The translations under genes were made by a program, and so were the position numbers. Source: Crocinitomicaceae bacterium (GTDB lineage Bacteria; Bacteroidota; Bacteroidia; Flavobacteriales_D; Crocinitomicaceae). From it: 64,000 nucleotides of DNA. Under the pieces are notes generated by a model. The model was not told the DNA's origin. It did no database searches and worked only from the letters and a program-made list of their open reading frames with translations. Shown here one piece after another: positions 1 to 64,000 of this stretch. The number at the start of each line of letters is the position of its first letter. Position 1 is the stretch's first letter. The stretch is taken from positions 1 through 64,000 of the forward strand of contig JAURNL010000033.1 of assembly GCA_030830205.1 (NCBI GenBank). The letters run 5' to 3'.

Positions 1-348
1 AACTTCCCGAATACCAATATGGCGCTCTTGGCAGAAGTCAGAAAACTCAAAATCTTGAAAGAAGATGTAAAAGTGATACTGTATGGTGACGGCCTCAGAG
101 CCAAGCACGAATTTGAAACCGTACCTTCGCTCAACAGCCGCCTAGGCATGCTTGAATACCAACTTTCAGAAAACACGACGGGCGTTAGCAAAACGCATCA
201 GGCCAATCTGAGCATGGTACAACAGCAATATGACAGCCTCTACCCACAACTTCAAGACTACTACAAGCGCCTCGCAGCGCTACAGCTCGAACTCGAAAAA
301 TCGAATATCCCTTACACGAAGTCACGCCTCAATTGGAAGGAAGATTAG
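1..348 (+). CDS. C-terminal end of a large exported Vps10/BNR-repeat (sortilin-like 'glycosyl hydrolase') protein, partial
   Basis: The frame is open from the first base of the window (Asn-Phe-Pro-Asn before the first Met), so this is the last 115 codons of a longer gene and the ATG at 19 is internal. The residues resemble the C-terminal tail of roughly 1000-residue Bacteroidota proteins annotated as glycosyl hydrolase or WD40/YVTN/BNR-like, which carry a Vps10/sortilin propeller. The cues are a GDG turn, a Thr-Lys-Thr-His-like segment followed by a heptad-rich helix, and a terminal Ile-Pro-Tyr-Thr-x-x-Arg motif. Those proteins are exported and their substrate is not established. The gene ends just before a strong hairpin. 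The family call rests only on the tail; the helical tail could belong to another secreted protein. Confidence 0.55.
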   Translation, partial: NFPNTNMALLAEVRKLKILKEDVKVILYGDGLRAKHEFETVPSLNSRLGMLEYQLSENTTGVSKTHQANLSMVQQQYDSLYPQLQDYYKRLAALQLELEKSNIPYTKSRLNWKED

Positions 349-370
349 TAGATTGTGATGAAATGAAAAA

Positions 371-396
371 GGCCGCTACTGCGGCCTTTTTTGTTC
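371..396. terminator. Bidirectional intrinsic terminator between convergent genes
   Basis: Perfect stem GGCCGC (371-376) / GCGGCC (381-386) with loop TACT. It is preceded by a run of A and followed by a run of T, so it can end the upstream plus-strand gene and fabI on the minus strand. Confidence 0.85.
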
Positions 397-411
397 TGTG
401 TAATTTGAATA

Positions 412-1227
412 TTACTGATCGCCGAAGCGTTCGATGACTTGTTGGGTGACGCCAGTGTTGGAGAAGCCGCCGTCGTGGAAGAGGTTCTGCATCGTGACGT
501 ATTTGGTGAGGTCAGAGAACATGCTGATGCAGTAGTCTGCGCAGGCAATAGCGCTTGCGTTGCCGAGTGGCGACATTTGCTCAGAGAAGTTGATGAACTC
601 TGTGAACCCTTTGATCCCTTGACCAGCTGTGGTTACAGTTGGTGACTGCGAAATGGTATTGATGCGTACTTTTTTCTTGATACCATAGTGGTAACCAAAA
701 GAACGTGCGATAGACTCAAGTAAAGATTTGGCGTCTGCCATGTCGTTGTAGTCAGGGAAGATGCGTTGTGCAGCAATGTAAGAAAGCGCTACTACAGATC
801 CCCATTCGTTCATGGCGTCGTGCTTGTAAAGGGTAGCTAAGGTTTTGTGCAAAGACATCGCTGAAACATCCATGGTTTGGCCATAGTAGTTGTAGTCGTT
901 TTCAGTGTAGTGCTTGCCTTTTCTAACGTTTGGCGACATCCCGATAGAGTGCAAAACGAAGTCAATTTTACCACCAAGAATTTCCTGTGCTTTGGTAACT
1001 AAGTTTTCGAGGTCTGCAATATTTGTTGCATCGGCAGCAATAACCTGACTTCCGGTTTCTGCAGCTAATTCATTGATTTCTCCCATACGCATGGCGATGG
1101 GTGCATTCGTAAGTACAAAAGTAGCGCCTTCTTCATGCGCTCTTTGAGCGACTTTCCATGCGATGCTTTGATTGTTGAGCGCACCAAAGATGATGCCTCT
1201 TTTTCCTTTGAGTAAGTGATTTGACAT
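412..1227 (-). CDS. fabI: Enoyl-[acyl-carrier-protein] reductase (NADH), FabI
   Basis: Catalyses the last reduction of each fatty-acid elongation cycle (enoyl-ACP to acyl-ACP). The 271-residue protein is an atypical short-chain dehydrogenase. It has the FabI N-terminus (KGKRGIIFGALNNQSIAW, nucleotide-binding loop), an HSIG segment at 93-96, and the FabI catalytic set Tyr150, Tyr160 and Lys167 with Tyr-x6-Lys spacing. The frame extends to a TTG at 1236, but the ATG at 1227 gives the family's usual N-terminus (MSNHLLKG) and is preferred. A perfect TAACTTTG box lies 16 nt upstream, so the gene may be transcribed on its own as well as from the uvrB direction. This is the triclosan/AFN-1252 target family. 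Confidence 0.95.
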   Translation of the reverse strand: MSNHLLKGKRGIIFGALNNQSIAWKVAQRAHEEGATFVLTNAPIAMRMGEINELAAETGSQVIAADATNIADLENLVTKAQEILGGKIDFVLHSIGMSPNVRKGKHYTENDYNYYGQTMDVSAMSLHKTLATLYKHDAMNEWGSVVALSYIAAQRIFPDYNDMADAKSLLESIARSFGYHYGIKKKVRINTISQSPTVTTAGQGIKGFTEFINFSEQMSPLGNASAIACADYCISMFSDLTKYVTMQNLFHDGGFSNTGVTQQVIERFGDQ

Positions 1228-1243
1228 TTGCTTCAATTTTGAA

Positions 1244-1251
1244 CAAAGTTA
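1244..1251 (-). promoter_or_regulatory. Putative -7 box for fabI
   Basis: On the minus strand this reads TAACTTTG, a perfect match to the Bacteroidota TAnnTTTG consensus, 16 nt before the fabI ATG. No clear -33 TTTG is present. Confidence 0.45.
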
Positions 1252-1257
1252 ACAACT

Positions 1258-1797
1258 TTATTTTTCGAGAATGCGCTTTAAATTTTTTAGTCCTTTTTCA
1301 AGGTCGTTACCGAGCGTTTTTTCCATGTTGATGAAGAGCGACATGAAGTTGGTAGGGTAGGGCATATTCCCACTGATACCCCAAGAAACTCTGGTGTTGT
1401 TTTGATCGACTTCCGCAGTAGAGAGGAAGGCTTGATTGGTAGATTCAAAGGGTTCGAAAAACTTGAGCTCTGTATCGATTCGCTGCCCGTCTTGAATGGC
1501 AATTATTTTTTGTTGCCCACTGCCAACATCCTTGTTTTTGCTATTCCATGAAGAAATGAACCCGGGCTGCCCATCGGTGCCGGTATAGGATTTTTTCATG
1601 CCGGGGTCTGCTTTCCACCAAACGCTGTAGATTTCTTGGTTTTTCAGAAGTTTGATGTACTCAAAAACACGGGTCTTAGGTTGAGAAATCATGGCACTTC
1701 GCTCTACTTGAAATTGGGTGGGTAAGAAGAGGCTGATGACCAACACCAATGCGATAATAAACAGAAGCCAATAGAAGAGCTTTTTCAGAAACTTCAT
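1258..1797 (-). CDS. SRPBCC-family (polyketide cyclase/START-like) protein with N-terminal membrane anchor
   Basis: 179 residues. Residues 1-27 form a Lys-rich start followed by a hydrophobic helix (signal anchor). The rest resembles an SRPBCC/polyketide-cyclase hydrophobic-pocket fold: an N-terminal strand with 'VERSAMISQPKTRVFEYI', a Trp-rich middle and a long C-terminal helix. Such proteins bind small hydrophobic ligands; no catalytic residues can be assigned. It lies 30 nt upstream of fabI and downstream of the DUF3817 gene on the same strand. The anchor suggests the domain sits at the periplasmic face of the inner membrane. Function unknown. Confidence 0.75.
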   Translation of the reverse strand: MKFLKKLFYWLLFIIALVLVISLFLPTQFQVERSAMISQPKTRVFEYIKLLKNQEIYSVWWKADPGMKKSYTGTDGQPGFISSWNSKNKDVGSGQQKIIAIQDGQRIDTELKFFEPFESTNQAFLSTAEVDQNNTRVSWGISGNMPYPTNFMSLFINMEKTLGNDLEKGLKNLKRILEK

Positions 1798-1900
1798 TGT
1801 AGGTATAGTTAGGTTTAAATCGAATTTAGGATTTATTTCGATTCGTTGAGCCTGACTATTAATATAAGATTAGGGAGATCTTAATTCTCCTATAAAAACG

Positions 1901-2203
1901 CTATTCGTTTTTTCGGAGATATCGTTTTTCCGCCCAGAATGTACCAAAAGGCAAAAAGGCTGTCAAGAACAAAATCAAGCACTTCACAAAAGACCATTTT
2001 TCTTCGAATAAGAAATAAGCAATGTACAGGCAGTAGATTAAAAACAGAAAACCGTGAATATAGCCAACCCATTTGTTTGGTTCTGGCATTTCTAGGCCAT
2101 ACTTAAGATACATTGTTACGAGTAAACCAAGCCATGAAAAACCTTCTGAAATGGCGATGATTCTAAATTGATTGAGTGCTTTGGATGGAGTTTGTGTGGA
2201 CAT
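1901..2203 (-). CDS. DUF3817 small integral membrane protein
   Basis: 100 residues with three predicted membrane helices (about 14-33, 45-66 and 70-87). The conserved pattern of the DUF3817 (YdzA-like) family is visible: 'AISEGFSWLGLL' near the start, 'VGYIHGFLFLIYCLYI' in the middle, and 'LPFGTFWAEK' at the end. Function unknown. It starts 17 nt after the uvrB stop and is probably cotranscribed with it. Confidence 0.85.
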   Translation of the reverse strand: MSTQTPSKALNQFRIIAISEGFSWLGLLVTMYLKYGLEMPEPNKWVGYIHGFLFLIYCLYIAYFLFEEKWSFVKCLILFLTAFLPFGTFWAEKRYLRKNE

Positions 2204-2220
2204 GGGAAATAAATAAATAA

Positions 2221-4245
2221 TTAATGCTGATTAGCTTTTTCTATTGCTTTGATAAGGTCTCGAAGGCGGGCAGCTTCAATAAAGTCTAGGGCCTTGGCTG
2301 CAGTTTCCATTTCTTTTTTCAGCGCCTTTATTTCTTTTTGCTGTGCTTCAGGATTGCCAAAGCTCGGGGCTGTTATTTGCATTTCTTTAGCTGCTTTTTC
2401 TTGTTGTAAGGATCTCAGTTGACGTGTATTTTGATCGCCGTCTGCAACCGCAGTTGATTCAATGATCTTGTCTTTGGATTTTTGCAACGCTGTTGGAACT
2501 TGGTTGTGTGCTAAATTATAAGCCTCTTGAGTGAGTCTGCGACGAGCAGTTTCATCTATTGTGCGTTGCATAGAGTCCGTGATTTTATCGGCATACATGA
2601 ATACCTTTCCGTTTATATTTCTTGCTGCTCTACCAACAGTTTGTACTAAGGAACGTTCATTGCGTAAAAAGCCCTCTTTGTCCGCATCAAGTATGGCAAC
2701 AAGTGATACCTCAGGAAGATCAAGTCCCTCGCGAAGCAAGTTCACACCAATGAGTACATCAAAGTCTCCTAAACGCAATTGTCTGAGGATTTCAACGCGT
2801 TCAATAGTATCGATTTCAGAGTGAATATAGCGACAAGGAATGCCCAGACGGTCTAAGTATTTTTGCAATTCTTCTGCCATTCTTTTGGTAAGGGTAGTTA
2901 CCAGAACGCGTTCGTCTTTGGTTCGCCTTTCTTGAATATGTTCTATGAGGTGGTCTATTTGATTTTTTGACGGATAAACCTCAATAATCGGATCGAGAAG
3001 ACCTGTTGGACGAATGAGTTGCTCCACAATAACACCTTCAGATTGGATCATTTCGTAGTCTGCCGGGGTTGCTGAAACATAAATGACATTCGATAGAAAT
3101 CCTTCAAATTCTTCAAACTGGAGCGGTCGATTGTCAATGGCAGCTTGTAAGCGAAATCCGTAGTCTACCAAATTTATTTTTCTCGAACGATCACCACCGT
3201 ACATACCCCTTACCTGAGGGAGCGTGACGTGGCTTTCATCGATGACCATTAAGAAGTCTTCAGGGAAATAATCCAGTAAGCAGAAGGGTCTTTCTCCTGG
3301 TTGTCGACGGTCAAAATACCGCGAGTAATTTTCAATTCCCGAACAGTATCCCAGCTCCCTGATCATTTCTAGATCGTAGTTAACGCGCTCTTCCAGACGC
3401 TTGGCCTCCTCTAGCTTACCTTCTTCTTTAAAGGAGGCTACTTGCAGGATTAGGTCGTCTTGGATTTGGGTGATTGCTTGGCGCGTATTGTCTGGGCTCG
3501 AAACAAATAAATTGGCTGGGAAAATATCAATTTGGGTGTATTTCTCAATAGTTTTTCCGCTCTCTGGATCTATTGCAGCAATTGTTTCTATTTCGTCGCC
3601 CCAAAAACCTATACGCAAAGCGTAATCTGCATAAGCAAGGTAAATGTCTACGGTATCGCCAGAGACTCTGAACTGACCTCGCTCCAAATCTTGAGTGCTG
3701 CGTTGATAAAGATTTTCAACTAAACGAAATAAAAATTTATTGCGCACAACGGTGTCTCCCACTTGAATATGTAGGATGCTATTTTTGAATTCGGTTGGGT
3801 TCCCAATACCGTAAATACAACTCACTGAAGCTACCACAATTACATCTCGGCGGCCAGATAATAAGGCAGATGTAGCGGCTAAACGCAGTTTTTCAATTTC
3901 ATCATTAATTTGAAGGTCTTTTTCAATAAAAGTACCTGTAGATGGTATGTATGCTTCGGGCTGATAATAATCGTAATAGGACACGAAGTACTCTACCGCG
4001 TTGTTGGGAAAGAACTGCTTAAATTCTCCGTAAAGTTGAGCTGCAAGTGTTTTATTGTGAGAGAGAATTAAGGTGGGGCGCTGTACCTCTTTGATGACAT
4101 TAGCCACTGTAAATGTTTTGCCACTTCCAGTAACACCAAGTAAGGTTTGCTGATGAATCCCATTGTTTAATCCCTGGACTAACTGACGTATAGCTTCAGG
4201 TTGATCTCCGGTGGGTTGGTAATCGGAAACAAGCTCAAATTGCAT
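2221..4245 (-). CDS. uvrB: UvrABC excinuclease subunit B
   Basis: Damage-verification helicase of nucleotide excision repair. It is loaded by UvrA, binds single-stranded DNA and recruits UvrC. 674 residues, the normal length. Visible in order: Walker A GVTGSGKT (37-44); the beta-hairpin YYDYYQPEAYIPSTGTFIEKD region that inserts between strands; the DESHVTLPQVRGMYGGD block; helicase motifs ending in the QTVGRAARN motif VI; and a C-terminal UVR coiled-coil (about 630-668) that contacts UvrC. All key motifs are intact. It heads a minus-strand run with DUF3817 and is divergent from the AHSA1 gene at 4293. No SOS/LexA box was recognised upstream. Confidence 0.98.
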   Translation of the reverse strand: MQFELVSDYQPTGDQPEAIRQLVQGLNNGIHQQTLLGVTGSGKTFTVANVIKEVQRPTLILSHNKTLAAQLYGEFKQFFPNNAVEYFVSYYDYYQPEAYIPSTGTFIEKDLQINDEIEKLRLAATSALLSGRRDVIVVASVSCIYGIGNPTEFKNSILHIQVGDTVVRNKFLFRLVENLYQRSTQDLERGQFRVSGDTVDIYLAYADYALRIGFWGDEIETIAAIDPESGKTIEKYTQIDIFPANLFVSSPDNTRQAITQIQDDLILQVASFKEEGKLEEAKRLEERVNYDLEMIRELGYCSGIENYSRYFDRRQPGERPFCLLDYFPEDFLMVIDESHVTLPQVRGMYGGDRSRKINLVDYGFRLQAAIDNRPLQFEEFEGFLSNVIYVSATPADYEMIQSEGVIVEQLIRPTGLLDPIIEVYPSKNQIDHLIEHIQERRTKDERVLVTTLTKRMAEELQKYLDRLGIPCRYIHSEIDTIERVEILRQLRLGDFDVLIGVNLLREGLDLPEVSLVAILDADKEGFLRNERSLVQTVGRAARNINGKVFMYADKITDSMQRTIDETARRRLTQEAYNLAHNQVPTALQKSKDKIIESTAVADGDQNTRQLRSLQQEKAAKEMQITAPSFGNPEAQQKEIKALKKEMETAAKALDFIEAARLRDLIKAIEKANQH

Positions 4246-4280
4246 GGGTTAAAATTACCAATTATATAAGTCACATTTAT

Positions 4281-4288
4281 TAAATTTG
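4281..4288 (+). promoter_or_regulatory. -7 box 4 nt before the ATG (leaderless-type promoter)
   Basis: TAAATTTG matches TAnnTTTG exactly and is separated from the ATG at 4293 by TTTC. With the -7 box centred about 7 nt before the start of transcription, the mRNA would begin at or within a base or two of the ATG. Confidence 0.5.
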
Positions 4289-4292
4289 TTTC

Positions 4293-4706
4293 ATGTCAAA
4301 TAGAGAATTTTTAGAGGTAAGCGCCAGCATAGAAGCGCCGATTGCTCAAATTTGGGAGAAATGGACGCAAGCTGCACATGTCGTCAATTGGAACTTTGCT
4401 CATGAATCTTGGTGTTGCCCGAGTGCAACCGTTGAATTCAACGTAGGAGGGAAGTCAAATTATAGAATGGAGGCCAAAGATGGCAGTATGGGTTTTGATC
4501 TCATTGCTACTTTTGAGAAAATAGTTCCACACCAGCAGATTCACTCTTGCTTAGCAGACGGCAGAAAAGTAGAGGTGAATTTTCAAGAGCAGGATGATTG
4601 TGTGCTCGTTATTCAGCGCTTTGAGCCAGAGCATGAGAATCCACTTGAGCTTCAGCAAGGAGGTTGGCAAGCCATTCTTGATCAATTTAAAAAATATTGC
4701 CAATAA
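4293..4706 (+). CDS. AHSA1/SRPBCC-domain protein
   Basis: 137 residues, a single SRPBCC domain of the Activator-of-Hsp90-ATPase-homologue-1 type. It has the N-terminal 'VSASIEAPIAQIWEKWTQ' strand-helix, the 'HVVNWNFAHESWCCPSA' region, a G-G-x-S-N-Y-R-M-E segment, and the terminal 'GGWQAILDQFKKY' helix. Bacterial members bind hydrophobic ligands or act as uncharacterised cyclase-like proteins; no Hsp90 role is implied. The stop overlaps the next start by one base (TAATG), so the two genes are translationally coupled. Confidence 0.88.
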   Translation: MSNREFLEVSASIEAPIAQIWEKWTQAAHVVNWNFAHESWCCPSATVEFNVGGKSNYRMEAKDGSMGFDLIATFEKIVPHQQIHSCLADGRKVEVNFQEQDDCVLVIQRFEPEHENPLELQQGGWQAILDQFKKYCQ

Positions 4707-5053
4707 TGCATCCCGAAATCGCCGAGCACATACGTCGTTTTCCTGATCACATGCAAGAAAAGTTAGGTGTTTTACATACTTTTTTTGAGCAAAGACTTCC
4801 AAAGGCTACCCAAAAAATAGCTTACGGTATTCCCACATTTCAGCTCAAAGGAAAGAATTTCATTCACTACGCAGGTTACTCCAAACATATAGGTCTGTAT
4901 CCTGGCGCAAAAGCAATCGCCTTTTTTGCTGAGGAATTTGATCGGGCACACTACAAATTTTCCAAAGGAGCAGTTCAGTTTCCAGCCAATCAAGAGCTGC
5001 CTTTTGAGTTGATAGAACAAATCATCACTTATCTACAACAACAAAAAGCATAA
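4706..5053 (+). CDS. DUF1801 (YdhG-like) protein
   Basis: 115 residues from the ATG at 4706. A TTG nine bases upstream in the same frame would overlap the previous gene further and is not favoured. The DUF1801 pattern is present: an amphipathic N-terminal helix, 'KIAYGIPTFQLKGKNFIHYAGYSKHIGLYPG', and a final helix after 'FSKGAVQFP'. This small family is often found with AHSA1/SRPBCC proteins. The biochemical role is unknown. TAATG coupling to the upstream gene indicates one transcript. Confidence 0.87.
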   Translation: MHPEIAEHIRRFPDHMQEKLGVLHTFFEQRLPKATQKIAYGIPTFQLKGKNFIHYAGYSKHIGLYPGAKAIAFFAEEFDRAHYKFSKGAVQFPANQELPFELIEQIITYLQQQKA

Positions 5054-5056
5054 AAA

Positions 5057-5074
5057 AAGCGCCCGAAGGCGCTT
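5057..5074. terminator. Intrinsic terminator, UUCG tetraloop when read on the minus strand
   Basis: Stem AAGCGCC / GGCGCTT with a 4-base loop. On the minus strand it reads AAGCGCC-TTCG-GGCGCTT followed directly by a run of T, a textbook terminator placed 2 nt after the stop of the small gene at 5077-5223. On the plus strand a T-run (5081-5086) follows after a 6-nt gap, so it may also end the DUF1801 transcript. Confidence 0.85.
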
Positions 5075-5076
5075 GA

Positions 5077-5223
5077 TTAATTTTTTCCAATCAATACGAC
5101 CGTCTTTTTTCCTTTGACAACATCTAATGAGCTGCTATACATTTTTAAAAATTGAAGCACATTTGGATGAGGTAAAAGATTGGTGCTAGATGTGGAAGTA
5201 GTTGGGTAAGTATTTTTAATCAT
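5077..5223 (-). CDS. Uncharacterised 48-residue small protein
   Basis: A 49-codon frame (ATG at 5223, TAA at 5077). The protein starts MIKNTYPTTSTSSTNLLP and ends KGKKTVVLIGKN. It has a Ser/Thr-rich N-terminus, a Leu-Pro-His-Pro turn, an amphipathic helix (VLQFLKMYSSSLDVV) and a basic tail. It has no signal peptide or membrane helix, so it is probably cytosolic. Support for reality: the stop lies 2 nt before a UUCG-loop terminator with a T-run in the same orientation; it fills an otherwise empty 274-nt gap; and it is divergent from the aldolase gene. The layout recalls short Bacteroidota proteins with a 'LxPxxxxxxFLxxYSxS' pattern, but that is from memory. Function unknown. Confidence 0.65.
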   Translation of the reverse strand: MIKNTYPTTSTSSTNLLPHPNVLQFLKMYSSSLDVVKGKKTVVLIGKN

Positions 5224-5289
5224 AGGCACAAGAGTATATTTGATAGTATAACGTCAAATACTTAGAAATATTATATCACAGATAATTTC

Positions 5290-5297
5290 TAATTTTG
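5290..5297 (+). promoter_or_regulatory. Putative -7 box for the aldolase/accD operon
   Basis: TAATTTTG, a perfect TAnnTTTG, 30 nt before the ATG at 5328. No good -33 element is visible. Confidence 0.45.
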
Positions 5298-5327
5298 TCA
5301 AATCAATCAACAACAAAAGCACAGTAA

Positions 5328-6389
5328 ATGATCAAGCCAGGAGTCGCCACAGGCGATGAAGTTCAAGCTATTTTTAAGTTGGCTAAGCAAAAGGGTTTTG
5401 CCTTGCCTGCCGTAAATGTCACGAGTAGTAGTACCGTAAATGCCGTAATGGAGACTGCCGCTAAGCTCAAAGCACCCGTTATCATTCAATTTTCCAATGG
5501 TGGTGGGCAATTTTTTGCAGGAAAAGGCTTGTCTAATGACCTTGAAAAGGCGGCAATTTTAGGATCGATTGCTGGCGCGCGCCACGTACATGCGCTTGCA
5601 GAGGCCTACGGCGCCACCGTTATTCTTCATACAGATCATTGTGCAAAGAAACTGCTACCTTGGATTGATGCTTTGTTGGATGCAGGCGAGGAATTCTTTA
5701 AAGAAACAGGCAAACCACTCTATAGCTCACACATGATTGATCTGAGCGAGGAACCTCTTTCAGAAAACCTTGAAATTTGTGCTAACTACCTCAGACGGAT
5801 GTCAAAAATGGGCATGACACTTGAAATTGAATTAGGAATTACAGGTGGTGAAGAAGATGGGGTCGACAATACAGATGTTGATAATGCCAAATTATATACA
5901 CAACCTGAGGAGGTTGCGACAGCTTATGAGGTGCTATCCGAAATTTCTCCTCGTTTTACCATCGCCGCCTCATTTGGTAACGTTCATGGAGTTTACAAAC
6001 CAGGGAATGTCCAATTGACACCAGAAATTCTAAAAAATTCACAGGCCTATATTCAAGAGAAGTTTCAAACAGAGTCAAACCCCGTAGATTTTGTCTTTCA
6101 TGGTGGTTCGGGTTCAAGCCTTGAAGAAATCAGAACTTCCATTTCTTACGGTGTGGTAAAAATGAATCTGGATACCGATATGCAATTTGCCTTCACTGAG
6201 GGCGTGCGTGATTATATAGAAGCAAATATCGCTTATCTTCGCACCCAAATCGGAAATCCAAACGGTGCCGATGAACCAAATAAAAAATACTACGATCCAC
6301 GTAAATGGTTGCGCGAAGGTGAACTAACTTTTGTACAAAGACTCGAGCAAGCATTTACAGATTTAAATAACATTAATACATTGAACTGA
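5328..6389 (+). CDS. fbaA: Class II fructose-bisphosphate aldolase
   Basis: Zinc-dependent cleavage of fructose-1,6-bisphosphate to DHAP and glyceraldehyde-3-phosphate in glycolysis and gluconeogenesis. At 353 residues it is of the E. coli FbaA (type A) length. The HTDHC motif at 101-105 gives the catalytic Asp103 and Zn ligand His104. A second Zn His is in [11 protein letters not shown] and a third in VFHGGSGSS; both Gly-rich phosphate loops are intact. It is followed after 4 nt by accD, so central carbon flux and malonyl-CoA supply appear to share a transcript. Confidence 0.96.
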
Positions 6390-6393
6390 AATT

Positions 6394-7239
6394 ATGTCAT
6401 GGTTTAAAAGAAACAAAGAAGGTATTACCACTTCCACAAGCGATAAAATGGAAGTGCCTGAAGGCCTTTGGGTACGTTGTTCAAACTGTAAAACGCTATA
6501 CACAAGTGATGATTTAATGCGCAATAACTATGTTTGTGATCGTTGTTCGCATCATGAACGTATCGGTGCAGCTGAATATTTTTCCTTGATTTTTGACGAA
6601 CAAAAATATGAAGAACTAAATGCAGACCTACAATCTGGAGATCCATTGAACTTTGTAGATACCAAAAAGTATACCGATCGTGTAGTCGCCACTCAAAAGG
6701 CCACAGGGCTCAAGGATGCCATCCGCACAGCCAAGGGTGAACTAGAAGGTCAACGACTTGTAGTGGCAGCCATGGACTTCAGTTTTATTGGTGGTTCTAT
6801 GGGTTCCGTAATGGGTGAAAAAATTGCAAGGGCAATTGATGTTGCGATTGCAGAAAAAGCCGCCTTTATGATCATTTCAAAGTCAGGCGGAGCACGCATG
6901 ATGGAAGCTGGTTTTTCTTTGATGCAAATGGCTAAGGTTTCAGGGAAATTAGGACAGCTTTCAGAAGCAAGACTTCCTTATATTTCTTACTTATCGGACC
7001 CAACTACAGGTGGTGTAACGGCTTCATTTGCAATGCTTGGCGATATCAATATTGCAGAACCAGGTGCACTGATTGGCTTTGCAGGTCCAAGGGTGGTGAA
7101 AGAAACAATTGGAAGAGATTTACCTGAAGGATTTCAAACAAGTGAGTTTTTACTTGAACATGGTTTTTTAGACTATATCATTGATCGCACCCAACTGCGT
7201 TCAACCCTAAGCCTATCGCTTCAATTGTTTTTCAATTAG
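6394..7239 (+). CDS. accD: Acetyl-CoA carboxylase carboxyltransferase subunit beta
   Basis: Beta half of the carboxyltransferase that makes malonyl-CoA from acetyl-CoA and carboxybiotin. 281 residues. An N-terminal Cys4 zinc ribbon (Cys29, Cys32, Cys48, Cys51) precedes the crotonase-like domain with the '[20 protein letters not shown]' segment and the '[16 protein letters not shown]' oxyanion loop. It ends with the family's typical [11 protein letters not shown] block. It follows the aldolase after 4 nt. No accA lies in the window. Confidence 0.96.
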
Positions 7240-7260
7240 TCTTAAATAGTTTGTATTTTA

Positions 7261-7280
7261 GAGGACTACAATTAGTCCTC
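7261..7280. other. Perfect 8-bp hairpin directly before a start codon
   Basis: GAGGACTA (7261-7268) / TAGTCCTC (7273-7280) with loop CAAT, ending 3 nt before the ATG at 7284. It has no T-run after it, so it is not a standard terminator. A 9-base word CAATTAGTC occurs both at 7233-7241, over the accD stop, and at 7269-7277, within the hairpin. Confidence 0.6.
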
Positions 7281-7283
7281 GAT

Positions 7284-10200
7284 ATGAAATACTTATTTTT
7301 TGTCTATTTTCTCTGCTCCGGCCTTGTTCTTTTTGCTCAAGATACCACTTGGGTTCAGACCTTTACTTTTGATTCTATTACCACACGACGTGCTGATTTT
7401 CAATTCCCTGCTTCCTTAGATACGGAGCGTTTTGAAAAAGTGCAGATGTACTACAAGTTGAAGTGTTCACCACTTACGGCTTGGGATCAATACAATTGTG
7501 GAGAATGGGATTACCTCACCTACACTAGAGTATTTGATCACACCGGCCAATTTGATTCTACAGCAATCAATGGGATGCAATTTTTGGCAAACTGTGCTAC
7601 TCCGTCGCAAATCAATTTAAAACCTATCCCTTATACGGAATCAGACGAATGGCTAATGCCAGTGTACACAAGAATGGAATCCGGGCTTGGCCATATTCAA
7701 ATTAATAATGGAACAACTATCTCAACCCATCCCTTTCTCAATTCCAAACAAGGGAGTAGGTATCAGTTTATTCTTACTGCTGCCGAACTCGTAGCAGCTG
7801 GAATTCAAGCGGGTCCAATCAGTTCTATGCAGCTCAATTTAGTCAATGGAGGTGAGCTGATGTGGCCATTAATTAATATGGCCCATACGCAAGAAACTAC
7901 GTTAAATGAATTCATCTCGGCACCTTTTATTGGTGTTTTCAATGCCTCTTGCGCCCCTGGCATGCCGCATGCTGCCTTAGTTCCCGGATGGAATACTTTC
8001 GTTTTTTACCAAGATTTCTTATGGAATGGAACCTCGAACATATTGGTTGAATTCCAACTCAATAACAATGATTTTCCCGCGAGTCAAAACCTTGAATTTT
8101 TGATGGAGTCAACACCAAACCCTATGTCAGTGGCGTACGGGAGTAGAAATGGAACACTCACCACCTCAGGGTCAAATTATGCTATGTCCTCTTTTGTAAA
8201 CGAAGAAATCGGGGGAGCGTTCACCGTCGAATTTTGGGCGAGGGGAGAAGGAAATATGGGTGTCAATACCAATATTATGGAAGCGCTTGATAGTGCAGGA
8301 AGACGCGTGTTCAACATTCATATGCCTTGGAGCAACGACAATATTTATTTTGACGCCGGTGACGAAACTGGATATGACCGAATCAATAAAGTGGCCACTA
8401 GTAATGACATCGGTTCATATACCTGGAACCATTGGGCTTTTGTTAAAGACCAAGCAAGCGGGCAAATGTTTATATACAAAAATGGAACACTTTGGCACAG
8501 CGGTACTAATAAGAACAAAGAGATTGGTTACATACAAAAGCTGGTCATTGGCGCTAGTGGAAATTTTACCAATTTCTGGACTGGGAAAATAGATGAACTC
8601 CGCGTTTTTAAAGCAGCACTGAGTGAAGCAACGATAGCTGCTTACTATCAGCAAAAAGTTGATAACACACACCCTGAGTGGAACAACTTAATGTTTTATC
8701 ACGATTTTGACGATGTGCGTTATGCTTATGATAAAAGTGGAAATGGTCATACGCTCATGCCATCTGAATATGGTATGGTAAACACTGATCCTAATTTTGG
8801 GGTATATGCAGGGTCAGAAATACTCAATCTAAGACCACTACTCAAACTGAGTCAAGATGTGGCACAAGGCATGACAACTACTGTCGTCAATTTACCCATT
8901 CTCAAGGAACCCGTTGTTGTTTTTGAATATGCGCCTTTAAACCGACATTTTGAGTTGACTCAAACGTATTTAGGCGCGCCAGAAGGTGTAGAGGCCGTCT
9001 ATGATTTCAACGGAAATATCATCAGTTCCAATCCAGTACAAACAACACTTTCGCTCAATAACCAGTCTTTGGTGGTTTATAACCCACCATTTGAAATCAT
9101 TCATAATGTCGAAATAGCCCGATACATTACCCCCTATGGCATACAGTTTGACCTGGGTCCTAACGGCTTTACCTGGATTTACGACGTTACGGACTACCAA
9201 CAATACCTTCATGGATTGGTAGATCTCGCGGCCCACAATACCCAAGAACTCATCGACCTTAAATTTGCGTTTATCAAAGGAACCCCTCCCCGCGATCTAG
9301 TTAAACGTGAGCCAATTTGGTCTGAATATAAATCTTACAATTTTGGACAAATGGCCGCTGATGCTGTATTGCAAGCCAAACCTGTTGTTTTGAGTGATAC
9401 TGCTGATATGTTCAAGATCAAGACCCGCATGTCGGGTCATGGACAAGTCGGTAATTATGCTTGCTGTGAATGGGTCAATAATACGCATCAAATTAAGGTG
9501 GATGGAGTCCCGCGTTTCAACTGGAGTATTTGGGATGCCATGGTTTGTGGTGATAATCCAAATATTGGACAAGGTGGTACTTGGCCATATGCTCGAGAAG
9601 GATGGTGCCCCGGAGATATGGTTAAAGAATTTGAATTTGAACTCACACCATACGTTACACCCGGTGACACTGTGGTACTAGATTATGCCATAAATGCTGT
9701 GCCAAGCTCTGATCCTGGACAAGCAGGTGGTAATTACATTGCTGCTTATGACCTTATCTCCTACAAGGCGCCAAATTTTCAAAACGACGCAGCAATTGTA
9801 GATGTTTTGAACCCTAATAATTATGAATATTATTCAAAATGGAATCCGACCTGTCAGCATCCACGAATAGTTCTCCAAAATACAGGTGAACAACCACTTA
9901 CTTCATGTCGAATTTTTTGTTGGCTTGATTACGGTTCAAACTTGGTTTTTGACTGGACTGGGAATTTAGGTTTCTTGGAGCAAACAATTGTTGAAATTCC
10001 AGTAAGCGACATGAACTGGTGGTACGAACAAGATAGCTCTTATACCTTTACCGCATGGGTTGCAGATGTAAATGGAATTATAGGTCCAGACCAATATAAT
10101 CAGAACAGCTTAAAGACGGTTAAATATGATGCGCCTGAGCGCATTGACGGCCCTTTCTTTATTTGGTTGACGACTAATAACAAGGCAAGTGAAAATAGTT

Positions 10201-10751
10201 ACCAATTGCTAGACCACGCGGGTAATATTATTTTTGAGCGCAATAATTTGCAAAACACAACCCAATATAAAGATACATTCGACCTAGCTCCTGGTTGTTA
10301 TTCGATCATTATTGAAGATACCGACCATGATGGCCTGGCTTTCTGGTATTCTGCACAAGTGGAAGGAGAAACATCTGGTCAAATGCGTTTGAGAAAAGTT
10401 GGCGGAAGCTACATTGAATTCTTCCCAGGAGATTTCGGTCATTATCATCGATATGATTTCACTGTTGGCTTTACGTTAGATGCTCCAGAACTCATCCTAG
10501 ATCCAAAAGTGGTTATTTATCCAAATCCGGGTTCAGGACCAGTTACCATTGAAATAGAGGGTGAAATCAACGGGTCGGCAGATCTGTATATTAAAGATCT
10601 CAGTGGAAGAGAATTACATCATGAAAAAATGAATGCAACAGCACAATTTGCGGAGAGTTTTGTAGACTTTAGTGCTTACCCTTGCGGAACGTATCTCATC
10701 GAAGTACAAACGGCAAATGGAAGGTATGTGCAAAAATTTATTCGTCAATAA
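7284..10751 (+). CDS. T9SS-exported peptide-N-glycosidase F-like protein with LamG domain
   Basis: 1155 residues from the ATG at 7284. The frame extends to a TTG at 7251, but the ATG starts an exact signal peptide (MKYLFFVYFLCSGLVLFAQ). An N-terminal beta-sandwich carries 'KLKCSPLTAWDQYNCGEWDY'. A LamG/concanavalin-like domain lies at about 300-465 (EFWARGEG, WNHWAFVKD, GKIDELRVFKAAL). The middle (about 560-830) resembles the jelly-roll pair of PNGase F (ITPYG, WIYDVTDY, MSGHGQ, GWCPGDMVKEFEF). A C-terminal sorting domain begins VVIYPNPGSGPV. PNGase F releases N-glycans from glycoproteins; activity here is inferred and the catalytic acids were not mapped. Cell-surface or secreted. Followed by another T9SS cargo gene after 27 nt. 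Confidence 0.78.
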   Translation: MKYLFFVYFLCSGLVLFAQDTTWVQTFTFDSITTRRADFQFPASLDTERFEKVQMYYKLKCSPLTAWDQYNCGEWDYLTYTRVFDHTGQFDSTAINGMQFLANCATPSQINLKPIPYTESDEWLMPVYTRMESGLGHIQINNGTTISTHPFLNSKQGSRYQFILTAAELVAAGIQAGPISSMQLNLVNGGELMWPLINMAHTQETTLNEFISAPFIGVFNASCAPGMPHAALVPGWNTFVFYQDFLWNGTSNILVEFQLNNNDFPASQNLEFLMESTPNPMSVAYGSRNGTLTTSGSNYAMSSFVNEEIGGAFTVEFWARGEGNMGVNTNIMEALDSAGRRVFNIHMPWSNDNIYFDAGDETGYDRINKVATSNDIGSYTWNHWAFVKDQASGQMFIYKNGTLWHSGTNKNKEIGYIQKLVIGASGNFTNFWTGKIDELRVFKAALSEATIAAYYQQKVDNTHPEWNNLMFYHDFDDVRYAYDKSGNGHTLMPSEYGMVNTDPNFGVYAGSEILNLRPLLKLSQDVAQGMTTTVVNLPILKEPVVVFEYAPLNRHFELTQTYLGAPEGVEAVYDFNGNIISSNPVQTTLSLNNQSLVVYNPPFEIIHNVEIARYITPYGIQFDLGPNGFTWIYDVTDYQQYLHGLVDLAAHNTQELIDLKFAFIKGTPPRDLVKREPIWSEYKSYNFGQMAADAVLQAKPVVLSDTADMFKIKTRMSGHGQVGNYACCEWVNNTHQIKVDGVPRFNWSIWDAMVCGDNPNIGQGGTWPYAREGWCPGDMVKEFEFELTPYVTPGDTVVLDYAINAVPSSDPGQAGGNYIAAYDLISYKAPNFQNDAAIVDVLNPNNYEYYSKWNPTCQHPRIVLQNTGEQPLTSCRIFCWLDYGSNLVFDWTGNLGFLEQTIVEIPVSDMNWWYEQDSSYTFTAWVADVNGIIGPDQYNQNSLKTVKYDAPERIDGPFFIWLTTNNKASENSYQLLDHAGNIIFERNNLQNTTQYKDTFDLAPGCYSIIIEDTDHDGLAFWYSAQVEGETSGQMRLRKVGGSYIEFFPGDFGHYHRYDFTVGFTLDAPELILDPKVVIYPNPGSGPVTIEIEGEINGSADLYIKDLSGRELHHEKMNATAQFAESFVDFSAYPCGTYLIEVQTANGRYVQKFIRQ

Positions 10752-10778
10752 ACTAAAGCTTTTGAAAGTCGCGTTATC

Positions 10779-13118
10779 ATGAAATTGGTATTATTCATTT
10801 CTTTTATTTTTTTTGGGTTTGCTGCCTCTGCCCAATTTTCAATTGATTCTTTATCACACATCGATTATCAAGCACTTCATGGTGCGAACTTAAATGATGT
10901 TTGGGGTTACACAGATGAACTCGGTAATGAATATGCCATTGTTGGAACCTCCAAGGGAACGTCTATCGTCGATATAACGAATGGGGCCCAACCACAAGAA
11001 GTTTTTTGGTTACCTGGTTCGGAATCTATTTGGCGCGATCCCTGCGTTTATGGAGATTACGCTTATGTAACCACTGAAGCAGAAGATGGTTTGCTGATCA
11101 TAGATTTAACACCGCTTCCACAATCCGTTAATTTGACTACCGCACTTTATACGGGGCCAACTTCTAATCCATGGCAGAGTGCACATACTTGTTATACCTC
11201 ACCGTCGGGCTATGCCTATATTTTTGGAGCTAATAGAGGAAACGGAGGTGTTATTATTTTGGATTTAAATAGCAATCCTATGCAACCAACTGAAATAGGG
11301 ATTTTTGATATGGCCTATGTTCACGATGGTTTTGAGCGCAATGACACATTGTATATTGGCCATATTTATGATGGTTATTTTAGCATTGTCGATGTTTCAG
11401 ATCATGCCAACCCAGTATTGCTTGCTACACATCCTACACCCAATACGTTCACACACAATATATGGCCTAGTGAGGATGGCAGTGTCGTTTATACAACTGA
11501 TGAGATTTCAGGTGCTTTTATTGCAGCTTATGATATCACCAATTTGCAACAAATTCAGGAACTGGATCGCGTTCAAAACGCACAAGGCACTTCAGTGATT
11601 CCGCATAATGTACATGTCAAAGGAGCTTATTTAGTAACGAGTTATTACAGTGATGGGATTGTAGTACACGATGCGCATGATCCTTCTAATTTAATTAAAT
11701 TAGGAAGTTTTGATACCTATCCAGGTCAGACACCAGGTTTTGATGGGTGCTGGGGAGTTTATCCATTTTATAGTTCTAACAAGGCAGTTGCAGCTGATAT
11801 AACTGAAGGCCTTTTTGTGCTTCAAATCAATTATGCACCAGCAGCAAGTTTAGTTGGTGAGGTCAAAGACTTGATCAGTGGACAGTTACTTGAGCAAGTG
11901 AACGTAGAACTCATTGGCGCCGCAATGACAGAAAAAACGAATGCACAAGGAGTTTACAAAACAGGAATGGCTACGACAGGTACATATGTCGTGAATGTGA
12001 ATAAACCGGGATATTACCCTCAAACAGTTCAGGTGTCACTCGTAGAGGGGCAATTGACTACCCAGAATTTCAATTTACTTCCAATACCACCGTTTGCACT
12101 TCAAGTCAAAGTACTCGAACAAGGAACGCAAATACCATTATCCAACGCTCAAATTAGCTTGCGTCATCCCCAAATAAATCACAATAGTCAGACAAACGGA
12201 CTTGGAGAAGAAGATTTCACACTTTTTTATCAAGATTCATATGAGCTGGTTGTCGGAAAATGGGGTTATCAAACAATTTGTTCTACACCTATAATTAACG
12301 CTGGAACTCAGACGCTCATTATTGAACTTCCAAAAGGATACTATGACGATTTTACTTTTGATTTCGGATGGTCAGTTGCAGGAGATGCGGCAACTGGCTT
12401 TTGGGAAAGAGCTAAACCAAGTCCGACCACCAACACCATGTTTGACTTTGATGCCAACTCAGATTGCGGTGATTTAGCTATGGTTACGGGTAACGCAACA
12501 ACCCCAAATCCTGATCAAAATGATGTGGACGATGGATACACTACGCTTATTTCTCCTTTATTTAATTTAGAAGGTCTCAATAATCCTCACCTTAATTATG
12601 CAAGGTCTTTTTATTGCTTTCATGGTCCCGGTGACTTCGATGACACTTTAACCGTGATGCTGAGTAATGGTTTAGATCAGGTAATTATTGAGGAGATCAT
12701 CGCGCCTCAGGGCAACCCAATGGAATGGGAATACAAGAGTTTTGCACTCAATGGTTTGCTACCCTTTACCAACACTATGCAACTTTTTGTTCGAACTGCA
12801 GATTACCCGGCAAATCCCAATATTACCGAGGCTGCTTTTGATCATTGGAGTATTACCAATGAATCCACCATAGGAACCACCTCATTAAGTGTGTCACAGA
12901 ATGATCCATTATATCCAAACCCAGGTCATGATGTCTTATTCATAAGTCCCTCTAAAACAGAGCAAGTAGTGCGATTTGTTCAATTAGATGGAAAAATTGC
13001 TCACGCCACAATGCTAGCACCTCAACAAACTGTCATCGATACACAGTTGCTCCCTGAAGGAATGTATATTGTTGAAATAGCAGCTCAACGATTTTCTTGG
13101 GTCAAAATCGGGCAATAA
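10779..13118 (+). CDS. T9SS-exported choice-of-anchor B (LVIVD-repeat) protein with carboxypeptidase-regulatory-like domains
   Basis: 779 residues with a signal peptide (MKLVLFISFIFFGFAASAQ). Residues 20-350 form an LVIVD-type beta-propeller of the choice-of-anchor B family, with repeats such as 'GTSIVDITNGAQPQEVFWL' and 'YFSIVDVSDHANPVLLATH'. Two carboxypeptidase-regulatory-like beta-sandwiches follow (about 358-435 and 440-520), then a jelly-roll-like region rich in Asp/Asn, and a T9SS type A sorting domain (LYPNPGHDVLFIS ... GMYIVEI). No enzymatic residues are recognised; members are extracellular proteins of unknown role. It probably shares the transcript of the PNGase-like gene, as the spacing is 27 nt. 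Confidence 0.85.
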   Translation: MKLVLFISFIFFGFAASAQFSIDSLSHIDYQALHGANLNDVWGYTDELGNEYAIVGTSKGTSIVDITNGAQPQEVFWLPGSESIWRDPCVYGDYAYVTTEAEDGLLIIDLTPLPQSVNLTTALYTGPTSNPWQSAHTCYTSPSGYAYIFGANRGNGGVIILDLNSNPMQPTEIGIFDMAYVHDGFERNDTLYIGHIYDGYFSIVDVSDHANPVLLATHPTPNTFTHNIWPSEDGSVVYTTDEISGAFIAAYDITNLQQIQELDRVQNAQGTSVIPHNVHVKGAYLVTSYYSDGIVVHDAHDPSNLIKLGSFDTYPGQTPGFDGCWGVYPFYSSNKAVAADITEGLFVLQINYAPAASLVGEVKDLISGQLLEQVNVELIGAAMTEKTNAQGVYKTGMATTGTYVVNVNKPGYYPQTVQVSLVEGQLTTQNFNLLPIPPFALQVKVLEQGTQIPLSNAQISLRHPQINHNSQTNGLGEEDFTLFYQDSYELVVGKWGYQTICSTPIINAGTQTLIIELPKGYYDDFTFDFGWSVAGDAATGFWERAKPSPTTNTMFDFDANSDCGDLAMVTGNATTPNPDQNDVDDGYTTLISPLFNLEGLNNPHLNYARSFYCFHGPGDFDDTLTVMLSNGLDQVIIEEIIAPQGNPMEWEYKSFALNGLLPFTNTMQLFVRTADYPANPNITEAAFDHWSITNESTIGTTSLSVSQNDPLYPNPGHDVLFISPSKTEQVVRFVQLDGKIAHATMLAPQQTVIDTQLLPEGMYIVEIAAQRFSWVKIGQ

Positions 13119-13124
13119 AAAATG

Positions 13125-13132
13125 TATCTTTG
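13125..13132 (+). promoter_or_regulatory. Putative -7 box for the glycosyltransferase operon
   Basis: TATCTTTG, a perfect TAnnTTTG, 17 nt before the ATG at 13150 and 6 nt after the preceding stop. The -33 element is poor. Confidence 0.45.
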
Positions 13133-13149
13133 ATTTTCAGATATCGATC

Positions 13150-14094
13150 ATGCAACTTTCAATCGTCATACCACTCTATAATGAAGCAGAATCACTACCA
13201 GAACTTCACGACTGGTTGGTGCGCGTACTGGACGCCCATCAATTCAGTTATGAAATCCTTTTCATAGATGATGGCAGCAAAGATGATTCTTGGCAAACCA
13301 TTCTTGGTCTCCATGAACAAAACAAGGCTGTTAAAGGCTTCAGATTTCAGCGCAATTATGGTAAATCTGCAGCGTTACAAGTGGGTTTTGAAGCGGCAAA
13401 AGGTGATGTAGTGATTACTATGGATGCCGATTTACAAGATTCTCCTGATGAAATCCCTGAGCTCTACCGTATGGTCATCCAGGAGAATGCAGATGTCGTG
13501 TCTGGCTGGAAAAAAGTTCGACATGATCCGCTTTCAAAAACAATACCGACTAAATTATATAATTGGGCTGCTCGTCGGATAACGGGCATTCATCTACACG
13601 ATTTCAACTGTGGCTTGAAAGCTTATAAAAATGAAGTAGTCAAAAGTATTGAACTCTATGGCGATATGCATCGCTATATTCCAGCACTAGCCAAATATGC
13701 TGGATTTCAAAATATTGCTGAAAAAGTAGTGGCGCATCGTGCCAGACAATATGGTGTCACTAAATTTGGACTCAATAGATTTTTGAATGGCCCGCTAGAT
13801 CTCATGACAGTAGCATTCATGGGAAAGTTTGCCAAAAAACCAATGCATTTCTTTGGGGCAATAGGTGTGTTTATGTTTCTATTAGGATTTGGACTATTTG
13901 CGTTTATGGGAATAGACAAGTTATTCATACACCCTGTTGCAGAGCGCTTAGCCACACGCACTGATTTCTATATTGCACTTGTGGCCATGATTATTGGCGT
14001 TCAATTTTTTATGGCCGGGTTCATTGCAGAATTAATAGGTCGGAATTCAAGTACACGTAATCATTACCTCATTTCGAGTCGCTTAGGTGAATGA
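13150..14094 (+). CDS. GT2-family polyprenyl-phosphate glycosyltransferase (DPM1/GtrB-like)
   Basis: 314 residues. A GT-A domain with the nucleotide-sugar Asp motif FIDDGSKDDSW (about 39-49), the metal-binding MDADLQDSPDEIPEL block (about 92-106) and an 'FNCGLKAY' acceptor-loop motif. Two C-terminal membrane helices (about 234-257 and 275-298) follow. This arrangement is typical of enzymes that move a sugar from a nucleotide donor to a polyprenyl phosphate at the cytoplasmic face. First gene of a four-gene operon; its stop overlaps the next start (ATGA). Sugar specificity cannot be read from sequence. Confidence 0.9.
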   Translation: MQLSIVIPLYNEAESLPELHDWLVRVLDAHQFSYEILFIDDGSKDDSWQTILGLHEQNKAVKGFRFQRNYGKSAALQVGFEAAKGDVVITMDADLQDSPDEIPELYRMVIQENADVVSGWKKVRHDPLSKTIPTKLYNWAARRITGIHLHDFNCGLKAYKNEVVKSIELYGDMHRYIPALAKYAGFQNIAEKVVAHRARQYGVTKFGLNRFLNGPLDLMTVAFMGKFAKKPMHFFGAIGVFMFLLGFGLFAFMGIDKLFIHPVAERLATRTDFYIALVAMIIGVQFFMAGFIAELIGRNSSTRNHYLISSRLGE

Positions 14095-14630
14095 CAAGAT
14101 TACCCCAAATAGGTCCCGGCTGGACCCTTTTCTTGGATCGCGATGGCGTGATCAATGAGCGAATTTTTGACAACTACGTACTGGATTGGAAGGACTTTCA
14201 TTTCACAAATGACCTACTTGAAAATGCTGCCCAAATTGGTGCAGCTTTTGAGCATATCATAGTCGTCACTAATCAGCAGTGCATTGCAAAAAGATTACTC
14301 ACTCAAGATGAGTTAGATGAAATTCACCGTCGAATGTGTAACGAATTGCATTTAGCAGGTTTAACGATAGATTTGGTTTTGGTTGCAACAGAGTTTAAAA
14401 ATGGGACGGCACAGCGCAGGAAACCTCAGCCTCAAATGGCTTACGAGGCAAAGCGTGCCTTTCCAAATATAGATTTTTCAAAATCTATAATGGTTGGCGA
14501 TACCAACACCGATCTACAATTTGGGAAGAGACTCGGAATGAAAACCATTTTAATTGAATCCAAGGAAATCGTTAAAGAAGTTCCTGATTTACGTCTATCT
14601 AATTTATCCGAATTAAGTAAGTTTTTATGA
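14091..14630 (+). CDS. HAD-IIIA family phosphatase (GmhB-like)
   Basis: 179 residues. HAD motif I FLDRDGVINE (nucleophile Asp and acid Asp), motif II VVTNQQ, a motif III Lys region (RRKPQPQMAYEAKR), and motif IV MVGDTNTDLQFGK. This is the layout of D-glycero-D-manno-heptose-1,7-bisphosphate 7-phosphatase (GmhB) and of histidinol-phosphate phosphatases. A Cys/His zinc loop typical of GmhB is not evident between motifs II and III, so the substrate may differ. ATGA overlaps at both ends place it in a surface-glycan operon. Confidence 0.8.
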   Translation: MTRLPQIGPGWTLFLDRDGVINERIFDNYVLDWKDFHFTNDLLENAAQIGAAFEHIIVVTNQQCIAKRLLTQDELDEIHRRMCNELHLAGLTIDLVLVATEFKNGTAQRRKPQPQMAYEAKRAFPNIDFSKSIMVGDTNTDLQFGKRLGMKTILIESKEIVKEVPDLRLSNLSELSKFL

Positions 14631-15388
14631 GTAAACTAATTTTTGTTTTCCTGTTCCTTTATAATTGCTTTTCATGGGTAGGTGCTCAGATCAATCAAAC
14701 GGATGCTCAAGGTCGAAAACAAGGGCTTTGGCAAAAAAATTATCCAGGGACCGCAGTATTGCAGTATAAAGGGTCTTTTCTTAATGATCAACCTGTAGGG
14801 ACTTTTATTTACCACTTCGAAACTGGTCAAAAGAAAGCTGAATTAGTACATGGCCAGCCAGGTGGATGCACTGCAGTATTGTTATTCTATGAAAATGGAC
14901 AATTATTAGCAGACGGTTTTTATAAAGGTGAAAAAAAAGATTCCCTATGGTATAACTACACCTTGAGTGGTGAGCTCGTGAGTGCTGAAAATTATAAGCT
15001 GGGAGAGCTCTATGGAAAAAGCGTCTATTATTATCCAGAAGGACAAATTATGGAACACAAGCTTCAAATTCGTAAGGTGGTCCATTATTCGAATGGTAAA
15101 TTAGACGGTGCTTTTCAAGAAAACTTTTACAATGGAAAACTTAAGCTCAAGGGTACTTACCAAAATGGTGTGCGCATAGGACTTTGGACCGAATATTTCA
15201 ATTCTGGTGAGGTGCAGACTCGAGTTCATTATATGAACGATTTGCCTCATGGCTGGACTCTAGTCTATGATAAAATGGGAAATGTCAAAAAACGCATTAT
15301 GTACCGAGACGGTTATGCACTCACTCAGAAGGAGACTAAAGAATTTTTAGAGCGTTGTAAAGCTAGAAACTTGGATCCAAATCAATGA
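14627..15388 (+). CDS. Exported MORN/YwqK-type repeat protein
   Basis: 253 residues with a signal peptide (about 1-21). At least six short repeats of the type 'Gxxx-G-x-W-x-x-Y-x-x-G-x-x-x' follow, such as GRKQGLWQKNYPGTAVLQYK, GSFLNDQPVGTFIYHFETG and GVRIGLWTEYFNSGE. These are the MORN_2/YwqK-like repeats. In Bacteroidota such proteins are abundant, exported and functionally undefined; the 'antitoxin' name used in databases is not supported by anything here. Overlaps of 4 nt with both neighbours show cotranslation with two glycosyltransferases and a phosphatase. Confidence 0.82.
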   Translation: MSKLIFVFLFLYNCFSWVGAQINQTDAQGRKQGLWQKNYPGTAVLQYKGSFLNDQPVGTFIYHFETGQKKAELVHGQPGGCTAVLLFYENGQLLADGFYKGEKKDSLWYNYTLSGELVSAENYKLGELYGKSVYYYPEGQIMEHKLQIRKVVHYSNGKLDGAFQENFYNGKLKLKGTYQNGVRIGLWTEYFNSGEVQTRVHYMNDLPHGWTLVYDKMGNVKKRIMYRDGYALTQKETKEFLERCKARNLDPNQ

Positions 15389-16512
15389 ATTCAACACGGC
15401 ATAAATGGGTATTCTTCTCCGCGTTTCCTCCTTTTCGCGGTGGTATTGCAAAATTCAGTGTGCGAACACTTGAAGCGCTCCGTCATCAAATGAATGTTGA
15501 CGCTTTTACCTTTATCAAACAATATCCAGATTTCTTGTTTCCCGGAACATCCCAATTTGAATCTTCACCTCAAACTGTCTCCACAAGAAGAATTGTATCT
15601 ACTTTTAACCCGTTCTCCTATTTAAGGTCTGCACTTATTTTCAGACGCGAAAAGCCAACAGTTTTTGTAACAAGCTATTGGATGACATTCATGGCTCCTA
15701 TGATGGTGTTTTGGACTTATTTTCTTCCGAAAAAGACTAAAAAAATTGCCATTATTCACAACTTGATTCCGCACGAAAAGCGCTTTTTTGATTTATTTTT
15801 TAATCGCATCTTCTTAAATGCATACGATGGATTTGTGGTGCTATCAGCATCGGTCCACACAGATGTTTTGGCTCTTAAGCCAAATGCTCAGATTAAATTA
15901 ATTGCGCACCCTCCGTACGAAGGCGAGGTCGGAAAAATGACCAAACATGAAGCACAACTTTCTTTGGGTTTGGATACCACTAAAAAGACCTTGCTGTTCT
16001 TTGGACTTATTCGGCCTTACAAAGGGCTTTTGGAATTGATACATGCATTTGCTCATCTAGACGATACATACCAATTGTTGATAGCAGGTGAAGTTTATGG
16101 TGATGACCAGATGTATCAAGATGCTTTGCAGCAACTACCTCATGCAAATTGGTTCTTTCATAATCGATATCTAGCCGATTCGGAGGTGGATATCTATTTT
16201 GCTGCAGCCGATGTAGTAGTCTTGCCCTACACGAATGCAACTCAATCAGGTATTCGTGCCATGGCCTTTGCTCAAAGACGTACTGTTTTGTGCACAAATG
16301 TCGGAGGATTAGCCGAAGGTTTGGAGGACAATGGACATGGATTTGTCTTGCAATCACTATCTCCTGTTTCCTTTGCTAATCAAGTACAAAGTCTTTTTAA
16401 TCAAGGAGATATAGAAAAGTGTAATGCGCATTTAGCCGCATTAGAAATGGATCTTGAAGAAGCTTGGAATTCTTTTGCTCAAGGGTTAATTGCATTGGCT
16501 GAAGAAGCCTAG
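15385..16512 (+). CDS. GT4-family glycosyltransferase
   Basis: 375 residues, a GT-B fold. The N-terminal Rossmann domain begins 'WVFFSAFPPFRGGIAKFSVR', the acceptor-side Gly-rich loop. The C-terminal domain has 'LLFFGLIRPYKGLLELIHAF' and the nucleotide-diphosphate-binding 'ATQSGIRAMAFAQRRTVLCT' region; the usual E-x7-E pair is altered (no Glu before SGIRAM). It is the last gene of the 13150 operon and its start overlaps the MORN gene stop (ATGA). It probably adds a sugar to a cell-envelope glycan; donor and acceptor are unknown. Confidence 0.88.
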   Translation: MNSTRHKWVFFSAFPPFRGGIAKFSVRTLEALRHQMNVDAFTFIKQYPDFLFPGTSQFESSPQTVSTRRIVSTFNPFSYLRSALIFRREKPTVFVTSYWMTFMAPMMVFWTYFLPKKTKKIAIIHNLIPHEKRFFDLFFNRIFLNAYDGFVVLSASVHTDVLALKPNAQIKLIAHPPYEGEVGKMTKHEAQLSLGLDTTKKTLLFFGLIRPYKGLLELIHAFAHLDDTYQLLIAGEVYGDDQMYQDALQQLPHANWFFHNRYLADSEVDIYFAAADVVVLPYTNATQSGIRAMAFAQRRTVLCTNVGGLAEGLEDNGHGFVLQSLSPVSFANQVQSLFNQGDIEKCNAHLAALEMDLEEAWNSFAQGLIALAEEA

Positions 16513-16520
16513 TTTTTTTA

Positions 16521-16552
16521 TTTGAATTTAAGGATCCAAAATCCTATATTTG
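16521..16552 (+). promoter_or_regulatory. Bacteroidota-type promoter for secDF
   Basis: TTTG (16521-16524), exactly 20 nt, then TATATTTG (16545-16552) followed by CA. This is a full -33/-7 match, 31 nt before the ATG at 16584. The best promoter in the window together with that of rpsO. Confidence 0.75.
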
Positions 16553-16583
16553 CAACCTTAATTCAAATTCAAATATTCAAGAA

Positions 16584-19565
16584 ATGCGTTTAAAAGGATT
16601 TTTTTGGTTCTTGTCCATTCTTCTTACTGCGGTTTGCGTTTATCAGCTGTCTTTCACTTGGGTAGCTAGCAACGTAGAAAACAAAGCAGCAAAAGAAGCC
16701 GATCTTAAAGTAAAAATGCTTCGTGACGAAGCCAAGAACAACGGCGGGATTGCCGTGTTACCCAACAGTACAGAAGTCGACTTCAACGACCCAGAAGCGA
16801 TTGAATTAGCTCGTGCTGCATTCATCAATGAAATGCTTCGTGAAAAAGGAGAAAAGCCAGTTTATCCAGTTTTGGGTTCCACCTTTGCGCAAGTAAAGAA
16901 AATGTCACTTGCTTTTGGTCTTGACCTTGTCGGCGGAATGAGCGTGACTGTAGAAATTTCATATCCTGATTTGATCCGTGGTCATGTAAAAAGTGTGACT
17001 GATCCAAAATTCACAAAACCTTTTAATCGTGCTGTAGCAACTTACAACACGAATGGTGGTGACTTTATAGCCACCTTTATCTCAGCTTACAAAAAAGCGA
17101 ATGGCAACCTTCCTTTAAGCTACGTTATTAAAGGAGAGTCAATTGGTATCAAAACCACCGATGCTGAAGTAGAAAACTACCTCCGAGATTTAGTTGCTTC
17201 ATCAATGAAAGGCATTGAAGATATCATTGGCCGTCGTATCAATCAGTTTGGTGTAGCGCAGCCTAATATCCAGCGTGACCTTTCCACCAATCGACTTTAT
17301 ATTGAACTACCAGGTGTTCAAGATGAAGAAACAGTTTCTCGCAAAATTCGTTCTACTGCGAACCTAGAGTTCTATGAGACATACATGCCAGAACAACTTC
17401 AAATGCAATGGCAAGAGGCATCTCGCTTGAGTAAAACCAATGAAGTTATCCTTGCAGATATATTAGATACCGATACCACAGCTGATACCACATCTGTAAA
17501 TTCAGATACTTCAGCAGCAAGCACCCAAACAACTGTTTCAAATGCAGCTAAAAAAGGACTTGCCGAATATGTTGTTCCTGTTGGTGGTTATGCCATTGGT
17601 TATGTGAATGTCAATGACAAAGGAGCTGTAGATGCCATTTTACGTCGCAAAGATGTTCAAAACGCTTTCCCGCAAGACCTTAAATTCATGTGGTCTGCCA
17701 AGCCAGAAAGTGTAGATAACAAAACCAAAAAAACTGCCTATTTCCTATATGCTTGTCGAATTCCTGACACAGGAAAAGCACGCGTTCGTGGAGAGCACGT
17801 AAGCAACGCAAAAGTGGACTACGACCAAACAGACGGTTCAATCATCGTAAGCCTCTCCATGACAGAGGAAGGCGCAGGAGAGTGGGGACGTATGACCACC
17901 GAAAATAAAGATCGAATCATTGCTATTTCAATGGACAGTGTTGTATATAGCGCACCACGCGTAATCAATGCCATTACCAATGGCAATACACAAATCTCTG
18001 GTAGCTTTTCTTTCCAAGAAGCGGAAGATCTTGCTGGCCTACTTAATGGTGGAGCACTTCCAGTACCTTGTGTGATCAAAGATTTACAAAAAGTAGGTCC
18101 TACGATAGGAGCAGAAAACTCAAAAGCGGGTCTTATCTCTTTTGGTGTTGCATTTTTTGCAGTATTACTTTACATGATGTTCTATTATGGTAAAGCCGGT
18201 CAAGCAGCCAATATCGCCCTTATAGTAAACGTTGTATTCATTTTTGGATCCTTAGCTTCTTTCGGTGCAGTACTTACTCTTGCAGGTATTGCCGGTATCG
18301 TTCTCACCATCGGTACTGCTGTCGATGCAAACATCCTGATTTTTGAACGTGTTCGTGAAGAACAAGCTACAGGCTCAGACACAGAAACGGCCATTAGTAT
18401 TGGTTTCCGCAAAGCTTTACCTTCTATCATTGATGCCAACGTTACGCATTTACTCGTAGCGATAATCCTAAAAATCTTTGGAACAGGTGAAATTGAATCT
18501 TTTGCAACAACCCTAATCATTGGTATTTTCACCTCTATGTTCTCGGCAATGGTTATCGCCGAACTGGCCATCCATACTTGGTTAGCAAAGGGTAAAAAAG
18601 TAGGTTTCAATACCAAATATTCTGAAGGTTTATTCCAAAACTTTCATTTTGATTGGATGGGTAAGAGAAAGTACTTCTATGTATTCTCAATTATTGTCAC
18701 TATTGCGGGCGCAATTTCGTTAGCGAATCGTGGCCTCAAGCAAAGTGTTGAATTTACAGGTGGACGTACTTTTGCTGTTAAGTTTGAAAAGAAAGCTGAT
18801 ATCGAGGCTATACGTAAAGAATTAACTGAAGTATTTATTGAGAATGGGGAACCAGCTTCAATTGATATCAAAACAAAATCCAACGACTATAACGTTGAAA
18901 TCGTTACGAATTATTTACTCAATAACGATGGTGCAACTGATCAGGTCAATGCACAACTCAAACTAGGTTTGGATGCATGCAAAGCAAAAATGGGTAGCTA
19001 TGATATTCTAGAAACTCGTGCTATTTCCGCATCCATCTCCTCAGAACTATGGACCTCGTCAACAATCGCCATTACCATCGCTTTGTTAGCCATTTTTGCC
19101 TACATCTTTATTCGTTTTGGTCACTGGCAATATTCTTTAGGAGCTATCGTCGGTTTAGCACATGATGCTTTCTTCGTTATTTCCATTTTCTCCTTACTTC
19201 ATGGTTATTTGCCATTTACACTTGATGTAAACCAAGCGTTTATTGCAGCCATTCTAACAGTTATTGGTTATTCCATGAATGATACCGTCATTGTCTTCGA
19301 CCGTATCCGTGAGAATTTGCGTAAGAGTAAGCCAGAAGACAACCACGGGGATATCATCAATAGCTCCCTAAATAGAACGCTCTCAAGGACCTTTAATACT
19401 TCCATGATACTATTTGTTGTCGTCTTGATCATGTTCATTTTTGGAGGGCCAGCGATCAAAGGCTTCTTATTTGCCTTGTTAGTTGGTGTACTTATCGGTA
19501 CTTACTCTTCACTTTGTGTGGCAACACCAATTCTTCTCGATTTTTCTAAGCGTCTTCGCGCTTAA
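16584..19565 (+). CDS. secDF: Protein translocase subunit SecDF (fused)
   Basis: 993 residues joining SecD and SecF in one chain, as usual in Bacteroidota. Membrane helix 1 lies at about 5-25; a large periplasmic P1 domain (about 110-510) includes the conserved 'FGLDLVGGMSVTVEI' and 'EDIIGRRINQFGVAQPNIQR'. Six SecD helices then carry the proton-path 'TIGTAVDANILIFERVREE' motif. SecF starts near 690 with its own helix, 'LKQSVEFTGGRTFAVKF', and 'TVIGYSMNDTVIVFDRIREN'. It uses the proton gradient to pull preproteins through SecYEG. It has its own consensus promoter and a strong terminator, so it is monocistronic. Confidence 0.97.
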   Translation: MRLKGFFWFLSILLTAVCVYQLSFTWVASNVENKAAKEADLKVKMLRDEAKNNGGIAVLPNSTEVDFNDPEAIELARAAFINEMLREKGEKPVYPVLGSTFAQVKKMSLAFGLDLVGGMSVTVEISYPDLIRGHVKSVTDPKFTKPFNRAVATYNTNGGDFIATFISAYKKANGNLPLSYVIKGESIGIKTTDAEVENYLRDLVASSMKGIEDIIGRRINQFGVAQPNIQRDLSTNRLYIELPGVQDEETVSRKIRSTANLEFYETYMPEQLQMQWQEASRLSKTNEVILADILDTDTTADTTSVNSDTSAASTQTTVSNAAKKGLAEYVVPVGGYAIGYVNVNDKGAVDAILRRKDVQNAFPQDLKFMWSAKPESVDNKTKKTAYFLYACRIPDTGKARVRGEHVSNAKVDYDQTDGSIIVSLSMTEEGAGEWGRMTTENKDRIIAISMDSVVYSAPRVINAITNGNTQISGSFSFQEAEDLAGLLNGGALPVPCVIKDLQKVGPTIGAENSKAGLISFGVAFFAVLLYMMFYYGKAGQAANIALIVNVVFIFGSLASFGAVLTLAGIAGIVLTIGTAVDANILIFERVREEQATGSDTETAISIGFRKALPSIIDANVTHLLVAIILKIFGTGEIESFATTLIIGIFTSMFSAMVIAELAIHTWLAKGKKVGFNTKYSEGLFQNFHFDWMGKRKYFYVFSIIVTIAGAISLANRGLKQSVEFTGGRTFAVKFEKKADIEAIRKELTEVFIENGEPASIDIKTKSNDYNVEIVTNYLLNNDGATDQVNAQLKLGLDACKAKMGSYDILETRAISASISSELWTSSTIAITIALLAIFAYIFIRFGHWQYSLGAIVGLAHDAFFVISIFSLLHGYLPFTLDVNQAFIAAILTVIGYSMNDTVIVFDRIRENLRKSKPEDNHGDIINSSLNRTLSRTFNTSMILFVVVLIMFIFGGPAIKGFLFALLVGVLIGTYSSLCVATPILLDFSKRLRA

Positions 19566-19584
19566 TCTCCTGTATTAAACAAAC

Positions 19585-19613
19585 AAAAAAGCCGCTCAAA
19601 AAGCGGCTTTTTT
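19585..19613. terminator. Intrinsic terminator after secDF
   Basis: Stem AGCCGCT (19590-19596) / AGCGGCT (19602-19608), loop CAAAA, extended by flanking A and T runs. Can act in both directions. Confidence 0.9.
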
Positions 19614-19657
19614 GTTTTTCATTCGTCTGTAAAGCATTAATTCGTTTTTTAGGATTC

Positions 19658-22600
19658 ATGAAAAAAACATCTTTTGCTTTTATTGCCTTGCTATGCACGC
19701 TATTTCTTGGAATCATCTGGACCATTATTCCCAACCAAAAATCTAAATATGATCCATATCAAAAGCTTTTTCAAGATAACCGGACGCCTAAGTTTATTGG
19801 TCAACTTGACTCCGTTTCTCAAATACCCATCCTTGCGCTGAAAGGCCCAAAGAATGAAAGGCTCCAAATCAGGTCTTTGAAAATGACTTCTTACCTTGAA
19901 GATGGTTTTTCAAGAACCCGATACGATTTAATACTCCGCAACCCTTATGATAAAACGCTGGAGGCAGAATTTCAATTCCCGCTACAAGAAGGTCAAACCT
20001 TGAGTCATTTTGCATTAGAAGTGAATGGTGAACTCAGACCAGCCGTAGCTGTTGAAAAACAAAAAGCGCGTATTGCTTATGAGGCTACTGTCAGACGAGG
20101 TGTTGATCCGGGGCTAGTTGAAAAAGTAGCAGGAAATATTTTTAAAATGCGCGTATTTCCATTGCTGCCAAGTGCATCCAAACACATCCAATTTGAGGTG
20201 CTTACTGTTTTAAAGCAAGATGCTAACCATGCATATTTTAATTTACCGATGAAGACGCAAGATCCGATAGGTCGATTTGAATTTAATGCAATTACTTATC
20301 ATTCAGGAAAAGCACAAATATTAAAACATTTAACGTCGCTAAATAGCTGCTTAGATACACAGGTTAAGTTGCGGACCAATTTGCCGTTGATCACGCAACC
20401 AAAAGTGAATATCATCGGGAAATATGCCTATCTAAATACCAATTTGAGCCTTCCCCATAAATATGCGCGTAAAAAGGCACCAAAATGTTTAACTGTTTGT
20501 TGGGATGTCTCGGGGTCGAGATCACAGCGCACGATTCAAAAAGAAAAGGAGCTCTTAAAAGATTATCTCAAATGGATTAATAAAGGAAAGCTAGAACTCC
20601 TCTTTTTTGCCCATCAAGTCATTGAAAAAATAGAATTACCTATACAGAATGGACGTGTTGTAGCGCTTGATGCTTTATTGGATAAGCATAGTTATGATGG
20701 AGGCTCAGCACTATCTTGCTTATCCTTTGGTCCAATGCGAGGAGATGAAATATTATTATTTTCTGATGGTTTAAATACCATTGGTTCGGACCAGTTGAAG
20801 TTAGGAAAAGCAGCCATTTATCCAATAGTCAACAGCGAACAATTGGAGCGTGGATATCTGCAAAATTTAGCCCAAAGTACTGGTGGAACCCTTTTAAACT
20901 TGCGTCAGCAGTCAATAGACATAGCTTTAAAATTACTTCAAAGGAAATACCTTCGTTTTTTGGGATTCAAAGAACAATCCGATAGTATTTCATATTATCA
21001 GTCTGCAATAGATCCTGCATCTCAGCGAATAATGTTGAGTATTCAAATGCCTAAAAACCAAAATAAGCTCACTGCCCAATTTGGCCTAGATCAGCAACAT
21101 ATTCTCTCTGAAAAAAAGATGGTATTCAACGGAAATAAGTCTATTGCCAAAGGCAATACCCAATACAAGCGTTGGGCAATTGCCAAATTGAATAAATTAG
21201 AAGAACAACCTGAACGTTTTCAAAAGGAAATTTGTGCCTTAGGTGTCAAACATAAACTCGTAAGTTCGGCAAGCTCGTTATTGGTGCTAGATTCACTCGC
21301 TGACTATCTAGAATTTAGGATTGTGCCACCCAAATCTATGCAGCAAGCTTATTTCAAGGCTATTCAAAAAATGGATAAAAAGGATGCTTCGCTTAAAGAA
21401 GATCACATGAAATTTGTTAAAAAAGAATGGAAGTCATTTCAGAAGTGGTACTGGAATAATCCTAGAAAACAGAAGCGAGCAAAAGTGGAAAATGTGGCTA
21501 GAAGAACTGAGGTTGTTCATGGAGATTTGCAGCAGGGAGTTCCACCACCACCTGTGACGGCAAATGAAGTCCAAGAATCAGAAGACACCGCTGAACAAGT
21601 CGTTGATGAACAAATTAGACTTAGTTTAAATCCAATACTTGGAGGAACGACCTACAATTGGTCCTCATCGAGCGCCTTCATAGATCATAGTTTCGAATCA
21701 ATAGGATCGGCACAAATAGGTAGTTATACAAGCACGGTTACTTCGAATGGAAATTCGGTTTCCATGCCAACAGCCCCTTCAGCAACTATTGCCGTGGCGC
21801 CATGGAATCCGAAAACACCTTATATGCGCAGTTTGAGGAAATATCCGAAAGAAAAGGCCTATGCTCACTACCTCACCTTGCGCTCCAAATATGCACAACA
21901 GCCCTCGTTTTATGTAGATGTTTGTGATTTTTTCTTGGCAAGAAACATGCGTCCTGAAGCATTGCGTATTCTGACCAATTTAGCAGAATTGCGCCTGAAA
22001 GATCCTGAATTATTGCGTGTGTTAGCCCGGAAATTGTTGCAATTAAAAGCTAAGAGACTAGCTCTTTCAATTTTTAAAACGATTATTCAGATCAGGCCTG
22101 AAGAGCCACAATCTTATCGTGATTATGGTATGGCATTGGCTGAAGTCGGTAATTATAATGAAGCGGTTCATCAGCTCTATAAGGTGGTGAAACATCCCTA
22201 TGATAGCCGCTTTGCAGGCATCCATCTGATTGTGCTCAATGAAATCAATCATCTCATTGCACAGCACCCTAAACAAATTAAAACAAATGAAATACCTTCA
22301 GCACTTCTGGTACAGTTACCAATGGATATGCGCATAGTATTAAATTGGGATGCGGATAACACCGATGTTGACCTTTGGGTTACCGAACCCAATCAGGAGA
22401 AATGTATGTATAGCTACAAAAACACAACAAATGGAGGGCGTATTTCTAATGACTTTACTCAAGGTTATGGTCCTGAGGAGTATCTGATTCGCAAAGCACC
22501 AAAAGGCACTTATTTGATTCAGGCACATTATTATGGAAACCACAGGCCTTCCTTGAGTGGAAAAGCCATTTTAACGGTGCAACTATATCAATACTTTGGT

Positions 22601-22684
22601 ACGCCTTACGAAATTAAACGTGAGTTTACTAGGCGTTTATCTCAGGTAGACGAAGAAATCAATTTGGCAACGTTTGAATTCTAA
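19658..22684 (+). CDS. VIT domain / VWA-like protein with TPRs and C-terminal DUF2135
   Basis: 1008 residues with an N-terminal signal anchor (about 5-25). A VIT (inter-alpha-trypsin inhibitor) domain at about 60-200 includes 'SRTRYDLILRNPYDKTLEAE' and 'EKQKARIAYEA'. A divergent VWA domain follows, with the MIDAS motif DVSGS near 285-290 and 'LLFSDGLNTIG'. Next are a long basic linker, Pro- and Ser/Thr-rich disorder, TPR-like helices (about 730-870), and a C-terminal DUF2135 domain with 'NWDADNTDVDLWVTEP' and 'GPEEYLIRKAPKGTYLIQAH'. It probably faces the periplasm and binds ligands through divalent metal; the partner is unknown. Its stop is only 3 nt from the stop of the convergent SprB-repeat gene, with no terminator between. 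Confidence 0.82.
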   Translation: MKKTSFAFIALLCTLFLGIIWTIIPNQKSKYDPYQKLFQDNRTPKFIGQLDSVSQIPILALKGPKNERLQIRSLKMTSYLEDGFSRTRYDLILRNPYDKTLEAEFQFPLQEGQTLSHFALEVNGELRPAVAVEKQKARIAYEATVRRGVDPGLVEKVAGNIFKMRVFPLLPSASKHIQFEVLTVLKQDANHAYFNLPMKTQDPIGRFEFNAITYHSGKAQILKHLTSLNSCLDTQVKLRTNLPLITQPKVNIIGKYAYLNTNLSLPHKYARKKAPKCLTVCWDVSGSRSQRTIQKEKELLKDYLKWINKGKLELLFFAHQVIEKIELPIQNGRVVALDALLDKHSYDGGSALSCLSFGPMRGDEILLFSDGLNTIGSDQLKLGKAAIYPIVNSEQLERGYLQNLAQSTGGTLLNLRQQSIDIALKLLQRKYLRFLGFKEQSDSISYYQSAIDPASQRIMLSIQMPKNQNKLTAQFGLDQQHILSEKKMVFNGNKSIAKGNTQYKRWAIAKLNKLEEQPERFQKEICALGVKHKLVSSASSLLVLDSLADYLEFRIVPPKSMQQAYFKAIQKMDKKDASLKEDHMKFVKKEWKSFQKWYWNNPRKQKRAKVENVARRTEVVHGDLQQGVPPPPVTANEVQESEDTAEQVVDEQIRLSLNPILGGTTYNWSSSSAFIDHSFESIGSAQIGSYTSTVTSNGNSVSMPTAPSATIAVAPWNPKTPYMRSLRKYPKEKAYAHYLTLRSKYAQQPSFYVDVCDFFLARNMRPEALRILTNLAELRLKDPELLRVLARKLLQLKAKRLALSIFKTIIQIRPEEPQSYRDYGMALAEVGNYNEAVHQLYKVVKHPYDSRFAGIHLIVLNEINHLIAQHPKQIKTNEIPSALLVQLPMDMRIVLNWDADNTDVDLWVTEPNQEKCMYSYKNTTNGGRISNDFTQGYGPEEYLIRKAPKGTYLIQAHYYGNHRPSLSGKAILTVQLYQYFGTPYEIKREFTRRLSQVDEEINLATFEF

Positions 22685-22687
22685 TCT

Positions 22688-25600
22688 TTATTCTTTAATG
22701 AATTGAATGAGTCCACTTTGACTACCGTCATAAATGCCTAAGTAATAGGTTCCAGCTGCAATTTTTTGACTCAATTCAATTGTTTGTTTAACATTTCCGT
22801 CTGAAATATTGAGTAAAAAATCAGCAATGTGTTGACCTTGTGTATTAAAGAGTTTCGCTTCTAAAGTAGTGCCACGCACACCACTTATTTGAATTTCAAA
22901 GATTCCTTTGTTTGGGTTTGGGTACAATTCAAGCAGTGCATAGCTTAATTCAGTTAGACTAGAAGTATTCACTGTAACCTCAATGGTACTCATGCAGCCA
23001 TTATTATCTTTTACATAACAAGTATAAGTACCAATACCTAAATTTGCAAAGAAAGACCCAGAATAATAAGTCTGACCATCTATAGAGTAGGTGTATGGGG
23101 AATTACCTCCACTTGCACTCAATGCAATAGTGCCGTCATTTCCATTGGAAACTGTGGTGTTGGCACTTAAAACGAGTGCATTAGGCTCAGTTATTGTACT
23201 TGTAAAAGCTTGCTGACAGCCGTTTGCATCTGTTGCAGTAAGCATATATGTTCCTTCACTTAAGTTATTAAAGACAGGAGTGGTGCTCGCAGTACCACCA
23301 TTGATTAAATAAGTATAAGGACTTGTTCCGCCGCTTACTTGTGCGTTCAAAATTCCATCGTTAGACCCATTACAACTGATCATTGTGGGAATCATACTTA
23401 CGCTAAGAGGATCTGGCTCTGTTATGGTATAATAAATGGTTGTCGAACAGCCATTTGCATCAATAACACCAATGGTGTAAACACCCGCGCCAAGGTTTAT
23501 AAATGTGTTACTGGCCTGGTCTGCACCATTATCTATAGAAAAGCTGTAAGGAGCACTACCACCTGAGGGGTTCACGACCAAATTAGCAGTTTGGTATCCA
23601 GCACATGCGATAGTGGCGGTTTGATTGATATTCGCATTTATTGTAGTTGTAGCGCTTATTGAAACTGAGTCTGATACTGTACAGCCTTGATTGTCAAACA
23701 CCGTATAAGCATAAGTTCCAGCGGCAAGGTCGTTGAAGGTATTAGCGTTTTGTGGCGAACCGTTCGCTAAAGCGTAGGTGTAAGGACCACTTGAACCAGT
23801 AACTTGTAGTTCTAAAACGCCATTGCTTGAATTACAGCTGGGTTGTTGGTTTACAAGGGCCGTAACGCTCATCGTGCTAGAGCCAATGACATTAATGTCT
23901 AATGTGTAGTTGTCGTTGCAAGTATTTTGATCAACACCTGAGCCATTCACATTAGCTAAGCTTAAATAGACGTTGTTTGAACCTGTTTGAAGACCAGTGA
24001 TGAATAAGTAAACGGTATCGATGGTTTGGTATGTCGATAGGTTGTTGCTGGTATAAGACTGCGTGATGGGATTCGAAGAACCAACTTGCCCCGAAATTTC
24101 AAATGAATTACAATTATTGAGACCACGGTTTTCAATGACTACAGCAATTTGCGTACTTGTACCGCAAATTCCGCTCGATTGAGTAGTGTATGCATCTAGG
24201 ATGGCTATATCTAGGCTGTCTGGATTCATTTTGAATGCAGATACATTAGTGACAATTGCATTGTTTGAATTCATAACAACCCCTGTGTAATAGAAGGTTA
24301 ATCCATCGAAATCATCAATGCACATGTGATGGTAATCTCCCCAACGAGTGTTAGATGTGCGCGATGATAAACCTTGTTTGATCATTGTTTCGGGCAGTGT
24401 CATTTGACCTAAAGGATCGCAAGCCTTTCTACCAGTCATTTGAATAGAAGGGTAGTTTGGTGCTGTGTTTGATGAAGTGGAATACGCCATCATGATATTT
24501 CCGTATTTATCAATATTAATTGCGGGCATCCAACGATTTAAGGTTGTCCCCGGAGCATAGGTCCCTTCTTGATATAGACTCCATGAACCAGTGCTCCCCG
24601 TAGGACGGCGTAGTTCAAGCCAACGCACACCAGCTCTATTATTGCCATCAACATCCGTTGCTAAACACAAAACCATAGCTTGATGATCATTAAAGACGCG
24701 CATAGGTGCTTTGTACATAACGCATTCTCTTAGCGGATCGAGTTTTACCGTTGTTCCAGGTTGGGCAATGCATGAAAAACTAGTCAAACCACAGAGATCT
24801 GAGTCTATTTCAGTAATGGGTACATCTTGAATTTTTGCTACACTCGCTGTATTGGAGGTCCAATTAACAGTCATTTCCCAAATCTCAATCCAGTCATTTG
24901 TGGGGCTATCGGGAGACCCATTGCTATGTTTTTCATCATCACGGTGTCGAACAAATAATGGTTTTTGACCAGTAGGAGCAGCAAGATCTCCTTCTAGGTC
25001 AACAGGAGTAATGGATTGAAATCCAAATCCATTTAAAGTATAGCCAATTGGAACGCCAATAAATGGTGATGCAGCCCCAGTTAGCAATGAACTTAGTTTC
25101 ATTGCATAAACGCGAGGAGGTCCACCTTCATTGGTAGAAGCCAGTAAAGCGTCAGAACTTTCTGAAATACTCCATTTTGGATAATCTGGGAAGTTAGGAC
25201 AACTGAACTGATAAAAATAATAAGCGCCTTGTGGGTTACTTGTTTGAGAAACATATACCAATAATTTTTTTTGGGACTGCGTAGCGAATTGAGTAATAAC
25301 CCAGCGCTTGGCATTTTTATAATAGAGAATTACAGGGTCACCTAAACCAGTTACTGTTGGACTACCCAGAGATGACATGACGAGGTTTCCAGTAACTGCA
25401 GCTCCAGTTGTTTTATTGAAAATTTTAAAGGACCCACCGCTACCGGTATTTGTTCCTTGAATATAAACCGTTGAGTCTGCTTCACCAGTTGGATCGGGTG
25501 GGGAGATACCATTGCCAATACCTTGCACTTGCCAAAGTAAACTAGCAGAAGTTGTTTTTTGCTGATTTGAGCTATGTTGCTGCCAAACCCAATCTGGCTG

Positions 25601-25798
25601 ATGTGTATTAGTGCCGAGTTGGACGGGAAGTTCTCTTCCTTTGAAATTTGGAATCACTATTTCTTGCTTTGGATGACTGGTTTTTGGCGCAGGAACTAAA
25701 ATTGCTGATGACGGACTCACGTAGCCATAAAATGTAGATTCTTGAGAGAATACAATGCTTGTCATGCAAATTATACCAAAAAGATAGAGTAGTTTCAT
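22688..25798 (-). CDS. T9SS-exported protein with SprB-type repeats
   Basis: 1036 residues with a signal peptide (MKLLYLFGIICMTSIVFSQ). Residues about 70-520 form a secreted beta-propeller-like domain with 'GIGNGISPPDPTGEADSTVY' and repeated 'GDPVILYYKNAKRWVITQF'-type strands. A CARDB-like Ig domain follows (about 540-640). Four SprB/Ig-like repeats of about 80 residues come next, each with a 'SPYTYxI(D/N)xG ... GTYxxxxxDxNGC' core. A T9SS type A sorting domain closes the chain (LYPNPNKGIFEIQIS). SprB repeats occur in the adhesins of gliding Bacteroidota, so a surface adhesive role is plausible. No enzyme motif seen. Confidence 0.85.
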   Translation of the reverse strand: MKLLYLFGIICMTSIVFSQESTFYGYVSPSSAILVPAPKTSHPKQEIVIPNFKGRELPVQLGTNTHQPDWVWQQHSSNQQKTTSASLLWQVQGIGNGISPPDPTGEADSTVYIQGTNTGSGGSFKIFNKTTGAAVTGNLVMSSLGSPTVTGLGDPVILYYKNAKRWVITQFATQSQKKLLVYVSQTSNPQGAYYFYQFSCPNFPDYPKWSISESSDALLASTNEGGPPRVYAMKLSSLLTGAASPFIGVPIGYTLNGFGFQSITPVDLEGDLAAPTGQKPLFVRHRDDEKHSNGSPDSPTNDWIEIWEMTVNWTSNTASVAKIQDVPITEIDSDLCGLTSFSCIAQPGTTVKLDPLRECVMYKAPMRVFNDHQAMVLCLATDVDGNNRAGVRWLELRRPTGSTGSWSLYQEGTYAPGTTLNRWMPAINIDKYGNIMMAYSTSSNTAPNYPSIQMTGRKACDPLGQMTLPETMIKQGLSSRTSNTRWGDYHHMCIDDFDGLTFYYTGVVMNSNNAIVTNVSAFKMNPDSLDIAILDAYTTQSSGICGTSTQIAVVIENRGLNNCNSFEISGQVGSSNPITQSYTSNNLSTYQTIDTVYLFITGLQTGSNNVYLSLANVNGSGVDQNTCNDNYTLDINVIGSSTMSVTALVNQQPSCNSSNGVLELQVTGSSGPYTYALANGSPQNANTFNDLAAGTYAYTVFDNQGCTVSDSVSISATTTINANINQTATIACAGYQTANLVVNPSGGSAPYSFSIDNGADQASNTFINLGAGVYTIGVIDANGCSTTIYYTITEPDPLSVSMIPTMISCNGSNDGILNAQVSGGTSPYTYLINGGTASTTPVFNNLSEGTYMLTATDANGCQQAFTSTITEPNALVLSANTTVSNGNDGTIALSASGGNSPYTYSIDGQTYYSGSFFANLGIGTYTCYVKDNNGCMSTIEVTVNTSSLTELSYALLELYPNPNKGIFEIQISGVRGTTLEAKLFNTQGQHIADFLLNISDGNVKQTIELSQKIAAGTYYLGIYDGSQSGLIQFIKE
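22975..23865 (-). repeat. Four tandem SprB/Ig-like protein repeats
   Basis: Within the preceding CDS, four units of roughly 75-80 codons repeat the pattern 'CxGxNDGxxxxxxxGGxxPYTYxI ... xxxNLxxGTYxxxxxDxNGC'. Sequence identity is moderate at protein level and low at DNA level, so they are old duplications. Borders are approximate. Confidence 0.75.
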
Positions 25799-25873
25799 AA
25801 GTGGGTTATTATCCGCTGAAATTATGCATTAAAAATTTAAAATTTTACACAATCCGTCTTAATTTTACCGCTT

Positions 25874-26623
25874 ATGAAGATTCTGTTGTCACCAGCTAAA
25901 TTGATGCGACCATTTTCAAGCGATTTTCAGCCTATTTTACCATTCAAAAAAGAGACTTTACTTCTTGTGAAAGAATTAAAAAAGTGGTCTATTGAAGATA
26001 TCGCTCAACGGATGAAACTATCTGAAGATAAAGCGCTCCAGACCTATAATGATATACAAAATTGGGGTAAAAAAGCAAATTTGAAAAATGCGGCACCGGC
26101 ATTATTTGCGTACATTGGAGAGGCCTTTAAAGCCCTTGGGGCAATGCAACTCAGTGAAAATGAATTGGCATATTTGCAAAATTCCTTGTACATCATGTCG
26201 GGCTTATATGGTTTAATTCAACCAAATGATTTGATTGAACCATATCGCTTAGAAATGGCTCAGCGAGGTGTAACTCCAATTGGCACATCACTATATATGT
26301 TTTGGCGGCCAACCATAGAAAAATATCTTCTCAAACAGCTTCATATCGAAGAGCAGATCCTTAACTTGGCAAGTTCAGAATATAGCGACTTGATTCAAGA
26401 TAAGCAGTTGAGAAACTGTATGATTACGCCACATTTTTTGGAAAAGACACCCAACAAATTAAAATCAGTATCTGTTTTTTCTAAGCAGGCCAGAGGTACT
26501 ATGGCACGCTGGTGCGCAGTACATTCCATCAACCATATCAATGAGGTCAAATCCTTTAAAGAGTTGGGTTATTCGTATAGTGCTCAACACTCCGATGCTT
26601 TCAATTGGATTTTTATCCGTTGA
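25874..26623 (+). CDS. yaaA: Peroxide stress protein YaaA (DUF328/UPF0246)
   Basis: 249 residues, standard length. Family blocks are visible: N-terminal MKILLSPAKLM, 'AYIGEAFKALGAMQLSENE', 'LYIMSGLYGLIQPNDLIEPYRLEM', 'VFSKQARGTMARWCA' and the terminal 'HSDAFNWIFIR'. In E. coli YaaA lowers intracellular iron and limits hydroxyl-radical damage during peroxide stress, and binds DNA. Its last 11 nt overlap the last 11 nt of the convergent DUF2452 gene. No OxyR or PerR box was recognised upstream. Confidence 0.93.
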   Translation: MKILLSPAKLMRPFSSDFQPILPFKKETLLLVKELKKWSIEDIAQRMKLSEDKALQTYNDIQNWGKKANLKNAAPALFAYIGEAFKALGAMQLSENELAYLQNSLYIMSGLYGLIQPNDLIEPYRLEMAQRGVTPIGTSLYMFWRPTIEKYLLKQLHIEEQILNLASSEYSDLIQDKQLRNCMITPHFLEKTPNKLKSVSVFSKQARGTMARWCAVHSINHINEVKSFKELGYSYSAQHSDAFNWIFIR

Positions 26624-27089
26624 AACTGAAATCCGGACTCTGCTCAAGAACCTCCCAAGTATGATCAGCTAGCAGTTTGACGCTGGCCAAGTATGTCAGT
26701 TCAGCACCCGATTTTCCCCAAGCATTTGGTCCGATGAGCGAAAGCATGAGTTGTTCATTTTTTTTTCTGTAGAGGTGGTAGGTATGATTAATGAGGGGTT
26801 CAAATCGCAATTCAGTTTGATAGATATAATCTGAAATCGATTTGCGCGCTTGAATTTTTTGGGCTTGTGAAGCGAGTAACTGCATCTGCTCATAAATTTG
26901 AGAGAGTTGCATGTCGGTTTGTTGATTCATTGCGCTCAGCGCACGACCTTTGAGTTTACCCTTATCTTCTGGCTTGATGACTGCGCCGCCAACGGTATGT
27001 GCATAGGGTAGCAAATGAGGGTTTTCTGCAATTTTATCCGGATCAATAGGATTAATGAATTCTTTTTGAGCTTGTTTAGGATCTTTCAT
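26613..27089 (-). CDS. DUF2452 protein
   Basis: 158 residues, a complete DUF2452 domain. The marker N-terminal block 'NPIDPDKIAENPHLLPYAHT', 'GGAVIKPEDKGKLKGRAL', a central coiled helix 'QIYEQMQLLASQAQKIQARK' and the C-terminal 'LIGPNAWGKSG...LLADHTWEV' are all present. No signal peptide, so probably cytosolic. Function unknown. It begins 2 nt after the FAD oxidoreductase stop and is cotranscribed with it; its tail overlaps yaaA on the other strand. Confidence 0.92.
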   Translation of the reverse strand: MKDPKQAQKEFINPIDPDKIAENPHLLPYAHTVGGAVIKPEDKGKLKGRALSAMNQQTDMQLSQIYEQMQLLASQAQKIQARKSISDYIYQTELRFEPLINHTYHLYRKKNEQLMLSLIGPNAWGKSGAELTYLASVKLLADHTWEVLEQSPDFSFNG

Positions 27090-27091
27090 AA

Positions 27092-28213
27092 TTAAACCAA
27101 TTTGCTGAGGGCTTTTCCAACTGCGGAGCCAATTGCCACACCCATTCCTCCCATACGAACACCCGCATGTACATTTTTGTTCAGGGAACGAATAAGCGGT
27201 TTTTTTTCAGTTCCAACGCTCATGATTCCAGACCACTCGTAATCAATTTCAAATGCTTGATCTGGTAAGATTTCCTCCTTTAGTTTTTGAATCAGCGCAG
27301 AGCGAATTTTATCGTTCTTTTCAAAGTCTGTAGTCGTCTCCGAAATAAAGTCTAAATGTCTTCCGCCACCCAGAAGTATGCGAGGGCCAATATCTCTGAA
27401 ATAGTAATAACCTCGATCGCTGTGAAATAGCCCCTTCACTTGGTGATGGAGCGGCTTTGTTATCAGCACTTGTGCACGGGCTGGTTGGAGGTCGTTTGGA
27501 AAATAAGATTGGGCAAATCCATTGGTGCAAATAAATAAATGGTCACCACTTATGGATCCATGGTTTGTTTCAATTTGCACGTCTATGGTATTGCTTTTCC
27601 AATTTTGTACTGTGGTTGAAAATAAAAATTGAATACCTTGCTCAATGCATAACTGATAAAGTTTGGCAATCATTTTACCCGTATCAATGCTACTTTCATA
27701 GTTATTGAAATAAGCGGTCCGATATCCTTTAAACCCAAATTTTTCTATAAATTGATTGTCTTGTCGGTAAACATTATTGAGTCCAAATCGCAATTTGAAT
27801 TGTTCGTTTAATGCTGCCAAAAAACCGCTTTCTAAAATAGGGTCATGCTCTTTTACTAAATCCCATGATCCACAATTTTGATAAGCAAGCGCTTCAAGGC
27901 CAACACGATTTTTAAGAAGCTCAAGCCCCTGTAGCCGCAGTGCAATGGTTTCCCATACTGTCTCAGAAGGCATGTGCTGAAAATCATCTTGGATCTCTGT
28001 GGGGCTTCCAAAGCAGGCAAAACCTGCGTTTTTGGTGCTTGCTCCAGTCGGTAAATAACCGCGTTCTAAAATGATTATTTTTTCTTTGGGAAACCGCTCT
28101 CGCAAGGAAAGCGCTGTTGACATCCCAACAAGTCCAGCACCTGCAATTACAAAGGTATTCCCAATAAGATATTGGTCGCGTTCCCAGTAACTCAATTGAT
28201 CGAAGTGCAGCAT
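27092..28213 (-). CDS. FAD-dependent amino-acid oxidase-like oxidoreductase (DAO family)
   Basis: 373 residues. The N-terminal dinucleotide motif VIAGAGLVGMSTAL (GxGxxG) and an acidic end of the second strand (IILERG) show FAD binding of the DAO/GlpO/ThiO fold. 'TGASTKNAGFACFGSP' is the family's FAD-contact loop, and the C-terminus 'VGTEKKPLIRSL...GMGVAIGSAVGKALS' is the second FAD block. Substrate unknown; glycine/sarcosine-type amines are usual for this family. Cotranscribed with DUF2452. A TACATTTG -7 box precedes it. Confidence 0.88.
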   Translation of the reverse strand: MLHFDQLSYWERDQYLIGNTFVIAGAGLVGMSTALSLRERFPKEKIIILERGYLPTGASTKNAGFACFGSPTEIQDDFQHMPSETVWETIALRLQGLELLKNRVGLEALAYQNCGSWDLVKEHDPILESGFLAALNEQFKLRFGLNNVYRQDNQFIEKFGFKGYRTAYFNNYESSIDTGKMIAKLYQLCIEQGIQFLFSTTVQNWKSNTIDVQIETNHGSISGDHLFICTNGFAQSYFPNDLQPARAQVLITKPLHHQVKGLFHSDRGYYYFRDIGPRILLGGGRHLDFISETTTDFEKNDKIRSALIQKLKEEILPDQAFEIDYEWSGIMSVGTEKKPLIRSLNKNVHAGVRMGGMGVAIGSAVGKALSKLV

Positions 28214-28253
28214 TTTTTTTACTCGTTGATTTTTAGCAAATTTGTGTTCGAAA

Positions 28254-28261
28254 CAAATGTA
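28254..28261 (-). promoter_or_regulatory. Putative -7 box for the FAD oxidoreductase/DUF2452 pair
   Basis: Minus-strand TACATTTG, a perfect TAnnTTTG, 40 nt before the ATG at 28213. The -33 region lacks a clear TTTG. Confidence 0.45.
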
Positions 28262-28305
28262 CCAAATTGCTTTAAATTGGTTCTTTTGAATAACTGTTGT
28301 TTGCC

Positions 28306-30825
28306 ATGATCAAATTACTTCTTTTTGTTTTATTGTTTTTGCCTATTGGGCTATTAGCTCAGCGCGACTTCCTAGTAGTGATAGAAGGTCGTGCTACTAG
28401 TTTTATAGAACACAAAGAGTTATATGGTGTGAGTGTAGATCTCATGCAACAAGAGTCTGTTCTCACTAAGGTGCTTTCCGATCAAGATGGTCAATTTTAT
28501 ATTTCGGCTAAAATCACCCAAGGGCAGTCCATTCAACTTCGTCTTACCAAAGGTGGTTACCTTACCAAATATATTTTGCTCGATCTAACCACTATGCAGG
28601 GACAGCGCAACCAACCCAATGGTTTACAATTATTGCGCAATCTCAAATGCGAACTGTACGAGCTCAAACCCGATGTGGATTTGCTTTTTGCCAAAAATCA
28701 AATCACTGACAAATATGTCTGGAACGCAGGCACTTTGGAACAAATACCATTGGTTAAATCTGATGCAGATGCCAAAGCAAGTGCAGCTTATCAGCTCGCT
28801 ATTGACCAAAAATCAATTGCGCGTCTACAGCAAAAAGCAACTCAGAAATTAGCTGCAAATCAACCACAAGAGGCTATTTTATATTTGGACTCTATTTTAA
28901 ATATCAATCCTGATGATGCTCGTGCAAATGAGCAAAAAAAGCAAATTATCTTCCAAAAAGAGGCAAATCTCAAACGTGAACAAGCGGAAGCTCAGTTTGC
29001 GCTACTTTTTGAAGAAGCCACTGCAGCTAAGCTTTCAGGAGATCTGAATCTTGCTGAATCAAAGTACAGATCAGCTGACGCAATTATACCAAATCAGCCC
29101 AAAGTAAATGCCGCATTGCAAGAAATCAGTCAAATAAGAAGAGAGGCTGCTGATGCGCAATCCAAAACACAGGCATTTCAAAAGGCAATGCAAGCTGCTA
29201 CCGCATTAATGAACGCAAAAAAATTAGATGAAGCTGAAGCAAAGCTAAAAGAAGCGCAACAAATTAAACCAACAGAGCGAGAAACAGTTAGCCTACAACT
29301 CAGTCAAATTAAGGATATTCGCTTTGATATTCAACTAGAGGCAGAACTTAAAAAAACATTGAAGTTAGCCAATGATCAATACCTACAAAAGAAATATGAT
29401 CTCGCTTTAGAAACCTATAAAAAAGCAGATAAGCAAATCGCGCTTTTTCACAAACAATCCTTAATTGATTCCTACTCTAAGGAGCTACAGGCCGGAATGA
29501 AACGTGTAACGGAGGGAATCAATTCTATGTCGCAGGTTTATCAAAATCAATTAGCTAAGGCTAATGAAAACTTCAATAAAGGACCTCAATTTTATGGTAC
29601 GGCTAAATCCATTTTGAATTCGGATCCAATGAAAAGCCGACAAAACGAGCCAGATGTGATAGCCCTCAAGGAGAAAATTGCAGCAATGGAGGCTTACTAC
29701 GCAGCGCGTAAAAGTGCATATCAATTGGTGAAAGCCAAAGACAACCCAGCCGCCTTGAAAGCACTAGAAAAATTATACCTCACTGCCGAAGCCCAACAAG
29801 AATATCTTAATAATTCAGAAGTACTTAGTATTCAAAAAAGTGCAGATTCCATAAGGTCTATTCTTACACCTGCAACCCCAACAATCGTAAAAGAGGATGT
29901 ATTTGTTGAACCTGCTGGGATTCGTTTATCAGCACCAGGAGAAACCGTTAATGGAGAAAGCTCAATGGCTTTCAACGATTTAAAGTTGACGAGAGAAGCC
30001 AAGCAGGAAGCACCTTACCGCACTCAGCAACAAATTCGCACAGAAGTGGAGTACCGGAATTATTTTTCTCAGCAAAATGCACAGGTTGGATCTTTTGAAA
30101 CCACAACGCAATTAGAATTGACTCGTGCACAGCGCCAACTTAATGCACAGCAGCAAACCAATACCCAAGAAATCCTTCAGGTCAATCAAGCACAACAGCT
30201 CCAAGCTTATGAAGTTTCAGTCAATAACCGGGCATTGGCAACCGAGGCTCGTCAGCAAGAAAATTCAAGTAATTTAACTGCATGGAAAGATTCAAAAGAT
30301 CAATTAACTCAGTTAGAAAAACAAGAAGCAGATGCGCGTCAGCAGTCCGAACTTGATCGGCTCAATCGCATTCGCAATGAAAAAGAATTACAGCTCCAAG
30401 AGCAAGCCATTGTTGCTGAGAAAGTAGTGACTGAGCTTGATGAACGTAAGCAAAAAGTTGACTTCGTTAAGCAAGAGCAGCAAGAGAGCGCCACAAATGG
30501 AGGACAAAACCAATATGAACAGATTCAAAAAACAGCTTCATCTACGCTACAATTAAAGACTACACCAAATTACCTTCGCGATGAAAATGGCGTTCTTTTT
30601 GCGCCCAATACGCTCACAGAAAAAACATATCAACTCAAAAATAAAGAGGGTTATATTACAAAAGTAATTGTGAGAAGAGTGGTTGTCGATCCCAATGGAC
30701 ACGGTGTTGTTTATGAGCAAACCACAGATGAAAATGGCAAAACCTACTTTACAAGAGACGGACAGGTTAGTACTGAATATATTTGGTTCAATGAATCTAC
30801 CGGTGCTAATGTTTTGATCAAATAA
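28306..30825 (+). CDS. Exported TPR/coiled-coil protein of unknown function
   Basis: 839 residues from the ATG at 28306; the frame reaches a TTG at 28297 but the ATG gives a clean signal peptide (MIKLLLFVLLFLPIGLLAQ). Residues 25-110 resemble a carboxypeptidase-regulatory-like beta-sandwich ('GVSVDLMQQE...DQDGQFYISAKI'). TPR-like helices follow at about 165-330, then an Ala/Gln/Lys-rich coiled-coil stretch to about 730, and a globular C-terminal tail ('TTPNYLRDENGVLFAPNTLTEKTY' region) with a Thr-Tyr-Phe-Thr-Arg-Asp-Gly ending. Probably periplasmic or outer-membrane associated. No known family was recognised for the whole protein. mpl follows after 4 nt. Confidence 0.75.
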   Translation: MIKLLLFVLLFLPIGLLAQRDFLVVIEGRATSFIEHKELYGVSVDLMQQESVLTKVLSDQDGQFYISAKITQGQSIQLRLTKGGYLTKYILLDLTTMQGQRNQPNGLQLLRNLKCELYELKPDVDLLFAKNQITDKYVWNAGTLEQIPLVKSDADAKASAAYQLAIDQKSIARLQQKATQKLAANQPQEAILYLDSILNINPDDARANEQKKQIIFQKEANLKREQAEAQFALLFEEATAAKLSGDLNLAESKYRSADAIIPNQPKVNAALQEISQIRREAADAQSKTQAFQKAMQAATALMNAKKLDEAEAKLKEAQQIKPTERETVSLQLSQIKDIRFDIQLEAELKKTLKLANDQYLQKKYDLALETYKKADKQIALFHKQSLIDSYSKELQAGMKRVTEGINSMSQVYQNQLAKANENFNKGPQFYGTAKSILNSDPMKSRQNEPDVIALKEKIAAMEAYYAARKSAYQLVKAKDNPAALKALEKLYLTAEAQQEYLNNSEVLSIQKSADSIRSILTPATPTIVKEDVFVEPAGIRLSAPGETVNGESSMAFNDLKLTREAKQEAPYRTQQQIRTEVEYRNYFSQQNAQVGSFETTTQLELTRAQRQLNAQQQTNTQEILQVNQAQQLQAYEVSVNNRALATEARQQENSSNLTAWKDSKDQLTQLEKQEADARQQSELDRLNRIRNEKELQLQEQAIVAEKVVTELDERKQKVDFVKQEQQESATNGGQNQYEQIQKTASSTLQLKTTPNYLRDENGVLFAPNTLTEKTYQLKNKEGYITKVIVRRVVVDPNGHGVVYEQTTDENGKTYFTRDGQVSTEYIWFNESTGANVLIK

Positions 30826-30829
30826 TTTT

Positions 30830-32191
30830 ATGCAAGTACACTTTATTGCTATTGGTGGAAGCGCAATGCACAACCTCGCAATTGCACTCTCCAGAAAAGG
30901 ATTTCAAGTGACTGGATCCGATGATGAAATCTTCGAACCATCCCGAACGCGACTAGAAAAACAAGGCATCTTACCACAGCAATTAGGTTGGGCTGCCAAT
31001 CGCATACATGCAGGACTTTCAGCGGTAATTTTGGGGATGCATGCGCGCGCAGACAATCCAGAATTAATAGCTGCAAAAGAATTGGGTATTCCTATTTATA
31101 GTTACCCAGAATATCTTTATGAGCAAAGTAAGGATCAAATCAGGATCGTGATTGGAGGAAGTCATGGCAAAACGACAATCACCTCCATGCTTCTTCATGC
31201 GGTTGCCAAATTACAAATTGATGTTGATTATATGGTTGGCGCCCAACTAGAGGGGTATGATTGTATGGTGAAGCTTACTAAAGAGGCCAAGTTCATGATT
31301 TTGGAAGGGGATGAATATTTAAGTTCTCCAATAGACCGCCGCCCAAAGTTTCACTTATATAAACCAAATATTGCATTGCTTTCGGGCATTGCCTGGGACC
31401 ACATCAATGTTTTTCCAACTTTTGAGAATTATATCGAACAATTTGAAATCTTTATTTCTTTAATCGAGCCAAACGGTTCCCTGGTCTATAATAGCGAGGA
31501 TATTCACATCCAAAAATTGGCTGCATCATCATCAGCTCAGCTTCATTTAGTGCCTTACGAAACTCCCAAATTTGAACCCACCGCAACTGGTACTTTATTA
31601 TATTTTGATGGGCAACAATATCCGCTGAATATCTTTGGTGCTCACAACCTTCAAAATTTAATGGGCGCTATGTACGTTGCTCAACAAATGGGAATTTCCG
31701 AAAGTTCCTTTTTAACTGCCATGGCTGACTTTACGGGTGCAGGTAAGCGACTTCAAAAAGTAATAGAAAAAGATGGTTTTGTGATGTACAAAGACTTTGC
31801 ACATTCACCCTCCAAATTGAAAGCCACTACTACTGCAGTTAAGCAGCAATATCCAGACCGAGAAGTGATTGCCTGTATGGAGCTCCATACTTTTAGTTCC
31901 TTACAACAGGCTTTCTTACCTCAATATAATGGGGCTATGTCAGCTGCAGACAAAGCCTTGGTATATTTTAGCCCTGAGGTAGTGGCACATAAAAAGCTAC
32001 CTGTATTAGACATAAATGATGTACAAAGAGGATTTGGAGGCGATGTCCAAGTTTGTACAAAGACTCAGGATGTTTTGGACTTTATTAATGAGCAAAACTG
32101 GAATAACAAAGTCTTGTTAATGATGTCAAGTGGAAATTTTGACGGAATTGATTATGATGACCTCGCTGTGCGGTTACAAGCTAAGCTCTGA
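30830..32191 (+). CDS. mpl: UDP-N-acetylmuramate:tripeptide ligase-type enzyme (Mpl-like muropeptide recycling)
   Basis: 453 residues, a Mur ligase of the MurC/Mpl branch. The N-terminal UDP-binding domain begins 'VHFIAIGGSAMHNLAIAL'. The ATP loop 'IGGSHGKTTITSML' is intact, followed by 'ILEGDEYLSSPIDRRPKFH', the Mpl-type metal/substrate block, and 'YKDFAHSPSKLKATTTAVK' in the C-terminal domain. In E. coli Mpl reattaches recycled murein tripeptide to UDP-MurNAc. The 'DEYLSSPID' and 'HSPSK' signatures favour Mpl over MurC. It follows the TPR gene after 4 nt. Its last 11 nt overlap the convergent DUF4199-like gene. Confidence 0.88.
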   Translation: MQVHFIAIGGSAMHNLAIALSRKGFQVTGSDDEIFEPSRTRLEKQGILPQQLGWAANRIHAGLSAVILGMHARADNPELIAAKELGIPIYSYPEYLYEQSKDQIRIVIGGSHGKTTITSMLLHAVAKLQIDVDYMVGAQLEGYDCMVKLTKEAKFMILEGDEYLSSPIDRRPKFHLYKPNIALLSGIAWDHINVFPTFENYIEQFEIFISLIEPNGSLVYNSEDIHIQKLAASSSAQLHLVPYETPKFEPTATGTLLYFDGQQYPLNIFGAHNLQNLMGAMYVAQQMGISESSFLTAMADFTGAGKRLQKVIEKDGFVMYKDFAHSPSKLKATTTAVKQQYPDREVIACMELHTFSSLQQAFLPQYNGAMSAADKALVYFSPEVVAHKKLPVLDINDVQRGFGGDVQVCTKTQDVLDFINEQNWNNKVLLMMSSGNFDGIDYDDLAVRLQAKL

Positions 32192-32723
32192 AAACAACCT
32201 TGCGGTAAATAACAGCGATTAGCAAGCTATTCAATGTACTATATACTAAAAGTGCCAACAGACTCACGCTGAGCGTAAACTGAGGGTCATACATCATGGC
32301 TGTATTTTTTCTCGCCATTTCTACAATTTCGCTGTCGCTTTTGTTTTCAAGCGCGCTGTTTCCTAGACGAATAGCAGCAATCTCCTCTGGACTGTCCATG
32401 CGTCTTTCGTAGGCAGCTCTTTTATTTTGATTGAATTCTGGATAAATATCTCTGTAATAGAAGAACAAAAAGAAACTTACCAAAAGGGTGTAGGGTAGAC
32501 CGGCACTGAGACCCGACTTGATATCGGTTAATATATTGCTTTCACTGGTGTAAAACCGTTTTTTACGATACATAAACAGAGCAATTGCTGTAGTTAGCAA
32601 GGCCATATTTAATAAGACGAATGGTTGAATTTCATTGAGCAGAAAATGAAAGTTATAAGCTATCATTTTACAGGCAATCCAAATTAATCCAAAAGCCAAA
32701 CCGTAAAGCCAACCCTTTTTCAT
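32181..32723 (-). CDS. DUF4199-like membrane protein
   Basis: 180 residues with four hydrophobic helices: about 4-20, 33-50, 70-90 and 148-172. A charged loop with 'NQNKRAAYERRMDSPEEIAA' separates the last two. The layout matches DUF4199 proteins of Bacteroidota, whose function is unknown; the family assignment is from layout more than signature. The start overlaps the rho stop by one base, so the gene is cotranscribed with and translationally coupled to rho. Confidence 0.65.
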   Translation of the reverse strand: MKKGWLYGLAFGLIWIACKMIAYNFHFLLNEIQPFVLLNMALLTTAIALFMYRKKRFYTSESNILTDIKSGLSAGLPYTLLVSFFLFFYYRDIYPEFNQNKRAAYERRMDSPEEIAAIRLGNSALENKSDSEIVEMARKNTAMMYDPQFTLSVSLLALLVYSTLNSLLIAVIYRKVVFRA

Positions 32724-34348
32724 TAGCTATTCATTGAAACTAAGAATTCTTCGTTAGAAAGTGTATTTTCCATATGGGATTTCATGAATTCCATGGCCTC
32801 CACTGGGTTCATATCTGCAATGAATTTGCGAATGAGCCATACACGTTGTAAAACATCTTTACTCACTAGTAAATCTTCGCGACGTGTTCCTGATGCAGTA
32901 ATATCAATTGCAGGATATATGCGACGATTTGATATTTTTCGGTCAAGTTGGAGTTCCATGTTGCCCGTACCTTTGAATTCTTCAAAAATAACTTCGTCCA
33001 TTTTAGATCCTGTTTCTGTAAGTGCAGTGGCAAGAATAGAAAGCGAACCGCCATTTTCAATCTTGCGCGCAGAACCAAAGAATCTTTTTGGTTTGTGAAG
33101 CGCATTAGCATCTACACCACCGGAAAGCACTTTTCCTGATGCTGGAGATACGGTGTTGTATGCACGTGCTAAACGTGTTATGGAGTCGAGCAGGATGCAG
33201 ACATCATGTCCACACTCAACCATTCTTTTCGCTTTTTCCAAAACCATATTCGCGACTTTGACGTGGCGATCAGCTGGTTCATCAAAGGTTGAAGCAATGA
33301 CCTCAGCTTTTACGGAACGAGCCATATCTGTCACTTCTTCTGGTCGTTCATCGATGAGAAGTACAATGAGATATGTTTCTGGGTGATTGGCTGCAATTGC
33401 ATTGGCTACATCTTTAAGTAGCATGGTTTTGCCCGTTTTAGGTTGAGCGACAATCATGCCGCGTTGCCCTTTGCCAATCGGTGCAAAAAGATCCATTACA
33501 CGCGTAGATAATGTTTCTTGGGAGTGTCCGGTTAATTTGAATTTTTCTGATGGAAAAAGCGGTGTGAGGTATTGAAAAGGAACTCGATCACGAATATAAG
33601 AAGGGTCGCGTCCGTTGATAGACTCCACCTTAACTAGCGGAAAGAACTTTTCACCTTCTCTTGGAGGTCTAATTGTGCCTTTTACGGTATCACCTGTCTT
33701 CAGTCCAAAAAGTTTGATTTGATTTTGAGAGACATAAATGTCATCTGGTGATGGTAGGTAATTATAGTCTGAAGAGCGTAGAAAACCGTAACCGTCTTGA
33801 ATAACCTCGAGTACACCTTCAGCTGACACAATTCCTACAAGATCAAAGTGTTCTTCTTTAAGGACTTCCTCTGATACCTCTGGCGTTTGTCCAGATTTTT
33901 GCTGAAATCTATTTTGCTCCTGGGTATTATTTTGTTCTTGATGACGCTGACGTTGTTGGTCATTGCGTTGATTGCGTTGCTCACGTTGCTCACGCTGTTG
34001 CTGTTGTGGATGTCTTGGACGCGGTGTGGCTTGCTCTTTTAGGCTTTCCTCCGCTGTCGTTTCTGGTAAGACTTGTACAGTATTTTCTTCTGTAGCGACT
34101 GCGACTATTGGAGCATTTGGTTCATCAGCTGCTGGTTTTGGCTTGCGGACACGCTTACGCACTTGCGCATTTGTAGTGTTTTCCACATGCGTATCAGTGG
34201 GCGCTTCTTGTGCGGTGGTTGTGTCAGATTTGCCAGCAATTGCACTGATCAAATCACTTTTTTTGAGGTTAGCTACATCAATGCCAAGGCTTTGTGCGAT
34301 AACACGTAGGTCCGAGATTTTTTTACTCTCTAAGGTTATTAAATCCAT
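32723..34348 (-). CDS. rho: Transcription termination factor Rho
   Basis: Hexameric RNA helicase that ends transcription at Rho-dependent sites. 541 residues from the ATG at 34348 ([19 protein letters not shown]); the frame runs upstream to a TTG at 34396, but the ATG gives the family's usual N-terminus. Rho_N (about 1-45) is followed by a long Gln/Arg/Glu/Thr-rich disordered insert (about 50-155), typical of Bacteroidota Rho. The cold-shock-like RNA-binding domain and the RecA-like core follow, with Walker A PKTGKTML, '[13 protein letters not shown]' and the Q/R-loop region '[21 protein letters not shown]'. The insert accounts for the extra length over E. coli Rho (419). Confidence 0.97.
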
Positions 34349-34456
34349 CAATGGTAAGTTAAAAACTGAATTTGGAGAAGGCCCGGAGGTGGGCAATTGG
34401 AAATTCGTTGCAAGTTTAAGTAAAAAAAAGCGAAAATAAACACATCTTTAAAAAAA

Positions 34457-35734
34457 CTATGTCTTGCGCTTTTGTTTTTTAGCTGCAGGGAAAAGTATGT
34501 TGTTGAGAATCAGTCTGTAACCAGGTGAATTTGGATGTAGATTCAAATCAGTAGGCGGGTCACCAACAAGGTGCTGATAGTCTTCAGGATCATGACCTCC
34601 GTAAAAGGTCCAAGTCCCTTGTCCAAATTCTCCGTGTACATACTTGGCTGTATTGGCAGCTTTATTCTCTCCTAATATAAGGACATTAGGTTTTATAAAT
34701 TCTTTATGAAAGTCTGTTGTTTGGCCCATAAAACCATTGATTACATCCACATGACATTGTGTCAACATGGTAGGAACGACATCCCACTTGGCTGAAAAAT
34801 CAAAGAGGGTAAACTGATCAGACTTCTCTGTTATCATTCGCTTGGTACGCAAGTCTGTTCCATCAATGTCGCTGTATTCATAGATCATGGGATCTTTGAT
34901 GATATGAAAATTTTGAAATGCAAACGTCTCGTTGAACTCTAGTTTATCTTGTGCTCTGGGATCAGATGGAGTTCCATCAAATATAGCTTCTTGAATATCT
35001 ACATTTTGAGCCGCTAAGGCAATGTCAAATGAATCTGTTCCTGAACACATCGTGAATAAAAATCCGCCTCCTATTACAAAATTCCGAATATTGAGTGCAA
35101 CAGCTCTCTTGAGTGCTGCAGTAGAGCTAAATCCGAGTTCAGCAGCGGAAGCCTCAGATCTCTGCACCTCCTGTTGGTACCAACTTTGCATGCGTGCAGA
35201 GCCATAGAATTTGCCGTATTGCCCCGTAAAATCTTCATGATGAAGATGCAGCCAATCGTATTTAGGTAAAATACCGTTCACGATAGCAGAATCATAGATT
35301 TTGTCGTATTTAATTTCTGCGTAGGTTAGCACGAGTGTGACGGCATCGTCCCATGGGAGTTTATTTGGTGGAGTGTAGACAGCGATTTTAGGTGCCTTTT
35401 CTAATTGTACCACTTCCATATTGACCTCAGGGTCAGCAATGTCGCTTTTGATTTTGTTCACTTGTCCGTCATTGAGGACCTGGTAACTGATATTGCGCAG
35501 TAGCAGTTCTTCTTCGATACGTTGTAGATGTGGAATCAAAAAACTGCCCCCTCTGTAATTGAGTAGCCATTCAATTGTAATTTGATTGTCCAATGTCCAA
35601 TAGGCTAACCCATAGGCCTTTAGATGATCGCGTTGTGAATCATCCATTGGAACAAGTATTTGTGTGCCCCAACTTTGGAAATACAACAAAAGGATAAAAA
35701 ATAAATAGAGTAGTTTAGAAGGGATCTTCTTCAT
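34457..35734 (-). CDS. Exported protein of the 'asparagine synthetase B-like' Bacteroidota family; function unknown
   Basis: 425 residues from the ATG at 35734, which starts a good signal peptide (MKKIPSKLLYLFFILLLYFQSWG); the longer frame upstream lies inside dnaB. The N-terminal block 'ILVPMDDSQRDHLKAYGLAY' is the hallmark of proteins that databases label asparagine synthetase B. No N-terminal Cys nucleophile of a glutamine amidotransferase and no PP-loop (SGGxDS) are visible, so that name is probably wrong. The middle holds a Rossmann-like segment ('GGGFLFTMCSGTDSFDIALA') resembling GATase1/DUF4159-type folds, and a His-rich 'YDWLHLHHEDFTGQYGKFYG' segment. The first 20 nt overlap the end of dnaB. 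Confidence 0.7.
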   Translation of the reverse strand: MKKIPSKLLYLFFILLLYFQSWGTQILVPMDDSQRDHLKAYGLAYWTLDNQITIEWLLNYRGGSFLIPHLQRIEEELLLRNISYQVLNDGQVNKIKSDIADPEVNMEVVQLEKAPKIAVYTPPNKLPWDDAVTLVLTYAEIKYDKIYDSAIVNGILPKYDWLHLHHEDFTGQYGKFYGSARMQSWYQQEVQRSEASAAELGFSSTAALKRAVALNIRNFVIGGGFLFTMCSGTDSFDIALAAQNVDIQEAIFDGTPSDPRAQDKLEFNETFAFQNFHIIKDPMIYEYSDIDGTDLRTKRMITEKSDQFTLFDFSAKWDVVPTMLTQCHVDVINGFMGQTTDFHKEFIKPNVLILGENKAANTAKYVHGEFGQGTWTFYGGHDPEDYQHLVGDPPTDLNLHPNSPGYRLILNNILFPAAKKQKRKT

Positions 35735-37265
35735 TGTTGTCTTTGCTGAAAATATCTTCTGAGCTGTCATCCATTTTACTTTTGATGGTGTAGGTAGCAA
35801 ACTCTTGATTGAACTGGCTAAGGCCTGCATTGGTTGTCCCTGGCAAGTCAAGAGCTTCTACTTCATCGAGGTTTTCGAATCTTGCGAATTCAGGTACAAA
35901 TCTCAAGCGCACATTTTTAAGGGCTCCGTTACGGTGTTTGGCAATGATGATTTCTCCAATTCCCAAGGTTGAATTCCCATCCGCATCTTGAGTAAGGTCG
36001 TAGTATTCTGGTCTGTAAATGAAGGATACAATATCAGCATCTTGTTCAATTGCTCCTGATTCACGCAAGTCGGATAGCATTGGGCGTTTGTCTCCTCCTC
36101 GGGTCTCAACTGAGCGACTCAATTGCGAAAGGGCAATGATAGGTACGTTCAACTCTTTGGCAATTTCTTTGATGGAACGTGATATAGTTGAAATTTCTTG
36201 CTCACGATTCCCTCCGCTTTTTGAGTCTTTGGCGCTCATTAATTGGAGGTAGTCGATGATGATGAGGTCAATGTTATGTTGTGCCTTGAGGCGACGACAT
36301 TTGGCTCGAAAGTCAAAAATGTTGATACCTGGTGTATCGTCAATAAAAATGGGAGCCTCTGCCAACTTTCCTATACGGGAATGAAGTTGTTGAAATTCAT
36401 GCTCCTTCAGGTCACCTTTTCTCAATTTTTCGGCAGAAAGTCGGGATTCTGATGCAATTAATCTTTTTACCAACTGAACTGAGGACATTTCTAGGGAGAA
36501 AACCGCAACACCTTTGCCGTAGTCAACTGCAGTATTTCGAGCCATGGAAAGGACAAACGCTGTTTTTCCCATACCAGGACGAGCTGCAAGTACAATCATA
36601 TCGGATCGTTGCCAACCTGAAGTAACTTTATCAAGATCGTGGAATCCGGTAGGGATACCGGAAACTCCATCGGTATTCTTAGAAGCAAGTTCAATTTCAT
36701 GTATGGCTTCTTGTACAATGTAAGACATGGAGCCTACTTGCTTGGACATGTTATTCTCAGCTATGCTAAATAAATCTGCTTCCGCATCATTTAATAAATC
36801 AAAAACATCTTGCGTGTCATCGTAGGCGTCTCTAATGATTTTGGAACTGACATTGATGAGTTCTCGTTTGATGAACTTTTCGGCAAGAATTCGTGCATGG
36901 TGTTGAACGTGAGCCGCACTTGCCACTCGAGTGGTAAGGGAGCTCACATAGGCTGCGCCTCCTGCCAATTCGAGTTCTCCACTTTTTTGGAGATATGCCG
37001 TTACCGTCACCAGATCTATGGGATTTGTGGCGGCAAAAAGTGCTCGAATTGCTTTGAAAACATGTTGGTGACGCACATCGTAAAAGGTCCTTTCAGAAAG
37101 AATATCGATGGTATCATTGATTGCTCTACTCTCAAGCATCATGGCGCCAAGTACAACTTGTTCTATATCCAATGCCTGCGGCGGAATCCTTCCGATTTCA
37201 CCAAAGGCTTGGGTTTGTGTTTTGATACGCGCAATAGGTTTGCGATTGTTGTCAGGAGCATCCAT
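35715..37265 (-). CDS. dnaB: Replicative DNA helicase DnaB
   Basis: Hexameric 5'-3' fork helicase. 516 residues from the ATG at 37265; a TTG at 37298 in frame is not needed. The N-terminal domain (about 25-130, 'RIPPQALDIEQVVLGAMM') binds primase. The RecA-like domain has Walker A ARPGMGKT (228-235), 'VAVFSLEMSSVQL', Walker B-type 'LIIIDYLQLM', and the C-terminal 'SDLRESGAIEQDADIVSF' with arginine finger and 'IIAKHRNG'. No intein interrupts it. A perfect TATATTTG box ends 4 nt before the ATG and a second, TATTTTTG, lies at 37296-37303. Confidence 0.97.
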   Translation of the reverse strand: MDAPDNNRKPIARIKTQTQAFGEIGRIPPQALDIEQVVLGAMMLESRAINDTIDILSERTFYDVRHQHVFKAIRALFAATNPIDLVTVTAYLQKSGELELAGGAAYVSSLTTRVASAAHVQHHARILAEKFIKRELINVSSKIIRDAYDDTQDVFDLLNDAEADLFSIAENNMSKQVGSMSYIVQEAIHEIELASKNTDGVSGIPTGFHDLDKVTSGWQRSDMIVLAARPGMGKTAFVLSMARNTAVDYGKGVAVFSLEMSSVQLVKRLIASESRLSAEKLRKGDLKEHEFQQLHSRIGKLAEAPIFIDDTPGINIFDFRAKCRRLKAQHNIDLIIIDYLQLMSAKDSKSGGNREQEISTISRSIKEIAKELNVPIIALSQLSRSVETRGGDKRPMLSDLRESGAIEQDADIVSFIYRPEYYDLTQDADGNSTLGIGEIIIAKHRNGALKNVRLRFVPEFARFENLDEVEALDLPGTTNAGLSQFNQEFATYTIKSKMDDSSEDIFSKDNNEEDPF

Positions 37266-37269
37266 AGAA

Positions 37270-37277
37270 CAAATATA
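37270..37277 (-). promoter_or_regulatory. -7 box 4 nt before the dnaB ATG (leaderless-type promoter)
   Basis: Minus-strand TATATTTG, then TTCT, then ATG at 37265. A TTTG 18 nt upstream (37296-37299) could serve as -33. The TTTG is itself part of an alternative -7 box TATTTTTG (37296-37303), which would give a normal leader of about 27 nt. Confidence 0.5.
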
Positions 37278-37359
37278 ACCAAGGCAAGCTGAAAGCAAAA
37301 ATATAGATTGGCTTAGTTTTAAAAAAGTTGTAAAGGATGGTTATGAACAATTGTTGAAA

Positions 37360-38004
37360 TCAGCAGAGTTCCTTGAGTGCCTTAGCCGTGCCTATTTTTC
37401 TGGTAATAATGTCTTTTTCAAATTTTGGCGAACGTGCTGGCGAGTATTCTCGACCATAAAATATGATCTGTAAATGCAATTTATTCCACGTGTTTTCAGG
37501 AAACCATTTTTTAGCATCGCGTTCAGTTTGCTCCACATTTTTTCCATTTGTCATACCCCAACGTGTCAATAGTCGGTGAATATGGGTATCAACAGGGAAT
37601 GCTTCATATCCAAAAGCCTGGGACATTACTACTGATGCAGTTTTATGTCCCACGCCAGGTAGCGCTTCTAGAGCTGTGTAGTTTTGTGGCACTATTCCAT
37701 CGTATTGATCTACAAGAATTTTGGAAAGGCCGGAAATAGCTGCTGCTTTTTTGGGAGATAGACCACAAGGTCGAATAATTTGTTGAATCTGCGCTACGTC
37801 TTGCTTGGTCATCTCAAAAGGATTATCAGCAAGCGCAAATAATTGAGGCGTTACAGTATTGACACGCGCATCTGTACATTGCGCCGAAAGTAATACGGCA
37901 ACAAGAAGGGTGTAAGGGTCTTTATGATCAAGTGGTATGGGGGTCTCTGGGTAGAGTGCTTCTAGTGTTTCGATAATATATTGTGCTTTTTCCTTTTTAT
38001 TCAT
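37360..38004 (-). CDS. nth: Endonuclease III (DNA glycosylase/AP lyase) lacking the iron-sulfur cluster cysteines
   Basis: Removes oxidised pyrimidines and cleaves the abasic site. 214 residues. The helix-hairpin-helix 'LPGVGHKTASVV' gives catalytic Lys121, and 'VDTHIHRL' gives catalytic Asp139, with normal spacing. The C-terminal Cys-x6-Cys-x2-Cys-x5-Cys loop of the 4Fe-4S form is missing; the segment reads 'IIFYGREYSPARSPKFEKDI', with only one Cys at the very end. Cluster-free Nth proteins are known in several lineages, and the enzyme is probably active. It overlaps the upstream J-domain gene by 4 nt (ATGA). Confidence 0.93.
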   Translation of the reverse strand: MNKKEKAQYIIETLEALYPETPIPLDHKDPYTLLVAVLLSAQCTDARVNTVTPQLFALADNPFEMTKQDVAQIQQIIRPCGLSPKKAAAISGLSKILVDQYDGIVPQNYTALEALPGVGHKTASVVMSQAFGYEAFPVDTHIHRLLTRWGMTNGKNVEQTERDAKKWFPENTWNKLHLQIIFYGREYSPARSPKFEKDIITRKIGTAKALKELC

Positions 38005-38867
38005 AATTGACCAAAACTAAGAAGGTGAAGAAAACGATTTTCGGTAAACAGGAACCACATCATGAATGCTAAAATAGCATACCTCGATAGAAAGGATCCT
38101 GCAACAAAAATAATGTCTGCGCTTGCAAAATACCAAGCAAGAATTGGGATAATAAAAACTAAACTGATCCAGATATGGGCCCAATAAAAGCTAAAATGAA
38201 CAGGTGTTTCAATTTGATAAAGCCCATCTTGAAAACGTAGGGATTTTACTTGGTGTAGCCACGGTGTTTCTATGGCACTTAAGTTTTGCACTTTGGGTAA
38301 ATTTTGACTCAAGTAATCGGATACCCAATAAGATCGGCCGTCAGTGCTTTGAAATAGTTGGACTTGATGGCCGTCTACACTGCCGTAGGTTTTTAATCCA
38401 AACGATTCAGCTTCAATTGGTTGGGCGCGTTCAGGTAGGAAAAAATCAATCCAGAGAACTAAAAACAAAAGGGTTCCAATAAAGGAAACTGTCCGATGCC
38501 ATCTTCCAATTGGTCCATTTTTGAGTCGAGCAAGATATGCTATTTTGTACTCCTCTTCATGTTGCTTTTTTTGTCTTAATTTTTCTCGTGCTGTATCTCT
38601 TTGTTGTTTATATGCTTGCAGGTCTTCCTCATACTGTGATTGTTGGTTTCGGTATGTTTGTTCGACCATTTCGGGTTCAGCAATTGTTTGTCCTTCACTC
38701 AATTGTTCATATGCCGATTGAATCTTTAGAAATTGAGCTGCAGCAGCTGTAGACGGATTGCGGTCTGGATGGTATTTTTTTACCAAAGACCGATAAGCTT
38801 TTCTGATTTCTTCGGGACTTGCATCCTTTTGAAGACCAAGTATTTTATAAGGATCGCCAGTCTTCAT
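38001..38867 (-). CDS. Membrane-bound J-domain (DnaJ-like) protein
   Basis: 288 residues. A complete J domain (about 5-65: 'DPYKILGLQKDASPEEIRKA' with HPD in 'KKYHPDRNPS') comes first. A charged coiled coil (about 75-115) follows, then membrane helices near 127-143, 222-246 and 250-285, with an extracytoplasmic loop between. The Gly/Phe and zinc-finger regions of true DnaJ are absent. It probably recruits DnaK to the membrane; the client is unknown. It overlaps the start of nth (4 nt) and the end of the MenE-like gene (23 nt). Confidence 0.88.
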   Translation of the reverse strand: MKTGDPYKILGLQKDASPEEIRKAYRSLVKKYHPDRNPSTAAAAQFLKIQSAYEQLSEGQTIAEPEMVEQTYRNQQSQYEEDLQAYKQQRDTAREKLRQKKQHEEEYKIAYLARLKNGPIGRWHRTVSFIGTLLFLVLWIDFFLPERAQPIEAESFGLKTYGSVDGHQVQLFQSTDGRSYWVSDYLSQNLPKVQNLSAIETPWLHQVKSLRFQDGLYQIETPVHFSFYWAHIWISLVFIIPILAWYFASADIIFVAGSFLSRYAILAFMMWFLFTENRFLHLLSFGQL

Positions 38868-39858
38868 TTAAAATAAATTGAATGGTTTCTTTACGTTTGA
38901 TTTTCTGGGTTTCGGTACGATCAAAGACAGGAATGAGGACGTATTTTTTTGGAATCTCTTCTTTTTTTAGACCTATTTGTTCAAAATCTGGTAGGACAGG
39001 TAACTTGGTTCCTTCAAATACGATAACGACAATTTCTCCCCATTTCGGGTCGGGAAGAGCAGTTATATAAAATGACTCTTTGAAATATTTTTGTAGCTTG
39101 TTTTCCAGTAATTCCGGAATGATTTTAAAACCACCTGAATTGATTGCATTATCTGCTCGCCCCAACCATTGGAAGCAATTTGTTTGTTCAATATTTACTA
39201 TGTCTTTGGTGATAATTTGTTGCTCTTGAAGAGCAGGGTAGGAAATTACCAAACAGCCATTTTGACTAGAAAATTGTATGCCGGGCAGACCTTTAAAATT
39301 GCGATCCTCAGTGGGGCTTACTTTTCTTAACGCTACATGTGAAAGAGTTTCGGTCATGCCGTAACTTTGCCAAACTTGAAGATTTTCAGCCTGACATGCA
39401 GCAATGATTTCCGGACTTAATTGTCCACCACCTACTAATATTTTTGAGCAATTTCTGAGTTGATTGATATCAAATTTTAAACTTTGTTGCAATTGAGTTG
39501 GTACCATTGCAATAAAGTCGATTTTTTCTTGTTGGTATTGTAGTGGTCTTGACTTTGGGAGCTGTATTAATAGTTCGAAATCTCCAACCAAAGATCTTGC
39601 CATTAACATGAGACCTCCGACACTAGATAATGGTAAACAAAGTAAAGCGCGAATTTGAGAATCTATTCCCAGTGCTGCAATACTTGCTTGTGCAGATTGA
39701 ATAAGTTGATTTTTATCAAAGGTGTGTAGTTGTGGCTCACCAGTGGTTCCAGAACTTTTAATTTGAAATGGGCTATTGTTGTTCCATTTTTCTAAGAATA
39801 AGGAAGCTTGACTTTGCAAAGTAGCATCTGAATCTATGAAAAACCACTTCTCTCGCAT
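38845..39858 (-). CDS. menE: Short AMP-forming acyl-CoA synthetase, MenE-like (O-succinylbenzoate-CoA ligase)
   Basis: 337 residues. The adenylate-forming signature is near the N-terminus (SSGTTGEPQLHTF), followed by 'VWQSYGMTETLSHVALR' (motif A5 with Tyr-Gly-Met-Thr-Glu) and the hinge 'WLGRADNAINSGGFKIIPE' with a C-terminal Lys near 'TQKIKRKET'. The protein lacks the first 100-150 residues of full-length ligases, as is common for Bacteroidota MenE of menaquinone synthesis. No other men genes are in the window, so the substrate is inferred. The start overlaps the dnaX tau stop by one base (TAATG), which supports the long dnaX frame being translated. Confidence 0.82.
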   Translation of the reverse strand: MREKWFFIDSDATLQSQASLFLEKWNNNSPFQIKSSGTTGEPQLHTFDKNQLIQSAQASIAALGIDSQIRALLCLPLSSVGGLMLMARSLVGDFELLIQLPKSRPLQYQQEKIDFIAMVPTQLQQSLKFDINQLRNCSKILVGGGQLSPEIIAACQAENLQVWQSYGMTETLSHVALRKVSPTEDRNFKGLPGIQFSSQNGCLVISYPALQEQQIITKDIVNIEQTNCFQWLGRADNAINSGGFKIIPELLENKLQKYFKESFYITALPDPKWGEIVVIVFEGTKLPVLPDFEQIGLKKEEIPKKYVLIPVFDRTETQKIKRKETIQFILNEDWRSL

Positions 39859-40466
39859 TAATAGTCGATATCTAGGTTAAAACGGTTTTTTAAAGTATGT
39901 AGATTTGGGTTTTTACGCGCTAATGCGGCAAATTTGTCCTTTCCCGTTAGGAACTTAACTTCTTCTTCGTCAGGTGCGGCTTGAATCAGTTCAATATCAA
40001 TGTAATAATTATTGAGCTGTTTTCGCATGAATTCTTTGAAGGTGAGAAGGTGAGTTTGAATGTAATTTTGTTGAACAAGGTTATCAACGGTAAGTTCAAG
40101 GATTTCTTCGCTTTTGAGTACAGGATCTCTTTTGATGAGGGCATTATAAAATGTTTCCATGCCGTCCTCCTTAACTTGATAGGCAAATTGTTTCCAATAC
40201 ATTTTTACATGATCTAGATGAAATCCTTCTCTTGGTAAGTCTTCTTGTCGGACCTGTTGGTTACTCGCCTTGTCCTTTTCAAGGGTGTCTTTTATAGAGA
40301 GCATATTCGCCCGGACATTACCTTGGGGCTTTGTTAATTGAGGGGAGGCTTCCTTTACAGGCACTGCCTGAGTAGGAGGGCTTGTCTCAACTTTTGGCTT
40401 GTTTGTGTTGGATTTACGAAGTGTTTGATTTGGAAAGGGCAGAATGTCGATCCGCTCAGTTAGGCC
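39858..40466 (-). CDS. dnaX: DnaX tau C-terminal domain, read in the -1 frame after the slippery site
   Basis: The -1 frame is open without a stop from the A10 tract (40467-40476) to 39858. It reads from Lys-Lys-Gly-Leu-Thr-Glu-Arg-Ile-Asp through a Pro/Thr/Lys/Gln-rich linker. The helical C-terminal domain follows, with 'VKMYWKQFAYQVKEDGMETF' and 'FLTGKDKFAALARKNPNLHT'. The latter is the usual C-terminus of Bacteroidota DnaX and should bind the alpha polymerase subunit and DnaB. The first possible start codon of its own is a GTG at 40364, in the middle of the linker, which argues against an independent gene. Joined to the 5' part by one -1 shift, the product is 572 residues. MenE is coupled to its stop. 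Confidence 0.8.
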   Translation of the reverse strand, partial: GLTERIDILPFPNQTLRKSNTNKPKVETSPPTQAVPVKEASPQLTKPQGNVRANMLSIKDTLEKDKASNQQVRQEDLPREGFHLDHVKMYWKQFAYQVKEDGMETFYNALIKRDPVLKSEEILELTVDNLVQQNYIQTHLLTFKEFMRKQLNNYYIDIELIQAAPDEEEVKFLTGKDKFAALARKNPNLHTLKNRFNLDIDY

Positions 40467-41575
40467 TTTTTTTTTTCTTGCTCTTGCTTGAGAGAGCAGA
40501 GCTGCATCAGTGCGACTTCAATGAGTAGTCGCTGGTTTTTGGAGGCTTTGTAATCTACATCGGTTTTGGATAGAACCTGTAGGCCCCTTAACAATCGTTG
40601 CGCTTCTATCTCACTTGCTTGTTGAATGAAACGCTGTTTGATCGTGTCTGGCGCTTCCAGTAGACTTGCAGTCTGTGGATCTTTACAGACTAGCATATTA
40701 CGCAAATGTTCGGCTAAGCCGACTACAAAATGATGACCATCAAATCCTTTTTCGTAAATATCGTTGAGGATAAGAAGTGCTGAAGGTATATCTTCTTTTT
40801 CAGTAGCCTCGACGATTTTGAAGTAGTATTCGTAGTCTAATATGTGTAAATTCTCAAGAACATCTTTGTAAGTAAGCGTGTTACCTGCAAAAGTAACAAG
40901 CTGGTCGAAGATCGATAAGGCATCACGTAAGGCTCCGTCTGCTTTTAGAGCAATCTGATGCAAGGCCTCTGGATCTGCTGAAACACCTTCTTTGGTTGCA
41001 ATTGTGGTAAGATGATCTGCAATATCCTTCACGCGAATTCTTTGAAAATCAAAGATCTGACAGCGAGAAAGGATTGTAGGGATGATTTTGTGCTTTTCAG
41101 TTGTTGCCAAAATGAAAATAGCATGCTTCGGTGGCTCTTCTAATGTTTTGAGAAAGGCATTGAAAGCACTTGCAGATAACATGTGAACCTCGTCAATAAT
41201 ATAAACCTTATGACTTCCAAGTTGGGGTGCAATTCGAACTTGATCGATGAGATTGCGTATGTCGTCTACAGAGTTGTTTGACGCAGCATCAAGCTCATAA
41301 ATATTAAGAGAATTTCCTGTGTGAAACGATAGGCAGGAGTCACATTGGTCACATGCCTCAATTTCAGAAGTAGGGTTAAAGCAATTAATCGTTTTAGCGA
41401 GTATACGTGCAGTGGTTGTTTTTCCAACACCTCTTGATCCACAGAACAAAAAAGCCTGAGCGAGATGCTCATTTTTAATTGCATTTTTGAGCGTATTGGT
41501 AATAGATTGTTGCCCCACAACCGTGTCAAAGGTTTGAGGGCGGTATTTACGAGCCGAAACAACAAAATCACTCAT
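40460..41575 (-). CDS. dnaX: DNA polymerase III subunits gamma/tau, zero-frame (gamma-like) product
   Basis: Clamp-loader ATPase. The zero-frame product is 371 residues. Walker A GSRGVGKTT (46-54), the Cys4 zinc module (Cys65, Cys75, Cys78, Cys81), Walker B 'YIIDEVHMLS', sensor 1 'ILATTEKHKIIPTILSRCQI' and the collar domain are all intact. It stops at a TAA one codon after the slippery AAG (GAA-AAA-AAA-AAG-GCC-TAA). This equals a gamma-like clamp-loader subunit without the tau extension. The stop sits exactly where E. coli gamma would end relative to its heptamer. Upstream is a perfect TATCTTTG 4 nt before the ATG. Confidence 0.96.
   Translation of the reverse strand: MSDFVVSARKYRPQTFDTVVGQQSITNTLKNAIKNEHLAQAFLFCGSRGVGKTTTARILAKTINCFNPTSEIEACDQCDSCLSFHTGNSLNIYELDAASNNSVDDIRNLIDQVRIAPQLGSHKVYIIDEVHMLSASAFNAFLKTLEEPPKHAIFILATTEKHKIIPTILSRCQIFDFQRIRVKDIADHLTTIATKEGVSADPEALHQIALKADGALRDALSIFDQLVTFAGNTLTYKDVLENLHILDYEYYFKIVEATEKEDIPSALLILNDIYEKGFDGHHFVVGLAEHLRNMLVCKDPQTASLLEAPDTIKQRFIQQASEIEAQRLLRGLQVLSKTDVDYKASKNQRLLIEVALMQLCSLKQEQEKKKA
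40466..40476 (-). promoter_or_regulatory. Slippery sequence in dnaX (A10-G, contains A-AAA-AAG in phase)
   Basis: Minus strand reads G-A10-G-G-C-C-TAA. The heptamer A-AAA-AAG (40472-40466) is in the zero-frame phase required for tandem -1 slippage and is identical to the E. coli dnaX heptamer. No Shine-Dalgarno-like stimulator was found upstream, and no convincing stem-loop downstream. The long A-run could also slip during transcription, as in Thermus dnaX. Confidence 0.75.
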
Positions 41576-41579
41576 GTCT

Positions 41580-41587
41580 CAAAGATA
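41580..41587 (-). promoter_or_regulatory. -7 box 4 nt before the dnaX ATG (leaderless-type promoter)
   Basis: Minus-strand TATCTTTG, spacer AGAC, ATG at 41575. The -33 region is weak. Confidence 0.5.
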
Positions 41588-41632
41588 CCGCTAATTTTCA
41601 AATATCATTACTGAAGATATCAACAGTTCTTG

Positions 41633-43144
41633 CTAATTTTTGACGAGTGTGAACGAATAGGCGGTAACCTGAAGCAGGTAGGTTCCAGATTTGAGCATAG
41701 AAAGGTCAATTTGTGAATCAAGCAATCCCGTTTTTGCTTGTTGGCCATCGGATGTATAGAGTACAAATGCTTTTCCAATCAAATCATCTGGGATATTAAA
41801 AGAGCCGTTACTTGGATTTGGATATAAATGTGCTAATGTGGGAATGCTGTATGTGGAAGTTGAATTGGTTAATTGATTGAGATGATTCAAGTATATTTTT
41901 AAGCCTCCTTGCCGAACGTCCCCCCAAATGACATACAAATGATTGTTATCAAATTGGATATTTAAAAAGTCATTGCCACTTTCTAGAAGTATGGAATCGT
42001 GATCGACCAAAGGACTTATTATAAATTCATCACCCCAGTCTTGGTTACTTTGAATGCGGCAATAGATTTGGGTAGGACTTTGATAGGTAGAGGAAATTCC
42101 ATTGCGTCGATCTCGCCAGCATACGGCTAAATCACCATCACTGTCATAATCTGACCAAACCAAATCTTGAATCACACCATTATTTGTAAGATCTGTGTTC
42201 ACTCTTGTTGGAGTTGACCAACCCGTTCCCGATTTTTCTATACTAAAAATGTCAGGGTCTCCGAAAACATCGCTTATGAATGAATAATTTGCCCGATTGG
42301 CATTCGATGGATCAAGGGAAAGATGTGGTCCACTTTTTAAGGTGTCGTTTGTTGTTCCAAAACCAAGCCCTTGATAGGCTATTTCATAATTGTAATTTGT
42401 GGAGGTGTTTGTTTGTGTAACTTCTACCAGACGCGGTAAAATATGTTGAGCAGGATAATAACTGGGGTAAATTGCCATGAATGTGCCATCATTAGCAAAC
42501 GCGGGTGAAGGCATTGGTTGTGTAATGGTATTTCCTGCTAAATATGGAGATTGGTCTAGTTCTTGTAATGTAAAATTTGCTCCTTGGTCTGAGGAAATTG
42601 CCAAATATGGGTGAAAAGGAGCTGCTACTATGCCAGGTTGATTTGCATTTGTACTGGTAATGAATATGTTTCCTGAGAGTGGGTCAACAGCAATCCATGG
42701 ACGATCAATGCACAATTTATTTGGGCAAGAGCTAATAGACCTGACCACAACACCTTCATTCCAGTTCAATCCCCCATCTGTAGATTTTCTACATACGATG
42801 GCACCATTTGAGAAGTTGGTATTGTCGTAGTCAATATAGGCCATGAAAAGTGTGCCATTAGCGTTAAAGGCAAGTGAAACATCTGCGCTCGTATTCCCTA
42901 ATTGTTGGTGTGTCTGCCAAAATGGTGGTGTCCACGAAGTTCCACCATCAAAAGAAACAACGCTTTTGATGACAATTTTCTGATTGAATTGATGCCCCAT
43001 CCAGGCAGCTACTAAATGATTGCTATTTTGTGGATTGATCGCCAAGTAAGGTTCTCCTTCAAAAATATTTCCCGAAGAAATTAATTGATTCTGTGCTTGG
43101 ACACAAAAAGAAATAAATAGTGTCAAAAGTAACAGTAATTTCAT
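41633..43144 (-). CDS. T9SS-exported BNR/sialidase-like propeller protein
   Basis: 503 residues with a signal peptide (MKLLLLLTLFISFCVQAQ). A six-bladed BNR-type propeller (about 20-430) has Asp-box-like motifs 'SFDGGTSWTPPFW', 'STDGGLNWNEGVV' and 'SSDQGANFTLQEL'. The sorting domain follows (LYPNPSNGSFNIP ... SGTYLLQV). The catalytic Arg triad and Glu/Tyr of true sialidases were not recognised, so it is more likely a binding or structural propeller. It lies downstream of the M16 pair but is separated from it by a terminator. Confidence 0.83.
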   Translation of the reverse strand: MKLLLLLTLFISFCVQAQNQLISSGNIFEGEPYLAINPQNSNHLVAAWMGHQFNQKIVIKSVVSFDGGTSWTPPFWQTHQQLGNTSADVSLAFNANGTLFMAYIDYDNTNFSNGAIVCRKSTDGGLNWNEGVVVRSISSCPNKLCIDRPWIAVDPLSGNIFITSTNANQPGIVAAPFHPYLAISSDQGANFTLQELDQSPYLAGNTITQPMPSPAFANDGTFMAIYPSYYPAQHILPRLVEVTQTNTSTNYNYEIAYQGLGFGTTNDTLKSGPHLSLDPSNANRANYSFISDVFGDPDIFSIEKSGTGWSTPTRVNTDLTNNGVIQDLVWSDYDSDGDLAVCWRDRRNGISSTYQSPTQIYCRIQSNQDWGDEFIISPLVDHDSILLESGNDFLNIQFDNNHLYVIWGDVRQGGLKIYLNHLNQLTNSTSTYSIPTLAHLYPNPSNGSFNIPDDLIGKAFVLYTSDGQQAKTGLLDSQIDLSMLKSGTYLLQVTAYSFTLVKN

Positions 43145-43154
43145 GACTTGAAGA

Positions 43155-43182
43155 TATAAAAAAAGCCACTAGAAAGTGGCTT
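43155..43182 (-). terminator. Intrinsic terminator after the M16 operon
   Basis: Minus-strand stem AAGCCACT / AGTGGCTT (43163-43182) with loop TTCT, followed by seven T (43162 downward), 21 nt after the M16-like stop. Confidence 0.85.
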
Positions 43183-43203
43183 AAAGTTTAAGGAATCTTT
43201 TGA

Positions 43204-45285
43204 TTAAAAATCCTCCGGGATGCTCAATTTTGGGTTGACGTCTATTTGCTTTATTGAACCGTTGAGTGTCATTTTACCCACGGTCATCGTAAAAGAATGC
43301 GCGAATTTAAAGCCATTCACATCTTTATAATCTGCATAATTCGTTACGGTCTCGATCGTTTCGTTATTTACTTGACGGATATTATTAGATCGCAATTTCA
43401 TAAAGTTTTGAGCATCATAATAGTCGTAGTTTTCTGATAGGCCATCATTTGTATATAAAACATAGCAATCGTGGCCATCTAGATTTTCTATCCCTTTGAT
43501 TTCATATTTCATACCATTTGCTTGGTAATTGATTTCTGGAATAAAACCTAATGCTTTTTGTTTGGCTTGAATTTCATCTGCTGTTAAATCTTCACGTCCA
43601 CCTTGCATGCTGAAAGTATATCCTGATTGACCATTGAAATATGATTTTTGTAGCACCATTCCTGGCATTTCCATCTTGCTCGCCTCATTGCGGCCATTCC
43701 AGAAATAGTCTGTAGAGGTCAAGACAAATGGAATTTGAGCAGAACTCATTTCTGAAACGCGTTGATAGCTCTTAACGGTTTTAACTTTTTTAAGCGCAGC
43801 TTTTGCACTATTGGAACCCGTTATTGCCATGGCATAGGCATTGATCAGTTCCTCGGCTGAAATATCAGCACTTTTGACATCTTTGATTGGGGCACCAAAT
43901 GCATCTAATTTTTCTATTTTTCCGTCTGAATCAAAAGGTAAGAGTTTTGGCAAAATTTCATCATTTCCTACAACAATAATGTGGCAATTTTTTGCAGTAA
44001 AGTATTGCTGTGCAACACGTAAAACATCTTGTTTGGTGATAGACTCAAGTCGTTGGAGATAATTCTGATAGTAGTCGGGTGCTAATTTTTGTTTGATAGT
44101 GTTTAAGGCAAATCGAGCAACTGTTTGTGGGCGCTCCAAAGAACGTGCAAAGCCTCCTGCCATATTATTTTTGGTTAAGCTTAATTCTTCGTGGCTAACT
44201 TCAGTCGCTATGATTGCTGCAAATTCTTTAAGGATTTCAGTAATGGCAGAGTCGGTAACTGCATTTTTGAAATTTCCTCCTGCGGACATCCAAGAACCAT
44301 TCTCTGTAATGTTGAGCGATGAATAACAGCCGTATGTAAAAGCTTTATCCTCTCTAAGGTTTTGCATTAAGCGGGTTCCAAATCCACCACCACCAAGTAT
44401 GCCATTGAGTACTGTTAAGGCAAGTTGGTCTTGGTGTCCAGCACGAATATCAATTGGAAAAGTTACATATACAACAGACTGGACAGCTCCTGGTTTTTTG
44501 ACAAATATGACTCGATTTCCTTTGTCAAACTGACCATTGCCAAGTTCGTTTTTATACACAGGACCACCTTGCCAATTCGAAAAATAACGTGACACAAGCT
44601 CCTCCGTTTGGGCTTTGGTGATATCGCCAACAACGACTAAATAACTACCTTGTGGAGTGAAATTTGACTTGTAATAAGCAATAAGATCTTCGCGAGAAAT
44701 ATTTTGTAGCGTACTTTCAGTCATGATTTCTCCTAGGGGATGACCCGGGAAATTAATGGCTCTGGTTGCATTTGATGCCATTTGCCCTGCATCTGCTTTT
44801 GTTGATTGTAAACTCGACAAATTTTGTTTTCGTATGCGCTCTACTTCGCTTTCAGGAAAATTAGCATTGTACAATACGTCTGTCATCAGATTGAGCCCTT
44901 TGTCTAGGTGTTTGGTCAAACAACTTAAATTGATGCTTGAGGCACTTGCTGATAAATTTGCACCAATAAAATCAATTTCACGATCAAGCTGATCTTTTGA
45001 GCGCGAATTTGTACCGGACATCAGTAAAGAGCCTGCCAAATCAGAAAGGCCCGCTTTACCTTCTTCTAAACGAGGCGAATTCCCAAGGCTTAGTTCTATA
45101 GAAACCTTAGGTATTTTATGGTTTTCCGAGAGTATTACTGTAATACCGTTAGCAGTAGTAAACACTTGAGAGGCCGGTATATTGATTTTTTGAGCTGCAG
45201 CCGCAGCTGGTCTTTGAGATCGATCTAATTGTGCAAATGCATTGCAAGTTACGATCATGATCAAAAGGAGATATAGACTTTTCAT
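43204..45285 (-). CDS. M16 peptidase family, non-catalytic subunit with C-terminal extra domain
   Basis: 693 residues with a signal peptide (MKSLYLLLIMIVTCNAFAQ). Two M16 halves (about 35-235 and 240-455) are visible, but the zinc motif HxxEH is replaced by 'LSDLAGS' in 'GKAGLSDLAGSLLMSGT', so it cannot bind catalytic zinc. The second half carries the R/Y-type substrate residues in 'GILGGGGFGTRLMQNLREDK'. A C-terminal beta-rich domain (about 490-693) resembles an outer-membrane lipoprotein-sorting (LolA-like) fold. It follows the catalytic M16 gene after 5 nt; together they should form an M16B heterodimer in the periplasm. Confidence 0.87.
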   Translation of the reverse strand: MKSLYLLLIMIVTCNAFAQLDRSQRPAAAAAQKINIPASQVFTTANGITVILSENHKIPKVSIELSLGNSPRLEEGKAGLSDLAGSLLMSGTNSRSKDQLDREIDFIGANLSASASSINLSCLTKHLDKGLNLMTDVLYNANFPESEVERIRKQNLSSLQSTKADAGQMASNATRAINFPGHPLGEIMTESTLQNISREDLIAYYKSNFTPQGSYLVVVGDITKAQTEELVSRYFSNWQGGPVYKNELGNGQFDKGNRVIFVKKPGAVQSVVYVTFPIDIRAGHQDQLALTVLNGILGGGGFGTRLMQNLREDKAFTYGCYSSLNITENGSWMSAGGNFKNAVTDSAITEILKEFAAIIATEVSHEELSLTKNNMAGGFARSLERPQTVARFALNTIKQKLAPDYYQNYLQRLESITKQDVLRVAQQYFTAKNCHIIVVGNDEILPKLLPFDSDGKIEKLDAFGAPIKDVKSADISAEELINAYAMAITGSNSAKAALKKVKTVKSYQRVSEMSSAQIPFVLTSTDYFWNGRNEASKMEMPGMVLQKSYFNGQSGYTFSMQGGREDLTADEIQAKQKALGFIPEINYQANGMKYEIKGIENLDGHDCYVLYTNDGLSENYDYYDAQNFMKLRSNNIRQVNNETIETVTNYADYKDVNGFKFAHSFTMTVGKMTLNGSIKQIDVNPKLSIPEDF

Positions 45286-45290
45286 GAGGC

Positions 45291-46757
45291 TTATTTTTCT
45301 TTAGGTAAGTAATAAAGGATCACGCGGGCATCTTGCTTCATGTACGTGTTAGCTACCCTAAGGATGTCCTCTCGGGTGACATTTAAGTAATTGTCCAGCA
45401 AAGTATTTACACGATTTGCATCTCCAAAATAAACATGGTTGTCTGCTAGATTTTCTGCAATCCCTGCAATGCTTGAATTACTCGAGGCAATGTCATTTTC
45501 AAATTTATTACGGACTTTTTGAAATTCTTCCTCACTAATAAGTTCACTTTGAATAGCAGCTATTTGTTGGTCAAAAGCACTTAACAGGGTATCCAAAACA
45601 ACATCTTGAGGAGCGATGGCGGCCATGATGCCAATTCCAGCGTCCTCGAGTCCGTAATTGAAAGAAAAAGCATATTGTGCCAGTTCTCTTTTTTCGACGA
45701 TTTCTTTATTGATGCGCGAAGAACTTCCACTTGACAACACTTCGTTCAAAAACTCTAAAGCGTAAGTGTCTGGATGCGTTTGCGCTGGCATTTTGTATCC
45801 AATAAAAAGCGCCGGTAATTGAATGTTATCATAGATGGTGTCTTTAATCGTCGTTTCAATGGTCGTGAGGTCTTTTTGAGGACGATCAACCATACATTTT
45901 TGGTCAGCGAGGTAGGTGATTAGCTTTTGAGCAGAGGCATCTATTGAACCCATAAAATTTTGAGCATCAAATGCATTTTTCTCTACGCTGTAGCGTTCTA
46001 GAAAGGCGGCTTCGTCGAGGTTGATGAAATCGCGATACAAATTAATGGCTTGCCCTTTGGGAATCGTTTCAAAGTATTTTGCAATCCACTTTTTGGTTTG
46101 TTCAATATTGATGTCTCCAGCGATAGACAAGGTTGCATTTGAAGGCACGTAGAACGTTTTGTAGAAATTCACATAATCCTCCTCTTGGGCAGCATCAAGA
46201 TGTTCCATACTGCCAATGGGTGCCCAATTGTAGGGGTGAGAAGTGAATACACGCTTGAACATTTCTGTGAAGAAAGATCCATAGGGTTGGTTGTCTACAC
46301 GTTGTCTTTTTTCTTCTTTTACCACGCTTCGTTGCGTCTCAATGCCTTTGATGTCAACTTTGGCATGAAGCATGCGTTCGCTTTCCAACCAAAGGCCTAA
46401 TTCGAGCTGATTAGAAGGTAGTACTTCATAGTAATAGGTGCGGTCCTGTGAGGTGTTTGCATTGAGTGTGCCTCCGTTTTTTTCTACAAGTTCACTGTAC
46501 TCTCCACGACCAATGTGAGCAGAACCTTCGAACAATAAGTGTTCAAAAAAGTGTGCAAAACCAGTGCGGTTTGGGTTTTCATTCTTGGATCCAACATGGT
46601 AAAGAACTGATACAGCTACAATAGGTGTGGCATGTTCTTCATGCAATATGACATGCAACCCATTTGGGAGGTCATATGCTTCGTAGGTGATTTTTTGCTG
46701 TCCCCAATAGGAGGAGCTAATCAGCAAAAAAAGACCGCAAAATATAGATTTTTTCAT
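45291..46757 (-). CDS. M16 family zinc metallopeptidase, catalytic subunit
   Basis: 488 residues from the ATG at 46757; the frame reaches a TTG at 46763 that is not needed. Signal peptide at about 1-20 (MKKSIFCGLFLLISSSYWGQ). The inverted zinc motif HFFEH (69-73) in 'GFAHFFEHLLFEGSAH' and a downstream Glu in 'LGLWLESERM' complete the M16 site. It degrades peptides in the periplasm; the partner is the next gene, which supplies the inactive half. Divergent from the 46820 gene, with only about 60 nt between starts. Confidence 0.92.
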   Translation of the reverse strand: MKKSIFCGLFLLISSSYWGQQKITYEAYDLPNGLHVILHEEHATPIVAVSVLYHVGSKNENPNRTGFAHFFEHLLFEGSAHIGRGEYSELVEKNGGTLNANTSQDRTYYYEVLPSNQLELGLWLESERMLHAKVDIKGIETQRSVVKEEKRQRVDNQPYGSFFTEMFKRVFTSHPYNWAPIGSMEHLDAAQEEDYVNFYKTFYVPSNATLSIAGDINIEQTKKWIAKYFETIPKGQAINLYRDFINLDEAAFLERYSVEKNAFDAQNFMGSIDASAQKLITYLADQKCMVDRPQKDLTTIETTIKDTIYDNIQLPALFIGYKMPAQTHPDTYALEFLNEVLSSGSSSRINKEIVEKRELAQYAFSFNYGLEDAGIGIMAAIAPQDVVLDTLLSAFDQQIAAIQSELISEEEFQKVRNKFENDIASSNSSIAGIAENLADNHVYFGDANRVNTLLDNYLNVTREDILRVANTYMKQDARVILYYLPKEK

Positions 46758-46807
46758 AGTCAATTAGATAAGCGCTACGAAGATACGTTTATTGGTCTAA
46801 ATTTTGA

Positions 46808-46815
46808 TAACTTTG
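46808..46815 (+). promoter_or_regulatory. -7 box 4 nt before an ATG (leaderless-type promoter)
   Basis: TAACTTTG, spacer AACA, ATG at 46820. No TTTG at the ideal distance; TTG at 46792-46794 is 13 nt upstream. Confidence 0.45.
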
Positions 46816-46819
46816 AACA

Positions 46820-47911
46820 ATGTCGTTCAAAAGATCCGTATTCTTTTTGTTTTTTGCCATTTTAGACCTTAAATCAAGTGCTCAAGGAATTGTTCCAACC
46901 TTAGATTTTAACAACTATTTTGTTTCTTTTCAAGATGGGTTTTTTAGGCCGATTGAAATTCAACCTATTGTTAGTTACAAAGCTGGTGATGAAATAGTTG
47001 CCTATATTGACACTCGGGGTAACCTGAAAATATATGATGGCAACGAACGTATTGATGTGACCACGCTCAACGTAGACTATCAGGTTTCAGATCACCTCAT
47101 GGCTTATCGCATTGCGCAGGGTTTGCGCATGTGGGATGCGGGTAAATTTACGGTGCTCACCAACTTTGGTCGCGAGTTCATTGTAAGGGACAGTCTGATT
47201 GTCTTTGAAGACACGCGCTACCAGTCAATCAATGTATATTGGAATCAAAAGATTGAAAGCTTGGTTACCATAACTAATGGTCTTTCAATGAATGCGAGTG
47301 TTGGAGAAAATTTAGTGGTATACAAAGACAATAGCAACACTTATTTTGTCTATTGGTTTGGTCAAAAATTCGAAATTGGAACCTATAATGAAGAGATACT
47401 TAATTTTCAATTGGGTACTGATATCATGTGTTTCAAAGACCCATATTCACAATCATTTTTTGTCTTTGATCGCGGGAATTTTATAGAACTAGAGTCTTTC
47501 CCCATTAAAAACTATAAGGCAGGTCGTGGATTTGTGGTCTACGAGGATATGAATGGAAACTTGTGGCATTATCAAAATGGTGAAAAAACAGCTTTATCGA
47601 ATTTTTCAACTGAATTTTGGGATGTAAAAGATGACATTTGTGTTTGGATGGAAAACTCTTATTTTTTTGCTTTCACCAAAGGCAAGCGTATTCAAGTTGC
47701 AACCTATCAGCCACAAGCATATTTGCTCAAAAATAATGTCCTTGCCTTTAGAAATATTATAGGTGGGGTAAGTGCATTAGTCGATGGTCGTATAGAAGAA
47801 ATCACCAATTTTCCGCAGTCTGATTTTGAGATTTATGGCAATAAAGTCCTCGTTAAGCTTCCAAATCAAACCTCGGTAGTCTATATGAATGGGAAATTGT
47901 ATGCAAATTAA
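46820..47911 (+). CDS. Secreted beta-propeller-like protein of unknown family
   Basis: 363 residues with a signal peptide (about 1-21, cleaved before QGIVPTL). The mature part consists of about seven repeats of 40-45 residues with a pattern of 'hydrophobic-V/I-A/V-Y-x-D-x-x-G/N-x-L/F-x-x-Y/F ... G'. Examples are 'DEIVAYIDTRGNLKIYDG', 'GENLVVYKDNSNTYFVYWFG' and 'GRGFVVYEDMNGNLWHYQNG'. This periodicity indicates a beta-propeller. There is no sorting domain and no lipobox, so it is probably periplasmic. The NlpC/P60 gene overlaps its end by 11-23 nt, so the two are coupled. Confidence 0.7.
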   Translation: MSFKRSVFFLFFAILDLKSSAQGIVPTLDFNNYFVSFQDGFFRPIEIQPIVSYKAGDEIVAYIDTRGNLKIYDGNERIDVTTLNVDYQVSDHLMAYRIAQGLRMWDAGKFTVLTNFGREFIVRDSLIVFEDTRYQSINVYWNQKIESLVTITNGLSMNASVGENLVVYKDNSNTYFVYWFGQKFEIGTYNEEILNFQLGTDIMCFKDPYSQSFFVFDRGNFIELESFPIKNYKAGRGFVVYEDMNGNLWHYQNGEKTALSNFSTEFWDVKDDICVWMENSYFFAFTKGKRIQVATYQPQAYLLKNNVLAFRNIIGGVSALVDGRIEEITNFPQSDFEIYGNKVLVKLPNQTSVVYMNGKLYAN

Positions 47912-48596
47912 GCAATACTTATTTTTTCTTTTCTTGATTTTTGGGTTTTCATCACCAACATATGCCCAAAAACCAATTGAAGAAAAGTTAGATCTTCTGC
48001 TTGCACAAGGACATTACAAGCTGGTGTACCGAAAGGCCAAAAGATTGGCACAGAATCCAGCCTATGATCACAGCAATACACCAGAGAAATATCGACAATT
48101 AGCAGCTCAAGAACTTTCTAAAAATGTGTTTTGGGCCAAGCGTCATGCATTAGAAGTCGAATGGATGTCAAATCCACCCACTAACATAAATCAAGGAGAA
48201 GTTGCGGGTCAAAAAAATGGGCAAACCCAACAATTAATACAAGAGGCGAAAAAATATATTGGTGTGCCTTACAAGGAAGCCGGTATGGATCCTTCCGGTT
48301 TTGACTGCAGTGGTTTTACCTGTTATATTTTTGAAGCAAATGGAGTGGAGCTCCCAAGGCGCGCGGCAGATCAGTTTAATTATTGTAAACAGATTAGCTC
48401 ATCAGAAGCTCGTGCTGGAGATTTGGTGTTCTTTACAAATGGAAATCAGGTGAATCATGTAGGTATTTTGATTTCAGAAAAGGGAGCACCAAAACAAATG
48501 ATTCACGCCAGTAGTTCTATTGGTATTTCAATTGTAGAAATAGATTCCTCGGCATATTGGAAACCAAAAATAATTGGTTACGGTCGAATCAAGTGA
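47901..48596 (+). CDS. NlpC/P60 family cell-wall endopeptidase (C40)
   Basis: 231 residues from the ATG at 47901 (MQIKQYLFFLFLIFGFSSP, a good signal peptide); an in-frame ATG at 47889 is an alternative. The C-terminal NlpC/P60 domain has the catalytic Cys in 'GFDCSGFTCYIFE', the catalytic His in 'VNHVGILIS' and the third polar residue, His, in 'MIHASSS'. Such enzymes cut the D-Glu-diaminopimelate bond of peptidoglycan. The N-terminal half (about 25-100) is a basic helical region. Cotranslated with the propeller protein upstream; its 3' end overlaps the convergent membrane-protein gene by 19 nt. Confidence 0.92.
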   Translation: MQIKQYLFFLFLIFGFSSPTYAQKPIEEKLDLLLAQGHYKLVYRKAKRLAQNPAYDHSNTPEKYRQLAAQELSKNVFWAKRHALEVEWMSNPPTNINQGEVAGQKNGQTQQLIQEAKKYIGVPYKEAGMDPSGFDCSGFTCYIFEANGVELPRRAADQFNYCKQISSSEARAGDLVFFTNGNQVNHVGILISEKGAPKQMIHASSSIGISIVEIDSSAYWKPKIIGYGRIK

Positions 48597-49099
48597 TATA
48601 AGTACATCAAAAGGGCAGAGAGTTCAAGTATTATTCCTGGGAGTAAAAGTTGAGGATTAGCCAAGATTCCCATTCCTAGATAAAAAGTTCCAGACAAAAG
48701 TAGCAAGGCTTTAATTTGTTTCTCAAAAGAATAGATTCTTCCATGTTTCTTAGGTTTTCCAAGAGACTGTACTTTGGAAAAAATCAGAACGATACTTGAA
48801 AGTAGTAAAGCAACCACTAATAAAAGTAAGTTAGGAGCATGTGGGTCTTGAAAGTTAAATACCAAAAAATACAGCACCCCATGGAGCAATAGTAAGCCCA
48901 ACTGAATTCTTATAAAAGTAGGTGATTGCTCCGAGGTGAGCCTACCGAAAAAAGCAATGACAGCTAAAAAAGGAAACAAGAAAAGCTTGGTTCCCCATCC
49001 GAGTATATCCCAGTTGTAAATGTTCCAAATACTAAACATGCTGAGTAAGCCAAAAACAATGGCCAACCAAGAACTTATGCTAGTGAGATTAACCTTCAT
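48578..49099 (-). CDS. Hypothetical multi-pass membrane protein
   Basis: 173 residues with about six hydrophobic helices (roughly 8-25, 33-50, 63-82, 88-107, 128-145, 149-168). Short loops join them, with one basic loop 'QSLGKPKKHGRIYSFEKQIK'. No family was recognised. The start overlaps the agmatinase-family stop (ATGA, 49096-49099), so it is the last gene of the phosphoribosyltransferase-murQ-agmatinase operon. The tail overlaps the NlpC/P60 gene on the other strand. Confidence 0.72.
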   Translation of the reverse strand: MKVNLTSISSWLAIVFGLLSMFSIWNIYNWDILGWGTKLFLFPFLAVIAFFGRLTSEQSPTFIRIQLGLLLLHGVLYFLVFNFQDPHAPNLLLLVVALLLSSIVLIFSKVQSLGKPKKHGRIYSFEKQIKALLLLSGTFYLGMGILANPQLLLPGIILELSALLMYLYHLIRP

Positions 49100-50139
49100 G
49101 AGTGTTTTCTTCTACTTAGTTCAGTTGCACAAACTAAATGCCAAAGTGCTCTGGCTCCGACATTTGCATCCCAATCTCCCGAAGGGCCCGGTGCAACTTC
49201 ATTGAGGTCAAATCCGATTATTTGGCGCCCAGCATGTACAACTTCAAAGAGTAAATAGGCAATTTGTTGCAATTCAAAACCACCAGCTACCGGCGTTCCA
49301 GTGTGCGGGCACAAACTGGGTAAAAGACCATCAATATCAAAAGAGATATAGACTTTTTGAGGAAGGGTATCAATAATTTCTTTCACCTGTTCAGCCCAGG
49401 ATTTTCCTTTGTATTGTTCATTTTTTAGTGACCAATCATAAAATGTACAGATACGTTCGTCTTCAGAGGCAAGAATTATTTCTTTTTCAGATACATCTCT
49501 GATGCCAACTTGTGTTAATCTTTTAAGGTTTTTAAGTTTTTGAAGCGCATTAAACATGATGCTTGCATGTGACTGCTCAAAACCTTCATATGCATCGCGT
49601 AAATCAGCGTGTGCATCAATTTGCAAAATTCCAAAATCTGAGTGGTATTCATCGAGGGCTTGAAGCAACCCGAGTGGGGTAGAATGTTCACCACCTAGCA
49701 CACAAGGCATTTTGCCAACTTTTAATAGTTGCATACAACGCTCTTTCAAGTTGGATCGCAATGCTTCGTGAGCTTCATTAATTTCTTGAAGTGTAGTTTG
49801 ATAAATGCGACGTGCTTCCTCCTCTCCGGCAAGTTCAATATGTGCAATATATTGTTGTCCCGCTTCACAAAGTCTATCATTGATTGCTTTCCATTCACTC
49901 GACACTGGAGACATAAAGATCTTAGTTTCATATGCGCGTTCCATTTCTGGATGAAAAAAATCAAGCTGGGTTGAAGCATCTAAAATTGCTTGAGGTCCAT
50001 TACTTGTGCCTTTACCATACGAGGCTGTGGCATCCCAGGGAACAGGGATGAGGATGAGGTCGGCTTCAGATTCACTGTAGGGGAACCCGAAGATATTACC
50101 ATTGGCTATGCCTACGCCGTTTGGATCAAAAGTATTCAT
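49096..50139 (-). CDS. Agmatinase/arginase (ureohydrolase) family protein
   Basis: 347 residues from the ATG at 50139, which overlaps the murQ stop by one base (TAATG); the longer frame lies inside murQ and is rejected. The binuclear manganese ligands are all visible: His in 'LGGEHSTPLG', Asp-x-His-x-Asp in 'QIDAHADLRD', and Asp-x-Asp in 'SFDIDGLLPSLCPHTGTPV'. The enzyme hydrolyses a guanidino compound to urea plus amine. 'DGLLPSLCPHTGTP' is closest to the Bacteroidota agmatinase family, but formiminoglutamase-like or guanidinobutyrase activity is possible. Confidence 0.88.
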   Translation of the reverse strand: MNTFDPNGVGIANGNIFGFPYSESEADLILIPVPWDATASYGKGTSNGPQAILDASTQLDFFHPEMERAYETKIFMSPVSSEWKAINDRLCEAGQQYIAHIELAGEEEARRIYQTTLQEINEAHEALRSNLKERCMQLLKVGKMPCVLGGEHSTPLGLLQALDEYHSDFGILQIDAHADLRDAYEGFEQSHASIMFNALQKLKNLKRLTQVGIRDVSEKEIILASEDERICTFYDWSLKNEQYKGKSWAEQVKEIIDTLPQKVYISFDIDGLLPSLCPHTGTPVAGGFELQQIAYLLFEVVHAGRQIIGFDLNEVAPGPSGDWDANVGARALWHLVCATELSRRKHS

Positions 50140-50954
50140 TATTTGTCTTGGTTTTGATAAGCTTCGACTGCCTTGCGCACCGAGCCAAATTGGAGGAGCC
50201 ATTTTTGGGCTTCATTTACTTCTATATTTAATTCGTTCGCTACCATCTGTGATCCGCGATCAACTAATTTATCATTGGAAAGCTGCATGTCAATCATTCT
50301 ATTTCCTTTAACATGTCCGAGTTTGATCATTAAACTCGTCGAAATCATATTCAAAATAAGTTTTTGAGCTGTTCCAGATTTCATACGTGTACTTCCCGTA
50401 ACAAATTCTGGACCAACAACAGGGGTAAGTTCATGTTTTGCTAGTTGGGATAAGGGAGAACCAGGATTACAAGAGATACCAGCCGTTAATAGGCCATGTG
50501 CATTTGCTTTCTCAATAGCTCCTAATACGTATGGAGTTGTCCCGGAGGCAGCGATTCCAACAATAGTATCAAGAGGAGTAGGTTGATGCGCTAAAATATC
50601 ATTCCAGCCTTGTTCGTTGTCGTCCTCGGCAAATTCTACCGCTTTTCGAATAGCACTGTCGCCACCTGCTATCAGACCAATAACGCGTCCCTGCTCAACA
50701 CCAAATGTTGGCGGACATTCGCTTGCATCTACAATTCCTAGGCGTCCACTTGTACCTGCTCCAATATAAAATAGCCTGCCGCCCTGTTTCATTCTATCAA
50801 AGCAAGCATCAATGAAGGCTGCTAATTCGTTTGAAATTTGAGCAACGGCAATAGGAACAAGTTGATCTTGCATATTGATACCCTCAAGTAAGGAACGTGT
50901 ATCCATTTGTTCCAGATGATCGTAAGGGGAATTTGCTTCTGTAATTTTCTCCAT
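50139..50954 (-). CDS. murQ: N-acetylmuramic acid 6-phosphate etherase
   Basis: Splits the lactyl ether of MurNAc-6-phosphate to GlcNAc-6-phosphate and lactate in cell-wall recycling. 271 residues, slightly short for MurQ (about 300). It has a SIS fold with the 'FYIGAGTSGRLGIVDASECP' block, the catalytic Glu in 'SECPPTFG', 'IAGGDSAIRKAVE', and 'TGSTRMKSGTAQKLILNMIS'. The start overlaps the phosphoribosyltransferase stop (TAATG) and its stop overlaps the agmatinase start (TAATG). Together with the Mpl-like ligase and the NlpC/P60 peptidase in the window it supports murein recycling. Confidence 0.95.
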   Translation of the reverse strand: MEKITEANSPYDHLEQMDTRSLLEGINMQDQLVPIAVAQISNELAAFIDACFDRMKQGGRLFYIGAGTSGRLGIVDASECPPTFGVEQGRVIGLIAGGDSAIRKAVEFAEDDNEQGWNDILAHQPTPLDTIVGIAASGTTPYVLGAIEKANAHGLLTAGISCNPGSPLSQLAKHELTPVVGPEFVTGSTRMKSGTAQKLILNMISTSLMIKLGHVKGNRMIDMQLSNDKLVDRGSQMVANELNIEVNEAQKWLLQFGSVRKAVEAYQNQDK

Positions 50955-51448
50955 TAGTAGAGGAATACTTTAGCGTCGTTTGGACTGAAATCGACCTCGA
51001 CATGGTTTTTAAGTGTTGTAGAAAGGCTAAGCCCTGCAAAGTCTGTTTTAATGGGATAGCGCCTGTGCTGACGATCTATGAGTGCTACTGTTTTAATTGC
51101 TTTTGTCGCTTGTTCAAGAAACTTGAGCAACGCATATTGCATGGTTTTACCGCTATTAACAACATCGTCAATGAGTACGATGTATGAATTTTTTAAATCT
51201 TTCTTATCTATAGAGAAGGCGATAGGGGCATTCCAGGGTTCATCTTTGTTGAGATGGATTTCAAAACAGACGACATTGAGCGTGCTATTTTCTGCGATAA
51301 CGGCAGCTAGCATTTGAGCCAATTGAAAACCATTTCCGACAATACCACCGAGGTAAATCACTTCTTGACCAAAGGCTGCTTCGATAAGCTGATGCCCCAA
51401 GCGTGTGATTTTTTGTTGAATCTGTTGCTGATTGAGAATTGTTTGCAT
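50954..51448 (-). CDS. PyrR-like phosphoribosyltransferase
   Basis: 164 residues, a type I PRTase. The PRPP loop is 'VLIDDVVNSGKTMQYAL', and 'ALIDRQHRRYPIKTDFAGLS' is typical of PyrR and its relatives. In Gram-positive bacteria PyrR binds pyr mRNA and has uracil phosphoribosyltransferase activity; in Bacteroidota the role of stand-alone homologues is unknown. First gene of an operon with murQ. A perfect TATCTTTG box lies 4 nt before the ATG and a terminator lies just beyond, separating it from the riboswitch-controlled gene. Confidence 0.85.
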   Translation of the reverse strand: MQTILNQQQIQQKITRLGHQLIEAAFGQEVIYLGGIVGNGFQLAQMLAAVIAENSTLNVVCFEIHLNKDEPWNAPIAFSIDKKDLKNSYIVLIDDVVNSGKTMQYALLKFLEQATKAIKTVALIDRQHRRYPIKTDFAGLSLSTTLKNHVEVDFSPNDAKVFLY

Positions 51449-51452
51449 GCAA

Positions 51453-51460
51453 CAAAGATA
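51453..51460 (-). promoter_or_regulatory. -7 box 4 nt before an ATG (leaderless-type promoter)
   Basis: Minus-strand TATCTTTG, spacer TTGC, ATG at 51448. It sits between the terminator at 51471-51500 and the gene. No clear -33. Confidence 0.5.
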
Positions 51461-51470
51461 AACAAACGCA

Positions 51471-51501
51471 AAAAAGGCCGCTCAAACAAGCGGCCTTTTT
51501 T
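51471..51501. terminator. Intrinsic terminator after the riboswitch-controlled gene
   Basis: Stem GGCCGCT (51476-51482) / AGCGGCC (51489-51495), loop CAAACA, with A-run and T-run flanks. On the minus strand it lies 17 nt after the stop at 51518, so that gene is monocistronic. Confidence 0.9.
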
Positions 51502-51517
51502 GCAAATCAGTAATAAA

Positions 51518-52771
51518 TTAGAGTTTAATTAATCTGGCTTGACCTTTGGAGCTTTTCAATAGGTAAATACCTGCTTCAAAACCACCTAAGTCAATGGTGC
51601 CATTCGCACCTTCCATGAGAATTTGACCAGAAGAATTGAGAATTTGATAAGTGTCGCCGGGTGTGAAGTCAATCATTTGAAAAATTCCATTCGACGGGTT
51701 CGGAGAAACATTTGTTGTAGCTGTCATGTCTATAAGGCCAGCGCTAGAACGAACATCAAAAATAATTGTGCCAGGGGAAACACCAGCTTCAAACTCATGA
51801 ATTAAGGCATTGTTATTGTCAAAAATCAAAACAGATCCCGCTGAAAAGAAATCAGTTGTGGAAGCATATAAATAGCCACTAACCGGGTCTTGTGCAAGAT
51901 CATAAAAGTTGCTATTAATACCCGCAACCGGCCCAACATATGACATGCTGAGAAGGTTGAAGTCATTTAGCGTATTGTCCATGGAAATTTGATAGACAAG
52001 TTTATCATCTCGTAGTGCAGATGTTCCACATCCTGTTATTGCGTTTGCAATGTTTTGGGTATTGACAGTTCCGTTTAGACTTATTTTGGATACTGAAGCA
52101 CCAGACCAATCTTTATTATTTACGGTAAAAATATGGTTGTCGAAAAGAAACATGTTGTCTGGATTTTTCCCTTCAACCCCAAGGTCAAACTCTGCTCCAT
52201 ACTGAAGAGTATTAAGATCGAGCTGCCCAATAAGTCCTTTTTCGTTACCCCATTCGTAAGCATTGTTGACTGCAATGTAGGCAATATCGTTAGCTATAAC
52301 AATATTCTGGGTTGCCCACTTGGGACCGCTAATGGTATCAAGCGCGGAAATCAATTGTAATGAATTCTTATCAAAAACTTGCAGATAAGATGCAAAAGTT
52401 TGGAGGTATTCACCACGCGTTGCAAGCAGTTTGTTGCCTGAAATGGCAAGGTTGCGTACACCAGGAAGATCAATACTCCCTAAATTTTGGTGCGTGTGGA
52501 GGTTATACTTATATATTTTAGTATCAGCTGCAACGAAATAAAAATCACCATCTACAACAATGTCAGAGCTAAATCTCTGACCAAATAGGGTATCCACTAC
52601 TGTGTAAGTAAATGTTTGTGGGTCGTAAGTGCCAATGGTTGAAGGTTCAATAATAGTGTTGGTTTGAAAGTCGAAATATCCTTCATTCGCTATAAGTACT
52701 TGATGGACATATTGCTGAGCAAACATACCAGCACTCCACAATGCAAAAAATAAAAGTAATCCTTTTCTCAT
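51518..52771 (-). CDS. T9SS-exported YncE/DUF5074-like beta-propeller, candidate surface cobalamin-binding protein (BtuG-like)
   Basis: 417 residues with a signal peptide (MRKGLLLFFALWSAGMFAQ). Residues about 22-340 form a seven-bladed-type propeller with 'VLIANEGYFDFQTNTI', 'TKIYKYNLHTHQNLGSIDL', 'AYIAVNNAYEWGNEKGLIGQ' and 'FDNHIFTVNNKDWSG'. This resembles the DUF5074/YncE surface proteins that accompany BtuB in Bacteroidota, including BtuG. A T9SS sorting domain (about 350-417, 'NVSPNPSNGIFQ ... EAGIYLLKSSKGQARLIKL') replaces the lipoprotein anchor of Bacteroides BtuG. The gene is the only one behind a cobalamin riboswitch (52879-53040) and ends at its own terminator. B12 binding is inferred from this regulation plus fold. 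No TonB receptor is nearby. Confidence 0.78.
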   Translation of the reverse strand: MRKGLLLFFALWSAGMFAQQYVHQVLIANEGYFDFQTNTIIEPSTIGTYDPQTFTYTVVDTLFGQRFSSDIVVDGDFYFVAADTKIYKYNLHTHQNLGSIDLPGVRNLAISGNKLLATRGEYLQTFASYLQVFDKNSLQLISALDTISGPKWATQNIVIANDIAYIAVNNAYEWGNEKGLIGQLDLNTLQYGAEFDLGVEGKNPDNMFLFDNHIFTVNNKDWSGASVSKISLNGTVNTQNIANAITGCGTSALRDDKLVYQISMDNTLNDFNLLSMSYVGPVAGINSNFYDLAQDPVSGYLYASTTDFFSAGSVLIFDNNNALIHEFEAGVSPGTIIFDVRSSAGLIDMTATTNVSPNPSNGIFQMIDFTPGDTYQILNSSGQILMEGANGTIDLGGFEAGIYLLKSSKGQARLIKL

Positions 52772-52878
52772 GTTTTGAAAAATTAAAAAAAAAATTAAAC
52801 AATGACACCGAAAAAAAGTGGAGCGGCAAGGGCAGGGTATTCCCTTGGCGATGCCGACTTTGATCTGAAGTCTTCACG
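52772..52878 (-). promoter_or_regulatory. Leader between aptamer and start codon (expression platform)
   Basis: Holds one imperfect hairpin (stems 52842-52847 and 52827-52832), a run of seven T (52811-52817 on the minus strand) and a T/A-only tract just before the ATG, with no coding capacity. Mechanism cannot be decided by eye. Confidence 0.5.
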
Positions 52879-53040
52879 CTGTTAGTAGGCAAGTCTTCTG
52901 GCTCGTGCCTCATGTTGCTTTACCTTCCCGCTTGAGCAGTGGTGTTTAAAGTAACTTTTTAGACACTTACAGCTGCAGATACAGCTCCGGATTCTAACCG
53001 GATTCCTTATTAAGTTCGATAAACGAACACCTAAGAACAG
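52879..53040 (-). ncRNA. Cobalamin (B12) riboswitch aptamer
   Basis: On the minus strand the 5' strand CTGTT..TAG (53040 downward) pairs with CTA..AACAG (52887-52879), closing P1. A GTTCG/CGAAC hairpin follows. The core GGAATCCGGTTAGAATCCGG (53006-52987), then AGCTG, is the conserved cobalamin-aptamer junction. The B12 box AGCCAGAAGACTTGCC lies at 52903-52888. Order, spacing and total length (162 nt) match the class. It sits 107 nt before the ATG of the T9SS propeller gene. An imperfect hairpin (CAAGGG/CCCTTG, 52847-52827) in between may be part of the expression platform. The U-run there is 9 nt from the stem, so translational control is as likely as termination. Confidence 0.93.
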
Positions 53041-53042
53041 AA

Positions 53043-53050
53043 CAAAAGTA
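53043..53050 (-). promoter_or_regulatory. -7 box of the cobalamin-riboswitch transcript
   Basis: Minus-strand TACTTTTG, a perfect TAnnTTTG, ending 2 nt before the first base of P1. Transcription would start at about the first aptamer base, which supports both calls. Confidence 0.6.
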
Positions 53051-53191
53051 GGTATTAATTTGAGCCAATTGACTTAATGGACTTTTTAACAAATTAAAAT
53101 CCCGATGTTAATAAGTTAAGTGCTTGAACTTTAGATATATAAAAATATGTTTTTTATCTTTAGTGCACTAACCCTTTAAACCTTTATTACT

Positions 53192-53962
53192 ATGGAACAG
53201 AATTTACCTTATGTTTCTATTGGATTGATCGACGATCAGTACAATAATCGCGTGTTACCTTTTTTAGGTAAAATTGATAGTGGTCACCTTTTCAAGTGGT
53301 TTATTGTTTTATTCTGGAAATTAGCATCTTATGTCTTTCTAATCGGAGGTGTATACCTTACGTTTAAAAGTATGACTGGAGACGATGGTTACCTAGAAAC
53401 TACTCTTGGATCAGAATTGATAACGGGTGCTCAAAAAGCAGGCGGTGTAATAGGCCTTATCGTGGGGATTTTACTGAGCTTGGTTTGCGCATGGTTTCTT
53501 TATAGTATAACAAAGAAAAGAGCTGAGCAACTCGAAGAAGAAAACTACCAAAGTGTGCTTCATTTTCTAAGTCATGCATTAATTCCTAGAACAATTACTT
53601 TGGCCGGGGAGCTTGCATTTACACTCGTTTTCTATGTTAGTCTACTACAATTGGTAGCAAGTCTTGATGGTTATGCAGCATATGCTCCGCTCATGGATTA
53701 TATGAGTGTATTCTTGTCTATTCCAATTCCAGGTATGGAAACAGTTGCTGGTTTTGTTCCTACGGCCATTCACGGAGATTACGACACTATCGAAATTACA
53801 CTGCGTCTTGCTATAGGTGGAATGGCTGCGTCGTTCGTTATTCTTCTTGCCTATTATGCCATTCGCGAAGTTTACATGTATGCACTCCAAATAGTCATGA
53901 ATCTTGTTGCTTTCATTCCAAAATTTGCAATTCCTTTCTCTATTCGTAATCGACAGGAATAG
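53192..53962 (+). CDS. Hypothetical membrane protein
   Basis: 256 residues with about five hydrophobic helices (roughly 34-55, 85-108, 136-160, 205-225, 226-243) and no signal peptide. The first 30 residues are cytoplasmic and polar. A charged segment 'KKRAEQLEEENYQS' lies between helices 2 and 3. No family recognised. Alone on its transcript: divergent from the B12 riboswitch and followed by a terminator. A near-consensus TATCTTTA box lies at 53155-53162. Confidence 0.75.
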   Translation: MEQNLPYVSIGLIDDQYNNRVLPFLGKIDSGHLFKWFIVLFWKLASYVFLIGGVYLTFKSMTGDDGYLETTLGSELITGAQKAGGVIGLIVGILLSLVCAWFLYSITKKRAEQLEEENYQSVLHFLSHALIPRTITLAGELAFTLVFYVSLLQLVASLDGYAAYAPLMDYMSVFLSIPIPGMETVAGFVPTAIHGDYDTIEITLRLAIGGMAASFVILLAYYAIREVYMYALQIVMNLVAFIPKFAIPFSIRNRQE

Positions 53963-53982
53963 AATATCCTCTGAATAAAAAC

Positions 53983-54011
53983 AGCCGCTTCAACAGGAGC
54001 GGCTTTTTTTT
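53983..54011 (+). terminator. Intrinsic terminator whose T-run overlaps the rpsO -33 box
   Basis: Stem AGCCGCT (53983-53989) / AGCGGCT (53998-54004), loop of 8 nt, followed by eight T. The end of the T-run plus the next G forms the TTTG -33 element of rpsO. Confidence 0.88.
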
Positions 54012-54040
54012 GCTTATTTCAGAAAGAGTATCTATCTTTG
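54009..54040 (+). promoter_or_regulatory. Bacteroidota-type promoter for rpsO
   Basis: TTTG (54009-54012), exactly 20 nt, TATCTTTG (54033-54040) followed by CA. Same geometry as the secDF promoter; leader of about 55 nt to the ATG. Confidence 0.75.
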
Positions 54041-54097
54041 CACCCGTATTGATCAAGGTGGTCAGTCTACATAATAATCATTTACACAAATATTAGC

Positions 54098-54367
54098 ATG
54101 TATTTAGATTCAGCAAAGAAGAAAGAAATCTTCGCCAAACACGGTGGTTCAGAAACCAATACAGGTTCCACTGAAGGTCAGGTGGCCTTATTCACATTTC
54201 GTATTGCTCACCTTACAGAGCACTTGAAAAAGAACCGCAAAGACTACGGCACCCAACGCGCACTTCAATTATTAGTTGGTAAGCGTCGCAGTCTTTTAGA
54301 CTACCTAAAGGCGAAAGACATCGAGAAATACCGCGCCTTGATCAAAGAATTAGGACTTCGTCGTTAA
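54098..54367 (+). CDS. rpsO: 30S ribosomal protein S15
   Basis: 89 residues, the universal length. It binds 16S rRNA in the central domain and nucleates the platform. Family residues are visible in 'HGGSETNTGSTEGQVALFTF' and 'LQLLVGKRRSLLDYLKAKD', with the basic C-terminus. It stands upstream of pnp, as in most bacteria. The ~55-nt leader could host S15 autoregulation, but no specific pseudoknot was resolved. Confidence 0.98.
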   Translation: MYLDSAKKKEIFAKHGGSETNTGSTEGQVALFTFRIAHLTEHLKKNRKDYGTQRALQLLVGKRRSLLDYLKAKDIEKYRALIKELGLRR

Positions 54368-54398
54368 TTCTGAGATCTGCTCGGAAAATTTTATGGGA

Positions 54399-54428
54399 GA
54401 GGGGGCTTCGATAACATCGATAGCCCCT
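54399..54428 (+). other. Long hairpin between rpsO and pnp
   Basis: AGGGGGCT-TCGAT (54399-54411) pairs with ATCGA-(T)-AGCCCCTT (54415-54428), loop AAC, one bulged T. No clean T-run follows (TTCTTTGC), so it may be a weak terminator or an RNase processing site. Confidence 0.65.
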
Positions 54429-54459
54429 TCTTTGCTTTAAAACTTGTAAATAAATAAAG

Positions 54460-56610
54460 ATGAATATAGGAACAAGAAAGTCAATCATGACCGGCGGCAA
54501 GGAAATCCTTGTAGAGACCGGGAAGTTGGCAAAACAGGCAGATGGTTCTGTTGTGGTGCGCATGGGCGACACCATGTTGCTCGCTACTGTAGTGGCAGCG
54601 CCCGAAGCGAAAGAAGGAGTAGATTTCCTTCCGCTTACTGTTGATTACCGCGAAAAATATGCCGCGGCAGGACGTTTTCCAGGTGGTTTTTTCCGCCGTG
54701 AGGCTCGTCCGTCTGAATCAGAAATTTTAGTCATGCGTTTAGTAGACCGTGCATTGCGTCCACTTTTCCCAGACGATTACCATGCTGAGGTGCAACTTAT
54801 GATTCAACTCATGTCTTATGATGGTGTTCATAACCCTGATGCTCTGTGCGGCTTAGCTGCTTCGGCTGCGATTGCCGTTTCTGATATTCCATTCAATGGC
54901 CCAATGTCAGAAGTGCGCGTTTGTCGTGTAAATGGTGAATTGATTATCAATCCGACAATGGCAGAAATTGCCCTTGCAGACCTTGACGTGATGGTAGCTG
55001 GTACAGCTAAGGATGTCAACATGGTAGAAGGTGAGATGAAAGAAATATCGGAAGCGGAGTTAGTTGAAGTTATCAAAGTAGCCCACGCTGCAATTATCGA
55101 GCAATGTAACTTCCAATTGGAACTTGCTGCTGAAATACCTTCTGCCAATCCAAAGCGCGAATATTGCCACGAAACACACGACGAAGCTGTTCGTGCTCGT
55201 GTATACGAACTTGCCATGGAAAAATGCAAAGATGTTGCTCGCATGGGTCTTGCCAATAAGGCAAAACGCACCGAGCTATTCGATGCCATCAAAGCAGAAG
55301 TGAAAGCGGCCTTCACTGAAGAAGAATTAGAAACTGCCAGTAAATTCATTTCTACTTATTTCTCTGAAGTCAAGAAAAAAGCGGTACGTTGGGTGATGCT
55401 CAATGATCGCAAACGTCTAGATGGTCGTCAATTTGATGAAATTAGACCAATTTGGGCCGAGGTAGATTATTTGCCAATGGTTCATGGTTCTGCTGTGTTT
55501 ACCCGTGGTGAAACTCAATCGCTTACTACGCTTACTTTAGGAGGTAAAATGGATGAGCAAATGATTGATGGGGCTACTTTCCAAGGAACTGAAAAATTCT
55601 TATTACATTATAATTTCCCTCCTTTTTCAACAGGAGAAGCACGTCCGTTGCGTGGAACATCACGTCGTGAAATTGGTCACGGAAATTTAGCGCTTCGTGC
55701 ATTGAAGCCAGTCATGCCAGACGACTATCCATATGCTGTACGTATCGTTTCGGATATTTTAGAATCTAACGGTTCTTCCTCAATGGCTACAGTATGTGCC
55801 GGAACACTTGCCCTTATGGATGGAGGTGTGCCGATTAAAGCACCCGTTTCAGGTATTGCCATGGGGCTCGTTGCAGACGAAGGAAAATTTGCAGTTTTAT
55901 CTGATATCCTCGGCGATGAAGATCACCTTGGTGACATGGACTTTAAAGTAACAGGTACTGCAAATGGAATTACAGCATGTCAAATGGATATCAAGGTAGA
56001 TGGATTACCATATGAAGTATTGACTCAAGCGCTAGAGCAATCTCGTGCAGGTCGTTTACACATCCTCGGTAAAATCACAGAAACCATGCCGGCACCGCGT
56101 CCAGAATTGAAGCCACAAACTCCGCGTTTGGAAGCATTCAATGTACCAAACGAAATGATTGGTGCTATTATTGGGCCTGGAGGCAAAATTATCCAAGGTT
56201 TACAAAAAGAAACAAAAACGACAATCACTATTGAAGAATTACCAAATGGTGAAGGACGTGTTCAAGTACTTTCAAATAACGGAAACGATATGGCCGAGGC
56301 TATCCGCTTGATTCGTCAAATTGCATTCCCACCACAAGTAGATGAAGGTGCTACTTACGAAGGTAAAGTGAAATCTGTTAAAGATTTTGGTTGCTTTGTA
56401 GAAATCGTACCTGGAACTGATGGTTTGATCCATATTTCGGAGTTTGCTTGGGAAAAGACAGCAAAAATGGATGATGTGGTCAAAGAAGGTGAAATGCTTA
56501 CTTTTAAAGTAATAGGCAAAGATCCAAAAACAAAAAAATGGAAATTATCTCGCAAAGTTTTGTTGCCGCGTCCGGAGCGTCCGGCTCCAGAGCAAACAAC
56601 TGCAGAGTAA
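54460..56610 (+). CDS. pnp: Polyribonucleotide nucleotidyltransferase (PNPase)
   Basis: Phosphorolytic 3'-5' exoribonuclease and degradosome core. 716 residues. Two RNase PH domains are present (about 10-225 and 315-545, with '[20 protein letters not shown]' and '[20 protein letters not shown]'), separated by a helical linker. They are followed by KH ('[20 protein letters not shown]') and S1 ('[17 protein letters not shown]') domains. Catalytic Asp residues lie in '[19 protein letters not shown]'. A strong terminator follows. Confidence 0.98.
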
Positions 56611-56627
56611 GCTCTAAGTTTATCATT

Positions 56628-56656
56628 AAAAGGCGAGGTATTCCTCGCCTTTTTTA
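56628..56656 (+). terminator. Intrinsic terminator after pnp
   Basis: Perfect 8-bp stem AGGCGAGG (56631-56638) / CCTCGCCT (56643-56650), loop TATT, followed by a T-run. Confidence 0.92.
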
Positions 56657-56748
56657 TTGAAATGACCATTAACTTAACCGATTGTTTAAACTAATCTGAC
56701 CTTAGTTAATAATCAAATCCGTATTTTTACGGAACAAAAATAAATAAT

Positions 56749-59409
56749 ATGAAAAAAGGTTTACTTTTTATCCTAACTATCCTGAGTGTCAATGTATTTG
56801 CTCAAACATTTGAGTCTTTTAATTTTACTGGTCTTGCTTCGGCAAACGGTTGGACCGTTCACAGTGGTACAACGGGCCCAATAACAGCTTTAACTACACC
56901 TTCGGGGAGTGGTAACAGCTTGACTTATCCTGGTCTTCCAGCATCATTAGGTAATCGAATTTCAATGTCTGGTTCGGTTGCTGAAGATATCAATAAACCG
57001 TTTACGACATCAGGAACAAGTGGATACTTCTCTTTTCTTTTGAACGTAACTGATTTGTCGAATATGTCTGCGAATGGTAGTTATTTTATTGCATTTGGCG
57101 GTACCGCTGGGTCAATTGTATCCATTTATTTCCCACGCTTGTATATTGCATTGGGTTCAACTGCTACAACTTTTAAATTAGGTATTTTGAATACCTCTGG
57201 TGGTTCGGTTGCTCCTACATTTATTAATCAAGATCTGAATCCAAACACGACCTATTTTGTGGTGGCAAAAGCCTCTCAGAACGCTACTGGTGGAATCGAT
57301 GCTGACTTATGGCTCAATCCAATACCAGGAGCTGCTGAGCCTGCTTCAATGGCAAGTAATTCTCAAGGCTCTTCTTCTTGGCCTGCGGCAGGGATTCAAT
57401 CAATTGCATTGCGCCAAGCATCGGGAATTGGAACTTTTGAATTAGATGAGATCAGAGCAGGAGAAACATGGGCTGCCGTGACTCCAAGTGCCGCATCTTC
57501 GTGCATAAGCTACAATACGATAGCAGCTAGTGCTTGTTTAAATTACACGTTAAACGGTCAAACCTATACATCCTCCGGTACCTACACGCAAGTATTATCG
57601 AATGCAAATGCAGCAGGTTGTGATTCTATCATTAATTTGAATCTTACGATTAACAACACAAGTAATTCAACTTTGAATATCACCAATTGTGGGCCATACA
57701 CCCTAAATGGGCAAACATATAGCACGAATGGTACGTATACCCAATTAATACAAAACGTGGCAGGATGTGATTCAACTATTACCCTTGATTTAACTATTGT
57801 TGGTTCTCTTACTTATTATGAAGATGCAGATAACGATGGCTTCGGTAATGCGGCAAGTTCTCAAATAGGGTGTACGCCAATAGTGGGTTATGTAACCAAT
57901 AGCTTGGATTGTGATGATAACAACAATGCAATATACCCAGGAGCAATTGACATTCCTGGTAATGGTGTAGACGAAGATTGTGATGGTCTTGACGCTCCGC
58001 TTTCACTCGGTATCTATGAGTTTGCAGGCACGACGGATTGCAGTACCCAAGATGTTGCTGCAACTAATTCTAGTGTGAATTGGACCTTTTCTGATTTTAC
58101 CGCTGAAGGGACAAGTTGTGCATCAGGAGGAGGAATTTTTAACAGAAGCGGTTGGAATCAAACACCCATCATCGACCTCAATCAATACAATGAATTCACC
58201 GTTACTGGTGCAAATTGTACCAATCTGCATCTGTCAAAATTAGCTCTGAATCACCGAACTAGTTCTACAGGAGGAACCCCAACGATTTACCTGCGTTCAA
58301 GCCTTGATAATTTCGCGTCGAATATTGATAGTATCGAAACGGCATGGAATGGTAATGTATTCTTGGCTGATACTGTAGAACTACCATCTGCATTTGCAAA
58401 TGTAGGCGTTGTTACTTTCCGATTCTATGTTGTGAATCAAGCAACCTCAACGTCAACATTGCGCATGGACAACGTATCTTTATGGGGGAATGCAATTACT
58501 ATTACCCCTTCGCTTTATTACGCTGATACTGACGGAGACGGTTTTGGTGATCCTGCAATGGACACCTTGTTATGTAATGCTCCGGCAGGATTTGTAAGTA
58601 ATAACACCGATTGTGACGACACAAATGCAGCGATCAACCCAAATACGGTTTGGTACCAAGATTTAGACAATGACCAAGTAGGTAATACCAATGTAACGCA
58701 AATCGCATGTTTGCAGCCAGCAGGTTATGTGTTAGCCGATGGTGATTGTGATGATACTGATGCGACTATAACAGCGCCAGTCATGTACTATACAGATGCA
58801 GACCAAGATGGATTTGGTGACGATGCTACTGGTACGCCTTTCTGCCAAGCTCCGGTGAACATGGTTGCTGTTGGTGGCGATTGCAATGATTCTGACAATA
58901 CTGTTTACCCTGGCGCACCAGAGCTTTGTGATGGTTTAGATAATAATTGCGATGGCCAGACAGACGAAGGACTTACCTTTGTAAATTATTATTTTGACTT
59001 TGATGGGGATGGTTTTGGAATTGGGAATCCTACTGTTTCATGTTCTCCAATTACAGGTTATGCTACCCAGAGTGGGGATTGTGATGACAGTAATAATGCA
59101 ATTTATCCTGGCGCAGCAGATACGGAAGGTAACGGTATTGATGAGAATTGTGATGGTGTAGATGGCATACTTGGTCTCATCGATCTCGAATTTATTGCAC
59201 AAATTTCACCAAATCCAACTACAGATTTGGTTCAAATTACTTTCAATAAAATAATGTCATGCCAAATGGTTCTTACTGATTTGAATGGTAAAATCCTTCA
59301 AAATGAATTGATTAACGGAATATCACATAATTTAGATTTGACGCATTTAAAGCCTGGTACTTACCTTGTTCAAATCAATTCGACCATACAACGAATTGTG
59401 AAGCTATAA
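56749..59409 (+). CDS. T9SS-exported MopE-repeat (putative metal-binding) protein
   Basis: 886 residues with a signal peptide (MKKGLLFILTILSVNVFAQ). Residues 20-240 resemble a LamG/jelly-roll domain. Two short repeats 'YTLNGQTYxxxGTYTQ...GCDS' follow (about 260-350). Five MopE-type repeats with dense Asp (D-x-D-x-D-G-x-G ... CDDxNxxIYPGA) lie in two blocks around a second beta-sandwich. The sorting domain is at the end ('ISPNPTTDLVQITF ... KPGTYLVQINS'). The Asp pattern indicates calcium (or copper, as in MopE) binding outside the cell. Monocistronic between two terminators. Confidence 0.87.
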   Translation: MKKGLLFILTILSVNVFAQTFESFNFTGLASANGWTVHSGTTGPITALTTPSGSGNSLTYPGLPASLGNRISMSGSVAEDINKPFTTSGTSGYFSFLLNVTDLSNMSANGSYFIAFGGTAGSIVSIYFPRLYIALGSTATTFKLGILNTSGGSVAPTFINQDLNPNTTYFVVAKASQNATGGIDADLWLNPIPGAAEPASMASNSQGSSSWPAAGIQSIALRQASGIGTFELDEIRAGETWAAVTPSAASSCISYNTIAASACLNYTLNGQTYTSSGTYTQVLSNANAAGCDSIINLNLTINNTSNSTLNITNCGPYTLNGQTYSTNGTYTQLIQNVAGCDSTITLDLTIVGSLTYYEDADNDGFGNAASSQIGCTPIVGYVTNSLDCDDNNNAIYPGAIDIPGNGVDEDCDGLDAPLSLGIYEFAGTTDCSTQDVAATNSSVNWTFSDFTAEGTSCASGGGIFNRSGWNQTPIIDLNQYNEFTVTGANCTNLHLSKLALNHRTSSTGGTPTIYLRSSLDNFASNIDSIETAWNGNVFLADTVELPSAFANVGVVTFRFYVVNQATSTSTLRMDNVSLWGNAITITPSLYYADTDGDGFGDPAMDTLLCNAPAGFVSNNTDCDDTNAAINPNTVWYQDLDNDQVGNTNVTQIACLQPAGYVLADGDCDDTDATITAPVMYYTDADQDGFGDDATGTPFCQAPVNMVAVGGDCNDSDNTVYPGAPELCDGLDNNCDGQTDEGLTFVNYYFDFDGDGFGIGNPTVSCSPITGYATQSGDCDDSNNAIYPGAADTEGNGIDENCDGVDGILGLIDLEFIAQISPNPTTDLVQITFNKIMSCQMVLTDLNGKILQNELINGISHNLDLTHLKPGTYLVQINSTIQRIVKL
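57814..59166 (+). repeat. Five MopE-type metal-binding repeats in two blocks
   Basis: Block 1 is one unit at 57814-57990; block 2 is four units from 58516 to 59166. Each begins Tyr-Tyr-x-Asp-x-Asp-x-Asp-x-x-Gly and has a Cys-Asp-Asp (or Cys-Asn-Asp) about 32 residues later. Units ending in (G/N)xxDE(D/N)CDG are most complete; the third (WYQDLDNDQVG) is the most divergent. Confidence 0.8.
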
Positions 59410-59450
59410 GTTCTTGTAACAAAGCAAAACGCATTTCGTCTTTCTTTTTA

Positions 59451-59474
59451 AAGCCACCTTTGGGTGGCTTTTTT
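59451..59474 (+). terminator. Intrinsic terminator before the M1 peptidase gene
   Basis: Perfect stem AAGCCACC (59451-59458) / GGTGGCTT (59463-59470), loop TTTG, followed by T4. It overlaps any upstream start of the next gene. Confidence 0.88.
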
Positions 59475-59513
59475 ATGCACAAATCTTTGTACTTTTATTT
59501 TAAATCTCATTCC

Positions 59514-62510
59514 ATGTATAAATTCCTATTTCTGCTCCTCCCTCTTTCGTCGCTATCTCAGTATTTTCAGCAAAATGTTCATTATCAGATTGAAGTCAAA
59601 TTAAACGACAGAACACATGAGCTTTATGGTTTTGAGGCACTTACATATCAAAATAATTCGCCTCAAACACTCACCGAAATCTACATGCATATTTGGCCAA
59701 ATGCCTATAAAAACAAAGAAACGGCATTAGCAAAGCAACTCAAGCGCAATGAAGGGGATAAAATAGGAAAAGCAGATGCCAATGATCTTGGTTACATTGA
59801 CTCACTAAATTTCATGGTCAATGGAGTCGCTGTTAATTGGGAATACAGTGCTAACGATCAAGATATCGTTATCATTCACCTCGCGAATGGACTAGCGCCA
59901 GGGGAGAGTCTCTTTTTAACCACGCCGTTCAAAGTTAAAGTACCTTCCGGAAGTATTTCTAGACTTGGTCATGTTGGACAATCTTATCAAATCACACAAT
60001 GGTACCCTAAACCGGCAGTCTATGACCAAAACGGTTGGAATGCCATGCCTTATCTAAATCAAGGTGAATTCTATTCTGAATTCGGAAGTTTTGATGTGAA
60101 AATCACGGTACCTGCTAATTATGTTGTGGGTGCAACAGGTGAGCTACAAACAGAAAGTGAAATTACATTTTTGAATCAAAAAGTCGAGGATACAAAAAAG
60201 AAGCTAGATAAATTAGTCGCTACGCGCAGTAACGGTTCCAAGAATTTTCCGGAATCTGCCAGCGAATGGAAAACGCTTCACTACAAACAAGACAGGGTAC
60301 ATGATTTTGCCTGGTTTGCCGATAAGCGTTTCTTGGTACTCAAAGGCGAAGTCGTTCTTCCGCATTCTAAAGAAACAGTAACAACTTGGGCTATGTTCAC
60401 ACCTCAAAATGCAAATTTATGGTCAAATTCACTTGAGTATCTCCACGATGGCACTTATTATTATTCCTTATGGAATGGTGATTATCCATATAAGCACGTA
60501 ACAGCAGTTGATGGAACTATAAGTGCAGGGGGTGGTATGGAGTATCCCATGATCACCGTAATTGGTAATGCAAGTTCAAAAGAAGAACTTGAAGTTGTCA
60601 TTGTACATGAGGTAGGGCACAATTGGTTTTATGGAATCTTAGGCTCCAATGAGCGCGTTCATGGCTGGATGGATGAAGGTCTAAATACCCTCAATGAAAT
60701 GCGTTATGTGCAAACTAAATATCCTGACAATACGCGTTTTTCCGATATGGTTGCTGGCGGTCGCTTTCACCTCAATGATCTCGATCACCACGACTCCGGA
60801 GACATCACCTACCGCACTTTGGCTAGCTTTGGCCTTGACCAACCACTCGAGACACATTCGGACGATTTCTCAAGCTTAAATTATGGCGCCATTATGTACC
60901 AAAAAACGGGGGTAGTTTTCTTTTATGTAATGGATTATCTCGGTCCTGAAAAATTTGATGAAGCCATGTCCGCTTATTATCAATTGTGGAAATTTAAGCA
61001 TCCACAACCTGCCGACCTACAAAAAACATTAGAGACTTACACAGGTAAAGACCTGTCTTGGTTATTTCATGATCTCATTCAAACAACCAAATATATTGAT
61101 TATAAAATAGCAAGTGTGAAGCCCGTTCTCAAAACAGGAAGCATCGTAAAACTAAAAAATCCTGGTCAAGTCAATGGTCCCATAGAAGTCAATGTATATG
61201 GTCTCAACGGACTCATAGAGACAAAATGGGCAGAACCTGGTGCAAGTAGCTTAAAATTAGAATCCAATTATAACGATATCAGCAAAGTTGAGATAGACCG
61301 CGCCAATGATATCCCAGAGCTCAATCGCCAAAACAACCTTTGGTTCAAGGATCAACTTTTTCATAAAGTAGAACCATTACGAATGGAGTTTATGTTTGGT
61401 GATCACGAGAAGGATAAAAGCACCATTTTTTGGATGCCAATGCTCGGAGGTAATGCCTATGATGGCCTCATGGCTGGTGTAACACTTCATAACATTGGTT
61501 TGGCCCCTAGAAAGTTTACATACCTCTTAAGCCCTATGCTATCTACAGCTAGATTAAGACCTGCAGGTATCGCTGAGTTCTCATATCAGATTTTGCCATC
61601 AAAAGCCATCGAACTGATGCGTTTGGGTTTGTCCGTCAAATCTTTTGGTTCTGAACGTGATGCGGCTCAGAACTATTTTGTCGCTTTATCGCCATATTTG
61701 AGCATTAATTTTGGCGATCGCAAAGCCCGTCATGCATTTCATCATGATCTTTTGATTCAGGGTATTTATAAGAACAACATAGCCCATATTTTTAGTAAAG
61801 ATCGTGGTATTTTTGTTCAACATACCATCAATTACCGTAAGCCAGCTTATCAATTGAATTGGACCAATCGCTATGAATACTTTAAAACTAGCGGTGATTT
61901 TCTTGCTACTGAATCAGTTTCGCGCATCTGGACCAACCTCAATCAAAACTTCAACTATTCTGTAGGTAAAATGAACCGCAATATTACATTGAATCTTTTT
62001 GGCGGTTCTACCTTAAAACACATGATTGAGCCATCTATTTTACCTCCAGTTTTTACCTCAGACCGCTTGTTCTGGTCTATGAATGGCTTGAATGGTCAGC
62101 AAGACTTATTTTTGGAAGACTACAACTTTGGTCGTTCAGATGTCAGTGGTTTATGGTCGCAGCAGCGCATGGATCGCCATGGACAATTCCATACGGGAAA
62201 TAGTGCTGGCAGCAACATATATTGGTTGACTACGGCTTCTGTTTATGCGCAATTGCCAATCAAGCCAAACTGTTTTGGTGTTTTTGCCGATTTCGGAGCT
62301 GCACACGGTGTCTTTCAAACGGTTGATACCTACTACAATGCTGGTGTTGCAGTCCGTCTCGGAAAAGTATTGGGCATCTATTTCCCTTTGGTTTACGGAA
62401 GCAATACCTTCTCCAATGACCTCTTCACCAACTATGCACAGAACATTCGCTTTAGTTTACGCATCAATCCTGTCAATAGGCTTGGATTACATTCACGCTT
62501 AAATTCTTAA
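59514..62510 (+). CDS. M1-family zinc metallopeptidase, exported
   Basis: 998 residues from the ATG at 59514, which starts a clean signal peptide (MYKFLFLLLPLSSLSQ); the frame runs upstream to a TTG at 59460, but that lies inside a terminator. An N-terminal M1 beta-saddle is followed by the catalytic domain with the substrate motif 'AGGGMEYPM' and the zinc site HEVGH-x18-E ('VIVHEVGHNWFYG ... GWMDEGLN'). The spacing is exact, so the enzyme should be an active aminopeptidase. A long C-terminal region (about 600-998) of alternating beta strands follows, possibly a membrane-associated beta domain. sppA follows after 1 nt, so an envelope proteolysis operon is likely. Confidence 0.93.
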   Translation: MYKFLFLLLPLSSLSQYFQQNVHYQIEVKLNDRTHELYGFEALTYQNNSPQTLTEIYMHIWPNAYKNKETALAKQLKRNEGDKIGKADANDLGYIDSLNFMVNGVAVNWEYSANDQDIVIIHLANGLAPGESLFLTTPFKVKVPSGSISRLGHVGQSYQITQWYPKPAVYDQNGWNAMPYLNQGEFYSEFGSFDVKITVPANYVVGATGELQTESEITFLNQKVEDTKKKLDKLVATRSNGSKNFPESASEWKTLHYKQDRVHDFAWFADKRFLVLKGEVVLPHSKETVTTWAMFTPQNANLWSNSLEYLHDGTYYYSLWNGDYPYKHVTAVDGTISAGGGMEYPMITVIGNASSKEELEVVIVHEVGHNWFYGILGSNERVHGWMDEGLNTLNEMRYVQTKYPDNTRFSDMVAGGRFHLNDLDHHDSGDITYRTLASFGLDQPLETHSDDFSSLNYGAIMYQKTGVVFFYVMDYLGPEKFDEAMSAYYQLWKFKHPQPADLQKTLETYTGKDLSWLFHDLIQTTKYIDYKIASVKPVLKTGSIVKLKNPGQVNGPIEVNVYGLNGLIETKWAEPGASSLKLESNYNDISKVEIDRANDIPELNRQNNLWFKDQLFHKVEPLRMEFMFGDHEKDKSTIFWMPMLGGNAYDGLMAGVTLHNIGLAPRKFTYLLSPMLSTARLRPAGIAEFSYQILPSKAIELMRLGLSVKSFGSERDAAQNYFVALSPYLSINFGDRKARHAFHHDLLIQGIYKNNIAHIFSKDRGIFVQHTINYRKPAYQLNWTNRYEYFKTSGDFLATESVSRIWTNLNQNFNYSVGKMNRNITLNLFGGSTLKHMIEPSILPPVFTSDRLFWSMNGLNGQQDLFLEDYNFGRSDVSGLWSQQRMDRHGQFHTGNSAGSNIYWLTTASVYAQLPIKPNCFGVFADFGAAHGVFQTVDTYYNAGVAVRLGKVLGIYFPLVYGSNTFSNDLFTNYAQNIRFSLRINPVNRLGLHSRLNS

Positions 62511-62511
62511 T

Positions 62512-64000
62512 ATGTCTGAAAATCGACTTTCCTTTAGTAAATTATTTTGGCCGAGTTTTCTTGCTGTTATTGTGGCAGGCTTTGTGGGTATGGTCTTTTT
62601 CTTCCTCATTTTAGGAGGTATAATTGGTTCTTTTGGTGACTTTGGTCCAGCGCCGCTGGCCTTGCGTGAAAAAACAGTTTTACATGTTAAATTAACCGGT
62701 ACAATTCAAGATGAGTCAGCGGATTCTTTTGATCCAACTGCATTGCGCTTGAACCGCACCATAGGTTTACCTGAAATTATTATTGGATTACAAGAAGCAG
62801 CTCAAGATTCTAAAATCAAAGGAGTTTTCCTAGAAATGAATAATCCTAGCATGGGAATGGCCACTGCAGAAGAATTGAGAGAGGCCATAAATGAATTTCA
62901 AAAAACAGGGAAGTTCGTCGTTGCATATCTTTCTGGAGAACAAATTGGTCAACTCGATTATTATGTAAGTAGCATTTGTAAAGAAATTTACGGGATGAGT
63001 GGCTCTAATTTTTTATGGAGTGGCTTACACGCTGAAAGTTATTTCTTTAAAAATTTGCTTGATGAGCTTCAAATTGGAGTGATGGTAGTAAGGGGCAAAG
63101 AAAATGACTTCAAGAGTGCGGTTGAGCCTTTTTTTAGGTCAGAAATGTCTGATTCAAGTCGCTTACAAATGAAAGAGTTATTAGGTGGCTTATGGCAGAA
63201 GTCACGCAATGATATTTCTAAAAGTCGAGGTATAGATACCCTTTTTTTAGATTCATTGGTGAATACATTTGCGGTGCGTAACCTCAGGCATGCAGCCGAA
63301 CATCAAATGATTGATAAAGCACTTTATAGACATGAGGTAATTGCTCTGCTTAAGAAAAAAGTAGGAATTGATGAAAATACCCCATTGCGTCTGCAAGACT
63401 TTGGTAAGTATGCTCGCGATACTTTTCATGACCAACAATTGCTAGCTAGACAAGAACGACATATTGCCGTTATTCTTGCAGAGGGAGATGTTGCTACGTC
63501 AGGAAAGGGCTTAAGTACAGAGCGTATTGCCAAAATGCTACGTCAGGTGCGCGATGATGATGATGTTCGAGGTGTCATACTACGAATCAATAGTCCTGGA
63601 GGTTCGGCTCTTGCTAGTGAAGAAATTTGGAAAGAAGTCTCTCTTACTGCAGATAAAAAACCCTTGTATATTTCTATGGGAGACTATGCTGCATCTGGCG
63701 GTTATTATATTGCTATGCCTGGAGCAAAAATTTTTGCTAATTCCATGACCATAACAGGTTCAATTGGTGTTTTTGGTGTAGTGCCCTATGCAGGGGATTT
63801 TCTCAAAAATAAATTGGGAATTACAACTGATGAAGTTAGATCTCATCGCTACGGGTCACTTTCTCTTACACATCAACTTAGTAAGGAGGAGTTGGCATTT
63901 ATGCAAATGGAAGTAGATGAGGTCTATACTCAATTTGTTGACCGTGTGGCAAATGGACGCAAAATGACAGCAGCTGAAGTACAATTAGTGGCCCGAGGTA
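62512..64000 (+). CDS. sppA: Signal peptide peptidase SppA (67K type), partial at window end
   Basis: ATG at 62512; open to the last base (496 codons visible). One N-terminal membrane helix (about 14-40). Two ClpP-like serine-protease halves follow: the first ends with the general base Lys201 in 'ENDFKSAVEPFFRSEM', and the second carries the nucleophile Ser395 in 'GDYAASGGYYIAM', matching the Ser-Lys dyad of E. coli SppA across tandem halves. It degrades cleaved signal peptides in the inner membrane. It starts 1 nt after the M1 peptidase stop. The C-terminus (about 90 residues by family length) lies outside the window. Confidence 0.95.
   Translation, partial: MSENRLSFSKLFWPSFLAVIVAGFVGMVFFFLILGGIIGSFGDFGPAPLALREKTVLHVKLTGTIQDESADSFDPTALRLNRTIGLPEIIIGLQEAAQDSKIKGVFLEMNNPSMGMATAEELREAINEFQKTGKFVVAYLSGEQIGQLDYYVSSICKEIYGMSGSNFLWSGLHAESYFFKNLLDELQIGVMVVRGKENDFKSAVEPFFRSEMSDSSRLQMKELLGGLWQKSRNDISKSRGIDTLFLDSLVNTFAVRNLRHAAEHQMIDKALYRHEVIALLKKKVGIDENTPLRLQDFGKYARDTFHDQQLLARQERHIAVILAEGDVATSGKGLSTERIAKMLRQVRDDDDVRGVILRINSPGGSALASEEIWKEVSLTADKKPLYISMGDYAASGGYYIAMPGAKIFANSMTITGSIGVFGVVPYAGDFLKNKLGITTDEVRSHRYGSLSLTHQLSKEELAFMQMEVDEVYTQFVDRVANGRKMTAAEVQLVARG

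Follow-up and report, generated by a model that had tools for sequence, protein, structure and literature searches.

The minus-strand frame that fills the gap between a DUF1801 gene and a class II fructose-bisphosphate aldolase gene raises the question of whether it is a gene in its own right and, if so, what its short product might do. It lies in a window of 64,000 nucleotides, the whole stretch of DNA that was analysed, and the features around it are collected in Table 1. An earlier note had described it as an uncalled small gene with its own terminator and had given it no function. The frame was located exactly as claimed there, with a gap of 2 nt between its TAA and the stem of a UUCG hairpin that runs into a T-run; the linkage to a sigma factor gene and the promoter common to type IX secretion genes are new here.

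Table 1. Features of the small-gene locus, in window coordinates
Feature	Position	Strand	Basis
48-aa small protein gene, MIKNTYPTTSTSSTNLLPHPNVLQFLKMYSSSLDVVKGKKTVVLIGKN	5077..5223	minus	conserved full-length frame, pN<pS, 195 distinct members
Start context GCCT, immediately 5' of ATG	5224..5227	minus	GCCT in 108/195 and GCGT in 12/195 members
Bipartite ECF-type promoter: ATAATA (5274-5269), 15-nt spacer, CGTT (5253-5250)	5250..5274	minus	26 nt before ATG
Intrinsic terminator, AAGCGCC-TTCG-GGCGCTT then T-run	5052..5074	minus	sequence; hairpin in relatives
DUF1801 protein, converging neighbour	4706..5053	plus	PF08818, E 3e-11
Class II fructose-bisphosphate aldolase, diverging neighbour	5328..6389	plus	PF01116; TIGR01520
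TAATTTTG, probable aldolase promoter, divergent from small gene	5290..5297	plus	match to TAnnTTTG

As read from the open reading frames of the window, the small gene starts with ATG (5223-5221) and stops with TAA (5079-5077), and a GTG at 5229, two codons 5' of the ATG, is also in frame. To judge from the alignments, the conserved start is the ATG with CCT before it rather than this GTG. GCCT or GCGT precedes the ATG in 120 of the 195 members overall and is nearly fixed in those from Flavobacteriales. Initiation in F. johnsoniae benefits from an A at -3 (PMC6847099), and the fact that GCCT/GCGT is kept despite this preference hints at a retained, possibly weak or regulated, translation start.

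Among 60 relatives searched, many genomes from the window's genus yielded full-length homologues free of internal stops, which shows that the frame is conserved and not the terminator alone. Identity to the window protein ranges from 31 to 71%, and six residues are invariant in the aligned genus homologues. The earlier note had also proposed looking for substitutions biased towards synonymous sites, and these were found: mean pS was 0.60 and mean pN 0.19, with pN<pS in 78/78 pairs of the 13 closest members of the small-protein family. The gene therefore withstands the objection, anticipated in the same note, that relatives might lack a conserved frame or share conservation only at the terminator, because frame, C-terminal Asn, synonymous bias and terminator are all kept, as are the start context and the promoter. 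The ORF is well supported as a true protein-coding gene. A chance ORF is ruled out by the synonymous bias and class-wide conservation, and a leader peptide of the aldolase or the DUF1801 protein is ruled out as well, since the gene persists while its neighbours vary between genera.

The terminator stem-loop occupies 5057-5074 in plus-strand numbering, and the T-run (5052-5058) partly overlaps the A-T pairs of the stem. In relatives, too, a hairpin stands at this position behind the small gene, though its sequence differs, and a terminator-like hairpin was detected downstream in 145/194 family members, compared with 2/194 shuffled sequences. A short single-gene transcript with so strong a terminator and a strongly kept GCCT start context could also be a regulatory or dual-function RNA in which the ORF is incidental or secondary. 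The F. psychrophilum transcript Rfp11 offers a model, as it is likewise short, independent, conserved in other species and made from an ECF promoter (motif SM6), and unlike the small gene it has been described as a putative regulatory RNA (PMC9723704). Nevertheless, we regard this as highly improbable for the small gene: the synonymous bias is strong, nearly all members end in Asn, the protein core is kept while the nucleotides diverge, and no Rfam family reached its threshold, the best score being 26 bits at the terminator hairpin against a gathering cut-off of 55.

Altogether 195 distinct members of the family were gathered, 190 of which carry a C-terminal Asn in addition to the core P..x[IL][LK]xYSxS[LIV]. 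The window protein aligns across the whole core, ends in Asn and matches the family profile, which includes it, with an E value of 7.7e-25; other genera of the window's family match with E values up to 1e-13. Profile searches detected a homologue in 160/299 genomes of the order, mostly as a single copy, and a wider profile did so in 219/395 genomes of the class, whereas in a phylum sample of 148 genomes the matches were confined to the same class. These genome counts are lower bounds, because divergent members escape the profile; those ending in ...GRIHLN-stop, for example, are found at the equivalent position, preceded by the same promoter. Searches of Pfam, NCBIfam and PDB gave no match for the small protein apart from a single weak, unrelated Pfam hit, and none of 40 family members contained an anti-sigma Pfam domain. 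On these comparisons, the gene belongs to an unnamed family of small proteins that spans the Bacteroidia. The description of the product as soluble-looking, with a Ser/Thr-rich head, an amphipathic helix and a basic tail, proved a fair one: the AlphaFold model, of modest confidence (mean pLDDT 69.7, pTM 0.33), shows nothing beyond a single helix at residues 20-32, the net charge of the window protein is +5, and no 17-aa segment with hydropathy above 1.6 was found in any of the 195 members.

The small gene of the window is preceded by ATAATA-TTTCTAAGTATTTGA-CGTTA (5274-5249, minus strand). The pattern [AG][ACT]A[AC]TA-N15-CGTT occurs about 20-45 nt before the ATG in 47/47 loci of the window's genus and in 124/147 elsewhere. 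Among 121 non-redundant upstream regions, AATA-N15-CGTT was found 99 times and the N16 spacing 11 times, against a shuffled mean of 0.74. As a sequence element, AATA-N15-CGTT has the shape of an ECF promoter; the TAnnTTTG matched by the probable aldolase promoter is the -7 box of the Bacteroidota primary sigma factor, in the consensus quoted in PMC9723704.

Clustering of the neighbours of about 120 small-gene loci revealed an ECF sigma gene directly upstream and on the same strand in 76. This sigma factor, here called A4, has about 195 aa with sigma-70 regions 2 and 4, is single-copy, was found in 277/299 genomes of the order and scores at about 250-320 bits, compared with less than about 90 bits for the other ECF sigmas of the window genome. 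An unbiased estimate of the linkage came from the 30 best loci picked by sigma score only, which avoids selection on the small gene: a member of the small-protein family lies directly behind the sigma gene in 28 of them. The sigma gene was also beside the small gene in 19 of 20 loci added from other families of the class. The N15 spacing was present downstream of 97 of 130 sigma genes, against 2 after shuffling, and sigma and promoter together, with no protein profile, located 93 ORFs, 91 of which end in Asn. None of the three long sigma frames that were checked is a natural fusion of sigma and small protein.

In the window genome both genes are present and unlinked: the A4 sigma gene lies beside ffh on contig C55 (E 9.8e-78, against 2e-23 for the second-ranked ECF sigma), and the small gene has no A4 gene adjacent. 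Sigma adjacency is therefore no strict defining feature of the small-protein family. Within the window's family, linkage is kept in some genera (e.g. loci L068, L069, L082, L084 and L088) and lost in most, so that the separation looks like a derived state. As to the wider surroundings, uvrA often diverges upstream of the pair (46 loci among L056-L213), with nth, bcp or recA nearby, and in the window's genus uvrB is often close by, a neighbourhood with DNA-repair genes.

Intergenic matches to the strict promoter pattern were found in front of porU (5 genomes), porZ (1), a type IX cargo gene (1) and, in the window genome, porT. Genome-wide, the strict promoter was not enriched, with 38 matches in 40 genomes and about as many in reversed controls. 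A large sigma regulon drawn from the strict pattern is thus ruled out, and the regulon must be small or degenerate. As these counts do not exceed the controls, the case for a regulon is built on the genes preceded by intergenic matches and on targeted analyses of porU and porT. Upstream of porU, in 30 loci picked without regard to the promoter, a spacing of 15 occurred in 21/30 and any other spacing in at most 3; upstream of porT the figures were 8/27 and at most 2. The porU controls gave 0/30 for reversed sequences and 38/512 for unrelated background genes, a background that includes some of the small genes' own promoters. The element also precedes the sigma gene itself in 28/130 cases, which agrees with the autoregulation reported for sigP in P. 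gingivalis (PMC7712824). The small gene together with a regulon sharing the AATA-N15-CGTT promoter is well supported.

The window itself encodes, at 7281-10748 on the plus strand, a protein of 1156 aa that carries a type IX sorting tail (TIGR04183, E 4.9e-14), so the genome uses type IX secretion. Its PorU is split over contig ends (G000:C108 and G000:C76). Another clean promoter match in this genome (L246, G000:C33:4220) stands before a secreted 281-aa protein without a family match, which is a candidate for an additional member of the type IX regulon.

The por genes of P. gingivalis are driven by SigP (PGN_0274), an ECF sigma factor, together with PorX (PMC4800418, PMC8265659). We consider the A4 sigma to be very probably the SigP of this PorXY-SigP pathway, because of the shared promoter and regulon, an indirect line of argument; A4 itself would be the sigma factor that reads AATA-N15-CGTT. 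A CGT-type -10 and a CAATA-type -35 are common to the small gene and to the promoters of porU, porT and some of the sigma genes, as in the PorXY-SigP regulon and in SM6 of F. psychrophilum, an ECF motif whose -10 region contains a CGT box and which covers PorU, GldN and Rfp11 (PMC9723704). The P. gingivalis porT promoter, transcribed by the sigmaP holoenzyme, carries TACAATAT ahead of the in vitro start site (PMC8265659), which is half of the AATA-N15-CGTT element. Against the match, the reported porT start there lies 29 nt past site II, and a CGTT at the same spacing would sit nearer to -16 than to -10. The small protein is no listed component of the PorXY-SigP regulon, and in our data it is the most consistent carrier of the element across the class.

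The reading that we favour, with a probability of roughly 0.6, is that the gene encodes a class-wide cytosolic protein, ancestrally located behind a SigP-type ECF sigma gene and expressed from a promoter shared with type IX secretion genes, which serves as a feedback partner of the sigma factor or of PorX. A sigma gene followed by the small gene under what appears to be the sigma factor's own promoter, which sometimes also precedes the sigma gene, amounts to a feedback-loop arrangement. A short single-gene mRNA would be made from the ECF-type promoter and end at its own terminator, so that the small protein would be produced whenever the sigma factor is active. Its conserved helix (P..xxILNYSKSL) and its basic C-terminal tail with the final Asn would provide the binding surface, and the bound protein might then restrain or tune the sigma factor, acting on it or on its co-activator PorX as an anti-sigma or adaptor. 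From its position behind an ECF sigma gene and the promoter signature of type IX secretion genes, the small gene is probably a missing piece of type IX secretion control. The narrower proposal, that the family is a dedicated anti-sigma or adaptor of SigP and thereby the missing negative-feedback arm of PorXY-SigP control of secretion and gliding, is put forward tentatively, at somewhat less than even odds.

In P. gingivalis, ECF sigmas other than SigP have candidate anti-sigma genes listed, but SigP has none (PMC7712824). Classical ECF anti-sigmas, i.e. the zinc anti-sigma/ASD and FecR types, share with the small gene the location directly downstream of an ECF sigma gene, the same type of promoter and a candidate role in negative feedback. 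In contrast to them, the small protein has 48-70 aa, is soluble with one helix, and has no ASD, zinc motif or membrane segment; its gene has a promoter of its own between the sigma gene and itself, and there is no Pfam/NCBIfam match.

In the main rival reading, the SigP-type regulon includes the small protein as one of its outputs: the protein would serve the type IX machinery as a cytosolic accessory (working, for instance, with the PorL/GldL motor or PorX), and its gene would adjoin the sigma gene by ancestry only. The promoter common to the small gene, porU and porT would agree with this, as would the behaviour of the hypothetical gene PGN_0273 in P. gingivalis, which like the small gene adjoins a sigma gene and moves with sigP and the por genes: in a ppGpp-less mutant it was up 4.22-fold, with sigP up 2.75-fold and por genes up too (PMC6994654), and it ranks among the top-induced genes along with porT (PMC5329018). 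However, the conserved place of the small gene is behind the sigma gene and beside no por gene, and the gene is kept in genomes without PorU, although its C-terminal part is absent in one such family, f52. We therefore rate an accessory role as unlikely. PGN_0273, likened to the small gene by position and co-expression only, and Rfp11 are leads towards counterparts in well-studied species.

Both the sigma gene and the small gene are kept in family f52 and in genomes G675 and G691, all of which are PorU-negative, and restriction of the small-protein family to genomes with type IX secretion is thereby ruled out. The module is accordingly not about type IX secretion only, and its role may be wider. 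Either the sigma factor also serves functions other than type IX secretion, or the module outlasts the machinery when that is lost. A sigma factor that is near universal and retained without PorU could, moreover, be a general Bacteroidota ECF sigma other than SigP, regulated by the small protein, with a similar promoter at porU and porT that several ECF sigmas read; the authors of the F. psychrophilum study suggested as much for SM6 (PMC9723704). Against this, the small gene, porU, porT and some of the sigma genes have identical boxes at identical spacing, and a single SigP homologue is reported in F. johnsoniae (PMC10951265); we hold such a general sigma factor to be quite improbable and a SigP-type sigma with the small protein as its feedback partner to be the better account.

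Among the cargo of type IX secretion are gliding adhesins, degradative enzymes and, in some species, virulence factors. PorXY and SigP are already known to control this secretion system, and a SigP anti-sigma candidate is absent from the literature cited here. With an unnamed protein encoded behind a SigP-type sigma gene and under the promoter of type IX secretion genes, the switching-off of the pathway becomes a question that can be approached through one gene. Ordinary as an observation, the locus is important as a gene: it encodes a small, deeply conserved protein with ties to a sigma factor and a type IX promoter. AATA-N15-CGTT provides a transferable signature for finding the regulon across Bacteroidia, and the family may account for genes called 'hypothetical' or transcripts called 'regulatory RNA' in well-studied species.

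The PorU-negative genomes also show two variants of the module. In f52 (L319 and L320), the small proteins stop right after the helix (ILNYSKSLRNL and ILDYSKSLR), without the basic tail and the terminal Asn. G675 and G691 have a second copy of the small gene nearby, so that two copies flank the sigma gene (L334 and L328, respectively), and the copy directly behind the sigma gene carries the promoter.
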